A program made the position numbers and the translations under genes. A stretch of 64,000 nucleotides of DNA from Chrysophaeum taylorii (Eukaryota; Sar; Pelagophyceae; Pelagomonadales; Pelagomonadaceae): the NCBI GenBank assembly GCA_029834535.1, contig JAQMWT010000139.1, positions 124,001-188,000 of the forward strand, read 5' to 3'. The notes beneath the pieces were generated by a model that ran no database searches, had not been told where the DNA came from, and saw only the letters and a list, made by a program, of their open reading frames with translations. Of this stretch, positions 1 to 64,000 are shown one piece after another; positions within the stretch are counted from its first letter, which is position 1; the number at the start of each line of letters is the position of its first letter.

Positions 1-2189
1 CGCACTATCGTTCACAAAGCTCGACTCATCAAAGAATTGTTACAGCAACCTCATGATGAAAAGCGTAATAAGTGACTGCGACCATCATGGGCCATCATGC
101 AGAAAGTTCGAGAGTTGATTGGAGAAGACGAAGCTAAAGTCAAAACAGCGATGTCCTATCTCACCGAGTTTTCCAGAATGGCAGATTAGGAACTTGAAGA
201 TGGCCAAGACGTCGCCGCAGTCGTTTCATCGCCGACGCGCCATACGAATCCGACGAAAAAATTCAGACGGCCCGTCGAAAAGCGGAGCACGGCATGGACG
301 GCTCGTACGCACCGTGCGCTCATCTCACGAGCCCACACTCCCAAGATAAATCATAGCTCCTCGCAGACTCCTGGTACCTGAATCTAGTCTACAAACCCCT
401 TCTTCCTGTAGCATTCTGTCTCTCGCTCTCTCGAAAATCATCAACCTTTAAATTGTCACTCGATCGGACTCCATCGCGTGTTTCAAGTCGATAACAAACT
501 ACTCGTCGGATCTGCCAAGTCTTCATGAAAAAATTCAACCAAGGGCCTTGTCGCCTGGACAACTCCATGCCACAACCCCAATCGCTCGTTACTATCTCCA
601 GTACCGGCGCCACCTTTAACTTATGTCACGTCACCTCTCCTCATCGAATGGACTGTGGTTGAAGTTCCCTCTATTCGGTACCGGGTACCTCTCAAAGATC
701 TCACAGGTCTTTAAGGTCGACTGCTGAGAGGGGGGATGTGCGAGCCGGGGCTTGTGGGTTTCGGTGGGTTGTGCGGAGACGTGAGGGATGTTGGAAGTGG
801 GTATCCCGTTCTCACACGGTTTAAAGTCGATTGCTAAGAGGGGGGTCGAGCGTTGAGGAACTTTGGGTCTGTAAAGTCGAATGCCAAGAGGGGGGGGAGG
901 GGGTTCAATTAAAGTCGACTGCTGATTTGAAAGTCGAATGCAAAAAGGGGAAGTGCGGTAGTGCACGCAAGTGGCTTGTTCGTAGTTTGGGAGGGGGTCT
1001 GGCGTCGGTAATGGCAGTAGCAGTACATTTCGCTCTGACACTCCTCGTTGTTGCGGACGCTTGCAGGCCACATACTTGACTCGTGTTCCTCGCTACAGTG
1101 TTTTTACTGGACGACTTTTGCGATTGCCTGCTCCTCTTGTCGTCTACTTCTGATCACGTGTTCAGTGTGCTGGTGTTTAATGCGCCACCGCAAAACGCTC
1201 CGTATGGTACCCATAGGACACCCGTGGTTGATGCTTTGCCTTTGGAAGATTATCGCCAGCTCGACAAGTCTGCAGCAGTCTTCACGCGCGACTTGCTCAA
1301 CAATGACCTCATGCAGTTGCCCTCGCGCCAATCGTCAGAGTTCAGCATCTCGAGGTCGCTGATCACCGACGACACGTTCTCTCTGTCTCGGGACCTCGCT
1401 CGCATCCTAGAGGTGGACTCCAATCTCCACGAACTTCTTATTTCGGATCTCCTGTCGTCTCTACTCACTGAGCTAGATGTGGCGGCAACTCCCGCCTCCT
1501 AAGGCTTACCCCTCTTCTAGTAGGGCCCTCCTTATCAGGGGCTCCCTACTCCGTTTTGATGATGTCAGTGTTCTCTATGACATCATCTTCCTTTTCCGTG
1601 ACATGCGTCACCCTGATTTCTGTTTTTCGATATATCCTTGATCATAAAGCAACAGTCGATCCTCAAGTTGTGAGGACCAGGCACGGAAGTTGTTTGTGGT
1701 CGTGTGGCGGGAGAACGGCCATCCTCGTCCAGTGACCCCACCAAGGGCACGGACGCGAGCGGCGAGCCAGGATTCGAAGGCACGCCAGGTAGCCCCTAAA
1801 AATTCTCCTTACGCCACACTAGACACCGAATTGCATGCATTGTACGATTCTCTGTATTCGAGGTCACCCGCCATCGGTGCGCCTCAACCCAAAACTCTCG
1901 CGCTCATCTGCACTGGTATCCCCATTGAAGCTTTCCCTCTGCAAGAACCCCACCTTCACCGCCAACTAGCGTGTGGTACTCGTATGTGAGGAACAGCAGT
2001 AGCTCCTCACCCTGGCTCGGTACCACTTCAGCATATCGACATCACCACGCGCGATTATGCGACTCAAATCCCCAAGCTTGTTAAGTCCGGCAAGCTATAA
2101 GTCACAGCGGACGTTATTATGCCATCGACTGAGTGGTGTCCATGCTCAAGGACCTTGACGCGTATCCTGGCGCCAAGTCGGCATGGGTG

Positions 2190-2280
2190 TTTCGGTCTAA
2201 TTTGATGTTTCGGTCTAATTTGCGATTCCAGCTCGCCAAAGGGCTCAATTTGCGATTCCAGCTCGCCAAAGGGCTCTTAG
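2190..2280. repeat. Local tandem duplications
   Basis: Two short direct duplications lie side by side. The phrase GTTTCGGTCTAATTTG occurs twice near 2190-2222, and the phrase AATTTGCGATTCCAGCTCGC (continuing with CAAAGGGCTC) occurs twice near 2217-2278. The copies are identical, so the duplications look recent. Confidence 0.85.
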
Positions 2281-3824
2281 CTTAAAACATCCTTAAAGAG
2301 TTTACCCCACCATCACCGGCCAATCATGAGCACCATCGAGCAGCGCTCGCCAGCGCCCACAGGTTCGGATTTGATTCTGCCGCGACCATCTGCGATGCTG
2401 CCTCTCGGGTAGACTCATTTCAAAATACGATGGTTCTCCATCACAGTATTGCCACTCCCGTCACCCGACATACCCCGTGTTTCCGGCATATCGCCTATGA
2501 TAATACCCGGGCAGCAATTCTTCCGGTGGATTACACTGTTCTCTCGCAGATTATTATTCCGCGCGACGGCTTTTTGTTGCACGATGCTGATCTGCCCTGG
2601 AAATCGACTCTCTGTCTCCCATCAAACGCGATTTCATTGGTGCTCAGGCCGAACATAGCTACCCAGCCGACTTTGTGATCCCTCCTTACGCTAATCATCT
2701 AGTTGCGCGCGTGGTAAAATTGCTGCAGCGTCACTCACTACTTGCGTGTGACAGGGAGTTTAACATTGATGAGCCACAGCAAAAATCGAATGCACGTGGC
2801 AGTGCCTGTGGGAAGATTCTTGGTTTAAGCACTGATCTGTGTTCCTAACTTGCCATCATAAACTCGTTATGTCGACATAGTCATGCTGCGCATGGTCGCT
2901 ACTTCGCGAGGCATTTCTGGACGCTGATATCCTTACCGGATTTTATCATTATAATACAAAATGTAAACCGTACCCAGACACAAGCCATGAGGAGCTTCTG
3001 AGCCCATTGATTTGTGTCCGGTGTCGTATACCTGGCATCATGACCTCCTTCCGAAAAGTCAACCCCTACGGGAAAGAAGTTTTTTGGCTCATTTAAGCCT
3101 TGCATGGACTTCAATCGCCACACTTTATTATTCGAATATCTCAACAGATTCTTCTCGGGTCTGAAGTTCACGTATATAGAAATTCACGCACCACAATCCG
3201 GGCACCAATCAGTGGTGCTTTTAGCCTGGGATTCGCTCACCACATAAAAATCTGTGCCGTGTAGGAGGATGGCGAGGATGAGACCGACATAGACAGTGCG
3301 CTTGGCTCGAGCGGAGGCGTATCTCCCGGCGAAAACGCAATGACGAAGCGCACCGAAAGTCGCTGCCGCGTTCTTCCTACGAGAGTCAACGTCCTCAGAG
3401 TCACTACAATTACGAGAGAGTACCGAGCCCAGCTATATGAAAGTTGCCACAACCGGGATATGACGACAGTCTTCTACGTCCGAGTCGGAGAGGCCGGCAC
3501 CATCGTAGGTTGCCGGGTCATTGTGGAGAGTGCTTAACTTGGCAATGAAAAATATCTCGGATTTCGACTCTTTCTCTGCTTGGTGGTCTCACGTGTGGAC
3601 TTCTATTCCCCATCTTGCAAGGTGCTTGATTAGACAAGGAGCGTCTCCTCACTCACACTGTGTGCGACGGTCGGGAAATAGAAACGCCACGTCATCTGCA
3701 AACGCCGACTCTTCGAGTACAACGTCTTTAGTGCCGCATCTTGCACTGTTGCGACGTCCATTGAGTACATTGTCTTGCTTCGTCTTGAAAACGCATTTTG
3801 GCTCCCGACCTTCACGTCGTCGCG

Positions 3825-3910
<86 letters not shown>
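3825..3910. repeat. (ATT)n microsatellite at the end of a dispersed repeat
   Basis: About 28 uninterrupted ATT triplets. It directly abuts, at 3912-3985, a reverse-oriented copy of the short dispersed repeat with a GGCTC...GAGCC stem (see 10735-12330), so the microsatellite probably grew from that element's AAT-rich tail. Open frames here translate only to poly-Tyr, poly-Asn or poly-Ile and are not genes. Confidence 0.9.
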
Positions 3911-5251
3911 CATTTTTATTTTGGTAAGCAACTCCCAGGCTCAAAGTGCCAGAATAGATGAGCTCAGAGGAAGAGAACATAGCCATTGTATATATGTCTT
4001 TGGATGTTTAGTTTCATGGTCGTTGAAAAAAAACGACGGACTATTACAGGCAAGTCTAAACATTGCATGCGGAAATCATTGCCGCTGCTTTTACACGAGA
4101 TGAAACGGCTTTCGTTTCGCAGTTTGGTTCGAAGTGTCCCGTACAGGTTCGGTTGCAGAATATGTCACGATTAACTCCCGGTTCGACCCGGTACCGCTGC
4201 TGTTCGACAATCAGGTAGCTGTATCAAAAGCAAATCACCTTAAGACAACACAAGTGACGATACACATAGACATGCGTGTGATTCGCATTAGAGACTACCA
4301 GGGGGGAAATGGCCAATTGCGTCGTGTTCGTTGTCTATGGTTCGCGACCTAACGCACACCGATCTTTTCGAAGCTCCTCGCTAGTGTGGATTTTACACAA
4401 CGCTCGCGTTTTCTGGTCAACGTCGACTACAATGAACACCGAGACCGACATACCCACAGTAATGAAGGTTCTCACATTGTTACATCGTGTGGTGCTCCAC
4501 CTAAGTACAAAGGACTCCAGAGGATTCTGAAGTGCAGTGGTAAGAGAACTGAAGACCCATCCCGCCTCACCGTGTGAGTCTGGTAGGTTAAAGTTCAGGG
4601 AACAAGTTAGTTCTCTTAGCCTCGGCACACGACAGACGACACGTAGACTACACCTACTTAATACGTAGAAATACGTACCTACGGGGCGCGCTAATCCATG
4701 TGATGGGCTTGAGGCACAACGCAGAGACTATAGCTTTTTAATGGTGGACTGCTAAGAGGGGGGGAGGGAATGTTCGTTTGTTGGCTTGAGGGTTTGGTGC
4801 GTTGTGTGGGTACTTAAGGGATGTGTCTGGAAGGCGAAAGTTGGTATTTTCGTCTGGTGACTTGTAGAGCAAATACTAATCTAAGAACCACCCAAGCGCC
4901 CGGAATTTCAGGGGGCGGGGTGTGTGGACACCAGGTGGCTTTTATGTGCGCAAACGACGTCCCTTTCTGCCGCTCTAGCGCAAAGTAAATAGCGAAGATC
5001 CAATTCGACGGTGTGTAAAAGTTTCTAGTGTACGACTAAAATAGCCCTTTAAGACGTTAAATTAATGATTGACTTAATTAAGGACCCTGCGTTATGGAGA
5101 CTTCCTGGGGCGAGAAGACCATCGAACAGTCGCTCGCGAGACCCCCATGCCACCACCACACTGACCGCAGCGCCAAGGGCGATCTGGGGCCTTTTTTTTA
5201 CCCGTCCCCGCGGCAAACAGCAGATTTTTTTTTTTAATCTATGAAACAAAC

Positions 5252-8103
5252 CGGCGTTGGGAATTCACTGGGCCCACTTCACTAGGTTCACTGAATTTGG
5301 TTCACTTCACTTCACCGAAAATTTTCGTCCGAAGTCCATTGTTCATTTCACGTTCATTCACTTTGGCAGACGGCCAAGTCTGATGAGCGAAGTCGAACCG
5401 CGCTACCTGGAGGTGGAGGATAATGTTGAATGATGAGGAGGAATACGTGGAACAGAAGGAGGAGCACAAGAACGAGCCGATTGCGACGTGGATGCTGACG
5501 TAGAACACACCCGGCAAAAGTGGACGATCAACCAGGTCCAAGGTGTGGGACTGCACGCGTCGACTGAAGGAAAATCATCCTGACCGCGTCAGTGGGAAGG
5601 CGACGCATGTGTGTGTCCGGTGCTGGGAGCGCCTGAAGGTGACGAGAGACTTCAAGAAAGGCACATGGCAGACGACCAAGCCTCTTGCCCACTTCAAGGC
5701 TGCGCATCCGGAGGACGAGCTGGGACGTCAACAGCTCACCAACAAACTGAAGACCGACCAAGAAAAGGAGGGCGTTATGACGGCCGTGGGCGTTGTGGCA
5801 GCCTCGAAAGGTAAATCGGATATTAAGAGATACTTCGTGGCCATGCCCAGCCAGGCAAAGCACTCTTCCCTTATGGCGTTCTCGGCTCGGCACTACGTGT
5901 ACACGTCGCAGCGGATTTCCAGGCGCACCTTTGACGACGAAGATCATCGCAACCTAATTGAGGCGTATTAACGCGACGGTGGCGGGAAAGGCAAGTGCCC
6001 GTTCATGACTCGAAAGGCGCTGTTTGAATGGGTGGATGCTGAATATCGTTGCTTTGTTCGAATCTTGAAGCACGTCGTGACGGAGTGTTATGAAGCGGCT
6101 TTCGGCAGTCCATTCGCCCAGGTGCTGCATGACGGCGGGACACTCAAGGATAAGTTCAAGCGACAGGCCATTGGCCTATCCTTCATCTGGCCCGATTGGA
6201 GTGGCGTTGAGACGGTATGCGTGGGCCTTGTTCCAGCTGACGACGGAACCGATTCCGGCACGGCTCCTCTGCTCCGTTCTGTGGTCGCGGAGCGTGCGAG
6301 AATCGATATCGATTTGGCGGCCGCGACAATTGTTCAAGACCGGGCTGCAATTGGCGTCGCTGAAGAAATTTTTGTTGAGGTCGAAGCGTGTGACATGCAT
6401 GATATCTCAAAATTTCGGCAGCGGCATGCGGCGACTTGACACGATCCAGAGGCAAGCAGGTGATTAATCCATTCCCAGCTGGCCAGGAGCTGCTGAACAG
6501 TGCCCACGATGGAGCCAAGTTCTTTTCTTATGGTACACGTTTGAAGGACCTGCATGCGCTTTGCACTTACAGCCGGGGAAATCGCCGAAGCTCAAGCTCA
6601 AGCTCGACCTCAATAAGACGAGGTTCCGGGCGCGATGCCAACTTATCCGTTCCTTGCTGCGTAAGCACCACGTGCTCAAACTGTACGCGGCTATCAACAT
6701 TGGACTACCCTGGACAATCAGTGATGAGCAAGGGGTGGCATTGGCTGAATTCGAGGCGATTTTTGCTATAACGGATGATGCCGTTGTTTTCGTGCAACAT
6801 GAACACTTATACTTGGGGGCGTGCGCCGCATTGATCAAGCACAACATGGTCGAATCTCTGCGAGCTGGGACGCTAGAAGTAATTGATCTCCCGAACATAA
6901 CTGCGAAATCCATGCCACGTAAGACTGTCGACGTTGACGACCTCAGCGAGACCGGCAAAATCTGTCTTGAACGGGCTTTTCTCGAATGTGAGCGTCGGTT
7001 TTGCGGGAATAATGAAAACTACGTGCGTCACTTCGACTACGAATTCAACGATCGCGAGCTGATTGCCTTCCTTCTTGACTTTCGGACTATCAACTGCCGG
7101 CACCTGTCGTCCAATCAGAGAGCTCAGGCCAGGAAGTTGCTCAAGGAAGAATATGTGATTTACGCACGGACTGCATTCCACCACGAAAAGGCAAAGACTT
7201 CTTCCGAGTCTGCGCCGCCCTCCGAGCCTGCGCCTGCCCGCGGTCTCTTGGCGGTACTCGACGCGCCCGACGCTTGGGACGACATTGTGGCGACGTGCCT
7301 TCTTTTAATATGCCTGAGAACCAGATGCCCGATTTCAATGTGGTGTTTGAACAGGTCTTCACTCAATGGATCAGGCTATCGAGATCGCTCAACTGGAAAG
7401 AGCATTATCCTGAACTTGAGAAGAAGGATGAAGTCGGCTTCACAGATCTGGCTGTGCTCGACGTTGGAAAGCTGTATCGACCGCTCACCAAGGAGCAGCA
7501 TGGGTTCCTTCCGGACATGGCGAGAGCCTCTAAGGGTTCAATTGGTACACATGGCGCGCAGAGCTACTGTGAGCGCTGCCTGAGCATTGGAAATCTTGTC
7601 CTGACCGAGGGAAACACGTTGCTCGGCGCGGACGAGACGGACAAAGTTGCCCTACTGCGCATGAACAAGAATTTCATTGCGGCGGCCCGGATTAAGTACA
7701 GGGACCTCGCCGAGACCGAGTTCAAAAACGCCGAGAGTACCATCCCCGAAGACTCTTTGGAGATGGAGGTTTATGAGGAAGAACCAGACGAAGATACCGA
7801 GGTCGTTCACATCGCCTAAAGTAAGAAACACTGAACCCCATCCACGGTAACTCCTCCTTCGCCCCGAAACGCGAATGAATATAAGAGCACCAGACCTAGG
7901 CAATAGCGTGCGGGGGGCACGGAACTGACGGGGCGCGGCAGGGACCGGCGCTGGCGTTCAAAAAAAAAAAAAAAGTGGCGTTCACTTCACAAAGGTTCAC
8001 GATGGCCACGTAGGGTGACGTGTTCACTTCAAATCACTTCACCAATATTGCGTGGCTGGTGAAGAGGTTCACGTTCACTTGCTGAAGTGAATTCCCAACG
8101 AAG
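5252..8103. mobile_element. hAT-family DNA transposon, full length but inactivated
   Basis: The element starts CGGCGTTGGGAATTCACT and ends AGTGAATTCCCAACGAAG. These are inverted copies apart from two bases near the tips. It is flanked by an exact 8-bp direct repeat, AAACAAAC, at 5244-5251 and 8104-8111; 8-bp target duplications are typical of hAT transposons. Both subterminal regions carry many TTCACTTCAC-like direct and inverted motifs (5270-5360 and 7975-8085), probable transposase-binding sites. The interior carries a broken hAT transposase on the plus strand. The insertion lies about 85 bp upstream of the gene starting at 8196, so it may have displaced that gene's promoter. Confidence 0.88.
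5423..7819 (+). pseudogene. hAT transposase pseudogene
   Basis: The reading starts near 5423 and shows a BED-type zinc finger (CVRC then HFKAAH, around 5605-5710), a hAT catalytic-core-like stretch with LHDGGTLK (about 6125) and a C-terminal dimerisation-like segment (CERCLSIGNLVLTEGN then LLRMNKNF, about 7570-7675). In-frame stops occur at 5501 (TAG) and 5969 (TAA), and the coding frame shifts near 6410-6450, near 6560-6600 and near 7280. The protein therefore cannot be made as one chain. Short introns might explain one of these breaks but not all. The good residue-level preservation suggests recent death. Confidence 0.85.
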
Positions 8104-8195
8104 AAACAAACTTTATTTAAACAACACCCAATGAATATCTTCTGCTCTGGACGTCGCAACCGGGTGCTTAAAACTGCTGCCGGAAGTGCGTGACA

Positions 8196-9703
8196 ATGAC
8201 GGCGACGTTTGTGGATGCGCGCAGCGTTTTGCAGCGTAGCCAACGATCCATACCGTATCTCGTAGCTCGATCGCGCCGCGAGACTCGCCTCTTGGTCTCC
8301 GAAATTACGCGCATCAACCAAGCGGAGAGAAAGTCGAAAAAGGACGCGCAGCAGGCCAGTCTACTCGACCTTGCTCCCAAAGCCATCGCCAAACTCAAGT
8401 CCAAGGGCAACGACGCCTCAAAGACCACGGTCATTCAGATCACCTCCATCCTCGGCCTTTACTTCGGCGTGGCTGAGCTCAAGGGTGACAAAGTGGCCCA
8501 CGTCAAGGCCCTGAAGAACGCTATCGAGGCCAAACCTAACGCCCTCAGCGCGGTCCAGTCGGCCGCCACTGGTATGACTCGCGTATTTCCGGAATGTGAA
8601 CACCCGACCTGGAAGCTTCCGGAAGTTTCCACGTTTTCTTCCATTTCCGAGGACAATTCCGGAAACTGGAGAGGAATGTTTCGGCCACCTGGCGGACTGA
8701 GCCCAAAGTGGCTAAAACGCTCAATGGAGACACGTGGGTGTCCACGGAGATGTCTGCGACCGCCACCTGCGCGGGGAGTGCGGTGGTGTGAGCACGCAAG
8801 GCGTTCAGTGGTTTTAGGAAAGTCTTTAAAGGTGAACTGCTAAGAAGGGGGGGGCGAACGTGAGCATGCGGGGCGCTCAGTGGGTTGTTTGAGTGTTGCG
8901 TTTAACTTCGATTGCAACGCTAGCAGTGTTTCAGTCGCAACGCTTGAGGCTGCGAGAGCTGCGAACCTCAGTCGTCGAAAGGGCTGTCGTCGATGCGGTG
9001 GCGCTGGCGAGGAGTCTTGTCGACGTCGGCACCATCTAGGATAAGCGGCCGGCGGGAAGAGGCAGCAGAGGTAGAGGGGAGTATCTTCTTCAGATAGCAC
9101 CAGCAGCCAGCCTTAACAGTCGGAGTTCGACTGTCGTCCACATAGTTTTCGAGTTTAAGCCCCTGCTGACAAGGCGCGTTGTTGTCCCACTGAACATCGT
9201 AGTTGTAGACCCGGGCCCGCGGCTTGAACTTGACCACCCTCCCGAAACACCACATATGGCTCTCAAAGGTCGTCGTCGAGGTGTCCAAGCAGCAAAGTAG
9301 AACGTAGAGCGGGATCCGTTCGTCCTCGTGGAAATCGAACTCGTCGAAGTAGGAGAGGCTCACTCAGCGACTTGTGAACCACGCGGAGGAACTCCCGCCC
9401 ATTCCACTCGAGCTTGTCGCCCCTGGCACAAACACGAACGTGCACGCCGGCGCTCTCACTAAGCGGTCTCACAGTGGGCGAACGTGGGTGCCTTGAGCGC
9501 GCACTACATACTGAATATTCATGAGGTGACGCACTTTTCCAGCCTCTGAGAGGCCCTCGGATAACTCTGGAAGGTCCTGGAATTCTCCATTTCCGGAAGA
9601 TTCCATTTTCTTTTCCGCGCGAGTCATAGGCACCGGCATCTGCACTCTCGGCCCGGACGCCGAGCCCGACGACGACGAAAAAAATATTCCGGTTCTTATT
9701 TAA
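8196..9703 (+). CDS. Hypothetical 149-aa protein with a transposon-derived intron
   Basis: Exons are 8196-8571 and 9630-9703; the intron 8572-9629 is a transposon (see separate entry). Splicing joins GCC ACT G with GC ACC GGC, keeps the frame and reaches TAA at 9701-9703. The first 125 residues are basic and helical (FVDARSVLQRSQRS, KSKKDAQQASLLDLAPKAIA), then come a short hydrophobic stretch (TSILGLYFGVAEL) and an acidic tail from exon 2 (LGPDAEPDDDEKN). I do not recognise the family. An intact hAT element ends about 90 bp upstream of the ATG. The restored frame across a 1-kb insertion supports a real gene, although the protein could also be of transposon origin. Confidence 0.6.
8573..9628. 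mobile_element. Introner-like DNA transposon forming an intron
   Basis: Ends are perfect 11-bp inverted repeats: TATGACTCGCG at 8573-8583 and CGCGAGTCATA at 9618-9628. They are flanked on both sides by GG, compatible with a 2-bp target duplication. The donor GT is the second G of the left GG plus the first T of the element. The acceptor AG is the last A of the element plus the first G of the right GG. Splicing therefore restores the uninterrupted sequence exactly. Both sub-ends are rich in TTCCGGAA-type motifs. A minus-strand frame at 8968-9363 and a copy of the short GCTAAGA-G-rich motif (8824-8854) lie inside. Confidence 0.8.
8968..9363 (-). CDS. Unidentified ORF inside the intronic transposon
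   Basis: A 131-codon frame beginning ATG at 9363 (MSLSYFDEFDFHEDERIPLY) and ending SPFDD. The middle (GRVVKFKPRARVYNYDVQWD then LKLENYVDD) resembles small beta-barrel Tudor- or chromo-like modules seen at the start of some transposable-element proteins, but that is only a visual impression. It lies wholly within the transposon that forms the intron of the 8196-9703 gene, on the opposite strand. It may be a remnant of the element's own gene rather than a cellular gene. Confidence 0.35.
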   Translation of the reverse strand: MSLSYFDEFDFHEDERIPLYVLLCCLDTSTTTFESHMWCFGRVVKFKPRARVYNYDVQWDNNAPCQQGLKLENYVDDSRTPTVKAGCWCYLKKILPSTSAASSRRPLILDGADVDKTPRQRHRIDDSPFDD

Positions 9704-9885
9704 TTAAGTCTAGTTCTGGTCTTGTTAATCTCGTTTTACTCAACATACATTTGATTTGAACCACGCGGCAGTCCGGAGGTACTGCCCCGTGTTTGAACCT
9801 AATAATTAGTCTTTTCGTAGCCCGTTCAACGAGTCTAAAAAATCTGCGCCGAAATCTCACTATCAGTTTGTAGCTTAAGTTGCCA

Positions 9886-10665
9886 ATGGGAGACGAAGCA
9901 CCGTCGCTCCAAGTGGAAGTATTCTCGACACTGTTCTTCGGCTTAGTGGGCTTGATCGTCTTCCTCAGCGCCTTGCTCTTCACAGCTTGCAGGCGTGTTC
10001 CACCTTGCACGTGCGACTTCGTGACGTACAGACTCGTCCGTGGGAAGAATGCCGAAGTCGTTATGACCTTCTTCAACCTCTGTGTAAATGTCCTCTTCAC
10101 CCGTCAGCTACAGATCCGCCACGACCACACATACCTCGTCATCGCGTACCTTCTGCTTATCGGGGCGCGTCTCTCAGGCCTTTGTGCTGCCACCACATAC
10201 CTTGTTCTTTGGTGCAAAAGCACAGAAAGTCGCTCGTGTGATTGTTGTGGATGGTTCCTGCGGATCGTCCTGACGGCCGTCTCGCCCTCGTTTCTCGAGT
10301 TGTTTCCATGGGTCTCCGCAGGTGCGGAGCCGACTTTGGAGATCAACGGTTACGAGTACAAGAAACTCCACATCTACAACCCCCTAAACAACCTCGGGTG
10401 GTCTAAAATTGCCCGTTCGCTCTTCGACGACGCTGGCTTCGCGATTTTGAAGTCCCTCTATCAATTCTACGTCGGAAAGTCAGAAAGCTTTGTGATTATC
10501 AGTATCGCGACCTCTATCGCACATTTCCTCTTCGAGTGTTTCGACTTTTTCGCCGACCTTTGCGTGGGGGATGACCTCCTCGTCATTGACTTTGTCCGAA
10601 TCGGGCGTATCACAAACAAATCGCCGTTTAAGACGAAAAGTGTGGGAGCAGCAGACGCTGCATGA
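9886..10665 (+). CDS. Multi-pass membrane protein, unknown family
   Basis: ATG at 9886 (MGDEAPSLQVEVFST) gives a single-exon 259-aa protein. Hydrophobic segments lie at about residues 10-33 (FFGLVGLIVFLSALLF), 60-75, 85-110 (YLVIAYLLLIGARL, TTYLVLW), 122-142 and 198-222 (FVIISIATSIAHFLF), so four or five membrane spans are likely. A cysteine cluster (CRRVPPCTC) follows the first span and a second (SRSCDCC) precedes the fourth. The family is not recognised. It follows the 8196-9703 gene in the same direction by 182 bp. The frame is less GC-rich than genes further right. Confidence 0.65.
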   Translation: MGDEAPSLQVEVFSTLFFGLVGLIVFLSALLFTACRRVPPCTCDFVTYRLVRGKNAEVVMTFFNLCVNVLFTRQLQIRHDHTYLVIAYLLLIGARLSGLCAATTYLVLWCKSTESRSCDCCGWFLRIVLTAVSPSFLELFPWVSAGAEPTLEINGYEYKKLHIYNPLNNLGWSKIARSLFDDAGFAILKSLYQFYVGKSESFVIISIATSIAHFLFECFDFFADLCVGDDLLVIDFVRIGRITNKSPFKTKSVGAADAA

Positions 10666-10734
10666 CATTGTTTGCGTATATCGCACCGTCCTTCGCTTAT
10701 GCATTTCTTTTTCGCGTTTTCTCTGCGATCTTCC

Positions 10735-12330
10735 ATTCTGGCTTTTTGAGCCTACGAGTTTACTTGACAAAATATAGTGGCTCTTCGAGCCAGAGAGTTG
10801 CCTGGCATGGTATTAGTCCACCAGGCGTGGGAATGTGACCAAGGAACTCGATCTCGTCTTCTAGGAACTTCGAGAAAGTAAAGCGCGCTTCATTTGGGTG
10901 GGGTTTTGGCAGGCCGCTTGGTCATTCTGGATCGGCTGGAGCTAGCTTCTGGCGCTAGAGAGCTGGTGAAAAAGAAGAATGCGTTGCTATAACTTCGCAC
11001 GCGGCCGGTTGACGGCGGAGGTTCCTGTCCTCCTTGTCGCGCGTATCGCTGATGACACTAGGTTGCCTTGCTTTCTTACGACACTTTGCCGCCTCGGCCG
11101 GAGCAAATTAAGGCAGGCGGCCTGTTGCGGCCTGTTAGGATGTATGGCATCGTGCTGCGACGCTTCCTAGCGTAGTCTCCCCGTACCTTTCTTCATAGCA
11201 TCGTCTTCCGGTCTCTCTCTATGTTTCTTCTTTTCGTCGGCTTTCTTCACTACTGCTCCTTCGTCTTTCAGCTACTTTGGCGACTTCTTTACTCTTCTTG
11301 CGTCGCCCTTTCTGCTTAATGTGCTTGCACTTTTCCCCATCCGTCTTCTCCCGCCTCGCCTTTTACTCTCTTCCTTTTTCCACGCTCACTTCCTGCTTCT
11401 TTCTTTGCTCTCTTCTCTCTTTCTCCTCTAAGCTCCACTCTTTTGTCACCATTGGCATCCTGCTCCTGCCAACTCTCTTGCGCTTCCTTCCTCTTCGCCG
11501 TACACTGTGGTCGTTTTTTTTTTCCTTTTCTTCTTTTTCGCCCTTATCCATTCTGGCTCTTTGCGCCTGGAAGTTGGTTGCCATAATAATAGTATTCCAC
11601 TGGCTCATCCAATCTGGTTCTTCTGCCCGAGAGTTGATTGGACGAGTACACTCGTATTTCCCCCAAGCAGCTCGGTTGCCCGTACAATTCGGTTCACCTA
11701 CCCGTACGGTCGTGGGTCAAAGAGGACAGGTAGAACATTCATAACCCAACCCGATGCAGGGAGGGTTTTGAAGTGCCGAGTGCTAATTGTGGAAGATAAC
11801 GGAAGCGGTGCTCACATGCTACATAACTAGCTGCAAGCCAGCTGGTGAGAACTGATCGTGCTCGATCTGCTGGATACTAGCGCAACGCCGCCAGGTATAT
11901 CGCAATTGTAATCAGAAAGATAACACTGCGCTGAGCAGGACCACTTTCCCGCCTTAGTACACAACGGCAGCCCTTGGATTCCACATCTCACTGGGTGGTA
12001 GCGGCGACGACGGCGGCTGCGGCGGCCCTGCCACTGAACCAAGTCCCAAACTCTCTTTCACGGAACCAAGTCCCGTCCAATCTTTCTCCTTGCGCCCTCA
12101 CCTTTTTTCTCTCCCTGCTCGCTTCTACTGCCCCCTTCTTTTTTGCATCGCCCTTCTCTTGTTTCTTCTCCTGCCTTCCCTTGTTGTTAAGGCCGTCCTT
12201 TCCGGTCGTCTGTGGCCTATTCTTCTTTCTTTCTCTTTCTCTGCGATCATCCATTCCGGCTCTTTGAGCCTGGGATTTGCTAACCATAATAATGATATTA
12301 ATAATGATATTAATAATGATAATAATGTGA
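10735..12330 (+). repeat. Dispersed stem-loop repeat family with AAT tails
   Basis: Several diverged copies share a core like CCATTCTGGCTCTTTGAGCC followed by TGGGAGTTGCTTACCATAATAAT. Copies are seen at about 10735-10770, 10777-10830, 11550-11605, 11612-11645 and 12250-12330, plus a reversed one at 3912-3985. GGCTC-TTTG/TTCG-AGCC forms a short hairpin. The copies at 11.2-11.6 and 12.05-12.33 kb are preceded by long CT-rich tracts, and the outer copies end in AAT/ATT runs. This could be a SINE-like or MITE-like family; no coding capacity is seen. Confidence 0.7.
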
Positions 12331-12601
12331 GACCAGTCGTGCACCCGTCGGACATTTCCAACGAACGATAATCACCATGAAAACCCGTGAGCGGAGTTGG
12401 ATAGCGGGCTAAAACCAGTTTCTCGAGGGCAGACTATGGCACCGAAGCCGGTTTTCTAGATTGCTCACCACCACAATTATAGGTGGGTCCGGGTGATCAA
12501 TCCAAGTAGTTGTATTATGTCCACGGCACCTTCGAAGCAACGCAGAACTACATTATGTGAGGGTATTGTTTTCGAGCGGAAGGAAGGGCGGGGGCGTCGA
12601 G

Positions 12602-13862
12602 GATTTTTGAATGTCGACTGCTAAGAGGGGGGGGTGCGAACGGGAACACGGGCGAATAGGGTTGATTCCCAGCAAGGAAGACTGCCCTTGAGCGACCACA
12701 CAATACGCAGCTAAGGCACCGTTGCTGGCCTCGACTTTGGTGTCTTCGGTGAGGCTAGTGCGGCATGCCATGGCCTCGCAAAATCTTGCGCAGTGCGCAT
12801 CGCAGCGCGGATTTGGGTGGAAAGTGGCTGTGCCAACTTCACCGGGGCCAAGGTGGCCCAAGTTCGCCGCATCTACCGCGAGTGGGGTATCGCCAACGCC
12901 TTGAGCCGAGCGCGCTGTGCCCTCACCGCCCTCGGCCATGTCGCCGCCTCGGGCAGCCCCACCTAGGCCGCCCGCGCCCAGCAGGACATCATACTTCGTC
13001 GCGCACACGTCCGGCGGCAGCACGCGTATGACCCACGGGCGGGGCCCGCCCTCTCGTCGCCTGCCCCGCGGCTCGGCGATGACCCCGGCTAGGCCCCGCC
13101 TTTTAGGCACCCCTTTCATCTTCGCACAAACCCCCAAACCCTTTAACGCGACTTCTCCGCCTTTCCTGCATCCCGCACAACCCACCAAAGGCAAAGCCCG
13201 GCCCCCCTCCGTTAAGAAGAAACAAGTGCAGGCCAGTAAGTTCACCAATCTCTAACCCCAGTAAGTTCACCTGGTCCCAGTAAGTTTCATATAAGTTCAC
13301 CTGGTCAGTAAGTTCACCTAGCTCACACCAACTCCTTTGAGCTCGTCGCTCTCGCCTCCGCCAATCTAAGCTGCTTTGATCCGCACGCGCCGCCAACCTT
13401 TGAGTTTACTCTAAAAACCCTTTACTCTAAAAGCCCCAGTATGTTCACCTGGTCCCAGTTTCACCTGGTCACTCAGCTCACCTAGTCCCAATCTCTAACC
13501 TCAGTAAGTTCACCTGGTCCCAGTAAGTTCACCGTCTCCGGGAAAAAAAGGCCGCGGTCATGCGCGCGTTGTCAGCATCGACAACATCGTTTCGACGGGG
13601 CGTGAGAATGGCGCGCTGAAAGAGCCGCCGCGGCTCGTGGAAATAGTCTGCGAGGTCGCCGTAGACGGCTTGGAGGACCACTGTCTGGCTCTCGCGCCTG
13701 CCTACCTGATCCTTACTCTCGCGCCTACCTGATCCTTACCCTAAATCGAGGGACAAACAGACAGACAGACAAACAAACAGACAGACAAACATCTGTCGAT
13801 TAGTAGTTAGGACCCTTGTGTGCCCCCCCCGCCCCCCTCTTAGCATTCGACCTTTAAAAACC
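12602..13862. mobile_element. Composite element bounded by inverted copies of a short motif
   Basis: Left border: TTTTTGAATGTCGACTGCTA then AGAGGGG (about 12603-12632). Right border: the inverted form, CCCCCTCTTAGCATTCGACC then TTTAAAAA (about 13834-13860). In between are, in order, a plus-strand coding-like block (about 12780-13095) that recurs at 46650-46955, a TTCACC minisatellite (about 13230-13540), a short piece of the Helitron-helicase repeat (about 13535-13735) and a CAAA/CAGA microsatellite ending in CATCTGTCGATTAGTAGTTA (about 13745-13810). The same modules occur, in a different arrangement, in the array at 41593-47108. Confidence 0.6.
12780..13095 (+). pseudogene. Coding-like block shared with 46650-46955
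   Basis: One plus frame reads SGCANFTGAKVAQVRRIYRE, then WGIANALSRARCALTAL and, near the end, VRRQHAYDPRAG. The copy at 46650-46955 gives nearly the same protein with many base changes, which suggests past selection on the protein. This copy has an in-frame TAG at about 12964 where the other has CAG. The family is not recognised; it is probably a transposable-element protein fragment. Confidence 0.5.
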
Positions 13863-13877
13863 CTTGTGACCGGCGCC

Positions 13878-14213
13878 ATGACGAGCGTAGTCGCCGAGGT
13901 CATTGGACTGAACGCCGCTGCACAAAATGTCGTGCAGGTTCTCCTGATCGTGGCGAGTTTGGTGGGCGTTGGCATCGGTGTCGCGTGGAACGTTTACGGT
14001 GCGCGGATCGCTGCTCTTTACGAGCGTGGCGAGCCCAGGGAGGGTCTTACGACAAGAGTATCGAGTTACAACCTGGGCGAGCCCGCGCTCAAGGTGGTCT
14101 CAGCTGACTGGACGCGGACATGGCATGCTCCGCGTAGAGACGCGTTGTCGCCCAAGCGCTGCTCGTCCGCGACGTTCCAGGTGCCGATCTCTGACCAGAA
14201 GAAGACGCGATGA
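13878..14213 (+). CDS. Small putative membrane protein
   Basis: ATG at 13878 opens a 111-aa frame beginning MTSVVAEVIGLNAAAQNVV. A strong hydrophobic span (VLLIVASLVGVGIGVAW) at about residues 20-36 is followed by a basic, Ser/Arg-rich tail. The codons are GC-rich like neighbouring genes. It begins just after the right border of the composite repeat and runs tail-to-tail toward the HECT gene. The end is uncertain, because an unrecognised intron could change the C-terminus. No family is recognised. Confidence 0.4.
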   Translation: MTSVVAEVIGLNAAAQNVVQVLLIVASLVGVGIGVAWNVYGARIAALYERGEPREGLTTRVSSYNLGEPALKVVSADWTRTWHAPRRDALSPKRCSSATFQVPISDQKKTR

Positions 14214-14708
14214 TCGATCACCTCGGGCGAGCGAATACCCTGGGTGGACCGCGACGACCACCGAAGGCGAGCGAGGCCGTCGATTCAACTTCAGTCACAC
14301 TGAAGGATACAAATGTCTCGAGGGGCTCCGCCGTCTCCGCGAGCCGGCGTCCCAGGGTGCAGAGTCAAAAGAAATCGCGCCGCCGGGTGCCGAATGCACA
14401 CACAGGAGGAGAGGGAGTCTTGTGTTTCTACTAGGGACTACTACTCCTCGAGGACGAATCTTTCGTCGTCGTCGTCGTCGTCGAGAGCGTTCCGGCGCGA
14501 CCGTCATCGCCGGGCCGCGACGATATAGAAGTAAAGTGGGTGAAGCAGAGGCCACCGGAGGTAAGGAAAGCGAAGACGACTGAGCGCACCTCAGCAGACG
14601 ACAGGGGACACTCGGGCTTCTTCAGAGAGAATAAACATCGGCGTGATGAATGATAAGGAGCACATCTATCCGAACGCGGCGCCCGGAGGCGCCCAGGGAC
14701 GAGGAAAA

Positions 14709-17700
14709 TCACGAGAGCTCGAAGCCATGGGCTTCTTGAATCGAGTAGAGGAGCTTCTCGCGCAATGTCGCGTGGTCGGCATAGTGCGGGAGCTTGAGGA
14801 GGTTCATGCAGGTACTTGAAGTCGGGAGGCGGTCGCGATCGGGGACGCGGTGGATGGCGATGAGGGGTCGGAGACGGGAGAAGCCAAGGAGGGGTGGTCG
14901 CGAGCAGGAGGTGACGAATCTGAGGAGGAGGGCACGTTGGGCATGGTCGAGGGAGCGTACGATGTCCCAGAACCACTGGATTATGGGCTGGGATGGATGG
15001 TAGCCACCGCCGTACTGAACGTGGTTCATCCAGTCGTCGACGTCGATGGGCGCGTCGTCCCCCGAGATGAGAGTCTGGAGTTCGCGGGGGTCGAACATGC
15101 GGAGCCATCGCGCAGGGACGACGGCTCGCAGGCCGCGGAGGAAGGCGGCCGATGCGGCCGCCGTCTCGACGTTGAGGCGTTGGTGCGCGACGAGCTGCAC
15201 GTACCGGGCACCTGCGGCGAGCTCCTCGAGTTCAACAAAAGTGGTGGGAATAAAGATCGGGACTCACGGTTAGCGGTCTGAACTCGGAGGTCGCGGCCGC
15301 CAGGAAGGAGCTCGACATCGAGGGGGGCGTTAGAGCGGGGGTCGACGGTGGTGAGCTGGAAGTCGAGGCCGAGGGCGTCGAGTTGGTCGGGAGGGACGCG
15401 CTTGAGCTTGAGCAGGTTGGCGTAGAGGTCGCGGTCGAGGGAGGCGAGATCGTCGAAGGAGTTGTACTTGCCCAGAGCCTTGTTGAGGAAGAAGCGGGCG
15501 AAACGCGGCTCGACGAGGACGCGCTCGTAGAGCGCCTTGCCGATGATCCGACCGCAGAACTCGACGCGGTCGAGGCGGCGGGGGCGGGGATAGAGCGCGC
15601 CGTCGGGCGTCGAGGCGAAAAGGTCGTCCGCGTCGTCGGCGAAGGCCGCCTTGGTGATCTCGTCGAGAAATTCCTTGAAGACGCCGCCGCCGTCGATGCC
15701 GGCTTCCTGGTGTCCCGCTCGGTTGACGAACGTGACCTGGACGCGGCCCCTGAGGTCGACGCCGGCCGAGAAGAGCGCGTCGAACGCGTCATCGAATACG
15801 TGGTCGCGCCGGATCTTGACGCGGATCGCCAAAGGCCGTCGCGCCGAGAACAACGCCGCGTCGTCCTGGTACCGCTCGCGGTCGCGCTCGACCAACTGGG
15901 AAAACAGAGCGACGCGCTGGTCGAACGGGACCACGAACGGCATCGCCGACAGGAGCTGCGCGACGCGCGGTTCCTTGCTGAGCGCGACCGAGTCGAGGTC
16001 GGGCGAACGCGCGGTCATCTCGGTGTCGCCGTCCTCGTCGCGAGCGGCGACGACGTCGTCTTCTTCGGGAGGAGCGCCGCCGCGGCCGTTTTCGTCGTTT
16101 TCGTCGTCGTCGCGCCGGTCGTCGGCCGCGAGCTGTTCCGAGAGCCGGACGGCCTTCCAGATCCAAAAGCCGGATTCGACGCGCAACCGTCGGGCAGGCT
16201 CGAGGCGGTCGTAGAGTTGGTTGAAGAGCCGCGCGCACACGGCCAGAGCGTAGAGCCGCCGGAAGGAGGGCGCGCGCTGGAGCGCGTTCGCGCGCCAGAG
16301 CTCGCGCGAAAGCGCGTCGCGCAGCAGCGCCGCGAGGTCGTAGATCTCGGCCTCGCCGAGCCACGATTCGCCCTCGGCGACTGCGTCGTCGTCCAGCCCG
16401 GCGAGCAGGTGCGTGTAGACGCAGCAGAACAAGACGAGCGGCGCCCACCGCGTCGACGACGCGTCGCCGGCGGGAGTCGACGCGACGACGCGCGGCGTCT
16501 TCGACGACGACGAAAGCGGTCTCTTGTTGGCGGGCGGAGACGACGACGACGACGACGGATCAAGAGACGGCGCCACCACCGCCGCGTCGTCGAGGTTCGT
16601 GCTGTCGGCGAGGGCGTGGCGCGCAAGGCGCCACAGCCGGCGCACGACGTCGGGATTGGTAGCGGCGGCGTCCACGATCGCGGAGACGACGCGGGGCCGC
16701 GCGGCGATGGCCACGCGCGCGCGCGGCGCGGGGTCGCAGGTCGCGACGACCGTGGCAGCAAGGACGCACGCCGACACAAACGGCGCGTCGTCGTCGTCGT
16801 CGTCGTCGGCACCTCGCGGCGCAAACACCGCCCGCCAAAAAGCGCGCGACGCGAGGGGGGGGCACGACGACGACCCTAATTGTCGATTCGAGCCGAGGTC
16901 CGCGTCGCGGCTCGCGAGGGCCGAGGCCACCGAGGTGTCGAGGAGGGCAACCGAGCTGGCCGGCCGCTTTCTGGGCACCCGGGACAACACCCGGGACGAC
17001 GACTGGTCAGAGTCCGAGTCGGAATCAAAGTCGTCGTCGCCCGAGTCGCGCTTGGAGCGACTCGATTCGCGCGTCGGCGCGTCGCCGTCGACGAGCGCGG
17101 CCCGCGGCAACCGCGAGGCGATGGAGAACGCGAGAGAGACAGCATCGCTCGCACCACGCGCACCGCGCTCGCACGCGTCGCAGATGCGCGCCAGCAGGGT
17201 CTCGATGCCCCGCGGGAGCGCTCGGTCCAAGTCGCGACGCTCGAGGAGCGCGCGACACGTCGGACCGAGGTCCGCCTCGAGAGCCGCGACCACGGGGTCG
17301 TCGACCCCGTCGAGCGTCAGCAAATTCAACGCAAAGGTGGCGCGAGCGCGCCGGACGCGCTGCGGGCTCTCGGAGTTCGCGACGCGCGCGGCCGCCGCGA
17401 CCGACGCGACGGCGACCGCGACCGCGACGCGCCGCCCGTCGTCCCGGCGACCGGCGAGGACCGCCGCCCGCGCGACGCCGCACGCGCGCTCGTTGATCCA
17501 CAAGAGCCCCAGCGTGGCAGCCTCGGGACGAAACGGCGACGCGTCGTCGCCGGCGCACGTCGCGAGCGCCAAACTCCGCCAGCTCGTCGTCGCGACTCCT
17601 CGAGCGTCGGCCGCCGCGAGGCATGCCTCTAAAAGACCGCGGCACTGCACGCCGCTCAGCCCGTGCCGCGCGCTCGAGGGGTACCGCAGCACGGTCGAGC

Positions 17701-18076
17701 ACATCACCTCGAGCCGCGCCTCGTCGACGAGAGGCCCCTCGAAAAAGGCGAGGAACGAGCGAACGAGCGAACCGAGCGCGACTGCCGGGACTTGGAATGC
17801 CGCGCCGCGCGCGGCGAACACGCTCCGCACGGCCTCGAGATCGCGCATCTGACCGTCCCACCCACGTCGCACCTCGCCTCGGTGCCGCTGGGCGATCCAC
17901 CGCCCGCGCAACCATGCGCCAATCTGCGTCGCCGCCGCGCCGCGTCGCTTGGCCTCGGCGCGCTCCGCGCGCTCGGCCCGCGCCCGCTTCATCAGCTCGC
18001 CCTTGTCAGACTCGTGCTGGTGCCCGCGCCCACCGAGCCGAATGGCGCGCCGCGTTCGCTCGCTTCCATCGAACAT
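14709..18076 (-). CDS. UBE3C: HECT-type E3 ubiquitin-protein ligase, UBE3C-like
   Basis: Exons on the minus strand are 18076-15268 and 15211-14709. The 56-nt intron (GTGAGT...GCCGCAG) joins ...TANR to ARYVQLVAHQRLN, matching the family without a gap. The product is 1,103 aa; human UBE3C is 1,083 aa. It has the usual N-terminal IQ-type helix (TQIGAWLRGRWIAQRHRG, about residues 50-68), a long helical middle with acidic/Ser inserts, and a C-terminal HECT domain (AGIDGGGVFKEFLDE onward). The catalytic cysteine is Cys1071 in SSTCMNLLKLP, 33 residues from the C-terminus, the same spacing as in UBE3C, and the protein ends GFELS. UBE3C-type ligases extend ubiquitin chains on proteasome-bound substrates. 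The gene shares a 104-bp divergent promoter with the 18181 gene. Confidence 0.95.
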
Positions 18077-18180
18077 AGGTGGTGGGTGATATTGTCGACG
18101 ACGAACTTGCCCACCCTCAATACTAAACCCTCGAGGAAGGTTCCGAAATCCCTAACGCCAATCCTCCTACAAAAAGTATT
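18077..18180. promoter_or_regulatory. Divergent promoter, HECT gene / 18181 gene
   Basis: Only 104 bp separate the two start codons, which face away from each other, so both promoters and both 5' leaders must lie here or overlap the genes. I see no clear TATA box. This is the tightest of several head-to-head spacings in the window. Confidence 0.6.
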
Positions 18181-18738
18181 ATGGAATTCGAAAACGCTCG
18201 GAACCGCCACAGCCTCCTTGGTGACCTGCCCCCTCTCTCGAACAACGGAAAGCCTGAGCCCATCGACTTCACGATTCCCGACGACGACGCAGCGCCGGCG
18301 CCGTCTCCCGCTCCGACATTTGTGAGCCAAGAGCGCGACATTCTTGATGCACAGCTCGACCTCCTCAACAAGTGCGCGAATCGCGATAGCGTCCTGAACG
18401 ACAACGCTGTCGACCTCGCGGCGAGGTTGGTTGAGAAGGGCGACCCCGAGTCGGTGCTTCGAGCGCACCGCGTGCCCACCAGAGTATACTATTGTTTTAG
18501 TTGTTGTTATCAAAACGAGGCCGACGACCTACTACTACTACAGGTTATAAGCGAGTGTGGCGTCCACTTGGGCCTATGGTCTTTAGGGAAGCCCCCCGTG
18601 GAAAACGCCAAGCGCGACAGATTGGCGGACATCAGCAAGCTCCGCCCGATGCCCGCGTGGGACGACGGCCGTCGCTTGGAGGAAAGAAGACTTCGCGCCA
18701 AACAGCAAGCCAAGAAGGACGCTGAAAACGCACTCTGA
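18181..18738 (+). CDS. Hypothetical acidic/helical protein
   Basis: The frame begins MEFENARNRHSLLGDLPPLS and is 185 aa if unspliced. A likely 60-nt intron at 18484-18543 (GTATAC...CTACTACAG) starts on a codon boundary, is a multiple of three and has no stop. Spliced protein would be 165 aa, unspliced 185 aa. The segment removed (VYYCFSCCYQNEADDLLLLQ) is compositionally unlike the rest, which supports splicing. The protein has a proline-rich acidic stretch, then a helical region (ILDAQLDLLNKCANRDSVL) and a charged C-terminal helix (RRLEERRLRAKQQAKKD). No family is recognised. It is divergently paired with the HECT gene. Confidence 0.7.
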   Translation: MEFENARNRHSLLGDLPPLSNNGKPEPIDFTIPDDDAAPAPSPAPTFVSQERDILDAQLDLLNKCANRDSVLNDNAVDLAARLVEKGDPESVLRAHRVPTRVYYCFSCCYQNEADDLLLLQVISECGVHLGLWSLGKPPVENAKRDRLADISKLRPMPAWDDGRRLEERRLRAKQQAKKDAENAL

Positions 18739-19456
18739 TTCCACTCGGATGGACTTCATCATCATACCAAGGGTTCCTTCTTTTCCACCCTCGGTCGAGC
18801 CGCTCTTAATTGAAGCCGACACGAATCGACGAAGTTTGCCGAATCTAGACCGGGTGTGCGAAATGTCGAACATCACCACACGCGCAAATCGTCGGAAAAT
18901 GGGCCCTCAATCACCGCTTCTTCGGTTACTCTCGGTACTGAGATAGTGGGCCTTTTACTTAATGGAGGGCGTCGGGGATGAGCCCTGGAGCTTCATTACT
19001 TCGCGTTTTTTGTATGGCAAGGGGTGTATCTCTAAGTTACATGCAAAGACGGGGGCGCTCGCGAGGGGGTTTAGGAAGGTGTGTGTCTTTAAATGTCGAC
19101 TGCGAAGAGGGGTTTAGGAAGGTGTGCAAGGCTAGATGGGTCTGAGGTCCCCAGCGGGTGGGTGGTACCTGGAAGGCGGATAGAGGGGTTTTTAAAGGTC
19201 GACTGCTTAGTAGAGGGGGAGGTGCGAGCGTGAGAGCACGTAGGGCACTCACAGTGTGTGGTTTTTTTGAGGTCGGCTCGACGGGTGCTTAAAACACCCC
19301 ACGTGGTCTGGCGGAAAGAGCTGCGCGTTAGAATACGTCTAGTAGTATAATAAGTACAATGTCATCGGATAGTTTTTTTTTCTTCAGACTCGCGACCATT
19401 TGAAAGGACCAACGAACGGACTACAGAGCGTCGCGACTGGTAGCGAGTAGGAACAG
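18739..19456. other. Intergenic repeats
   Basis: No gene is seen. Two copies of the dispersed GTCGACTGC(T/G)AAGAGGGG motif occur at 19088-19112 and 19189-19220. Similar GGGGTTTAGGAAGGTGTG text precedes and follows the first motif copy, so this is a small local duplication. Confidence 0.6.
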
Positions 19457-21800
19457 ATGCGGGCGATGATGGTGCGCTTGTTGGTCGCCATTGGTGCAAT
19501 CGTGATTCTGGCCGACGAACGTGTCTACGAATGCAAGGAGATGAGTCTCGGGAAGAATTTCACCCAGGTCCGTGCGGGCTCATCACAATTGCGCGTCACA
19601 ACACTTTTCTTTTTCTATTGCTTAGGAAGACGCTCCACAAGATATTACCATGGCGGAGGCCGTGATTCTCGAGAGAGTAAACCAGGTCATAGACAATCTG
19701 TTGAGCGTACGAACCCGTGTCGGTTGCAGCGCATCGCGCACGATTCGCACGTCGTCAGGTCTCAATTCTGTACTCGGGAAGCGACGTCAAGGGAAAGGAG
19801 ATCGGGCCGCGCAAAGTCAAAGCGCTGATTGAGCGGAAAGTTGATGGCACAAAGCTTGAGGAGTGCTACTACGTCTCGTACACGGTGCTCGACACCAACG
19901 AGTGTACGACAAATAAAACAGGTTGGAAGCATAAATGCCATTCCTCCGCCGAGTGCGTCAACACGATCGGTTCCTATGAGTGCTCCTGCCCCGTTGGTAC
20001 GTTTGGGAGCTTATCCTCCGGAACAGCGAAATCGTCTCTAAGTCGTTGGCAGTGAGTCTTTTTTTCGTGCGCGTGCTTCACGCCGCGACGACAGGTTCGC
20101 TCGGAGTTCATCTCCCGGAACGTGTTGGGGCCACCCAAATACAACCGAGTGCTGCAGGCACGGACTTCAAGAAAAGTGCGACGTGGACGCTTGCATTAAA
20201 TCCTGCCTCTCAGAGTTCGTCTGCATCAGCGAACCGTGCACCGCAGACGTACGATCGAAATTCTGCCCCTCGGATACGACGTGCGTCCCGGCGATTGGCT
20301 CTCGGCCCGAGATGTGGGCGCCCTCGGATGCGTTCCGGCAAGACCTTCGGGGCGGCTTCGAGTGTCGGTCCGACGTCTGCGCCGAAAACGACTGCCCGTG
20401 CAACTGTCGCTGCGTTCCACACGAAAACGGCTATTCCTGTAAGTGTCTTTCGAGGTTGCCGTTGGTCGCGCGTACCGTCTCGCGCAGGCGAACCAGAGAA
20501 AGGCTACGTCAAATACATCGGCGAGGAGGACACCATGTCGCTGACTAAATCGCCCTTGCGACTGGACAGCGGTATTTGCGTCAGTGAGCAACCACCCAGG
20601 ATGAAGTTGCGGGGGGATCACGTCTACAAGCTGCGCCAAGGCGACGACTACAAGGAGCACGGTGCGCTCATTGACGATCCCGGCATCCCCAAGTCGCTGA
20701 CGCGCCGAATAAAAGTCTCGTATCCCGACGGACAACTCGGACGTTGCGTCTCAAAGATTGGGACTTTTATCGTGAACTACCGCCTCGATGACTGGGTCGT
20801 GGACTCGAACGTAACGTGGGACTCGCAGAATAGGACCGTCATCGTGTCAGATATCGATGAGTGCAGCTACACGGGCACCTGCGAGCAATTTATCCCGCAG
20901 TGCGTGGCCTCGGCTGAGTGCATGAACGAAGTCGGATCATATACGTGCAAATGCCGGGGAGGGTACACGGGCGATGGGCGCAAGGATGGTCAAGGTTGCC
21001 AGGACACGCAACCGCCCGTACTCAAGTGCTTTGGTGCCGGCTGCGTGCCAAAAGTGTTCCGTGCGGCGGACATCCGCGTGCTCGCCTCGGATCACTACAA
21101 GTCCGACGAGTTGTATTACAACGATAGCAATACCTCGGACTTCACCTTCGTCAAGACTAAGATCCAACACATCTTCGAACAGAGTAAGCTGATGCAGAAG
21201 GACCTCTTCTGCGAAACGACCAGAGACGGCCGCCCGTGTTTCATAGCTGAGGACATTGTCTACCACGGCAATGGCAGCATCGAATCGGCAGACCTCACAC
21301 CGAACATTACCGTCCTGTCGCTTGAGGTACCTACCCGGCAGGAGTTGGAGGCGGGGGCTTTTCACGTCAATAACTCGGCATTGCAGTTCACCGTGATTTA
21401 TCGCGTGGCCGACGAGGCGAACAACGAGGCGTTTGCATCCCGCGAAGTGAAAGTGTTTGCGCTCACGAACGACGTCTTGGTACAACTCAAGAGCGAGCGC
21501 GTGGGCTTCGTTATGAGAAAGGTCTTCCTGTTCACCGCGCTCGCGGTGGCCACCATTGCCGTCGCGGTCTGGATTTGGTATTTTTCGAACAATCTCATGG
21601 TCTTCATGCAGATCGCCCCATATAGCGTTGCCTACTTGCTGTTGCCGCCGAAAACGTTTGGAAGCCTGGTCGATCGTAGGCAGTTTGTTGCGGCCGTGGA
21701 TGCGTGGCTCTACGTTTCGAGGCTTGGGTTACTCACGGAGCACGAGCGCCTAACACGCGCGTTGCAGGAGTACAGCGACATGCAGAACGCGGTCTATTGA
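19457..21800 (+). CDS. EGF-repeat single-pass membrane protein, copy 1
   Basis: Five exons: 19457-19567, 19626-19706, 19759-20051, 20095-20438 and 20488-21800, with introns of 58, 52, 43 and 49 nt, all GT-AG and all phase-consistent. The protein is 713 aa, with an N-terminal signal peptide (MRAMMVRLLVAIGAIVILA), a first EGF-like unit (CHSSAECVNTIGSYECSC), a Cys-rich middle, an Ig-like fold segment (MKLRGDHVYKLRQGDDYKEH) of the kind found between surface repeats, and a second calcium-binding EGF unit (DIDECSY... then ECMNEVGSYTCKC). Near the C-terminus come a membrane span (VFLFTALAVATIAVAVWIWY) and a conserved cytosolic tail. N-glycosylation-type NXS/T sites are frequent. It is probably a cell-surface protein. 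It is paralogous to 25880-28132, but no intron position is shared. Confidence 0.85.
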
Positions 21801-23020
21801 GGTGTGTGCGGATGTTTTTACACTGTGTTAGCCCGCACGACGGGGACGAGCCCCTCCTCTCCCTACACATTTTCCCTGTGTCAGTACCAAGGACTATAAT
21901 CTCTGCGTGATCACGCCGTTGTCCCTCAACCAAAACTAGGCAGGCTGCCATGAAATGAGCGCCGCCGAGACGAGGCGTTTGGGCTTCGGGAGTCCACTTC
22001 GAGGTCTCTCACATCTTTTTACGCAGTTCTGACCTGCTCGTGAATTTATTTGACAGCGAGTCTGGCACACACTACCTATCAAGCAGTGCGATGCTTTGCC
22101 GCTCCGCATCGCCGCGCAAATTTAGATCAACTGGCGAGTCCTCGATCGAGTTCATACCTCACCGTATCGCTAGCTGCACCCGGGGGGACGCCGACATTGT
22201 GATTACAATACGAACACGATGGGACCCTAGAGGCGTGCGCAGTGCAGTGTGGGCGGTATTGCGTCCGCAGGTACTGCGCTTTTATCAGGGATAGAGGAGA
22301 TCGGTCAACGGGAGAGGCCACCAGGAACGGATGGTCTGCGGTAACGAAGATAGGCGGGACCTTCGGTGACCGCAATGTTCGCAGAAGCATCAGTCACGAT
22401 CGCGACGGGAGTCTCGAATTGCGGCAGTTCCAGGCGTGTCTCTATTCGCCGCTATTTTATTAGTCTGGTATGCCCCCGTTGATCATTCCAGTTGTCATTG
22501 TCAGCCAGCTCAAACGAGCTGGCTTGTCGAAACTCCGTGCAAATAAATCGAGTGTGCTACGAAGGTCGTCGTCGTAGTATGGTAACATGCCGCAAAAGCG
22601 GCCGGAACTATAGCCTGCTGTACCCGAGTTCGTCGTCTAGATTGTAGGTTGCCCCGTTGGTTTCCCGCCATTGCCATCGCAGGTTGTCCAAGTCCATCTC
22701 GCATCCTGCGCCCCCCCTTTATACAATACATAACGTCCTACAAATTCCTCGGGACGAGCCGCGTAGTTGTATTGTATCATGAAGTTGAAGAAAAATGTAC
22801 TAAACTATGAATGCACAACTAATAACACTAGAACTTTGAGGCAATCGTAACTCGTCACTCGATTCCTCCTACTCTCTCCTCACGATGCTCTCTGGCTCTC
22901 AATGGTCATAGGTTGGATTGTCTTACAGGTGACTTCATAGACCAAAGTGGAACAAACACGGCTTCTGCTCACCAGACTGCAGCTTTGCCACCAGCTGGCT
23001 CTCTTAGGAAGAGTAGGAGC
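21801..23020. other. Intergenic region
   Basis: No gene is recognised. A strong hairpin, AGCCAGCTC-AAAC-GAGCTGGCT, lies at about 22503-22524; it could be a transcript-end structure or a small-element remnant. The last stretch before 23021 may be 5' leader of the BTB gene; an open frame extends upstream of that ATG back to about 22913 without another ATG. Confidence 0.5.
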
Positions 23021-24631
23021 ATGACAACGCGCACGATCAGACAAGTAGCCTCTCTCGACGCGGAGACTGGCGATACTGGAAGATTGAAGAAGTCTCGCAA
23101 TATGGGTGGTGAGCTGGTGACAACTAGCGATGCGGAGAAGCATCGCATGGTGCACTTCGTGGTTGGGGAGCGGCGGTTCAGCCTGGCTGCGGGCTCGTGG
23201 TGTCGGTTTCCGAGCTCGGTACTGGCGCAGATTGTTGAGAGCCAAACGCGGCACGGACACCCGATTCGCACTTTCGAGGACGAAGACGCAAAGTCGTGAG
23301 TCTCTGTCGGAAAAAATTCGAACCAATCGTGTCTTTCCATCGTAGGTTTGACCGCGTGGTGCAATATTTGCGGCGCGGCGGGATGCGCGTATGCCCGCCT
23401 TCCGACGACGAGGATCTGGACGACTTTGAAACTCTCGCCTCGAAGTTGTGCCTGACGGCGCTTGCGGCTGAGCTACGGCTCGAGCAGATGCGGCGAATCT
23501 GGGAAAGGGACCTCGGACGCATCGAAATCGAACAAACGCGTCTGAGGCGGACGTTAGACGAGGCGGCCAAGCTCGCGACCAACGGGAACGTATACGAGAA
23601 AGGAATGGCACAGCCGCGTACGCAGCAACAGAACGTCCAGATGGCGATTGTCGATATCGATCCGGAGCGCGAGAAGCTTAGTCCGGTCGTGAGTCGACTC
23701 ACGCTGCGCGAAGGCTACTCGGTTGTCAACGTCTGTTCGCTCCCGTCGCCCGTCGAAGATGGCTGCGCGCGCGTCTCGCCCGGCAAGACTCGTCTCGGCG
23801 TGGCTCTTCAGAAGATGAGCGACATCACTCGACTCCACGGTCGCGGGAACGAGCTTGGGCGTGACACGGGCGCCCTCATCGCACGCGCCGTACGTAGTTG
23901 ATGCCGTCTTTAAGATGTGATGTGTTTGCAGGTCGGCGCCCTTGGTAAGCGGATATTCCAATCGAGAAACAATATCCACCCGACTCGTCGCCGGGTTCAA
24001 ACTCCCAATTGTTGTCGTCGTCCGTCGTTCGTTGTTGTTGGCTTTTGCCGTTTATCGTTGTTTCGACTTCTTTTATTGTCACTGAATCAAGCACGATATT
24101 GCAGATCGTCGTTTCCACCGCTACCTGCTCCGCCACCTTCCCCGTCGCCTTCGGCTCCGGTCGCACGCCGTGGACTCTCGCCCCCCTCCGGCCCCGTGCT
24201 CGTTCGCGAGCGCCGAGGACTTTCGCATCGAATTCTACCCCGAAAGTTATTACGGCACGCACGGTGCGCTCGACTACGACCCCGACTTAGCCTCGCTTGG
24301 TCCCGAGATCGACGAGCTCTTCGACCACCTCCTCGATCGTCAGGTGTTCGAGGCGGGCGGTCTCGATAACTCTGAAAAAGACGCTCGCCACCAGACCGAG
24401 CTGCGCGCCCGCTTCGAGCGCGCCTTTGCTCTACCCCCAAACCAGGGCCGCCTCACGAACGACCACGACGCGTGCGATGTATTCTTCTACGACGGCGCAA
24501 CTGGCCTAGTCAACACGCCCCATCTCCGTGCGCTCGAGTCGGCCATCACCTTTACACGCACCTACTTCAAGGCCCAGCGCACCGTTCTCGCGCGTCTCCT
24601 CGCCGAGATACCACCGGACGACGACTATTAA
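23021..24631 (+). CDS. BTB/POZ (KCTD T1-like) domain protein
   Basis: Best model: exons 23021-23295, 23346-23889, 23932-23944 and 24105-24631, with introns of 50, 42 and 160 nt. The third exon is only 13 nt (GTCGGCGCCCTTG), yet its phases fit both neighbours and it links two long open frames. The product is 452 aa. Residues about 48-130 look like a BTB T1 fold: HFVVGERRFSLAAGSW, FPSSVLAQIV, FDRVVQYLRRGG, then TLASKLCLTALAAELR. A coiled-coil-like helix follows, and then a C-terminal domain (EDFRIEFYPESYYGTHGAL) I do not recognise. BTB proteins of this kind usually oligomerise and often serve as cullin-3 adaptors; that role is inference. The start is uncertain, because an upstream exon is possible. 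The gene lies between the two EGF-repeat paralogues. Confidence 0.7.
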
Positions 24632-25879
24632 CGCACTCTCGCTCGCGGCTCCTCGTTGGCCCGGTTCTTCCCATCCGATGATTTGTCACGGGTTTCCCAA
24701 AGCCGAATGTCGACACACCATTCAATCTCACCAAAGAGGGACGGGAGCGCGCTTCTTCTTGTTGTTGTTGTTGTTCATGCAGCGCGTCGACAAGCACCCT
24801 TACTTTCAGCAGCCCCGGGACGCTTGTTACTCTGCTTGGCTCATACGCACGAGAAAGCGTGGATCCCATCCCCGTGTAATTTTGCTCTTGTCGAATGCCG
24901 AATGCGTGCATCCAAGTAGCGTGTTTATTTCTTTGTTTCCACCATGTTTGCATTGCCGTCGCTGTTGCTGCGCTCATTGCCTGCCGGCTCTCGCGAGCCT
25001 ACCATGCTTCTTACATATCCGGCAATAAGGGTAAAAGTATGTACCCGGGCGACGGAAGCGGACTCAAAGTAAGGCTCGAAGCCAATGGCCCGCGCGAAGT
25101 CGGAAGCGGACTTAAAATAGACTCGCAGGGTCCACGAGAGACCTGCAGGGAGAAACGTTGGAATACGGCTTCTTGACTAATAGTTAGGGAGTGCGTTGAG
25201 CCAACCGAACTTCCTTAATAGCTATGAGGCGCCGCACTACAATATACGATTGCCTCACTGCAAGGACCCGCTGAGGACGGTTGTATTTTCGATCACGTCA
25301 GCATTGCTGTAGACGACCATCGCACGCAAGGGCGTAAGTTTGAATGCACGACCACTGTACAAACACGTGATATCTACTTCATCAGTTGTTTCGGACACGA
25401 TATTGGGAAATTAAGAAGTCCTATCTTCGTGGCGCAAGTGGAATTCAGCCACATCTCCCACCCGCAATCTAGCCCACTTCTTGTGTTCATCCTGCAATCT
25501 CGTCTACGTCATCGCCGTCGTTGGCTTCTCTGCCGGCCACATAGGGCCTCCTTTGATCAGCGTATGTTTTCCTCTTATTCCCTCTCTTGAGCCTCTGCTC
25601 CCTTCGTCACTTTGATGCTAGATACCTATAACAGTCAAAGGCTGGCTGCGGACAAGCAACGTTATCCTTCCTTCCGCTGCAACAAATATTCGGCCCCTGC
25701 CCTCCCCCGGCGCACTTCGCTGGGTTGGGTTTCATGTTTAATCCGGATTGCTCTACCCAGGCGTGCTTCGCGGCAAGCTCCGCAGCATCTGGCCGCCAGT
25801 TCTGTCAGAAATGGTGCCCGTTGATAACGGTCACTTTTCTGTGTCACCAGTTTTCGCCGTTTAGATAGTGGTCGCGGCG
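24632..25879. other. Intergenic region
   Basis: No gene is recognised. The interval has lower GC and many stops. Around 25030-25110 a short imprecise duplication (CGGAAGCGGACTCAAAGTA / CGGAAGCGGACTTAAAATA) is visible. Confidence 0.5.
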
Positions 25880-28132
25880 ATGTGGCGTTTCATTGCCACG
25901 ATGATTGTCGTCGTTCTCGGTCGGACCGTCGGTGGTTCCGAGACGTCGGATGGGTGCCTGGTGATCCCACTGGGTAAGAACTTCACGCAGGAAGAGGCGC
26001 CGCAGGACATCTCCGTGTTCGAAAGGGAAGTGTGGCTTCGAGCGAACGAACGCATTGTCAACATCAGCCGCGTACAAATTTCCTACACCGGAAGCGATAT
26101 CAAGGGTGTCGCTGTTGGATCACGGATGATTCGGGCTCAGATTTCGAGACTGACCGCCGACGGCACCACGGTTGACGAGTGTCTCGTGGTCACGTGAGCA
26201 TTGTTGTTGGAATTGATTTGACTGGTGCGCAGGTACACAGTACTCGATACCGACGAGTGCACGACGCACAGTCGGGCGTGGATCCACCATTGCGATTCTT
26301 CGGCCGTGTGCGTCAACACAATCGGGAGCTACGAGTGCGCGTGCCCCCAAGGCGGGTTCGGCATTCGAGGGTCGGGGTCGCCGGCGCGAAGAAAGGCTTT
26401 TCTGCAGTTGGGGGCGCGGCCGAGTACCGGATACTGCTGGGGCCACCCGAATAGCCTCGAGTGCTGCCACAAGCCCGAGATCTTCCAGCTGTGCGACGTC
26501 GAAGCTTGCAAATTGACGTGCAAGTCGGACCTCCGGTGCACGCGCGACGCGTGCCATGCCGCCGCGTGTCCGCCTCACGCGCGCTGCGTGCCGCAAGACG
26601 GGCCGCATCCTGAGATGTGGACAATGTCGGGAGATACGAAAGGGACGCTGCGCGGCGGCTTCACCTGCGAGTGCGAGCCCGGGTTCGAGGACGATGGCGA
26701 GGGTGGCTGCAAGCCGACGCACAAGCCCGATTGGTGCGCCAACAACGAGTGTCCCTGCAACTGCGCGTGCGTGGCCGACGACAAACGCGGGGGGTATACT
26801 TGCGAGCCCGACCATGGCTACGCCAAGTATGTGCCGCCCGGCACGGAGCGTAACACGTCATCGTTGCGCCTCGACGTAGGCGAGTGCATCCACGCGGCCA
26901 TGCCGCGGCTCGTCCTCGTTGGCGACAACCCCTATCGCCTCAAACAAGGGGACGACTACGTCGAGTTTGGCGCCGAGGTCATCGACAACAACCTCGAAAA
27001 GACGCGGGAGCGGCGCATGATCGTCACCTTCCCCGACAAACCGCTCGGCCATTGCGTCGGCGACATTGGCCACTATCGCGTCGATTACGAGGTCGACATC
27101 GACTGGCTGGCAAACGAGACGTCCTCCGCCGACCCCAACTCTACGATCCCCGTCAAGTTCGTTTCGACCTCGGAAGCGACGCGCGCCGTCATCGTGGACG
27201 ACGTCAACGAGTGCGAGTACAAGGGTCACTGTGATCGGTTTTTTCATCGCTGCTCGAAGATGGCCGCTTGTGGCAACGCGATCGGCTCGTACACGTGCAC
27301 GTGTCCGCCGGGTTACCATGGGGACGGCAGGACCGACGGCATTGGCTGCATCGACGCACGCCCACCGACGCTCGTATGCTCCGGGGCGGGCTGCCACCCG
27401 AAGCTATTCCGCGCAGCCGACATCCACGGTCTCGTTTCAGAAGACCGACAATACGTCGACGTCAACCTCTCCGATTTCAGCTGGATCACAAAGAGAATTC
27501 AAGAAATTTTCGAAAACGGCAAAGCGAACAACCGTGACGACTTCTGCGAGACGCTGAGATTCGGCCGGCCGTGTTTCTTGGCGTCGGACGACACGGTCGA
27601 CCCCCGCACCGGCAACCCGGTGCTCGTCGACCTTACGCCAAACATCACGCTCGCCGGGCTCGAGCTTCCGTTATCTATGGAGGTTCAAACTGGCAACTTC
27701 CAGATGAACACCACCACCCTGCGCTTCGTGGCCACATACGTGGTAGCCGACGCGAACAATAACACGGCGTTCGCCTGGCGCGAAGTTCGAGTTACGGCAT
27801 TTTCGAACGACATGTTCACGCAGTTGACCCGCGAACGCGTCACCTTCGTCATGACCGGCCTCCTCAAGGCCTGTTTTGCGCTCGCTATTATTTTTATTTT
27901 ATGGGCGTTGCGCTCCTTTATTGTACGCCTCTTCACCGTTTTCCCGTTCACTCTCGGGTACTTGCTCTCGCCTACGACCTTCAGCAAATGCGCAACTCGC
28001 AAGCAGTACGTCGCCGCTGTCGATCTCTGGCTCTGCATTTCGCGCTTCGGCTTTCTCAACGAGCACGAGCGGCTCACGATCGCATTCCAAGAATGGAGTG
28101 ACACGCAGAACGAAATCTACGATGACATGTGA
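25880..28132 (+). CDS. EGF-repeat single-pass membrane protein, copy 2
   Basis: Two exons, 25880-26193 and 26233-28132, separated by one 39-nt intron (GTGAGC...GCGCAG). The product is 737 aa. A signal peptide (MWRFIATMIVVVLG) is followed by the same domain order as copy 1: an EGF unit (CDSSAVCVNTIGSYECAC), a Cys-rich block with CWGHPN and PEMW motifs, a CPCNC motif, an Ig-like segment (LVGDNPYRLKQGDDYVEFGA), a second EGF unit (DVNECEYKGHC, ACGNAIGSYTCTC), the conserved GAGCHPKLFRAADI stretch, a membrane span (ACFALAIIFILWAL) and a C-terminal tail (HERLTIAFQEWSDTQNEIYD). The single intron sits just before YTVLDTDEC, where copy 1 has none. Probably a surface receptor or adhesion protein. Confidence 0.9.
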
Positions 28133-29725
28133 TCCGACATCGGGTACCAGGGCAGTCGGCATGCGCTTCCACCTTGAGTTAATTCATAAACCCGGGCTTC
28201 CGAACGTGTGTTCTCTTCCGCGCTCTTTTCATCTCTTCGCGATTGGTGCCCCAGCCATAAACGAATTTTTTTTTAGAGTTATTATTGTGTGACCGCATTT
28301 TCCCTGTCATGTAGGCCGTGATTAATAAATATGCTGAGTGAATGCGAGTAGCAAGGTGGAGCGAGGCTCACGGGGCTGTTACCGTGTCGTCGGATTTGCT
28401 GGCTTCGCTACTCATCGGCAGAGGCGTCGTCGAAAGGAGCTACATACTATGACGAGTTGCACAATCCAATCGACCGAGTATTGGAGATGGTCCGTCCTGC
28501 ACACCCGCGCAGACTTAATCGGTCAAATTTTGTTAGGGCTGGTGTTTTTCACACGGACCAACCGCGACTCGTTGGCCCTATTGCGGCTGGGCACCTACGG
28601 CAGCTGGGCTGCATCGCCGCGAAGTGAGGGGGTGGACGAATAATCGACCTTCTCCTCTCCAGGTAAGTAGTGCAGACGCCTGGTCATTTCATGGCCCAGA
28701 AGGGCGCATCAAGCCCGACACGTTGTCAATTCATAACTTCTAGACTCGTCGGGCGAGGCGACGCAACTCGTTCGCAATGTACAAGTAGTCCGGAGCAGCG
28801 TATCAGGGGCGTCCAGGGAAAAACTTTCTGACTCCCTTCGAGGTCAAAGTCAAAAACGCTCTTAGCCAACTAGCGGATTTCCTTCGAATCATTGGTAGTG
28901 CTTATCAACGGGGGGGTCATTTGTGGCGATGAAACCGAGGTCTTGGCGTGCATCGTTCTGCAGATAAGAAACGTAGTAAGGAAGGCCGATCGTGGCCGTG
29001 TCCTTGATAAGGACTCGCCGAATCGAGCAGGCTATTTTGGAAGAACGTGGTATTCGTATCCGGAAAGGGGCATGTACGGGTTGCAGGGGCGACGCCCCAC
29101 CAACACCCGAAGAGTTTCTTTCGAACTTACGCTCATCAAAGGAGGACATACGTGATCAGCAGAGAAGCCAACGGCGTAGCAGAGAGGGCAATGACGGCGA
29201 AGGCGTAGACGAGAGTGCAAGATGGGCACAAAGAGTTAGGGTGGGGAAGGGAGGAGAGGATTTTAGCAGCAGTATAAAGGGGGTGGTTTCTCCATGATTT
29301 CCCATTTCATCTTCGCTACTAAAGGATGTGCTGTGTCACAAGGATGATAGAAGTGGCGGAGGATGAGAGAGATGGGTTGGAAAGGAGGGCTCAGAGCCCA
29401 TCGCTAGAGCGCTGACCATAGAGCAGATCCATGGAGAACAGGCTCTCGGCGCATGCGCGACTCGTAGCACCCATCGTGCGTAGCTCGTTCGTGTGTTGGT
29501 GAGGGTCAGCGATTGGACGCATGGCGAGGAGTGCGCGGGCACGGCCGCTATGAATGGTGATGCCGAGCGTGCGGATAAGGCGTGTCACAGTTGCGGAGTA
29601 TGCATCGTTGACGTTGCGAGCACCTATCAATCCATGATCAACCCGAAGAATTTATTATTTATCCTTGAATAATGACGTCAACTTCCCGTATCGCATACTT
29701 TTTGATGCAGTAAAAACCGGAGTAG
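28133..29725. other. Intergenic region
   Basis: No supported gene. Minus-strand open frames at 28889-29149 and 29391-29630 have no recognisable motif and may be fragments of old mobile elements. The sequence just upstream of 29726 may be the leader or an upstream exon of the IQ-motif gene. Confidence 0.5.
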
Positions 29726-30880
29726 ATGGCGACATCTCGGAGATCAAGACTTGGTTCGAGTTCAAAAGGGATCCCTCGAATCCCGAGCGTCCCAACGCTT
29801 CAGACGACGACGACGGCGACATCGACAGCAAAGTCTTCGTCCATTGAGAGTTTTGCGTCAGCATGCAGTTTCGACAGTGACGTGAAAGATGGCCGATTGC
29901 CGAGCCTTGACGACAACGCGGAAAGCTTCATCTCTCGCAGGAAGAAGCACAAACCCCCAACTCGTAAAATGTACTTGGAGAGCAGGACGCTCTTGTCGTC
30001 GTCAACGACGTTGGAGACCAAGGGAAGCAGTTGTCGCGTTGCAGACTTGCCACGGAATAGTAAAGTGCGAAACAACACGCTCGAACGGCCCTGGCGCGGG
30101 AGGTCGACTCCGACGCGAATGCGACCACACGATAAAGCGGCGTGCGTCATCCAGCAATGGTGGAGACGCCATCAAGAAGATTTGATAGGGTTCCGAATCC
30201 GCAAAGTCCTCTACCGCCATCGGCGGACGCTGGGTCGGCGGGTGACCGAGTTTCAGACTGGCTATCTCCACGGGCTTCAAGTGTCGTATATGGAAAACCA
30301 ACGCGATATGCAGGCCTTGACCGAACAAGTGCGCTCCCAAGCCTCGTCCTGGCCGGCGGCTGTTGCCGCCAAAAAAATACTTCGGGACGATCACGAAAAA
30401 GACGAGCAGCGCAACCCGGAGGAGCACGAGCGAGAACTTAAGGACAACAAGGAAGGCCGGATGGAGGAGAAAGCCGTCCTCCGGAAAGAGAAGGAGCTTC
30501 AGAACATCGATGAACAAACGTCCAGCGAAGGTCGCGTGCGCAAGTTTTTGTTGGAGGCAGCGGGCGCAAACGATTCTTATTTCGACGCGGCACTTCGAGT
30601 CGAATACGCAACCAACTATCGTCTTGGACCTGCAGATGTGACACCCCCAGGAGACGAAGGGGCGCTCAAGGAGAAAATGGTTCGTGATTTTGTGATCGTC
30701 GCCAGGGCAAAGAGCTCCCTGCCAACTTCGATGAAGGCGATACTACGATATCTCCAGACACACTGGGTCGACGTAACCGTTGAGCAGTGGGATGTCCTTG
30801 CGCTGGATTTGTACGAGAGAAATGTGATTCGGATATCCCGGAACGATGTGGACCGTGTGAGCGAAGTCTGGTTCCAGTAG
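29726..30880 (+). CDS. IQ-motif coiled-coil protein, unknown function
   Basis: ATG at 29726 (MATSRRSRLGSSSKGIPRIP) opens a 384-aa single-exon frame. The first ~140 residues are Ser/Thr/Arg-rich and look disordered. An IQ-like motif (AACVIQQWWRRHQEDLIGFR, about residues 138-157) would be a calmodulin or light-chain binding site. A highly charged helix follows (about residues 215-270, e.g. RDDHEKDEQRNPEEHERELK). The C-terminal ~90 residues (FDAALRVEYATNYRLG, FVIVARAKSSLPTSMKAIL, WDVLALDLYERNVIRIS) look globular. No named family is recognised. Codon use fits the neighbouring genes; an upstream exon cannot be excluded. Confidence 0.7.
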   Translation: MATSRRSRLGSSSKGIPRIPSVPTLQTTTTATSTAKSSSIESFASACSFDSDVKDGRLPSLDDNAESFISRRKKHKPPTRKMYLESRTLLSSSTTLETKGSSCRVADLPRNSKVRNNTLERPWRGRSTPTRMRPHDKAACVIQQWWRRHQEDLIGFRIRKVLYRHRRTLGRRVTEFQTGYLHGLQVSYMENQRDMQALTEQVRSQASSWPAAVAAKKILRDDHEKDEQRNPEEHERELKDNKEGRMEEKAVLRKEKELQNIDEQTSSEGRVRKFLLEAAGANDSYFDAALRVEYATNYRLGPADVTPPGDEGALKEKMVRDFVIVARAKSSLPTSMKAILRYLQTHWVDVTVEQWDVLALDLYERNVIRISRNDVDRVSEVWFQ

Positions 30881-31723
30881 CAAGCGTGAGCGGCGTACGC
30901 ATCAAACCACGTCCCAGCAACGCCCGGCGATTCGAGAAGAATGGTGAATGTCTGTCTGTTTGTTCCAGAGAGCTACACTATTATGTGTGCGACACTGGAA
31001 CATTTCACACCTATCTCTACACGAGGGTTTTCTCTCCGTAATACGGCTTTCGCTCGTTCCTCCCTTCCTTCCTTACCCTTCCGCAACTATATTTTTCATG
31101 ACTATGAAGAACCCAGTCTGCTGAAGCTCTTTTCCAACATGGAGTAGGCCTCCAGGCGCGTACCGTCAGGTACGGGGTTTTCTGTTTAATTAACAGAGGC
31201 TTCGTTCCTCGTTGTCAGTGTGAACGCTTGCTTTGCATGGGACCTAATGTCCCTAAGGAGTTAGGGCTTAAAAATCCCTACCTCGTGTAGTAGTATGTGG
31301 CAAGCGGAATGGTCTGTACACGCCTAAGACTGCACGCAGTCTCTACCATGTACCCGGAGAGGGTCAAATCTCTCCATTTGCAAAACGCTCTAAAATAAAA
31401 AACAATCTCTATGCGTGCCATTCGCGGGAGGCTCTCGCCACTCCCTGCTCTATTTGCGTCATAAATGCGCAGGCTGCGTTTGACATATAACCATAACAAA
31501 AGAAGTGCTGTGAGTCCACGCCGCGACGCGTGCCCACTGTAGTATCTAGCGACGAAAACGACTCTTACGGAAGATCATGCTCGTCGCGCGCAGAGGGAAG
31601 CATGCACACACTCGGAGATGAGATTACCAAGTAGAAGAAACGAGCCCGCGACGCACCCAGACGACAGAGCGCGCGCAGGATCGTCGATCGACACAAGCGA
31701 CAGAGCTTGGTAAATCATCATCG
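30881..31723. other. Intergenic region
   Basis: I see no gene. It separates the ends of two convergent genes (IQ-motif gene and ABHD-type gene). It is AT-richer than its flanks and lacks clear repeats. Confidence 0.5.
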
Positions 31724-34181
31724 TTACATGAAAACGCCGTTGTCGTCGTCGTCGTCTTCGTCGAAATCGTCGAAAGCATCCTCGTCGGCGTACGCGGCTT
31801 GATTGTCAACATGGATTGATTCTCGTTCGTCGACGATGGAGTTGGCTCGACTCGAACGACCGTCGAGGACGTCGTCGAAGAGTAGCGAAGACAATCTCTC
31901 GAGCGGAGTTTCGGATTCCGGCGGTGGCGGCGGCATGATGTGGTCGTGCGAGGCGGCCGCATGCGCAATTTGGGACGCAAGTGGCGATGTCTTGCTGGTG
32001 CGACGATTCAACGTGTCGAAGACGGCGCAGAGCCAGCCGGTCTGAGCGGTTTGCTCGAGCACGGCAGAGATATAGTCGGTCGCGACCGATACCGCCCAAG
32101 ACGGACCCAGAGGCCACAAGCCTTCGTGCCATCCACAGTGGCCGCCCCTGTGGGTCCGAACGGTGATGATGCGCGCGTTTTGCACTGCCGACGCCCAGTC
32201 GTAATTGTCGTCGTGAGACACGAGGGGGTCGTCGCGCGCGTGAACGAGCAAGAGCGGGACTTTCACTTGACCGAGCTTGAGCCGCGAGGGGGTTACGTAG
32301 TGAGGGCGCGTGCGTTCGAGGAGGGACGGTGGGGCGGCGCGTCGAAGCGACGACGGCGTCAACGAGAAGTCCTCCATGCTCGGAAGCCGCTTGGCGAGCG
32401 GCGCGCGCCCGAGTGGCGCGAACGCCGGGTCCGTCTCGCCGTCGTCGTATTCGTACTCGCGCGGCGAAAGATGCGTGGCGCGCGCTAGGGAAGCGATGTG
32501 CCGGTCGTACATGATGTCGGCACCACACTTAATTTTCGTGAGCTTAGCAGCGCGCTGGATGCGCTCGCTCGTCGGAATCGACGGATCGTGCGCGTGGTGG
32601 CGCCGAACGCATCGCCGAATGCCTCGCTCGAAAACGCGTCGGTACGTGCGATTTTTCGTATGCTTCACAAACTCGTATGCGCGCAAAAAGTCCATGCAGC
32701 CAGCCTATAGAAAAAAAAAAAATGTTGGTACAAAGTAAGTGGGCGCGGTTTTCAAAAAATACAAAACACGCACAATCGAGACTGCGGCAACTATGGGGCT
32801 CGAGTCGCCGGCGGCGGCGAGGTACTGAACGAGGACGTAGGCCGAGGCCGAGTGCACGACGGCGAACAACGGCGCGAGCCTATAAGAGGGCTATTCGCTC
32901 ACAAGAGCCGAAGCGCGACTCACTCACGGGTACGTCTCACTCACACGACGCACGGCGGCGTCCATGTCGCGCCATTCGTTCCAATCCAAGCGCCAATACG
33001 TGAGCACGACCCTGCGAATAACGGGAGTGATGACCTTCCGCGCGACGAACGTACGGCCGCCATCCTCGCGCGCGGCACGCAAGCGCCATGTGTTTCCTGA
33101 TACACGTCGGCGCTCAGCGATTCTATAATGAACGAACGCGCGGGCATTATTTTTTTTTACATGTAGTGGTCGTTCCTCGTGCCGCCGATGCCGTACATGA
33201 GGAGCACGATAGGCGCCAACGACGCTGTCTCGGGGGGTGCCTCAAAAATCCGTCCGCCATGCCGCTCGTCATCCACGATCGTGAGGCCATCGCCATACGG
33301 CTCGAACCTGATGATCGCAACGAGTCGGCGGACGGCGTCGAGAACGTCGAGCGAGCGAGCGAGCGTACTCACTCGTCTCTAGGGGCGACGATCCAGTCGA
33401 GGTGAATCTCTCCGCCGTCGAACGTCGGGACGGCCTCTCGGCGCCATTGCACCGGGCGAAGCACGAGAAAGGCCAAATCAGCCAGGACGTGGGCAATGAC
33501 CTGCGGGCGAGTTACTCGTCAACCGGGGCCAAAGCCCTACCGTTTGCGCGTGCCGCGACGTCAGCCAAAACACGGGCCGGAACTCGTCTGTTGCGATATT
33601 GACGACGTTAGATGGATTCTCACGTTTGGCGAAGCCCGCTTTCTCGACGATAGCGACGTTCCAGAAGGTCCGCCGACACGACACGACCGGTCGCTCGCAG
33701 CAAGCGCGGCGCCAGTGCCTGAAAAAAAACGACTACCCTCGTTCGCGCCCTCTCGAACCAACGCACATGAACCACAGCAAACCGCCCAAGGTGATCCAAC
33801 TCGAACGGCGCTTGATGACGTGTCGCGCCCACTGGCGACGCAAGCCAAGCCAGAGAATTTGACCTTTTGGAAGTACCAGCACGATCCACTTGGCAACCCG
33901 TCGACGAAGCGCGACGATGAGTATGAAGCACACCAAGGCCGCAACGTCCGAGCGTCTCGCACCGCGAATCGAGTATATCAGCGATCGGAGGATGTCGACG
34001 TAGGCGATGTGATGCCTGCGCACTTCTTCTTGCGGACGACGGAGCGCGCGACGACGCACCTGCCGACCACGACACCGGGCCGCCGCCATCGCTGCCAGAC
34101 CCACAGGCTCACTGCCGGAAGCACCAACAGCAGCGCGACCGACCCCATTGACAGCATCGTCACCGGGTATTCTGTGACCAT
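31724..34181 (-). CDS. ABHD1/3-type alpha/beta hydrolase, multi-span N-terminus
   Basis: Eight exons on the minus strand: 34181-34060, 34015-33767, 33718-33541, 33500-33373, 33307-33161, 33122-32928, 32879-32774 and 32704-31724. Introns are 38-69 nt; all phases agree and give 701 aa. Family landmarks in order are FRPVFWLTSRHAQTV, RREAVPTFDGGEIHLDW, PIVLLMYGIGGTRNDHY (oxyanion loop), YPLAPLFAVVHSASA with the likely nucleophile Ser350, VPLLLVHARDDPLV with the Asp (533 or 534), and THRGGHCGW with His564. The usual GxSxGG elbow is altered to VHSASA. Residues 1-125 hold about three hydrophobic spans, more than the single anchor of animal ABHD1/3. The C-terminus ends in an Asp-rich tract. Probable membrane-bound lipid esterase or phospholipase; the reaction is inferred. 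The region of exons 5-6 is the least certain. Confidence 0.8.
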
Positions 34182-34260
34182 GGCACCAGACGATGATTTA
34201 CATCACATGTTTCGACGAGAAGACGTGACTCATAGGTGAGGTCACCACTTCCCCCCGAAT

Positions 34261-34318
34261 CAAATTAAATCAAATCAAATTAAATTAAATTAAATGAAAT
34301 GAAATTAAATGAAATGAA
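34261..34318. repeat. AAATT/AAATC/AAATG pentanucleotide tract
   Basis: About eleven imperfect 5-bp units (AAATT, AAATC, AAATG) just upstream of the ABHD-type gene start, in the region where its promoter would lie. Confidence 0.8.
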
Positions 34319-34539
34319 GTGAAGGGGCTCTCCCCGACAAGCAGTCCAGTCCGTCCGTTTTAGTAAAGCGCTCGCTACAAATACATACTGAAAACGTATG
34401 TAAGACCAACCCTTTTTTGAACTCTACCTGTCCCCCGCGACCCAACAATCCCCCAACCCTACCCACCCCACTTATTAATTACACTTATTACTAGTGTAAT
34501 ATTACTCAGTGCATTTTCTGGGGACCAAACGAGAATTCC

Positions 34540-35160
34540 TTGTGCTGACCGTTGGAGTTGAAAGGCACGGAGCGCATTGGACGCGGCGCCAAGTCGCAGA
34601 ACCTCACCAAGAGCGTTCCCAAGATCTCGTTGGCGTACAAACTAAGCGTCCGCAAGCGTGCCGTGAAGATGAAGGCGTGGTCTCGCGGTCATTAGTCAGG
34701 GGACGCCGTGAACGCCAGACGTCAAGCTTATCCGAAATTGAACCCGAAGAAAATGGTCAAGAGCCTCTCCGAGGCGACTGTGGAGGCCGCCGCGAACGTG
34801 GAGACTGGCCCAACCTAGAGATCGGCGCACTTTTCCCGGTTGGCAACCCCTGGCACCCTACGGGCAACCCGTGCCGGGCTCTACGCGTTCGCTCTCCGCG
34901 AGGGCACCAACTACGCCGAGGCGAACAATATCGTCATCGAAAGCCTCATTGTGTCCAACGGTGCCGGCACCACTTATGGCGGCATCCACAAACTCGAAGA
35001 ACAGCGACCACGCGAGGGAGGCCGGGCTCGAGAGCAATTTCGCTCGCGATGATCGAGACCGCGCACCGAGTTTGTGGGACTTCTTCCATGGCGAGCAAGG
35101 CTACGAACTCGTCGACCTCGTCCAGGACAAGCCGGATGTCATCATCGCGCGCGACGTGAA
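34540..35160 (+). pseudogene. Decayed coding sequence, family unknown
   Basis: Protein-like text appears in alternating frames: GTERIGRGAKSQNLTKSVPK and SLAYKLSVRKRAVKMKAWSR in one, then LYAFALREGTNYAEANNIVI and AGTTYGGIHKLE, then SNFARDDRDRAPSLWDFFHG and ELVDLVQDKPDVIIARDV in another. In-frame stops (for example near 34690 and 34816) and frame changes separate them. Either several unrecognised introns are present or, more likely, this is a broken gene. I do not recognise the family. Confidence 0.35.
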
Positions 35161-35765
35161 TGCGTCCTCAGACCAGGAACATCGAGCACGTCCGCGACAT
35201 CGAGCGTCTCGTTTTTTCTCGGGCCCGTCTCTCGGTCCGTCTTCGGGCGAGTCTCCTATGCCACCACCCGAAGCTCGTCGCTCCCGGACCTGATGTCGAT
35301 TGAGCCCACGGCCGCCAACGCCGCTCCAGACACCGCTCTCGTCGTCGCCTCCGCTCTCGGTCCCGCCGCCGCCGGGCGCGCGGTCGCCTTCGCGAAGGTA
35401 CCCGCGGCCGCGAAAGGCATCTCCGAGTCCGACGAGACAATCCGTTCGAATCCATGAATTCTCTTGTTCGTGGCGATCTTTAACTTGGAACTGTCAGCGG
35501 AGCGGCACGACCCCCAGTCTACGCCGGCCTCTGCGAAGAAGACAATCCCCGTCATAACCGCACCTCTGCAACCCCATCGCACGAAACGCCAGCCAACAAA
35601 CCCTTCGCAGCGCGACGACTGTGAATCCGACTCCGGTCGCACTCCGCGTTGCTGTCGCAGGGGCGTATCAAATCAGGTCATCAAAGGGCGCTGTCAAAAA
35701 ACAACTCGGATTCAAGGCTCGGCCTCCGGCCTCGGGTGTCCTCCCGCGTGCCATACGTTTCGTGG

Positions 35766-35809
35766 AAACAAACAAACAAACAAACAAACAAACAAACAAA
35801 CAAACAAAC
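35766..35809. repeat. (CAAA)n microsatellite
   Basis: Eleven AAAC units in a row. A similar CAAA/CAGA repeat ends each unit of the 41.6-46.6 kb array and the 12.6-13.9 kb element. Confidence 0.9.
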
Positions 35810-36180
35810 TGTGAAAGAAAGAAGTATCAGAAGAGAGCTCGAGACATCTGCCACCAGACACCCGGGATGTGCGATCAAGTTCGCCATCGAAGCAATCCGC
35901 CGCGATTCGGCGTCCGATGTTGCCGATACCTTCAACTACGCCACCGGTAGCATGCATCTCGAATTAACCTCTGATTCGTAGCAAACCGCCTGCTATCGTC
36001 GGCACCGCCCTCGCAGACTCTCTCCTCACCCTGCTACTAGTCCTTCACCTCGGTCCGCGAGCAGGGTGGGGTGGCTGCGTGGCTTCGCCACCCCCGCCTG
36101 CGGCGGCGGCCTCAGCACTTACACCCGCCGTCGCACCATTCCTCCGAGCCAGGCCAGGTATTATATAGCGCCATCGCAGA

Positions 36181-38329
36181 CTAATAACTCTCAGGCAGAT
36201 CGTAGGTGATCCTGGCTAGGATGGAGCCCGCGGGATTGCAGCCGTCTCGGAGCATGCTGTCGATGACGTCCTGGACGTTGCGGCTCACCATGATGGACGG
36301 GAGGGGGATCGTGAGAGAAGGATCCGCCATCATGACTTCCGCCGCCGGGGCGTTGTTCACGACGATTAGCACTGCTGCGCCGAGCTTGTGCGCGACGAGG
36401 GCCTTATCGGCGAAGTTGCAGCCGCCACCTCGGAGGACGAGGGCGGCCATACCGACCTGCGGCGAGGCCAAGGTGAGTTTTGATTCCTCTCAGGAGGCAA
36501 CGAACGAATGAACGAAGATAACTTACGAGTCTTCGTTCGACACCTTTTAAGCTACAAAGCTCGGGAGGCGACGCGACGGCGAGCACGAGCGGAACGTCGG
36601 GAGCCAAGGACCCAAAGGTGGCGGCGACGTGGGCGAATTCGGCGCGGCGAGACCTGCACTGGAGGTGCAGCTGGCCTCCGATTGGGTCGGCGACAACATC
36701 GGCCGCCTGTGGTCTGATGGGTGGTGGTGCGCTGGGAGCGAGGTGCGCGCAGCGGCTTTTCGGTCCAAGCCAGGCGATCACGGCCGCGTCGTCCCACTTG
36801 AGCACTCGCGAGAGAAGCGTACCGGCCGCGTTGTCGATCATCACAACCGGGCCTCGGATGTCGTCGGTACGCACGCCACCGTTCGGCATGTCGGCAAGTC
36901 CGGAGGCGTCGGTGTTGTATACGATCAACGCGTCGGCCCCGCGGTGCTGGAGCGCGCGCGCTTTGTCGACGAAGGTGCACTTGCCGCGCGAGGCGAGCGC
37001 GTAGCGCCGTCCGGGAGTTCCTGAACGGTCGACGAGCTGGGCCGCGCAACCATCCGCGGGATCGGCAAGGACAACGACGCCGCGGTCGTCGCACGACGCC
37101 GTGGCGTTCGTAGGAGCCCAGCTCGCGGCCGCGGCGACGACGTTGCCCCGAATAATGTCGGGCGACAACACGCGAAAGACAAAGGCGTCGTCGTCGTCGT
37201 CGTCGTCGCGTTCCACGACATTTTGCTTTTGCGCTGGTTGCTTAGGGACCGCGTCTGTGCGCTCGCGGCGGTAGAACGTAAAGGTCCGAGGGTAACCCGC
37301 CACCTGGAGCTCGACGCGCACTTGGCTCGGCTTGAGAGTCGACGCGTTGATGACGCGCTCGGACCGCGCGCCGTCGTCGTCGCGCGCGGCCCAACGTAGC
37401 TCGATCAGCTCGTCTCCGACGCGGATCCCAGACTTTGCCGCGATCTTGTTAGGTGCGATGAAGCTCACGACGGTCGTAGCTGCCCGGGGACTCGCGTCAA
37501 AGCTCAGTCCGAGGGGGCCTTTGTCCTCCTCAAAGACTGCGCGTACGAGGCTGTAGCGTTCGGACCGGCTCGAGGCGCGATGTCGCGCCCACGTGTTTAG
37601 AGCGTCCTCCTCGGCCTGGCGCATCTCTGCCGCGCGATCGGCTCGCGTCGCCCGCTCGCGTTCGACGACGCTCGGATCGCCCCCTTCTACCTTCGGCGAC
37701 TTTCGTCGCGCCGTCGTTTCGCGCTTCTGGGCTTCCAACCGCCGTGCCTCTGCCTCGCGAGCTTCTAGCTCCTGTGCAGCTTCTTCGCGTAGTTTCTGCG
37801 CCTCGTGCCTGCGTCGCGTATCGTCGCCAGTCGCGTCGTCCAGACGACGCTCGCGCCTCGCCGCGATCTCGGCCGCTACGTCGAGGTTCGCCGTGCGACC
37901 GCCCTTGCCGATGGCAAACGTCAGAGGTACGTCGGCCGTCTCAAATTTGACGATCATGAAGCCACTCACGCTGTGGACCTCGTCGTCGCTCCCCGCCTCG
38001 ACCAGCGGAAACGCGTACGACCTCGCGCTCGAGAACGAGTCCGCCGCGTTTTGCCACGAGCCGATCGCCTCGTGCAAAGACCCGTTAAACACTGGCACCC
38101 CCCCCGCTGCGATCAGCACGTCGCCAGGCCGCGGTCGCTCGCACGGCCGCCGCAGCTGTGCCTTGGGCGACAACGACGCCAACTCGTACGGGGCCAACGC
38201 GTGCGCCGACGTCGTCACGCGCAGCTCCAAACCCTCATCGCCTTCCAAAGGAACGATCACGTCGCCGCGGAGGCCGATGCACGAAGGATGGGCACCCGCG
38301 AGACCAGCCCACAACCAACAGCGCCTCAT
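36181..38329 (-). CDS. Secreted/luminal PDZ and protease-associated (PA) domain protein
   Basis: Two exons, 38329-36527 and 36456-36181, with a 70-nt intron (GTAAGT...GCCGCAG); 692 aa. A short signal-like start (MRRCWLWAGLAGAHPSC) leads into a PDZ-like segment (PRPGDVLIAAGGVPVFNGSL), a charged coiled coil (about residues 160-255, Arg/Glu/Ala-rich), a second PDZ-like segment (GPLGLSFDASPRAATT ... SGIRVGDELIELRW) and an Asp run. Two PA-like domains follow (YALASRGKCTFVDKARALQH ... ADALIVYN, and GMAALVLRGGGCNFADKALV ... AAVLIVVNN); the second spans the intron. PA domains usually sit in secretory-route proteases and receptors, but no protease domain is present. It starts 27 bp after the stop of the beta-helix gene on the same strand, so the two may be one gene. 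Confidence 0.8.
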
Positions 38330-38356
38330 AACGCCCTTCGAAGAAGAATTTCCGGT

Positions 38357-39367
38357 TCAATACGTTCCGGTACTTATGACGACGGTTCGTCGTCCGGAGG
38401 CCTCCGCGCGAACTTCAACTTGGCGGCCGAAGACCACCACGTCCTCCCCCTCCTCCTCCTCCTTCTCCTCAGGATGTTCGCATGCCGCGGCACCTCCCGT
38501 GACGTTGCTGCTGCATACGCGGGTGTTCGCTCCGGCGGCGTAGGCGGCGACGCCTGTGCAGTTCGTGGCGGTCGCAGAGCTGTGATCGAGAACGTAAATC
38601 GCGCGCCCTTGCCAGGCGGCGTTGTCAACAAATTCCGAATCGGTCACATTAGCCGTACTGTAATGATCTACCAGGAGTGCCCCGCCGCTGCCGCGCGCCT
38701 TATTCCAAACGAAGTTCGCGCTGATGCATTCGAAGACGCTCGAGTGCGCGCAAACGGCTCCACCGCGCATCGCGACGTTACCGCTCAAGGAGCCACCACG
38801 AATGATCGCGGTGCTGGCCGCCTGGACGTGAATCGCGCCTCCTCGACTCGCCGTGTTGTCGGCAAAGTAGCAATCTGTCGCCCTGAGCGTGCTCCCGCGG
38901 CTCAAGTAGACGGCACCCCCACGCACGGCTCGATTCAGTGTCGCGGAGCACCGAACCATCTCCACCGCGCCGCCGTTTACGCTGACCGCCGCGCCGTTCC
39001 CGCGCGCGTACCCTCGCGTGAGAACTATGTTTTGGAACGAAGCGACACCACCCGCGATTGCGACAAGCTGGACGGCGTTGTTGCCGTCCAAGGCGTGCGC
39101 GTCGTTGCTCGAAATGCTGAGCTTGCCCGTAGAAAGAAACAGCGTCTCTCTCATCTCGACATCTTCTGTCAGCACGACGTGACCACCACGTCTCATGCCA
39201 GTCACGACTTCATCGTGCGTGCTCGCCTTGGTGGTCTCTTGGGCGTCCCGTGGAGGACCAGCCGGCCGTACCGAGGAGAAGCCGCGTTGCGCGCCGCAAC
39301 AGCGGATCGTCGCAGTCCAGAACAATAGTGCCGATATCCTCCTTTTCATCATCATCATCATCATCAT
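38357..39367 (-). CDS. Secreted right-handed beta-helix protein with GGAI/V repeats
   Basis: The start is taken at the first of seven consecutive ATG codons (39367); 336 aa, single exon. After MKRRISALLFWTATIRCCG (signal peptide) comes a parallel beta-helix of the Pmp/pectin-lyase-like type with repeating GGAV/GGAI turns: VSVNGGAVEMVRC, RAVRGGAVYLSRG, ASRGGAIHVQAAS, AMRGGAVCAHSS, GSGGALLVDH. Asn-rich NXS/T sites fit an extracellular location. It ends in a Glu-rich segment. No catalytic residues of pectate lyases are evident, so an adhesive or structural role is more likely. The (ATG)7 start is slippage-prone. The stop is only 27 bp from the next gene's ATG; a 45-nt intron (GTCATA...TCGAAG) would fuse the two in frame. 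Confidence 0.75.
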   Translation of the reverse strand: MMMMMMMKRRISALLFWTATIRCCGAQRGFSSVRPAGPPRDAQETTKASTHDEVVTGMRRGGHVVLTEDVEMRETLFLSTGKLSISSNDAHALDGNNAVQLVAIAGGVASFQNIVLTRGYARGNGAAVSVNGGAVEMVRCSATLNRAVRGGAVYLSRGSTLRATDCYFADNTASRGGAIHVQAASTAIIRGGSLSGNVAMRGGAVCAHSSVFECISANFVWNKARGSGGALLVDHYSTANVTDSEFVDNAAWQGRAIYVLDHSSATATNCTGVAAYAAGANTRVCSSNVTGGAAACEHPEEKEEEEGEDVVVFGRQVEVRAEASGRRTVVISTGTY

Positions 39368-39456
39368 CGGCGTTATTACCACGTCCAACCCATACCTACA
39401 CTAGACCTAGGTCTAAAATCAATATATAACTAACCCCTGTCGTCGTTTGAAGTTAG

Positions 39457-41463
39457 TTAGCAGGGGGTAGGCGGCGAGATGGGCGGCGCCTGGCGGGACC
39501 GAGTGGCGGGCGCGGGGCGGTGGCGCCCCGACGCGGCGGAGACGCGAGATGATCGCTGCTGACGCGGCGAGGGAGTCGGTGCGGCGAGACGCTCCGCAGA
39601 AGAGGCGCGGTGCGTAGTTCGACCGGGAGGATCAATCGAGGCGGCGTGTGGCTGCTTCGAGGTTTGTACTACGTGGGTCGTCGTACTGCGCGGTCGATCG
39701 CGAGAGTTCACCGCCGCCGCCGCCGCCGCCGAGGTGGAAGAACGCGACGAGCGTCGGCGGGGCGGGTTCACGACATCATAATTATGGTCCAGGGATGATG
39801 CCTCGCGCGCGGCCCGGGCGCCGGTGTACGCGCGAAGAAGCTTGGCGAGGTGGTCGCGCCTGATGTTGTCGGCGTCGAGGGTGTCTGCGATGTGCGAGAG
39901 TTCGGCGTCGAGGGCGCCCAGGTCGGCCTTGACCTGGGCGTCGCGGGCTCGAAGGCCGGCGCGATGGGTCTCGTCGACGTCGTCGAGGGCTCGGCGTCTC
40001 GCGCGAGCGTCGGCATCGTTGGCGGCTTTGAGCGCGTCGGTGGCGGCGCGCGCGGCTTGGCGCGCGAGGTCGAGGTTTGCGAGGCGCTCGAGGTGCGCGC
40101 GCTTGTCGGCCTCGAGAGTCTCGTCGAGCCGAGCGCGATGGTCGAGGGCGGTCGCCCGCACGGGACCAACAGCAGCCTCGAGTTTGCGCATCGTTCGTTC
40201 GTTTTCGGCGAGGCGCGACCGGAGCGCGTCGAGGCGCTCCTTGAGCTGCTGGATGTCCGCAAGGGCTTCGACGCGTTGGTCGACCCAGCGCGCGCGCCGG
40301 TCGCGCGACGCCGCGACCTCGTCGACGTGCGCGGCGCGCAGGTCGGCGAGGGCGAGCGCGGCGGCGTCCTTGGCCTCGGTCTCCGTCTCGAGGTCTCGGG
40401 CTTGAATCGCGCGGATGCGGTCGTCGATGGCCGCGTCGCGCGCCGCCGCGAGGTCCGCCTTGCGGAGATCGGCCTCGGCGGCGACGGCCGCCGCGCGGCG
40501 GGCCTCGACGGCCGCGCGCTGGGCCTCGAGGTCGGCGCGGCGCGCGTCGGCGACGATTTCGCGCGCGCGCGCGAGGTCGGCGGTCGCGGCCTCGCGGTCG
40601 CGGGCGAGCCTAACCTCCGCGTCGCGGAGGCGGCTCTCGGCGCGCGCGCGCGCCTCGTCGATCTCGCGACGGCGGCGCGCGCGCTCCTCGAGGGTTTCGG
40701 CCTCGAGATCGGCCCGCAGCCTCGCGACGGCCTCGGCGCGGCGGCGCACGGCGTCTGCGTAGCGCTCGCGGCGCTCGGCGCGCGCGGCCGCGAGGCGCTC
40801 GCCGAGCGAGGTTCGCTCCTCGAGCGCGGCTTCCTCGCGGCGCTGCCGGCGCGCCTCGCGCGCCGCCTCGACCCGCGCCTCGAGGGCCCGCGCGGCCTCG
40901 GCTCGCGCGAGGCGCGCGCGGCCTTCCGACTCTTCGCCGATTGCGGCGACCTCCGCGCGGTGTCGCGCGACGAGCCGCTGGACTTCTGGCTCGAGACCCT
41001 TTACCGTGAGCGCGCGGATCGCCTCCGTCTGCGCGTCGAGGGACGCCTTGCGACGCGCCGGCGCCCCCCTGTCCCACTCAGCCTTGGCCGCGGCAGCAGC
41101 GACGCGCGCCTCGCGACTCGCTTCGTCGAGCGCTCGCCGACTCTCGTCTTCGCGACCTCGGGCGCGCGCCACGCGAGCCTTGCACTCCGCCGAGGCGCTC
41201 TCCTTGGCGCGCACCAGCCCGTCGCAGCAGCTCAGCACCCGGCTCAGCTCGCCCTGCTGCGACCGCATCGCCTCCCGCAGCCGCGCCTCCATCGACACCT
41301 CGAGCTCGGCCATCTCCGCGCGATGCGCGGCGGCCTCCTTGTCGGCGGCGCTCGCGAGCAACTCGATCGCCTTCTCGGCGTCCTCGAGTTCCACGTTCAC
41401 CTGGACCACGCGGGCCTTGATGTGCGCGCCCAGGTGGTGGGGGCGGTGGTGGTCGTCGTCCAT
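39457..41463 (-). CDS. CEP131: CEP131/AZI1-like centriolar-ciliary coiled-coil protein
   Basis: The start is chosen at 41463 (MDDDHHRPHHLGAHIKARVV); the open frame runs on to an ATG at 41577, but that part is translated microsatellite. The protein is 668 aa and almost wholly Arg/Ala/Glu coiled coil. The diagnostic stretch LTVKGLEPEVQRLVARHRAE (about residues 152-171) matches the CEP131 signature in which GLEPE-Q-L-KH is followed by E-V; a preceding helix (ELEDAEKAIELLA) and a C-terminal RRDHLAKLLRAYTGARAARE also fit. The last ~90 residues are Ser/Pro/Arg-rich and disordered. CEP131 proteins act at centriolar satellites and basal bodies, so a flagellated stage is implied. The array of repeats begins just upstream. 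Confidence 0.8.
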   Translation of the reverse strand: MDDDHHRPHHLGAHIKARVVQVNVELEDAEKAIELLASAADKEAAAHRAEMAELEVSMEARLREAMRSQQGELSRVLSCCDGLVRAKESASAECKARVARARGREDESRRALDEASREARVAAAAAKAEWDRGAPARRKASLDAQTEAIRALTVKGLEPEVQRLVARHRAEVAAIGEESEGRARLARAEAARALEARVEAAREARRQRREEAALEERTSLGERLAAARAERRERYADAVRRRAEAVARLRADLEAETLEERARRRREIDEARARAESRLRDAEVRLARDREAATADLARAREIVADARRADLEAQRAAVEARRAAAVAAEADLRKADLAAARDAAIDDRIRAIQARDLETETEAKDAAALALADLRAAHVDEVAASRDRRARWVDQRVEALADIQQLKERLDALRSRLAENERTMRKLEAAVGPVRATALDHRARLDETLEADKRAHLERLANLDLARQAARAATDALKAANDADARARRRALDDVDETHRAGLRARDAQVKADLGALDAELSHIADTLDADNIRRDHLAKLLRAYTGARAAREASSLDHNYDVVNPPRRRSSRSSTSAAAAAAVNSRDRPRSTTTHVVQTSKQPHAASIDPPGRTTHRASSAERLAAPTPSPRQQRSSRVSAASGRHRPAPATRSRQAPPISPPTPC

Positions 41464-41592
41464 AGTGCGGTGACAAACCGTCTTGGTACCGGAAACGAAA
41501 ACGACACTCCCCCCGTTATTATTATTATTATTAGGAGGGAAACCCCCCCCCGCTCGCGAAAAGTATCCCGATTTCATAATAATAATAATAAG

Positions 41593-43581
41593 TGGAGGCC
41601 AGTAATTTCACCTATCTCTAACCCCAGTAAGTTCACCTGGTCCCAGTAAGTTTCATATAAGTTCACCTGGTCAGTAAGTTCACCTAGCTCACACCAACTC
41701 CTTTGAGCTCGTCGCTCTCGCCTCCGCCAATCTAAGCTGCTTTGATCCGCACGCGCCGCCAACCTTTAAGTTTACTCTAAAAACCCTTTACTCTAAAAGC
41801 CCCAGTATGTTCACCTGGTCCCAGTTTCACCTGGTCACTCAGTTCACCTAGTCCCAATCTCCAACCCCAGTAAGTTCACCTGGTCCCAGTAAGTTCACCT
41901 ATAGTGCGCGTGTAGACGCCGGGAGGGGGCTTATCGGTATTGCGCAGCACGTGTGGGGTAGGGTGGAGTCGTCGACCGACCCGGGATGCCGATCGACAGA
42001 GAGCCACGTAGAGCTGGACGTGGCAGAAGACGGGCTTGGGAAAGAGGACGCCGACCTCGCGGGGCGTCTGGCCCTGGCTCTTGTTGATCGTTTGGCGTAG
42101 GCGGGCCTTAAGCGATACAGGTTGGAGGAGCCTCGGTGACAACGACACGATCGATCATGTATCTGGTACCGTTGCAGTGGCCGTGCGACGGGTCGAGGTT
42201 GCGAAGACTTTAAGCTCGCGATCAAAGTCAGCATCCCGTTGGTTGTCAGGGAGTTGAAACTGTAAAGAGCGAGGCGTCGTCTTCCGACCCAGCCTAGTCC
42301 GCCGAAAAGAACTCCGACGCCTCGTCTCCGGGAAAAAAAGGCCGCGGTCATGCGCGCGTTGTCAGCATCGACAACATCGTTTCGACGGGGCGTGAGAATG
42401 GCGCGCTGAAAGAGCCGCCGCGGGTCGTGGAAATAGTCTGCGAGGTCGCCGTAGACGGCTTGGAGGATCACTGTCTGGCTCTCGCGCCTACCTGATCCTT
42501 ACTCTCGCGCCTACCTGATCCTTACCCTAAATCGAGGGACAGACAAACAAACAGACAAACAAACAAACAGACAAACATCTGTCGATTAGTAGTTAACAAG
42601 TGCAGGCCAGTAAGTTCACCTAGTCCCAATCTCTAACCCCAGTAAGTTCACCTGGTCCCAGTAAGTTTCATATAAGTTCACCTGGCCAGTAAGTTCACCT
42701 AGCTCACACCAACTCCTTTGAGCTCGTCGCTCTCGCCTCCGCCAATCTAAGCTGCTTTGATCCGCACGCGCCGCTAGCCTTTGCGTTCACTCTAAAAACC
42801 CTTTACTCTAAAAACCCCAGTAAGTTCACTTGGTCCCAGTAAGTTCACCTGGTCACTCAGTTCACCTAGTCCCAATCTCAAACCCCAGTAAGTTCACCTG
42901 GTCCCAGTAAGTTCACCTACAGTGCGCGTGTAGACGCCGGGAGGGGGCTTATCGGTATTGCGCAGCACGTGTGGGGTAGGGTGGAGTCGTCGACTCAGAA
43001 GAGGATATCCTCGGGGTTGCCGATCGACAGAGAGCCACGTAGAGCTGGACGTGGCAGAAGACGGGCTTCGCCAAGAGGACGCCGACCTCGCGGGGCGTCT
43101 GGCCCTGGCTCTTGGTGATCGTTTGGCGTCGGCGGGCCTTAAGGGATACAGGTTGGAGGAGCCTCGGTGACAACGACACGATCGATCATGTATCTGGTAC
43201 CGTTGCAGTGGCCGTGCGACGGGTCGAGGTTGCGAAGACTTTAAGCTCGCGATCAAAGTCAGCATGCCGTTGGTTGTCAGGGAGTTGAAAACTCGACTGT
43301 AAAGAGCGAGGCGTCGTCTTCCGACCCAGCCTAGTCAGCCGAAAAGAACTCCGACGCCTCGTCTCCGGGAAAAAGGCCGCGGTCATGCGCGCGTTGTCAG
43401 CATCGACAACATCGTTTCGACGGGGCGTGAGAATGGCGCGCTGAAAGAGCCGCCGCGGGTCGTGGAAATAGTCTGCGAGGTCGCCGTAGACGGCTTGGAG
43501 GATCACTGTCTGGCTCTCGCGCCTACCTGATCCTTACTCTCGCGCCTACCTGATCCTTACCCTAAATCGAGGGACAAACAA

Positions 43582-43612
<31 letters not shown>

Positions 43613-46600
43613 AACATCTGTCGATTAGTAGTTAGGACAAGTGCAGGCCAGTAAGTTCGCCAGTAAGTTCACCTGGTCCCAATCTCTAACCCCAGTAAGT
43701 TCACCTGGTCCCAGTAAGTTCACCTAGTCCCAATCTCTAACCCCAGTAAGTTCGTAAGCCCACTCGTGCTCACGTCCACTCACCCCACTCTCCTTCGAGC
43801 TCGTCGCTCTCACCTCCGCCAATCTAAGCTGCTTTGATCCGCACACGCCGCTCGCCTTTGCGTTCACTCTAAAACCCCAGTAAGTTCACTTGGTCCTAAG
43901 TTCACCTGGTCACTAAGTTCACCTAGTCCCAATCTCAAACCCCAGTAAGTTCACCTGGTCCTAAGTTCACCTACAGTGCGCGTGTAGACGCCGGGAGGGG
44001 GCTTATCGGTATTGCGCAGCACGTGTGGGGTAGGGTGGAGTCGTCGACTCAGAAGAGGATATCCTCGGGGTTGCCGATCGACAGAGAGCCACGTAGAGCT
44101 GGACGTGGCAGAAGACGGGCTTGGGCAAGAGGACGCCGACCTCGCGGGGCGTCTGGCCCTGGCTCTTGTTGATCGTTTTGCGTCGGCGGGCCTTAGGGAT
44201 ACAGGTTGGAGGAGCCTCGGTGACAACGACACGATCGATCATGTATCTGGTACCGTTGCAGTGGCCGTGCGACGGGTCGAGGTTGCGAAGACTTTAAGCT
44301 CGCGATCAAAGTCAGCATGCCGTTGGTTGTCAGGGAGTTGAAAACTCGACTGTAAAGAGCGAGGCGTCGTCTTCCGACCCAGCCTAGTCAGCCGAAAAGA
44401 ACTCCGACGCCTCGTCTTCGGGAAAAAAAGGCCGCGGTCATGCGCGCGTTGTCAGCATCGACAACATCGTTTCGACGGGGCGTGAGAATGGCGCGCTGAA
44501 AGAGCCGCCGCGGGTCGTGGAAATAGTCTGCGAGGTCGCCGTAGACGGCTTGGAGGATCACTGTCTGGCTCTCGCGCCTACCTGATCCTTACTCTCGCGC
44601 CTACCTGATCCTTACCCTAAATCGAGGGACAAACAGACAAACAAACAAACAGACAGACAGACAAACATCTGTCGATTAGTAGTTAGGACAAGTGCAGGCC
44701 AGTAAGTTCACCTACTCCCAATCTCTAACCCCAGTAAGTTTGGTGTAAGCACACTCGTGCTCACACCCGCTCACCCCACTCTCCTTCGAGCTCGTCGCTC
44801 TCACCTCCGCCAATCTAAGCTGCTTCGATCCGCACGCGCCGCCAACCTTTGAGTGAATTTACTCTAAAAACCCTCTAAAACCCCAGTAAGTTCACTTGGT
44901 CCCAGTAAGTTCACCTGGTCACTAAGTTCACCTAGTCCCAATCTCAAACCCCAGTAAGTTCACCTGGTCCCAGTAAGTTCACCTACAGTGCGCGTGTAGA
45001 CGCCGGGAGGGGGCTTATCGGTATTGCGCAGCACGTGTGGGGTAGGGTGGAGTCGTCGACCAGAAGAGTATATCCGGGGTTGCCGATCGACAGAGAGCCA
45101 CGTAGAGCTGGACGTGGCAGAAGACGGGCTTCGCCAAGAGGACGCCGACCTCGCGGGGCGTCTGGCCCTGGCTCTTGGTGATCGTTTGGCGTCGGCGGGC
45201 CTTACGGGATACAGGTTGGAGGAGCCTCGGTGACAACGACACGATCGATCATGTATCTGGTACCGTTGCAGTGGCCGTGCGACGGGTCGAGGTTGCGAAG
45301 ACTTTAAGCTCGCGATCAAAGTCAGCATGCCGTTGGTTGTCAGGGAGTCGAAAACTCTACTGTAAAGAGCGAGGCGTCGTCTTCCGACCCAACCTAGTCG
45401 GCCGAAAAGAACTCCGACGCCTCGTCTCCGGGAAAAAAAAAGGCCGCGGTCATGCGCGCGTTGTCAGCATCGACAACATCGTTTCGACGGGGCGTGAGAA
45501 TGGCGCGCTGAAAGAGCCGCCGCTGGTCGTGGAAATAGTCTGCGAGGTCGCCGTAGACGGCTTGGAGGATCACTGTCTGGCTCTCGCGCCTACCTGATCC
45601 TTACTCTCGCGCCTACCTGATCCTTACCCTAAATCGAGGGACAAACAAACAGACAGACAGACAGACAAACATCTGTCGATTAGTAGTTAGGATAGTTAGG
45701 ACAAGTGCAGGCCAGTAAGTTCACCTAGTCCCAACCTCTAACCCCAGTAAGTTCGGTGTAAGCCCACTCGTGCTCACATCCACTCACCCCACTCTCCTTC
45801 GAGCTCGTCGCTCTCACCTCCGCCAATCTAAGCTGCTTTGATCCGTACACGCCGCTCGCCTTTGCGTTTACTCTAAAACCCCAGTAAGTTCACTTGGTCT
45901 CAGTAAGTTCACCTGGTCACTAAGTTCACCTAGTCCCAATCTCAAACCCCAGTAAGTTCACCTGGTCCCAGTAAGTTCACCTACCGTGCGCGTGTAGACG
46001 CCGGGAGGGGGCTTATCGGTATTGCGCAGCACGTGTGGGGTAGGGTGGAGTCGTCGACTCAGAAGAGGATATCCTCGGGGTTGCCGATCGACAGAGAGCC
46101 ACGTAGAGCTGGACGTGACAGAAGACGGGCTTGGGCGAGAGGACGCCGACCTCGCGGGGCGTCTGGGCTCTTGGTGATCGTTTGGCGTCGGTGGGGCTTG
46201 AGGGATACAGGTTGGAGGAGCCTCGGTGACAACGACACGATCGATCATGTATCTGGTACCGTTGCAGTGGCCGTGCGACGGGTCGAGGTTGCGAAGACTT
46301 TAAGCTCGCGATCAAAGTCAGCATGCCGTTGGTTGTCAGGGAGTTGAAAACTCGACTGTAAAGAGCGAGGCGTCGGCTTCCGACCCAACCTAGTCAGCCG
46401 AAAAGAACTCCGACGCCTCGTCTCCGGGAAAAAAAGGCCGCGGTCATGCGCGCGTTGTCAGCATCGACAACATCGTTTCGACGGAGCGTGAGAATGGCGC
46501 GCTGAAAGAGCCGCCGCGGGTCTTGGAAATAGTCTGCGAGGTCGCCGTAGACGGCTTGGAGGATCACTATCTGCCTCTCGCGCCTACCTGATCCTTACTC

Positions 46601-46637
46601 TCGCGCCTACCTGCTCCTTACCCTAAATCGAGGGACA
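41593..46637. repeat. Tandem array of five ~1-kb Helitron-derived units
   Basis: The anchor GTGCGCGTGTAGACGCCGGG occurs at 41904, 42922, 43976, 44988 and 45986, giving periods of 1018, 1054, 1012 and 998 bp. Each unit contains a TTCACC minisatellite (CCAGTAAGTTCACCTGGTC in many variants), about 650-700 bp derived on the minus strand from a Pif1-type Helitron helicase, and a CAAA/CAGA microsatellite. Four of the five units end in CATCTGTCGATTAGTAGTTA; the fifth is truncated there. Units differ by scattered substitutions and small indels, mostly in the minisatellite, which suggests unequal exchange. Confidence 0.85.
41904..46600 (-). pseudogene. Repeated fragments of a Helitron Pif1-type helicase C-terminus
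   Basis: On the minus strand each unit carries two helicase pieces: one near the right side of each unit (RRLFQRAILTPRRNDVVDAD, for example about 43430-43475) and one near the left side (TINKSQGQTPREVGVLLPKP then CHVQLYVALCRSATP, for example about 44080-44190). These match the region before and at helicase motif VI of eukaryotic Helitron replicase-helicases (ILTP-N--V--IN, TINK-QGQT, LYVALSR). The two pieces lie in different frames, with stops between them, and no Rep nuclease or upstream helicase motifs are present. None can encode a working enzyme. Confidence 0.8.
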
Positions 46638-46649
46638 GAAAACATGTGC

Positions 46650-46955
46650 AGAGCGCATCGCTGCGCGAACCTGGGTGACAAGCGGCTGCGCCAACTTCAC
46701 AGAGGCAAAGGCGGCCCAAACTCGCCGCATCTACCGTGAGTGGGGGATCGCCAACGCATTAGGCCGGGCTCGCTGTGCCCTCACCGCCCTCACCCATGTC
46801 GCCGCCTCGGGGAACCCCGCCCAGGCCGCCCGATCCCAGCAGGACGTCACCCTTCGTCGCACATACGTCCGGCGGCAGCATGCGTACGACCTACGGGCGG
46901 GGCCCGTCCTCTCTTCGCCTGCCCCACGCCTCGGCGATGACCCCGACTAGGTCCC
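46650..46955 (+). pseudogene. Coding-like block, second copy
   Basis: A plus-strand frame reads SGCANFTEAKAAQTRRIYRE, WGIANALGRARCALTALTHV and VRRQHAYDLRAGPVLSSPAP, ending GDDPD before TAG. It is the counterpart of 12780-13095 but lacks that copy's internal stop. It sits between the array and a reversed copy of the short motif (47031-47062), followed by a final CAGA/CAAA tail (47063-47108). The family is unknown; it is probably part of the same mobile element. Confidence 0.5.
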
Positions 46956-47030
46956 GCGTACTTATCTCCGCCCGTCAGGCACATCCCTCCTACCCCACAA
47001 ACCCACCCACATCCTTCATGCTCCCCACAC

Positions 47031-47108
47031 ACACCCCCCCCTCTTAGCAGTCGACATTTAAAGACAGACAAACAAACAGACAAACATCTGTCGATTAGTA
47101 GTTAGGAA
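47031..47108 (-). repeat. Reversed border motif plus CAAA/CAGA tail
   Basis: CCCCCCTCTTAGCAGTCGAC followed by ATTTAAAG is the inverted form of the dispersed motif seen at 12604, 8824 and elsewhere. It is followed by ACAGACAAACAAACAGAC and CATCTGTCGATTAGTAGTTA, the same ending as the array units. Confidence 0.7.
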
Positions 47109-47603
47109 GATAATAATAATAACCCTAAGGGAGTCAGGGGAGAGTATTGAAATCGTGTCGAAAGAGTTGAAGTGCATCTTGAAGCTGCCCGGGGACTATC
47201 GCACACGCAGACATTGCGGGACCGGCGTGTACCAGAACCAAGAGGAGTGAAGGAGAGTCGCGGGGCTGTTGCAATCCGAGGGCCGCTCCGACGGTTGTTG
47301 CTTCTCTGTTCTCGAGTGGTCGTTGTCTCCCGCGGTCTGGGGGGAGGCAGCATTGGGCGCAAGAAGAGGCGGAGGAAGGTCTTGACCCCCCGCTCGCTGC
47401 TGGAGGGAGTATCGCGCGAGCCAACAGCGTAACGATTGGGTGGTCGTCGCCTCGTCGCCTCCTCCTCGTTGGTGTCGACGACAAGGCCCGCGGCGATTGA
47501 AATTTGACAGAAAGAGAGATATAAGGAGGAGACCTCTCGCGAGGACCGGACCGGACCTGACCGGACCGAACCGGACCGAACCGAACCGAAGAAGCGGCCC
47601 CGC

Positions 47604-48973
47604 ATGCATCAGACGCGACAGGCGGTGCGGACGCAGCTGACGCTGCACCGGGGGGACGACGAGGAGGCCGGGGGGTCGTACGCGCAGACGGCCGCGCCCA
47701 AAAGCGTCGTGGTAACGAGCAGCGATAATGTGGTGGACGACGACCGCTCGAATCCCGCCGCGGGGGACTACCAGAACGGGCACGAGGCGACGGGCGTCCG
47801 AGAGGACGACGACGAGGAGGACGACGACGAGTACACCATGAGCGACGACGAGAAGCGGCGCGCCGACGACGAGAAACGGCGCGCGAACGACCCGATATTC
47901 GGGAAGCTGTGCGCCTACGTGAAGTTTTCGTCGGAGCGACGGCGTCGCGACGCCGAGAGCGGCGAGGCGATCGCGGCCGTCGAGCCGCCGCCGCAACAGA
48001 GCGTCTCGAGACGTCAACGGACCTCGGCGACGGTCGCCGCCGAGCGCACTGCCGTGAACGGCGAGGCCGACGAAACAGACGGCTTGGAACAACAACAACA
48101 ACAACAACAACAACAAGTCGTCGTCCCCAGGCGCAAGAAGCCCGGGCGCCGTCCGAAGAGCGAGACGGGCGCCGACCCCCCGAAGAAGCGTCGAAAAACT
48201 GACGAGGTCGCCGCTTCCCCCCCGACGACCACGGTCGACCCCGCGAAGAAGCGACGCAAATCGGAGGTCGTCGAGGCCGCCGCCCCCCCTCCGACGACGA
48301 AAGCCCCCCCTCCGCCCTCGGACAGCTTCCTCGTCGGGACTGACCGAGGGATTCGTCCGCGCGAACGTCGCGCGTCGCGATCGAAAAAAAAGCCGCGGAC
48401 GACTGCCTCGTCGACGACCACCAAGCACAACGGCGCGTTTCGCGGGCCGCTGAAGCGGCCGTCGATGACGGCGGCGGCGGGGGACCGTCACGCGAAGCGG
48501 CCCCAGGTCGAGGTAAGGTTCGTGGAGGTCGTCGACGCGAACCTCCCGCCGGACGAAATCGTCGAGTGCGACCGGTCCGACCCGCCGACTTTGCGGTACG
48601 TCGCGGCCGCGCTCGTCGACGCCCGGGGCCAGCGCCTCAAGAAGCGCGGGGGCGTCGAGGTAGTGTTGGAAATCGACGTCGACGGCGAACCCACGGACCC
48701 CCTGGTCTGCCCCAAGCCCTTTCCCGGCGGCCTCTTCTACTTCTCCAACCTCACCTACACCTCGACGACCTCCGGACTCTGGACCATGCGCCTCTCGGGA
48801 CGTTGGACCAAGGACAAGAGCCAGGACCGCATCACCGCGACCACGCATACCTGCGAGGTCCGTTACGCTGGCGACCCGCCCCTCCGCCGCGACCCGCCTC
48901 CCGTCGCCGCCGCGCCCTCGACCGAGCCGCCGATGACGACTCGCTCGCCTTCGCCTCCCGCAAAGGTGTTCTC

Positions 48974-49004
<31 letters not shown>

Positions 49005-49556
49005 GAGGAGGAGGAGGAGGAGCAGCAGCAGCAGCCTGGCAACAGAAGACGAAGACGCTTCGTCTGGTCAGAGGCGCAGGTCGAGGCGTGCCGCGACGCG
49101 TTCCTCGCTTCGCGCGGCGACTTGCCCCAAGCCGACCTCGAAGCCCTCGCCCTGGAGCACGGCCTCGCCCCGGACAACATTCTCCAGCGCTTCGCCTACT
49201 TCCGCAAGCACGGCGTCCAAGCGACGCCGCCCAAGGAATTTCTCCACGAGGAGGCGGGGATTCGCCCGAGAAATCATCGACGCAAGCAGGCTCGCCCCCT
49301 CCGGGGCGCCAAGGCCTCCGAGGTCAAGGCCCTCCTCCAAGCTCCGGACGGGACTCCCGTGCCTCGACGTCAATGGTTCCTCCACGACGACGCCCTCGTC
49401 GTCGGCCGGACCAGCGTTATCTTCGACGCGGCTAAACTTCATCGACGCGTCCAGACGCTCGTCGACGCGATACCCGATCCACCCCTGGACGACGACGACG
49501 ACGACGACTTGGTGCCCGCGCCCGCGCCCTTCCAAGTCGAGACCGAGTCCTTGTAG
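47604..49556 (+). CDS. Nuclear AT-hook/HTH-like protein, unknown family
   Basis: ATG at 47604 (MHQTRQAVRTQLTLHRGDDE) gives a single-exon 650-aa protein. Features in order: an acidic region (about 65-85), a Gln run (163-171), an AT-hook core (KKPGRRPK, 178-185), two nuclear-localisation motifs (PKKRRK about 193, AKKRRK about 214), an Ig/filamin-like beta domain (about 315-415: LRYVAAALVDARGQRLKKRG, GLFYFSNLTYTSTTSGLWTM), a mixed Asp/Glu/Gln run, and a helical homeobox/Myb-like segment (FVWSEAQVEACRDAFLASRG ... NILQRFAYFRKHG, about 495-560). It ends in another Asp run. Probably a chromatin or transcription factor; the target is unknown. The leader just upstream has a CCGGACCGAA-type short repeat (about 47545-47590). 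Confidence 0.75.
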
Positions 49557-50017
49557 TTCCCTTCGTGCCGACCTGACTTACGAGAGGGTTCGGTTCTTCT
49601 GTGTGTTGTTGTCCGCGGACGGCTGGATGCTCAGTCCCCTTAACGTCTTTCTTCTGACCCACACCAACGAGCCTCTCCTCCATTCGTTCTGCTCCCTGCC
49701 TGTCGTCGTCCCGTCCGTCCGTCCGTCTGTAGGGGGCCCTATTTTATTTGCTCTGTCGGCTTCCTCTTTCGAAGACCTCGACGACGACGACGACGACGAC
49801 GCGCACAGCACGTCCCTTATATCCTCCGTTCGCAGCAGCAGCCGCAGCGGTCGTCGTGTCGTCGTCCGTCCCTCCTCCTCTGCCCCAGCAGCAGCAGCCT
49901 CGGCTTTTTTGCATCTTGTATTGCACATTTTCTGTGGATAGGCGCTGTGCTCCTAGGAGGGTGGAGATCGGGTTTTTTCGACGAGAGGGCAAGCAAGGGT
50001 CATCATTACGAAAAGAG
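49557..50017. other. Intergenic region / leader of the TsaD gene
   Basis: The frame of the next gene stays open back to about 49748 but has no ATG and translates to Thr, Ala and Gln runs from trinucleotide repeats, so I treat it as leader. No other feature is seen. Confidence 0.55.
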
Positions 50018-51343
50018 ATGCGGATGATGGTCGTGGTGACCGCGCTGCTACCGCGCACGACGGGGTTCTCGGCGGCGGCGGTTCGGACTACAGCTCGGAA
50101 GCACGCGAGGCGTTGCGTCACCGCTCGCGCCGAGCGCGTGGGCAAGCCCAAGGCGATGTACCGACCGACGAGCCCTTCGTACCCGCTGACGGAGATGGAC
50201 GAGCCGCGGGCTCTCAGCGGCCTGCCCGACCGCAGTCGGCCCTTCACGGTCCTGGGGATCGAGACATCGTGCGACGACACGGCGGCGGCGATCGTGCGGT
50301 CGGACGGCACGATCGTCGCCGAGGCGATCATGCCCCAGCACGAGGTCCACGCCAAGTTCGGCGGCGTCGTCCCGTCGCTCGCCAAGGAGGCGCACCAAGA
50401 GGCGATCGAGGCCGTGGTCGCCCAAGTCCTCCAGCGCGCTGGACTCGAGAGCGCGCGCGAGCTCGACGCCATCTCGGCGACCGTTGGCCCGGGGCTCGAG
50501 ATCTGTCTTCGCGTCGGCGCGCGCAAGGCCGCGCAGCTCGCGAGCGATTTCGAACTGCCGTTCGTGGGCTGCCACCACCTCGAGGGACACTGCCTCGTCG
50601 CGCGCCTGGCCGAGCCCTGCCGCTTCCCCTTCCTCTCGCTCTGCGTCTCGGGAGGTCACTCGATGATCGTTAAATGCGAGGGCGTCGGCCGCTACCAAGT
50701 CCTCGGTGGAACCCTAGACGACGCCCTGGGCGAGGCCTACGACAAGGCCGCCCGAATGCTCGGCCTCGACATGAAAGGTGGCGGCGGACCCGAGCTCGAG
50801 CGCGTCGCCCGCGAAGGGAATCCAACTTCCGTCCCGCTCCCCGTCCCCATGAAAAAACGCAAGGACTGCGACTTTTCCTACGCGGGACTCAAAACCGCCC
50901 TCAAGCTGCAGATCGAAAAAAAACGCCACGACGCTGGTTTGGTGGACGAGGAAGAACCCCTCCCCGACCAAGACGTGGCCGACCTCGCCGCTAGCTTTCA
51001 GCACGTCGCGATAACCCACCTCGAAGATCGCCTCGCGTACGCCTTCGACCGAGTGCGCGCTGACGACGCCTTCCAAAGCGACCAGGGACGCCCGCAGCTC
51101 GCACTCGTGGGCGGCGTCGCCTCCAACGCCGAGGTCCGGCGCCGCGTTTCGCTCCTCTGCGATCGGGCCGGCTGGGACCTCGTCGTCCCGCCCCCAAAGT
51201 TATGTACGGACAACGGGGTCATGATCGCCTGGGCAGCCATCGAAAAGCTTCACCTCGGCTTCTCGGACGCCATCGACGACGAGGTCTACCCGCGATGGCC
51301 TTTCCGCCCGCCCGCGTCGGTGGCGGCTCCCGCGTTGCCTTGA
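50018..51343 (+). CDS. OSGEPL1: tRNA N6-adenosine threonylcarbamoyltransferase, organellar (TsaD/Qri7/OSGEPL1)
   Basis: ATG at 50018 gives 441 aa. The first ~75 residues (MRMMVVVTALLPRTTGFSAA, then Arg-rich) look like a mitochondrial or plastid targeting peptide. The ASKHA-fold core begins VLGIETSCDDTAAAIV (about residue 78). The metal-binding HHLEGH is at 186-191 (His187/His191), followed by SLCVSGGHSMIV, GGTLDDALGEAYDKAARMLG, the CDFSYAGLKTAL segment, LALVGGVASNAEVRRR, and the C-terminal CTDNGVMIAWAAIEK. The enzyme transfers threonylcarbamoyl from threonylcarbamoyl-AMP to A37 of ANN-decoding tRNAs in organelles. Length and motifs are complete, so it should be active. Confidence 0.95.
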   Translation: MRMMVVVTALLPRTTGFSAAAVRTTARKHARRCVTARAERVGKPKAMYRPTSPSYPLTEMDEPRALSGLPDRSRPFTVLGIETSCDDTAAAIVRSDGTIVAEAIMPQHEVHAKFGGVVPSLAKEAHQEAIEAVVAQVLQRAGLESARELDAISATVGPGLEICLRVGARKAAQLASDFELPFVGCHHLEGHCLVARLAEPCRFPFLSLCVSGGHSMIVKCEGVGRYQVLGGTLDDALGEAYDKAARMLGLDMKGGGGPELERVAREGNPTSVPLPVPMKKRKDCDFSYAGLKTALKLQIEKKRHDAGLVDEEEPLPDQDVADLAASFQHVAITHLEDRLAYAFDRVRADDAFQSDQGRPQLALVGGVASNAEVRRRVSLLCDRAGWDLVVPPPKLCTDNGVMIAWAAIEKLHLGFSDAIDDEVYPRWPFRPPASVAAPALP

Positions 51344-51685
51344 GTTTCTCCTCAGTTATTAGTTCACTTTTTTTTTTTTACGTTGTGTGCCATGCATGCG
51401 TGGGGTCCAAGAAAGAAAGAAAGGGAGGAACGGTCTTTGGGTCGTCGTCGTCGTCGTCGTCGTCGTCGAAAACTTCGCGAATCGGATGATGTGTGCCGCA
51501 TAGTCCATCTATCTCTCCGCGAGCAGCTGCGTATCTCAATAAGAGCGCGCCGCCATCATGAGCTCCACGAGATCAGCGCACGAAAAAATACCAGGGCCTC
51601 ACCTCGACCTTGAAATTCCCGACCTCAACGCGCCCCCCCCCTGGCGGTACGTAATAATAACAACACCTTCGTAAACCCCTACCCG
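51344..51685. other. Intergenic region
   Basis: Short spacer between two same-strand genes. It holds a T-run (about 51368-51380), a (GTC)n tract at about 51439-51467 and nothing else I can identify. Confidence 0.6.
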
Positions 51686-53311
51686 ATGAGATCAGCTTAT
51701 GCGCTGGTTCTCTTGGCGCGAATGAGCGACGCGCTCGCTTTATATCTGGCGCGCGACCGCTGCGACTTGGATCTGAGCGAAGACGTCGTCATGATGGGTC
51801 AAGGCGCCGTCCGGGGTCAGAAAGACGACATCGCCATCGAGACGACGAAAGGGCACTTGACGGCGAACGTGTCTTTTCGCCCCGAAGCACGGTACGTCGA
51901 GTATGTCGTCGAGACAGTACCTGGCAACATCGTCGCCTGCGAAGGGACTCTCGGTTGCGGAGGCGCGCGGTGCGCCGTCCGCCGGTTTAAAGGGGATCGA
52001 CGGCCGATCGCGGTTCGGCGCGGAGCGTTTCTGCGCGTCGCGTGGGCGCTACGATACGGCGTGGTCAGCATCCTCGAGACACACCTCTTGCCGCCCGTCG
52101 AGTGGCGACTCGAAGTTGGCTGTGACCGGTGAGATTATTGTAGCACCGCCGCGCGCGGAGAAACCGTTCGCAGGACTGGCTTTTTCACAGAGCTCTTGGG
52201 CCATCTCGGGGCCCTCCGCGACGCGCTTGGGTCGGACCTCTCTGTTCGCGGTCTCGACTGCAGCGACGAAGAGCTTGCGGACCTCTTCGACACCGAGGCC
52301 GCCGCACTCAAGGAGTTGACGACCGACCGGCAAACTCCCGACGCTCTCGCGATCGCTCACGGCGCGCGATGTTCGCCGGGGACCGTAGACGTCGCGCGGC
52401 TCGTGGTCGAGCGCGAATTTGCGCCAGGTCGCGACATCGGCGTCTACGAATGCGCTCTGCGCGCACAGCAGGTCTGGGCTCCGACACGCTGGGCGGCCGA
52501 CCAGTTCGTCGCGGCTGGCGCGACGTCGGTCGTCGTCGTGCCCGAAGCCGTCAACGCCGCGCTCTTCTCGCGCGAGGCCGCCAGTCGGGACGACAAAAGC
52601 ATGGCCGCCATCGACGCGCGTCTTGGCGCGAGAACTGATGCCTGGACCGTTTTATGCGTGGCAAAGTGGGAACGACGCAAAGGCCTCGACGTGCTGCTCG
52701 ACGGCCTTTTTCGGCTCGACGACGCGCGACTCGCGCTCCACTCGTATCGACCGTCCTGGGAGCGCGGAGAACGCAATCTGCAGAAGGTTGCCGAAAGCCG
52801 GCGCGCTATAGCGTGCGCTGGTCGGCCACGCTGCGCCGTCGTGCAGTGGCTCGGAGACGGCCCTCTTTCCAGAAGCGAGATGCGAGCCCTTTACTCGCGC
52901 GTTGATGCCTTCGTGCTCGCGACTCGCGGCGAGGGTTGGGGGCTTCCCATACACGAAGCGATGGCGATGGAACTTCCCGTAGTAGTCACTAACGCCTCGG
53001 GCATAGAGACGCTCGCTTCTCCGGATGCAGCGATCTTGCTGCCGTCTAATGGGGTTGACGACGATGGTTACGCCCGCGGACCAACCGCGCGCGACGTTGC
53101 GGACGCCCTCCAGTATCTTCGCACCAACCCTGCCACCGCGCACCGTCTAGGGAAACTAGCACGCGAACACGTTGTCACTTTATTTTCACCGCATGCGGTT
53201 GCCTCGATTATGCGGGCCGAGCTCCAAGCTTTTGTCCTTCGCCGAGCTACGGGTCGGCGTCCTTCGTCTCCTCCGCCCCGGTGGTCCTCCGTCGCGGACG
53301 AGCTTCGGTAG
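51686..53311 (+). CDS. GT4-family glycosyltransferase
   Basis: Exons 51686-52128 and 52174-53311, with a 45-nt intron (GTGAGA...TTCGCAG); 526 aa. A short hydrophobic start (MRSAYALVLLARMSDALALY) suggests entry to the secretory route. Residues about 20-147 form an unfamiliar N-terminal domain. The GT-B fold follows: an N-half helix pattern (VYECALRAQQVWAPTRWAAD), the hinge-region strand VLCVAKWERRKGLDVLLDGL, and the nucleotide-sugar site ATRGEGWGLPIHEAMAMELP with the E-x7-E pair typical of retaining GT4 enzymes, then VVVTNASGIETL. Donor and acceptor are not deducible. Likely ER or Golgi glycan synthesis. Confidence 0.88.
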
Positions 53312-54266
53312 TAGATAGCGTGAAATTGTCTTCTTCTTCTTCTTCTTCTTCTTCTTCTTCTTCGTCTATTGCTTGATGTGTGCGGACGTGACTCGAGGTG
53401 CATCGAACCACCAGGCCTTGCTTCCAACAAGGTCTGTCTCGTTGGACAGAACGGAGAGAGCAAAAAATCGTCGTATAGATGGCGTTTCGCAATTTCCCGT
53501 CGCCGCCACAGTTGTGATTTTTTTTGCGCGGTGCATTCGGCTCGTCGAACGGGAGATTGCCGACGATGGGATTGCTATACTGACTGAGGTCCGCAAGCTG
53601 AATAGTTGTTGTTGCCTCGCCTTGTATGAGGTCAAGGCTATATATATATCCGCAACTGTGCGCGCAACGGTCATCAGAGGCGCAGTCCGCGAGTTTCCTC
53701 CCAACTCGGCAAATCGGGCGCACGACGAGTCCTGGTTGATTGATTTCGCCGTAGCGATGGCCTCCCTCCCCAACGTTCGAAGGAAGACCTGGAGATTGAT
53801 TGATAGCCCCGAAAATTGCCGGGCGCGTTTTGTAGGCTGGCGCGCCAAAAGCAGCTTCCCTTCTGTCACCTCAAATAGCACTCATCATTCGATTCGGAAA
53901 TCACCATAATGGAGCTGCTTCGCCACCGATAATATGGACCTAGTACTTTGTCATATTGCTGATGTGCACACACAATCAGGAGGGCAGTATGCACAATGAT
54001 GTCTGTAGAAAACTATCGGCACAGGATACCAAGGGACACAGCAACGAGGCTTAATTTCATGGCGAATCGAGATTAGGCGCGATCACCGCACGGATCGGAG
54101 CAGGCGACACGCGCGCGCGTGCGAGATGGGCGGAGTCTGACACGACGGCGAATCACGGGGTGCGGGGATAGCAACTTGAAGGGCGGGGACGAAGCACACA
54201 ACAGGTCGCCAGCTTAAATCAACAAGCAAGCTAGGAGTGTCGAAGCGCACCTTCCAAAGGAAGGTA
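53312..54266. other. Intergenic region
   Basis: A (TTC)n tract lies at 53329-53363 directly after the glycosyltransferase stop. No gene is supported in the rest; overlapping open frames on both strands lack motifs. Confidence 0.5.
53329..53363. repeat. (TTC)n microsatellite
   Basis: Eleven to twelve TTC triplets, starting 17 bases after the stop codon of the glycosyltransferase gene, probably in its 3' untranslated region. Confidence 0.9.
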
Positions 54267-55563
54267 TTACTCGTCGACGAGGAACATTGCGAACGTCTTG
54301 GAAAGCGTGGGTATCCCAGGATTTGCATCGAGGATATCTTTCGGCAACTCGTCGCAGTCGTTGAGTTCGTTGATCTGGTCGAAGTCGCCAATGAAGGTGA
54401 TCTCGCCGTCCAGGTTAACAAAGACTTGGGGGTACGCGCCGCGAAGGCCGGAGATACCGAAGAGCTTGTTACGTTCTTCTTTTTTCGACATATCCATTCC
54501 GTCGAGTTCTTTGAAGGGGATTTTGCGGCCGTTGAAGGTCTGGCGGATAAAAGTCTGATGCCCCTCGATGACCGTCGAGGCGGGTACAGAGGTGAAGAGA
54601 AGGATCGCATGGGACTCGGGTGACGCTTTCTTCACTTTGGCCACTGCTGCCGTTGAGACTGTTGCTGGTGATGCGTCGACTGGAGGGCCAGGAATCGCCT
54701 CTTCAGTCCGTGCGGCTTCAGCCGCCGGCGCCTCTTCGGCAGGCGCCTTCTCCGTGGCGGCCGGTGCTTCCTCGGCCGGCGCTGCTTCGGCCGGCGCTGC
54801 TTCGGCCGGCGCTGCTTCGGTCGGCGATGCTTCGGCCGGCGCTGCTTCGGTCGGCGCTTCTTCGGCAGGCGCCTCCGTGGCAGGCGCAGCCTCGTCCACA
54901 GCTGAAGGCGGCTCCGCGTCGTCGGGCAGCAGCGCGGGTTCTTCGTCGCTTGGCTTCTTACCTCGAGGGGTTACGTGGTTGATGTCGTGACCCGAGGCCT
55001 CCGCCGCCGAGAGGGCGAGGCGTCCGCGCGCGAAGTGGTTGTCGAAGTCGTAATAGCTGGGCCGGGCGCCAACGGACGAGAGTTTGCGAATTATTTCGTC
55101 CTCGGAGAGGTCCTTGAGTTCTTCAATCTGAAACTGACAGTGCGATGAGGGTAGCGCCTCCTGCACGAGGCCGCGGTCGCTCGAGGCGCGCGCCTTGGAC
55201 ATGACCGGCGCGCCGGGCGCGTTGTACTGGAACATGACGTGCTTGACACGATACCCGGATGCCTCGCCCCCGTCGGGCGAGATGTGCTGCGTCGTCGCGC
55301 CGCCCTCGTCGACCGCAGTCACGCGGAATCCCCCGAAGATGACCTCCGTCGCATCGGCGACACTCGCGAGACACTCTGTCCGCCCGCCGATGCCCGTCTC
55401 CTTGAGGACCAAGTGAGACTTGTTCTCATAGTGCGCCGTGAGCCAGAACACCTCCGTCGTATCGTCGAGTAGCTTGAGCCACGCCTGCGACAAGGACTCG
55501 GGGATTTATGGATGCTGGACATCCTACTTGTTTGAGCTCGTCGGATACCGTCGTGGGTATCAT
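54267..55563 (-). CDS. ADF-H (coactosin-like) / SH3BGR-type thioredoxin-fold fusion protein
   Basis: Exon 2 is 55484-54267. A five-codon first exon (55563-55549, MIPTT) with a 64-nt intron (GTATCC...TCGCAG) is the best start, because the long frame has no usable ATG of its own; 410 aa. Residues about 1-145 resemble an actin-depolymerising-factor homology domain of coactosin/drebrin type (AWLKLLDDTTEVFWLTAHYE, FGGFRVTAVDE, LSEDEIIRKLSSVGA). Residues about 190-285 are a Pro/Ala/Glu repeat (units like PAEAAPTEA). Residues about 305-395 resemble SH3BGR/SH3BGRL proteins, glutaredoxin-like folds lacking the CXXC (IRQTFNGRKIPFKELDGMDM, GISGLRGAYPQVFVNLDGEI). Likely an actin-binding regulator in the cytoplasm. 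The start exon is inferred. Confidence 0.8.
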
Positions 55564-55666
55564 CGGTCGGTCAAGCACTACACACTCGGAGCCACAAAAT
55601 AAATTATCACAAAAATGGTGCCACCGGAGACTTACCCCCTTGGAGGAACTTGGTTACATTGTTGTA
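55564..55666. promoter_or_regulatory. Divergent promoter, ADF-H fusion / LAMTOR5-like gene
   Basis: About 103 bp between opposing start codons if both starts are right, nearly the same spacing as the HECT gene pair. No TATA box is evident. Confidence 0.45.
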
Positions 55667-55888
55667 ATGGATGAGACGCCAAAGACAGTGACGGTCGACG
55701 CCAGGGGCCTTTGCGTCCAGCCGGCCGACGTCGACTGCAATCCGGGCTTCTTCACCTCGGTCATCTCGCGCGCGAAAAGTATGGCCCCCGCTGCGGCGGC
55801 GCCGGTCGTGATCATCCAAGCCGATAGCTTACGCTGCGTCGTCCGCCCTCACGAGGATGGCGCGATCGCCCAAGTCTGGCAACGATAA
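55667..55888 (+). CDS. LAMTOR5/HBXIP-like roadblock-fold protein
   Basis: ATG at 55667 gives only 73 aa: KTVTVDARGLCVQPADV, then FFTSVISRAKSMAP, then APVVIIQADSLRCVVRPHED and GAIAQVWQR. This follows the LAMTOR5 pattern (D--GL-L, helix with I--LA--A, PVV-LES-N--I-I--HDG), but the usual N-terminal helix is missing. The open frame continues upstream (LEELGYIVV) without an ATG, so a first exon may have been missed. LAMTOR5 is a Ragulator subunit that anchors Rag GTPases and mTORC1 on lysosomes or vacuoles. Assignment rests on a short sequence and is tentative. Confidence 0.6.
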   Translation: MDETPKTVTVDARGLCVQPADVDCNPGFFTSVISRAKSMAPAAAAPVVIIQADSLRCVVRPHEDGAIAQVWQR

Positions 55889-55986
55889 CCCGTTCTTCGA
55901 CCCCCATCGCTTTTTGTCGTTCGTTCGTTCGTATGTATGTGTATTAGTAAATGACGACGACGTCGTACTCTAAGAGAACATCCATC

Positions 55987-56889
55987 TCAAGGATCATCGC
56001 GGCCTTCTCCCCTCGAAGGTGGATGATTGGCGATGTCATAGAGAAGCCTCGTACGCGGGTCGATGAGGCAGCTATAGGCTTCGTTGATGCGCATCATGAG
56101 GGCCGTGGCTTGAGGTAGTTTTGAACGATCGGGGTGATACCTGAGGGCGAGGGCGAAGAAGGCTTTCTTGAGCTCCGCCGCCGTGGCGCGTGGTTGCACT
56201 CCGAGGACGGCGTAGTGCGAGGGCCTCGGCGGCGGCGGCGGCGACTGGGGAGGTTCGCGGGACGGAGGAAGGCCGCGAAATTCTTCTGATCGCGCGGGAC
56301 CGCGACGCGGGGGGTCGTCGCCAGACGCCGCGTTACGGGCGTTGCACGAGGCGGCGCGCGCGCCCTCGTCGCGGGTCGCGGTGCGCAGCTTGTCTTCGGC
56401 TTGACGCGCGAAGACGGCGGCACGTTTGCGCGCTACGTCGAGATAGCTTCGGGCGCGCGCGGCGGCGGCGGCGGCGGCGCGCATGCCGGCGGCGGCGGCG
56501 GCCCGGTCGGCGATGTCCGTGCTGCGCGAGGAGCCGTGACGCAGCGCGGCGCGCGGCGTCGAGGACGGGGGCGTCGCGAACGGCTCGGGCGCCTGCGGCT
56601 CGTCCAAGGCCGCGAGCTCTTCGAGAAGGTCCTGCTGCCAGCGGGCACGATGTTCGCGGCGGCGCCGTCGGACTCGAGCCGCCGCGGCTGCGCGAGCGGA
56701 CTCAACGTCCACCAGCCTTCTTGAGGGGGGCGGCCCTACGTCGGGCTTTCTTTGTGGGGGTCGGCTCTCCTGAGGCCGGAGCCGCCGTTGAGACGGCGGT
56801 AGTGACGAACCCCAGAGGAAGCGCTTCTGGGGTGGTGGCATGGGCGGCACGCGCGGCATCGGCGTGGTAATAGAGACAGGCGGTCCCAT
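55987..56889 (-). CDS. J-domain (DnaJ-like) co-chaperone with C-terminal J domain
   Basis: ATG at 56889 (MGPPVSITTPMPRVPP) gives 300 aa. The first ~65 residues are Pro/Arg-rich. Residues about 70-190 are an Arg/Ala-rich helix (RAAAAARVRRRRREHRARWQ). The J domain is at the C-terminal end (about 231-292): HYAVLGVQPRATAAELKKAF, LALRYHPDRSKLPQAT with the HPD motif that stimulates Hsp70 ATPase, and NEAYSCLIDPRTRLLYD. No zinc-finger or substrate-binding DnaJ domains are present, so this is a class C J protein that recruits Hsp70 to an unknown site. It is divergently paired with the Zn2Cys6-HMA gene; a TATAATAATATA stretch (56910-56921) lies in the gap. Confidence 0.88.
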   Translation of the reverse strand: MGPPVSITTPMPRVPPMPPPQKRFLWGSSLPPSQRRLRPQESRPPQRKPDVGPPPSRRLVDVESARAAAAARVRRRRREHRARWQQDLLEELAALDEPQAPEPFATPPSSTPRAALRHGSSRSTDIADRAAAAAGMRAAAAAAARARSYLDVARKRAAVFARQAEDKLRTATRDEGARAASCNARNAASGDDPPRRGPARSEEFRGLPPSREPPQSPPPPPRPSHYAVLGVQPRATAAELKKAFFALALRYHPDRSKLPQATALMMRINEAYSCLIDPRTRLLYDIANHPPSRGEGRDDP

Positions 56890-57075
56890 GTTGTGGTGGG
56901 GCGTTGGCCATATAATAATATACTTGTTCAAAATGGCACCATGACTTCAGCGTATCTTGTCAGAGATGATCGATCGAATCGATCGATCCCAACAATAAGG
57001 GCTGAGGATGGAGGAGGGTATGTGACGGCCGGCGCACTTGTGGCTGGAGGTTGGAAGGAAGTTCAATCCTTCGCG
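56890..57075. promoter_or_regulatory. Divergent promoter with TATAATAATATA and a palindrome
   Basis: This lies between the J-domain gene and the Zn2Cys6-HMA gene. It contains TATAATAATATA at 56910-56921 and, near 56967-56987, the palindrome GATCGATCGA-A-TCGATCGATC with 10-bp arms. If the plus-strand gene started at 56941 instead of 57076, the palindrome would be coding, but its codons look unlike the rest of the gene. Confidence 0.5.
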
Positions 57076-58201
57076 ATGCGGCAGCGCAAGTGCTGCGACG
57101 AGTGCAGTCGGCGTCGGAAGAAGGTGTCGGAGTGCAAGCCGCGAGGCCCCGGGCGCAAGTGCTGGTCGTGTGCCAAGTGGGTGCGGGAGTGCAGCTTCGT
57201 CAAGTCGTACCCGCCCGCGTTGCTCGGTTTGAAGATCGAGCTGTCGCGCGAGGAGAAGCGACACCAGCGCACGGCCGAGCTCCGGGCGATCGCGATCGAC
57301 AGGGGGATCGTGCACTCCGGGGACCAGGTCGTGCCAAACCAACCGGAAAGCAAGCCGCCTTTCGAGCTCGCGGCGGCGGCGGCCAAAGCCGCGGCGACGG
57401 CGCTCCGGGGCCACTCCTCGGAGCAATTTATGGCCGAGTCTGAGGCGGCCGCGGCGAGCATGGCCCCCAAGGACGCCGCGCAGGTCGCGCTCATGGCGTG
57501 GGCGGCCGCCTCGGCTCCGGCGAAGGGCGCGGCGCGGGCGGGCGACAGAAAGCGAGTCAAGCGCGAGGCCGGGCCCCTCGACCTCCTCGCCGACACGGCG
57601 CGGCAAGAAGGCGCCAAGTCGATCGTGCTTCGCGTTCCTGGAATGATGTGCCTGGGCTCGTGCGGCGCGACGATCAATCGCGCGCTCGAACGCGCGCTCC
57701 CGGAAACTTACGTCGCCGGTGCGTCTGGCGCGCGCCGACCCAACGAGGCGCAGGTATCGACGTGCCCCGACGACTCGTCCACTGCCACACGCCGTGCGCG
57801 CCGAACGATATCATCGACATCCTGCTCGCCATTGGCTTCGAATCGTCCGTGGTCTCCGTCTCCAAACAAAGTGGGTTTCGATTGATTTACGACGTGCCCT
57901 CTCACTTCGCGCAGGCGCCCCCCTCGCCGCCGGCTCGCTCCGAGAGACGGCCCCGCCGAACCAGGTCAACGACGACGAGTGGGACATCGCCGACGCCCTC
58001 GGACTCGTCTCCAACACGTGCGACAGACGAAGCGGCGGCGAGTGCAGCTGCGGACCGAGCTGTATGTGCCACTTTTGCCCCCAGCACCACCCCGATCGAT
58101 CCAACGCGCTCCGCTCCGCCAGCGTTCCGGCACATCCTGCCACGTCCTCTTCGGAAGATTCCGTTGCGACTTCCCCCCCTGCCGATCAACCTCCTCCGTG
58201 A
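57076..58201 (+). CDS. Putative metal-sensing transcription factor: Zn2Cys6 + HMA + copper-type Cys cluster
   Basis: Exons 57076-57718, 57754-57870 and 57915-58201, with introns of 35 and 44 nt, all phases consistent; 348 aa. Residues 7-39 form a fungal-like Zn2Cys6 cluster (C7-x2-C10-x9-C20-x8-C29-x2-C32-x6-C39) with a basic RRRKK segment. An Ala-rich linker follows. Residues about 181-253 form a heavy-metal-associated domain split by intron 1: SIVLRVPGMMCLGSCGATIN with C192 and C196, then DIIDILLAIGFESSVVSV. Residues 297-311 (ECSCGPSCMCHFCPQHH) give CXC-X3-CXC-X2-C-X2-H, the spacing of the copper-sensing motif in fungal Mac1/Cuf1-type regulators. Inferred role: metal (probably copper) responsive DNA-binding regulator. 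An alternative ATG at 56941 would add 45 residues. Confidence 0.8.
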
Positions 58202-59028
58202 CGCCGGCGACGGCTTGGGTGAAACGCGCGCTCTCCTGTGCTATTCTTTTTCGTGTTGCGGACAAGTGTCTCCGTCCTCATCCGACCGTCATCTTCCATC
58301 AAGGCGACAAGACAAACGCGCCAGAACGAACAAACAAAAAACAACAAATCCGAACAACCCCAATGGCCAGCCGGTCGGTCGGTCGGTCGGTCTGCTGCTG
58401 CTGCTTCGAACCCCGAGCCGGCCAGTCTTCACTTATGATGATAACGTGGGGACGCGGCCTCGCTGGGGCATGTACGGTAGTCTAGGGCTATCTAATGCGG
58501 CGGGTGAGGTTGGCGCTGTTGCCCACACCACCTTGGTCTTTTGAGGATCAAAGGGGGTGCTTGTTGTTGTTGTTGTCTCGTAGCCTCCCTCATCTTCTTC
58601 GCGAGCGCATCTCGATCATATCCGACCTTCTTGCGCCCGCACGCAACTATAAAACAACAACGATCACGCAGCGCTAGCGCTAGCGCTAGCGCAAGCCCGC
58701 CCGTGGAGAGTGGTGTTTCAATCTCTTTCTGGCAGCATCGTTCAATTGGGGTTTTAGGGTTACATCCGGGGTGCTTGGGGCAGGCATGTGGCGAGGCTAC
58801 CTCGGGAGGAGGCTCGGAGTCTGTCTTTGTGCTCGGAAAGGCAACAACAGCACACCTTGGTGGCTCGCAAGCGCATCGATCAAGTGCCGACGGACGCGCG
58901 ACGAAATTATCGCGCGTGCCTCGGACAGAGCACAACGCACCGCGTCATTTCGGTGGCCATCGGCGAACACGCCGCAGTGGGGACGGGACTTGTAGCGGCT
59001 CATCCGGGCACGAGCTGGCATCGAAGGA

Positions 59029-59067
<39 letters not shown>
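59029..59067. repeat. (ATG)n microsatellite
   Basis: Thirteen uninterrupted ATG/GAT triplets. Confidence 0.9.
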
Positions 59068-59464
59068 CCGTATTGGCAGGACGCAACGAGGATAGAAAAG
59101 ACAATGGCGCAGAATGGCAAAGGCACAAAGGAGGGGGGGGGGAGATGGTGACTAGACGTTGTCTCGAGATTTTTTTCTTTGAATGAATGAATGAAGGATG
59201 ACTTGAGGAGGGAGGAGGATGATGATGCGAGTAAAAATAAAGAAACAGCTAACGAAGACATCTAGGGCCTGATCTATGCTGCTGCGGCGGCACGAGCTTT
59301 CGGTCTACTGCTGTCTCTGCTACTCGGATAGCGTGCGCGCTCTCCGAGCAGGGGCGCGAAAATATTCAAGTCCGTCGCGGCCTGGCTAGTAATCATCGAC
59401 AGGTCGTGCGTTCTAAAACAAACGTGGCTGAAATATCGGTCAACAACTCGAGGTGCTATGCTGC

Positions 59465-59523
59465 GATCTCTCTCTCTCTGGAAGGATTGGATGGTGATCT
59501 CTCTCTCTCTGGAAGGATTGGAT
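59465..59523. repeat. 28-bp direct duplication in the 3' end of the RRM gene
   Basis: GATCTCTCTCTCTCTGGAAG plus GATTGGAT occurs at 59465-59492 and identically at 59496-59523, immediately beyond the stop codon of the minus-strand RRM gene, so probably in its 3' untranslated region. On the transcript it reads as purine-rich GAGAGAGA. Confidence 0.85.
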
Positions 59524-59525
59524 TG

Positions 59526-61172
59526 CTAGCCGTTGTACCCTCGATAGCCACGATCCCGATTTCTGGACGAGCCACCCTGGCCGCGATAGCTGCCGGCGAA
59601 ATTATCTTGAGGCGGCGGCGGCGGCGGCGGGTAGCCGTATTGCTGCTGAGGCCCGCCGGCCATGTTGCGTTGCTGCTGGTAGGCGGCGTAGGCGTCGCCC
59701 ATCGCGGCGCCCTGCGCGCCGCGGCCCGACGCGTCGTAGCCGCGCTGCTGCTGCGACGCGTAGTGCTGCTGTTGGTCGATCGGATCAACCTGCGGCTGTT
59801 GTTGCTGTTGGCCGTAGTGCTGCGCGTAGCCGTGGTGGTAGGGGTCGTGGGGGTGCGGCTGGTAGTGCGACGGTCCGCCAGGGAGCGGCGCGTACGCGGG
59901 GTGGTGATGCTGCTGCGGCGGCATCTGCATTCCCCCTCTCGCGTCGTGGTAGACAGCGTCCGGGCGCTGGTGCATGTTCGAGTCCATGCCGTACGCCGAG
60001 CCGCCTTGGGCGCCGTAGGCGTGATGGTGCTGCTGCATGGGGTGGTGGTCACCGACGTACTGTTGCTGCGGCGGGGGCTGCTGGTAGTTCTGGTAGTCGG
60101 CGTGGGGATGGTGGTGGTGCTGCGCGGCAACGGCGGCGTGTTGCGCGTTCATCACCTCCTTGGGTTCGGCGCTCTTGACCTCGACGAACTTGCCTTGGAG
60201 TTCGTGCTGCTGCGAAAGCACGGCGCGCGCGCTCTCGAGGTCGGCGAACGTCACGAAGCCGAAGCCGCGACTTCTGAGCGTGTTGCGGTCGTACATGACG
60301 ACCGCGTCGACGACGGCCCCAAAGCGCTCGAAGTACTGGCGGAACTCGGCCTCGGTCACCGTCGGGGGAATGCCGCCCACGAACAGTTTGCGCGTCGCGG
60401 CGCCCGCGCCGTTCCCGTACATCCCGCCGCCGTGGCCGGCGGCACCGGCGCCACCGCGGTGGTAGGGCGGCCCGGGGTCGTGGGCTTGGTAGTGGAGATG
60501 GCCGGGCTGCTGCGGCTGCGGCTGCTGCTGCTGCTGCTGCCCCCCCCCCGCGGGACCGTAGGCCGACATGCCGCCGCGCTGGCCGCCGCGATCGAGGGCC
60601 GGCGGCGCTCGGTCCCTCGGCACGGCGCGCTTGATGTCGATGCGGCGGCCGTCGAGGTGGTGCTCGCGCGCCAACACGGTCTCGACCGAGTCGGCGCTGC
60701 TGTACGTAATGAAGCCGAAGCCGCGGGAAATGCCCGTGACTTTGTTGCGCATCACGGCGACGTCGATGAGCTCTCCAAAGCTCGAGAAGTACGCGTGGAG
60801 CTGGTTCTCGTCGGTTTGCCAGCTGATGCCTCCGAGGAAGAGCTTGCCGACCTGTTCGATGTCCGCCGTCGCGTTGGCGCCGACGGTCCCCGTCGTCGTC
60901 GCGTAGGGCGCCGCGTAGGGCGCCGGCGCCCCCGGCGGAGGAGGCGTGCCGTATCCCTGCGGCGGACCCGGCGACCAGCCCGCCGCACCCGGATCGGCAC
61001 CCCGCGGGTGCCTAGTCGACGGCGGCTGGTCCGCGACCCCGTCGTCCCCCGCCTCGTGCGGCGCCTCCTCGACCACGACGCTCGTCGTCGACGTGATGAG
61101 GGGCTCGAGGCCCACTTCGTTGAAGTCGCCGTCGACCTCGGTCTCTTCGTAGACGCCAAGGCCCAGATCCAT
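59526..61172 (-). CDS. Two-RRM hnRNP A/B- or Musashi-like RNA-binding protein
   Basis: ATG at 61172 (MDLGLGVYEETEVDGDFNEV) gives 548 aa in one exon. RRM1 spans about residues 109-182 with RNP2 KLFLGG and RNP1 RGFGFITY; RRM2 spans about 261-335 with KLFVGG and RGFGFVTF. The layout of two close RRMs followed by a low-complexity tail matches hnRNP A/B, DAZAP1 and Musashi proteins. The ~210-residue tail is rich in Gln, His, Tyr, Pro and Gly and ends in an RGG/RGY-like stretch (YRGQGGSSRNRDRGYRGYNG), typical of proteins that form RNP condensates. Likely roles are mRNA splicing, transport or translation control. It shares a 131-bp divergent promoter with the GRIP gene. Confidence 0.92.
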   Translation of the reverse strand: MDLGLGVYEETEVDGDFNEVGLEPLITSTTSVVVEEAPHEAGDDGVADQPPSTRHPRGADPGAAGWSPGPPQGYGTPPPPGAPAPYAAPYATTTGTVGANATADIEQVGKLFLGGISWQTDENQLHAYFSSFGELIDVAVMRNKVTGISRGFGFITYSSADSVETVLAREHHLDGRRIDIKRAVPRDRAPPALDRGGQRGGMSAYGPAGGGQQQQQQPQPQQPGHLHYQAHDPGPPYHRGGAGAAGHGGGMYGNGAGAATRKLFVGGIPPTVTEAEFRQYFERFGAVVDAVVMYDRNTLRSRGFGFVTFADLESARAVLSQQHELQGKFVEVKSAEPKEVMNAQHAAVAAQHHHHPHADYQNYQQPPPQQQYVGDHHPMQQHHHAYGAQGGSAYGMDSNMHQRPDAVYHDARGGMQMPPQQHHHPAYAPLPGGPSHYQPHPHDPYHHGYAQHYGQQQQQPQVDPIDQQQHYASQQQRGYDASGRGAQGAAMGDAYAAYQQQRNMAGGPQQQYGYPPPPPPPQDNFAGSYRGQGGSSRNRDRGYRGYNG

Positions 61173-61303
61173 CACACCTCTCGTCAAGGACCACGCCAAG
61201 CCCGACGACGCCCTTGTATGTACACAGGCGATAGGGGTTAGCGCAATAATACAAAAAAGTCATCACACCACACACACACGAGTCGTCGTCGTCGTCGCCG
61301 CGC
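61173..61303. promoter_or_regulatory. Divergent promoter, RRM gene / GRIP gene
   Basis: 131 bp between opposed ATG codons. It contains a GCGCAATAATACAAAAAAG stretch and CACACACAC; no canonical TATA box is seen. Confidence 0.5.
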
Positions 61304-62566
61304 ATGTCGTCGTCGGCGTCGGCTGGAAATCTGCTGCTGCCGACGACGCCGAATGGCACCGCGAGCAGTTCGTCGCCCGACGTGCGCGCCGCCGCCGCCC
61401 CCCCCAAGCCGAGGGCTGACGGAGGAAAGATGCAGCAGCTCCTCGCGCTGGCCCGCGAGCGGCTGCGCGAGCAGCAAAACGAGCTCGCCGCGCGCGAGGC
61501 GACGATCGCCGAGCTCCGCGAGGCGCTCGAGGCGTCGTCGAAAGCCCCGAGCGCTGCGCAAACTACAACCGATGTCTCCGAAGCGCCGCGGCGCGCGTTG
61601 TGCCACGTGAGCGAGAAGTCGCTCGGGCTCTCGGAGAAAGGGCGGTGGTTGCTGCTCGAGTTCGAGGAGGCGCTCGAGTGGCGCCGGTTCGAGAGCGAGG
61701 CGCGCCTCCACGATTTTGTTCGGCGCGACCCGGGATCGGAGCCCCTCGAGGTGCCCGAGCCCGCCATGACCATCGACGACGCGAGGGACGTCAGGGAAAA
61801 GGCCGAGCAGGAGGTCGCCAAGATCGCCGACGACTTCCGCAAGTACCGCGTCCAGGCCGAGATCCAGCGCAAGCAGCGCGAGGCACTGCACCGCGAAGAG
61901 ACCGCGAGGCGCGAGGTCCTCGCGACGGCAGACAAACCGCCGGAGACCAACAACAACAACAACAGCAAAAGCGCCTCGGCGCGCGAGGCCGAGGATCGAA
62001 AGAAGCTCCAATCGCGGGTCGAGGAGCTCGAGGCCGAGAACGAAAAGCTCTCGACCGACGCCGCGCTCGCGGCGCAATGGAAGTCGCGCTACGACGCCGC
62101 CGTCGACGACAGAGACAGGTTGCAGGCCCAGGTCCGCAAGCTCAGGTCGGCCGGCGCCGACTCCTCCGAGTACGCCGCCCTCGCTAGAGACCACGACGAG
62201 CTCAAGCGCGAATTCAAAAATTACCGCGCCCAGGCCCTCAAGGCGCTCCGTGCCCAGGAACTCACGAACGCGGGCTCGACCGCGTCGTCGAGTGGCGGCG
62301 GCCCTCGCGCCTTGGACGCCCTCGGCGACCGCGGCGCCAGTCAGGCGAGACGACGAGAACGCACCACCCGCACCGCCGACGACTCCGTCGCCAAGCTCCA
62401 GTACCTTAAGAACCTCATGCTCAACTACCTTGGCTCCAGCGAGGCCAAGGCCAAGGAGCATATGGAGCGAGCCATCGTCACCGTTCTCGCCTTTTCCCCC
62501 GACGAAAAAGCGCGGATCGATCAGGCCAAGAAGGCCACGCCGGCATCTACTTCGACCTTCTTCTGA
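61304..62566 (+). CDS. GRIP-domain golgin-like coiled-coil protein
   Basis: ATG at 61304 (MSSSASAGNLLLPTTPNGTA) gives 420 aa in one exon. A Ser/Ala/Pro-rich start is followed by coiled coil at about 42-80 and 165-330 (EQEVAKIADDFRKYRVQAEI, KLQSRVEELEAENEKLSTDA). The C-terminal ~50 residues form a GRIP domain: VAKLQYLKNLMLNYLGSSEA, KEHMERAIVTVLAFSPDEKA, keeping the YLKN tyrosine and the LxFSPxE pattern needed for Arl1-GTP binding at the trans-Golgi. It is shorter than most golgins, so probably a small tether or adaptor. Confidence 0.88.
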   Translation: MSSSASAGNLLLPTTPNGTASSSSPDVRAAAAPPKPRADGGKMQQLLALARERLREQQNELAAREATIAELREALEASSKAPSAAQTTTDVSEAPRRALCHVSEKSLGLSEKGRWLLLEFEEALEWRRFESEARLHDFVRRDPGSEPLEVPEPAMTIDDARDVREKAEQEVAKIADDFRKYRVQAEIQRKQREALHREETARREVLATADKPPETNNNNNSKSASAREAEDRKKLQSRVEELEAENEKLSTDAALAAQWKSRYDAAVDDRDRLQAQVRKLRSAGADSSEYAALARDHDELKREFKNYRAQALKALRAQELTNAGSTASSSGGGPRALDALGDRGASQARRRERTTRTADDSVAKLQYLKNLMLNYLGSSEAKAKEHMERAIVTVLAFSPDEKARIDQAKKATPASTSTFF

Positions 62567-63014
62567 CGATGGTGTGCTCTCCAGGTGGCGGCGAGCAGTC
62601 GGTCGGTCGGTCTGTCTGTCTCATACGAGGACATTCATTATGCAAACAATCACGTCGCGACAGCGAGACGGACCTCCCCGCCCGCCAGCCGCCGCGCTTT
62701 TTTTATCTTCTTTTAAGACGTTGTATTTTAGCAGCCAGCCAGCAAGGTGTCTTTTCTCCAGTGCGGGGGTGTTGTTGTTGGTGATGATGTAGATGATACT
62801 TTTACACCCCCCCCACGGTGGGTGACGCTGCCCAGGGCATATTACGAACAACTCGCACTTGAGGGCAAGGAATTTTCTGCAAGCATATCGCCCGTCGCGG
62901 CGTCACTCAGCTCAATAATCGCTTCCTGCGCACCCGTCCAACCGCCGTTGGTGCGGGAGGACGCGTCGGTGATAATGGCGCACGTGGGCAAACCCTAGCA
63001 CTACTACTTCGCCG
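62567..63014. other. Intergenic region / eIF4G leader
   Basis: No gene is seen. An open plus frame ending at 62998 (ASISPVAASLSSIIASCAPV) has no family match and is probably chance or 5' leader. Confidence 0.45.
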
Positions 63015-64000
63015 ATGCCTGGTCTCGGCCTGAATGTGCGTCGCGCGCGATTGTCGGCGATTAACTCTCGCCAACCAAAGAAATGTCGTCGTCGTGACTG
63101 GCTCTTGTTGTTACTCTGGTCGTCGCATCGCAGGCGAACGCCGCGGCGTGGACGCCGGGCGCTCCCGTCCCGGCGACGGTCGTGGTCCCCGAGGAGTCGC
63201 CCGTCGAGGACGCGGAGGAGGAGTGGGAGCGCGTCGAGGTCGCTGCTGTCGAAGAATCGCCTCGAGCCAAAGATGCGGGAGAAGAAGATGACGAGCAGCA
63301 GCCGCCTGCGGCGGAGGAAGAGGAGAAGAGGACCGCCGAGGCGAACGCGGCGGAAGAACTCAGAATACTCGAGGAAGAGATGCGACGACGTCAGCAGAGC
63401 AGCGTTGCTTTGCTCGACGCCGAGGGAACTTGGGGCGACGACGACGACGACGACGAGCCCGAGCCCGAGCGGTTGCCCGATGACGACAAAGCAGAGCGAC
63501 GAGAGGTCGTCGAGGAGCCTTCCCCGCCGCTTCATTCGCAGGAACCGCGCGAGGAGCGGTCGTCGTTTCGTCCCGCGCCGTACTCGACGTCGTCTCGAGG
63601 CGGCGGCGGCGGCGGCGAGAGTCGGTACGCGCGCCAGGACGAGTACGGTCGACGTCCCGGCGGGTTTAGTTCGTCGTCGCGCGAGGGGGGGCGGTATGGC
63701 GGCGGGTACGCGTCGCGGGACGGGTTCAACAACTCGCGCGGCCGGTCATATCGGCGCGACGAAGACGACGAGGATTCGCGACCTCCGAGACGAAGTAATT
63801 CTGGATCAAACTTGCAACAGCAGCACGGCAACGGGCTCTCGGAGCCCCCAAAGCCCAAGGAGTACCAGAAGCCCGCATGGGCCAAGGTGGGCGACGAGAC
63901 CTCGGACGCCGTCGTTCTGAAAAAGGCGAAGAGTATCCTAAACAAGTTGACGCTGGAGAAGTTCGACCGCTTATCGGAGGAGTTCGTCAACCTCGACTTG
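63015..64000 (+). CDS. Translation initiation factor eIF4G-like, 5' part (runs off the window)
   Basis: The main exon starts after CATCGCAG at 63134 and stays open to the last base. A seven-codon first exon 63015-63035 (MPGLGLN) with a 98-nt intron (GTGCGT...TCGCAG) joins in frame and is the best start. The visible ~296 residues are an acidic N-terminal region (SPVEDAEEEWERVEV), an Arg/Gly/Ser/Tyr-rich stretch (SSRGGGGGGESRYARQDEYG), the linker PKPKEYQKPAWAKVGDE and the first helix of the MIF4G domain (KKAKSILNKLTLEKFDRLSE), which matches eIF4G. No YxxxxLphi eIF4E-binding motif is obvious in this part. eIF4G bridges the cap complex, eIF4A and the ribosome. Confidence 0.85.

Follow-up and report, generated by a model that had tools for sequence, protein, structure and literature searches.

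Whether a single gene of the small marine alga Chrysophaeum taylorii (a stramenopile of the Pelagophyceae) encodes a copper-responsive regulator put together from different metal-binding modules is the question raised by positions 57076-58201 (+ strand) of the DNA analysed here, a 64,000-nucleotide window on contig C139 of the 70.8-Mb genome; the own-genome scans described below cover that assembly. A sequence-only reading had proposed that this locus joins a fungal-type Zn2Cys6 cluster, an HMA domain and a copper motif of the Mac1/Cuf1 kind in one protein. The coupling of a basic, cysteine-rich head with two modules of copper type suggests a nuclear copper-responsive regulator, and on balance we think it somewhat more likely than not that the protein is a nuclear Cu(I)-sensing regulator; the genome scans turned up no further copy, and its named members so far come from pelagophytes only.

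Gene structure and relatives

The gene (57076-58201, + strand) consists of three exons and two tiny GT..AG introns. Exon 1 (57076..57718) encodes residues 1-214 and the first base of codon 215, exon 2 (57754..57870) residues 215-253 and the first base of codon 254, and exon 3 (57915..58201) the remainder including the stop codon, and the introns are 35 bp (57719..57753) and 44 bp (57871..57914) long. Among 66 open one- and two-intron combinations in the range tried, the form chosen gives a complete HMA domain, its product of 348 amino acids is residue for residue the same as the deposited hypothetical protein CTAYLR_005464 (P0001), and a relative, P0014, has insertions near the junctions. These insertions keep the reading frame, are 17 and 18 residues long and lie exactly at the junction of intron 1 and at most three residues from that of intron 2, respectively, as if the introns had been read through unspliced. 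The three-exon structure proposed earlier was supported, and every residue listed at that time is present in the spliced protein. All three modules occur within one predicted protein in 5 of the 14 sequences retrieved, and the P0014 insertions are at or next to the introns, so the exons belong together; derivation of the exons from separate transcripts was rejected on the same grounds and on the identity with the deposited protein. According to the genome paper, RNA-seq and homology underlie the C. taylorii gene models (PMC10366177).

The 14 distinct proteins (P0001 counted) were obtained from three protein searches. In the first two, 7996 and 7999 candidates with the most words in common were scored, and alanine-rich words probably crowded both searches; a region-limited search (1605 candidates) gave one additional protein, P0014. 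The six-cysteine head was found in 8 of the 14 proteins, the MMC-x3-C loop of the HMA domain in 11 and the C-terminal motif in its extended form in 9. Six proteins combine the head with the HMA domain, and five have all three modules (P0001, P0002, P0003, P0005 and P0006). Among the positions invariant in alignment A3 (five proteins) are the six head cysteines, C192, C196, C289, C297, C299, C303, C305 and C308, as well as H306, H311 and H312. Modules were mostly missing from partial or frameshifted proteins: P0008 and P0009 are pieces from the head side, and P0010-P0013 are pieces or frameshifted copies near P0006. P0007 and P0014 contain the two halves; both were found on a contig of 5241 bases from one source, and they are probably one gene. 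Since P0006 and P0010-P0013 are closely alike and appear to come from one lineage or a few close ones, the 14 proteins do not represent 14 lineages. Taxon names are attached to two of the proteins, C. taylorii and Aureoumbra lagunensis (P0004, MMETSP), and the pelagophyte status refers to these two. P0004 appears full and has the HMA domain and the C-terminal motif behind an unrelated N-terminus without the Cys6 head, which may mean that the head is dispensable or that the sequence is a transcript variant or incomplete.

When the best candidates of own-genome searches with single modules were scored, only this locus, the HMA repeats of an ATPase and two matched stretches lacking cysteines were returned; a paralogue family was therefore rejected, and no second gene copy was found among the best candidates. 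A viral or prokaryotic origin was likewise unsupported, with 0 of 25 pattern stretches in viral contigs and 0 of 54 in prokaryote contigs encoding a relative (two peptide patterns). The Pfam matches to FAM217, GASH and Herpes_US8A among family members were sub-threshold noise. The metallothionein profile was listed for only one of 13 members, P0005 (14.2 against 23 bits, E = 0.048), and neither this score nor the 348-aa length of P0001 fits a metallothionein.

The HMA domain and the C-terminal copper-type motif

The HMA domain (residues 181-251; 57616..57863, + strand) is split by intron 1 and contains GMMCLGSCG at residues 189-197, where C192 and C196 form the metal loop MMC-LGS-C. AlphaFold predicted a beta-alpha-beta-beta-alpha-beta arrangement with pLDDT of 84-95 (ten-residue block means, residues 181-250), i.e. 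a confident ferredoxin-like fold as in PF00403. The solved folds nearest to this model were CCS, GolB and HAH1; the top two Foldseek matches were CCS structures and the top VIA row was the gold protein GolB. In hmmsearch the HMA profile matched ATP7-type ATPases down to 2e-9 (P-type Cu(+) transporter), MerP at 8.4e-6 and, as a weak match, a zinc ATPase domain, and comparison of the family with HMA by hhalign gave 98.4%, indicating a profile relationship. The HMA assignment is therefore solid by profile matches and predicted fold, as had been claimed, though Pfam's gathering score of 24.8 bits was reached by 0 of 13 family members (best 24.0). Below the cut-off, HMA was listed in 6 of the 13, P0001 not being among these six, and a DUF3834 match on the HMA piece was sub-threshold noise.

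A feature absent from the sequence-only reading is that the loop is C-x3-C and departs from the standard GMxCxxC. Repeats 1 and 2 of a P-type ATPase of the same genome (G000:C99:137873-138874, + strand) have C-x3-C loops as well (GMMCQQSCG and GMMCQKSCG), a later repeat having CxxC, and a C-x3-C repeat of this ATPase clears the Pfam cut-off with 34.4 bits. The ATPase bears a CPC motif, from which we infer that it belongs to the copper class. To our knowledge no metal preference has been measured for a C-x3-C HMA loop.

The C-terminal motif (58019..58090, + strand) is fuller than first noted and reads C289-x7-C297-x-C299-x3-C303-x-C305-x2-C308-x2-H311-H312, with six cysteines; CXC-X3-CXC-X2-C-X2-H spans C297-H311. 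It is invariant in 6 of 6 aligned sequences. Spacing of the Mac1/Cuf1 type turned up 3 times when the 69-residue C-terminus was shuffled 200,000 times and 0 times when the whole protein was shuffled as often, the pattern having been picked after the protein had been seen. As for the claim of a copper motif, the spacing is identical to that of the REP motif of Schizosaccharomyces pombe Cuf1 (SpCuf1), which a review prints as CXCX3CXCX2CX2H, with CX4 for Mac1 (PMC4992176). The same review describes SpCuf1 as masked once copper occupies the REP motif (PMC4992176). Cys-X-Cys-X(3/4)-Cys-X-Cys-X2-Cys-X2-His is placed in the C-terminal domain of Cuf1/Mac1, where it could sense copper, by another paper, which also describes a Cu4S6 centre in Ace1/Amt1 (PMC3338643); the six cysteines found here equal the number of sulphurs in that centre, a comparison of our own. 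Aspergillus Mac1, however, can do without its C-terminal Cys motifs in low copper (PMC6354809), and Cryptococcus Cuf1 largely without its Mac1-like motifs, an Ace1-like motif being needed in high copper (PMC13343922). The motif alone is therefore no proof of sensing. A PDB profile search with the C-terminal segment gave an unrelated best match (E = 0.62).

The six-cysteine head and the adjoining segments

The N-terminal module, a putative DNA-binding head (57094..57192, + strand), has the spacing C7-x2-C10-x9-C20-x8-C29-x2-C32-x6-C39 with adjoining R12-R13-R14-K15-K16 (SRRRKK), and residues 1-45 contain 15 K/R against 4 D/E. All six cysteines are invariant in the 7 rows of alignment A4, and the mean column identity of the head is 76% (7 rows); over 6 rows the C-terminus has 74% and the HMA domain 65%. 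Shuffling produced the broad Cys6 pattern, again picked after the protein had been seen, 152 times in 200,000 for the first 70 residues and 111 times in 200,000 for the complete sequence. Neither this pattern nor the C-terminal one is put down to chance, and their conservation among the relatives weighs more than these counts. The consensus for Zn2Cys6 (PF00172) is CX2CX6CX5-12CX2CX6-8C, and four of the five gaps of the head fit it; between the second and third cysteine there are 9 residues, not 6, and the head looks like a Zn2Cys6 cluster with three residues inserted ahead of the third cysteine.

The searches did not recognise the head. Zn_clus was above the Pfam gathering cut-off in 0 of 13 proteins and listed for P0008 alone (9.4 against 21 bits), so that neither the spliced protein nor its relatives supported the assignment above the cut-off. 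Among isolated heads Zn_clus was listed in 1 of 7 (E = 0.15), and the unrelated models DUF3079 (E = 0.011) and NMD3 (E = 0.12) equalled or beat it; a DUF4559 match was sub-threshold noise. Comparison with Zn2Cys6 domains by hhalign gave 3.9%, or 4.6% with a cleaner reference set, and the best match in a PDB profile search was unrelated (E = 0.35). That search is able to detect Zn clusters, since a canonical cluster of the same genome found CBF3b (3e-4), LAC9 (0.014), PPR1 (0.022) and GAL4 (0.12). The AlphaFold model of the head alone had a pLDDT of 56, and the fold search gave a single meaningless PDB match (E = 9.8), the lack of a match in such a search excluding nothing.

Likeness beyond the cysteines was scored against 2000 shuffles with the cysteines fixed for each of six of the seven A4 heads (P0007 left out), which are related and not independent. 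The mean score was reached by 186 shuffles for P0001, 332 for P0002, 104 for P0003, 9 for P0005, 59 for P0006 and 112 for P0008; for the best score the counts were 297, 229, 39, 33, 108 and 304, respectively. Ten controls of known type gave 0-2 of 500 shuffles. This suggests at most a slight, weak likeness of the head to known Zn clusters. Of the Zn2Cys6 claim, the Cys pattern and the basic stretch stood; the spacing between the second and third cysteine is 9, and neither the profile nor the fold tests recognised the head. We call the head Zn2Cys6-like and not a Zn2Cys6 member.

Two further segments lie between the head and the HMA domain. An alanine-rich segment (residues 96-146; 57361..57513, + strand), ending in DAAQVALMAWAAAS, is conserved and predicted with middling confidence to form three helices; no Pfam family was found for it in P0001, and in P0008 GASH covered it below threshold. 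A second basic cluster, RKRVKR (residues 158-163; 57547..57564, + strand), resembles a nuclear localization signal and may act as one. Short basic patterns outside the head were present in 9 of 10 scanned proteins, at differing places and in a scan run without a control, and absent in P0004.

Possible function and genomic surroundings

Fission-yeast Cuf1 and yeast Mac1 share with this protein an N-terminal Cys module and a C-terminal Cys-rich element, which in SpCuf1 has the same CXCX3CXCX2CX2H spacing. The C. taylorii protein differs in having an HMA domain and a six-Cys head and in lacking a copper fist by Pfam, where P0001 had no family listed at E values of up to 10. Given this lack, the best reading is that it works in a Cuf1-like way without being a Cuf1 relative. 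The sequence-only reading was right in stating that the fungal factors use another DNA-binding domain, the copper fist (PF00649), for which the genome has no match above the cut-off (best 20.1 against 25 bits, elsewhere than in this gene). With Zn2Cys6 factors such as S. pombe Mca1, which acts on the copper transporter gene mfc1+ (PMC6080790), the basic N-terminal six-Cys module is held in common; the spacing is CX2CX6CX6CX2CX6C in Mca1 (PMC6080790) and CX2CX9CX8CX2CX6C here, and the C. taylorii protein has no Pfam match to a fungal regulatory region and bears its own copper-type motifs. In Cu(I) P-type ATPases (ATP7A/B and the ATPase on contig C99) the HMA domains have the fold and profile in common with it, and two of the C99 repeats the C-x3-C loop, whereas the standard HMA loop is CxxC and here the domain is joined to a putative DNA-binding head. 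CCS, the copper chaperone for SOD, has an HMA first domain and a C-terminal CXC and so shares an HMA domain followed by a CXC-bearing tail, but the C. taylorii protein lacks the SOD-like domain (Pfam to E 10) and has a basic Cys6 head and a six-Cys tail. In green algae the copper regulator CRR1 is of the SBP type; the same role in an alga would be filled here by a protein without an SBP domain (Pfam), and no SBP domain was above the cut-off in the C. taylorii genome.

In the mechanism that we propose, the basic N-terminal module, folded around zinc, would bind target DNA, and the HMA domain would dock with the traffic of Atx1-like and ATPase HMA domains and accept Cu(I) through its C-x3-C loop. 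From there copper would be relayed internally to the six-Cys/His element at the C-terminus, the closing of which as a copper-thiolate cluster would switch the protein. With plentiful copper the protein would most likely be off (or outside the nucleus), as for fission-yeast Cuf1, and uptake genes such as those for Ctr transporters, which are found above the cut-off on four contigs of the genome, would be active only under copper shortage. The more specific proposal, that stramenopile algae possess a copper-sensing transcription factor that arose apart from the fungal copper-fist and green-algal SBP factors and whose internal, chaperone-like HMA domain is the metal inlet feeding a Cuf1-like cluster, is put forward tentatively, at somewhat below an even chance.

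The main rival is a CCS-like copper chaperone or buffer without DNA binding, in which the HMA domain would pass Cu(I) to the CXC cluster and the head would serve for protein contact or metal storage. The CCS structures at the top of the Foldseek list, the retention of HMA domain and C-terminal motif without the head in P0004, the sub-threshold Metallothio match of P0005 and the lack of profile support for a DNA-binding head all fit such a protein; the lack of a SOD-like domain, Pfam giving no family in P0001, and the basic nature of the head, which is among the best conserved parts, argue against it, and we consider it unlikely. A transcriptional regulator that responds to a soft metal other than copper (Zn, Cd, Hg or Ag) would agree with the MerP and zinc ATPase matches, with GolB in the top VIA row and with a loop for which we know of no metal preference. 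This is less probable still, given that the C-terminal spacing matches the copper sensor SpCuf1 and that the only HMA relatives found in the genome belong to the CPC ATPase, of inferred copper class.

Very unlikely, in our judgement, is a genuine Zn2Cys6 protein of the fungal type whose regulatory role lies outside copper and in which the other modules would be minor. The genome does have two Zn_clus matches above the cut-off, and C-x2-C-x-K-W-x3-C-x-F in the head resembles the second halves of AlcR and Gal4; the Pfam and hhalign results, the gap of 9 and the mean scores reached in 9 to 332 of 2000 shuffles, as opposed to 0-2 of 500 in the controls, speak against this reading. 

A metal-responsive regulator assembled from different parts, as first suggested, is a fair description and in our view the best inference, with DNA and metal binding putative. 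A limited search of the open-access literature found no protein with all three modules, in line with the earlier statement, and no described copper regulator from a stramenopile alga. Taken singly, the Cuf1-type sensor spacing and the HMA domain are of known kinds; what appear to be new are their joining to this head and a C-x3-C HMA domain within a putative regulator. The protein may be how these algae tune genes to copper. If so, it would offer a testable handle on pelagophyte copper control, a Cuf1-type cluster spacing placed on a different head through convergence or shuffling, and a case of an HMA domain directly feeding a eukaryotic transcription factor.

Among the surroundings, an inverted repeat, GATCGATCG-AAT-CGATCGATC, is found at 56968-56988, 87 bp 5' of the start codon; it may represent a site or no more than a simple repeat of the GATC type. 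A divergent frame with a DnaJ domain occupies 55990-56889, its first ATG (56889) being 186 bp from the start codon of the regulator gene. Between 44 and 64 kb, 7 of 36 frames (at least 180 aa) were scanned; six had matches (DnaJ, RRM, glycosyltransferase, TsaD, cofilin and GRIP) and one had none. No copper gene was among these seven, and a neighbourhood of copper genes was therefore not supported by the frames scanned. Elsewhere in the genome, a 904-aa frame (G000:C438:11843-11992, - strand) has a sub-threshold SBP match (23.5 against 27 bits), possibly an SBP-like zinc domain or a chance match. A 341-aa frame (G000:C679:106689-107315, - strand) fuses a Ctr domain (40.7 bits) to a C-terminal CxxC HMA domain (48.5 bits), and a 371-aa frame (G000:C127:55981-56148, - strand), in which several hydrophobic stretches are visible by eye and the C-terminus carries an HMA domain (GCAAC), is a predicted membrane protein.
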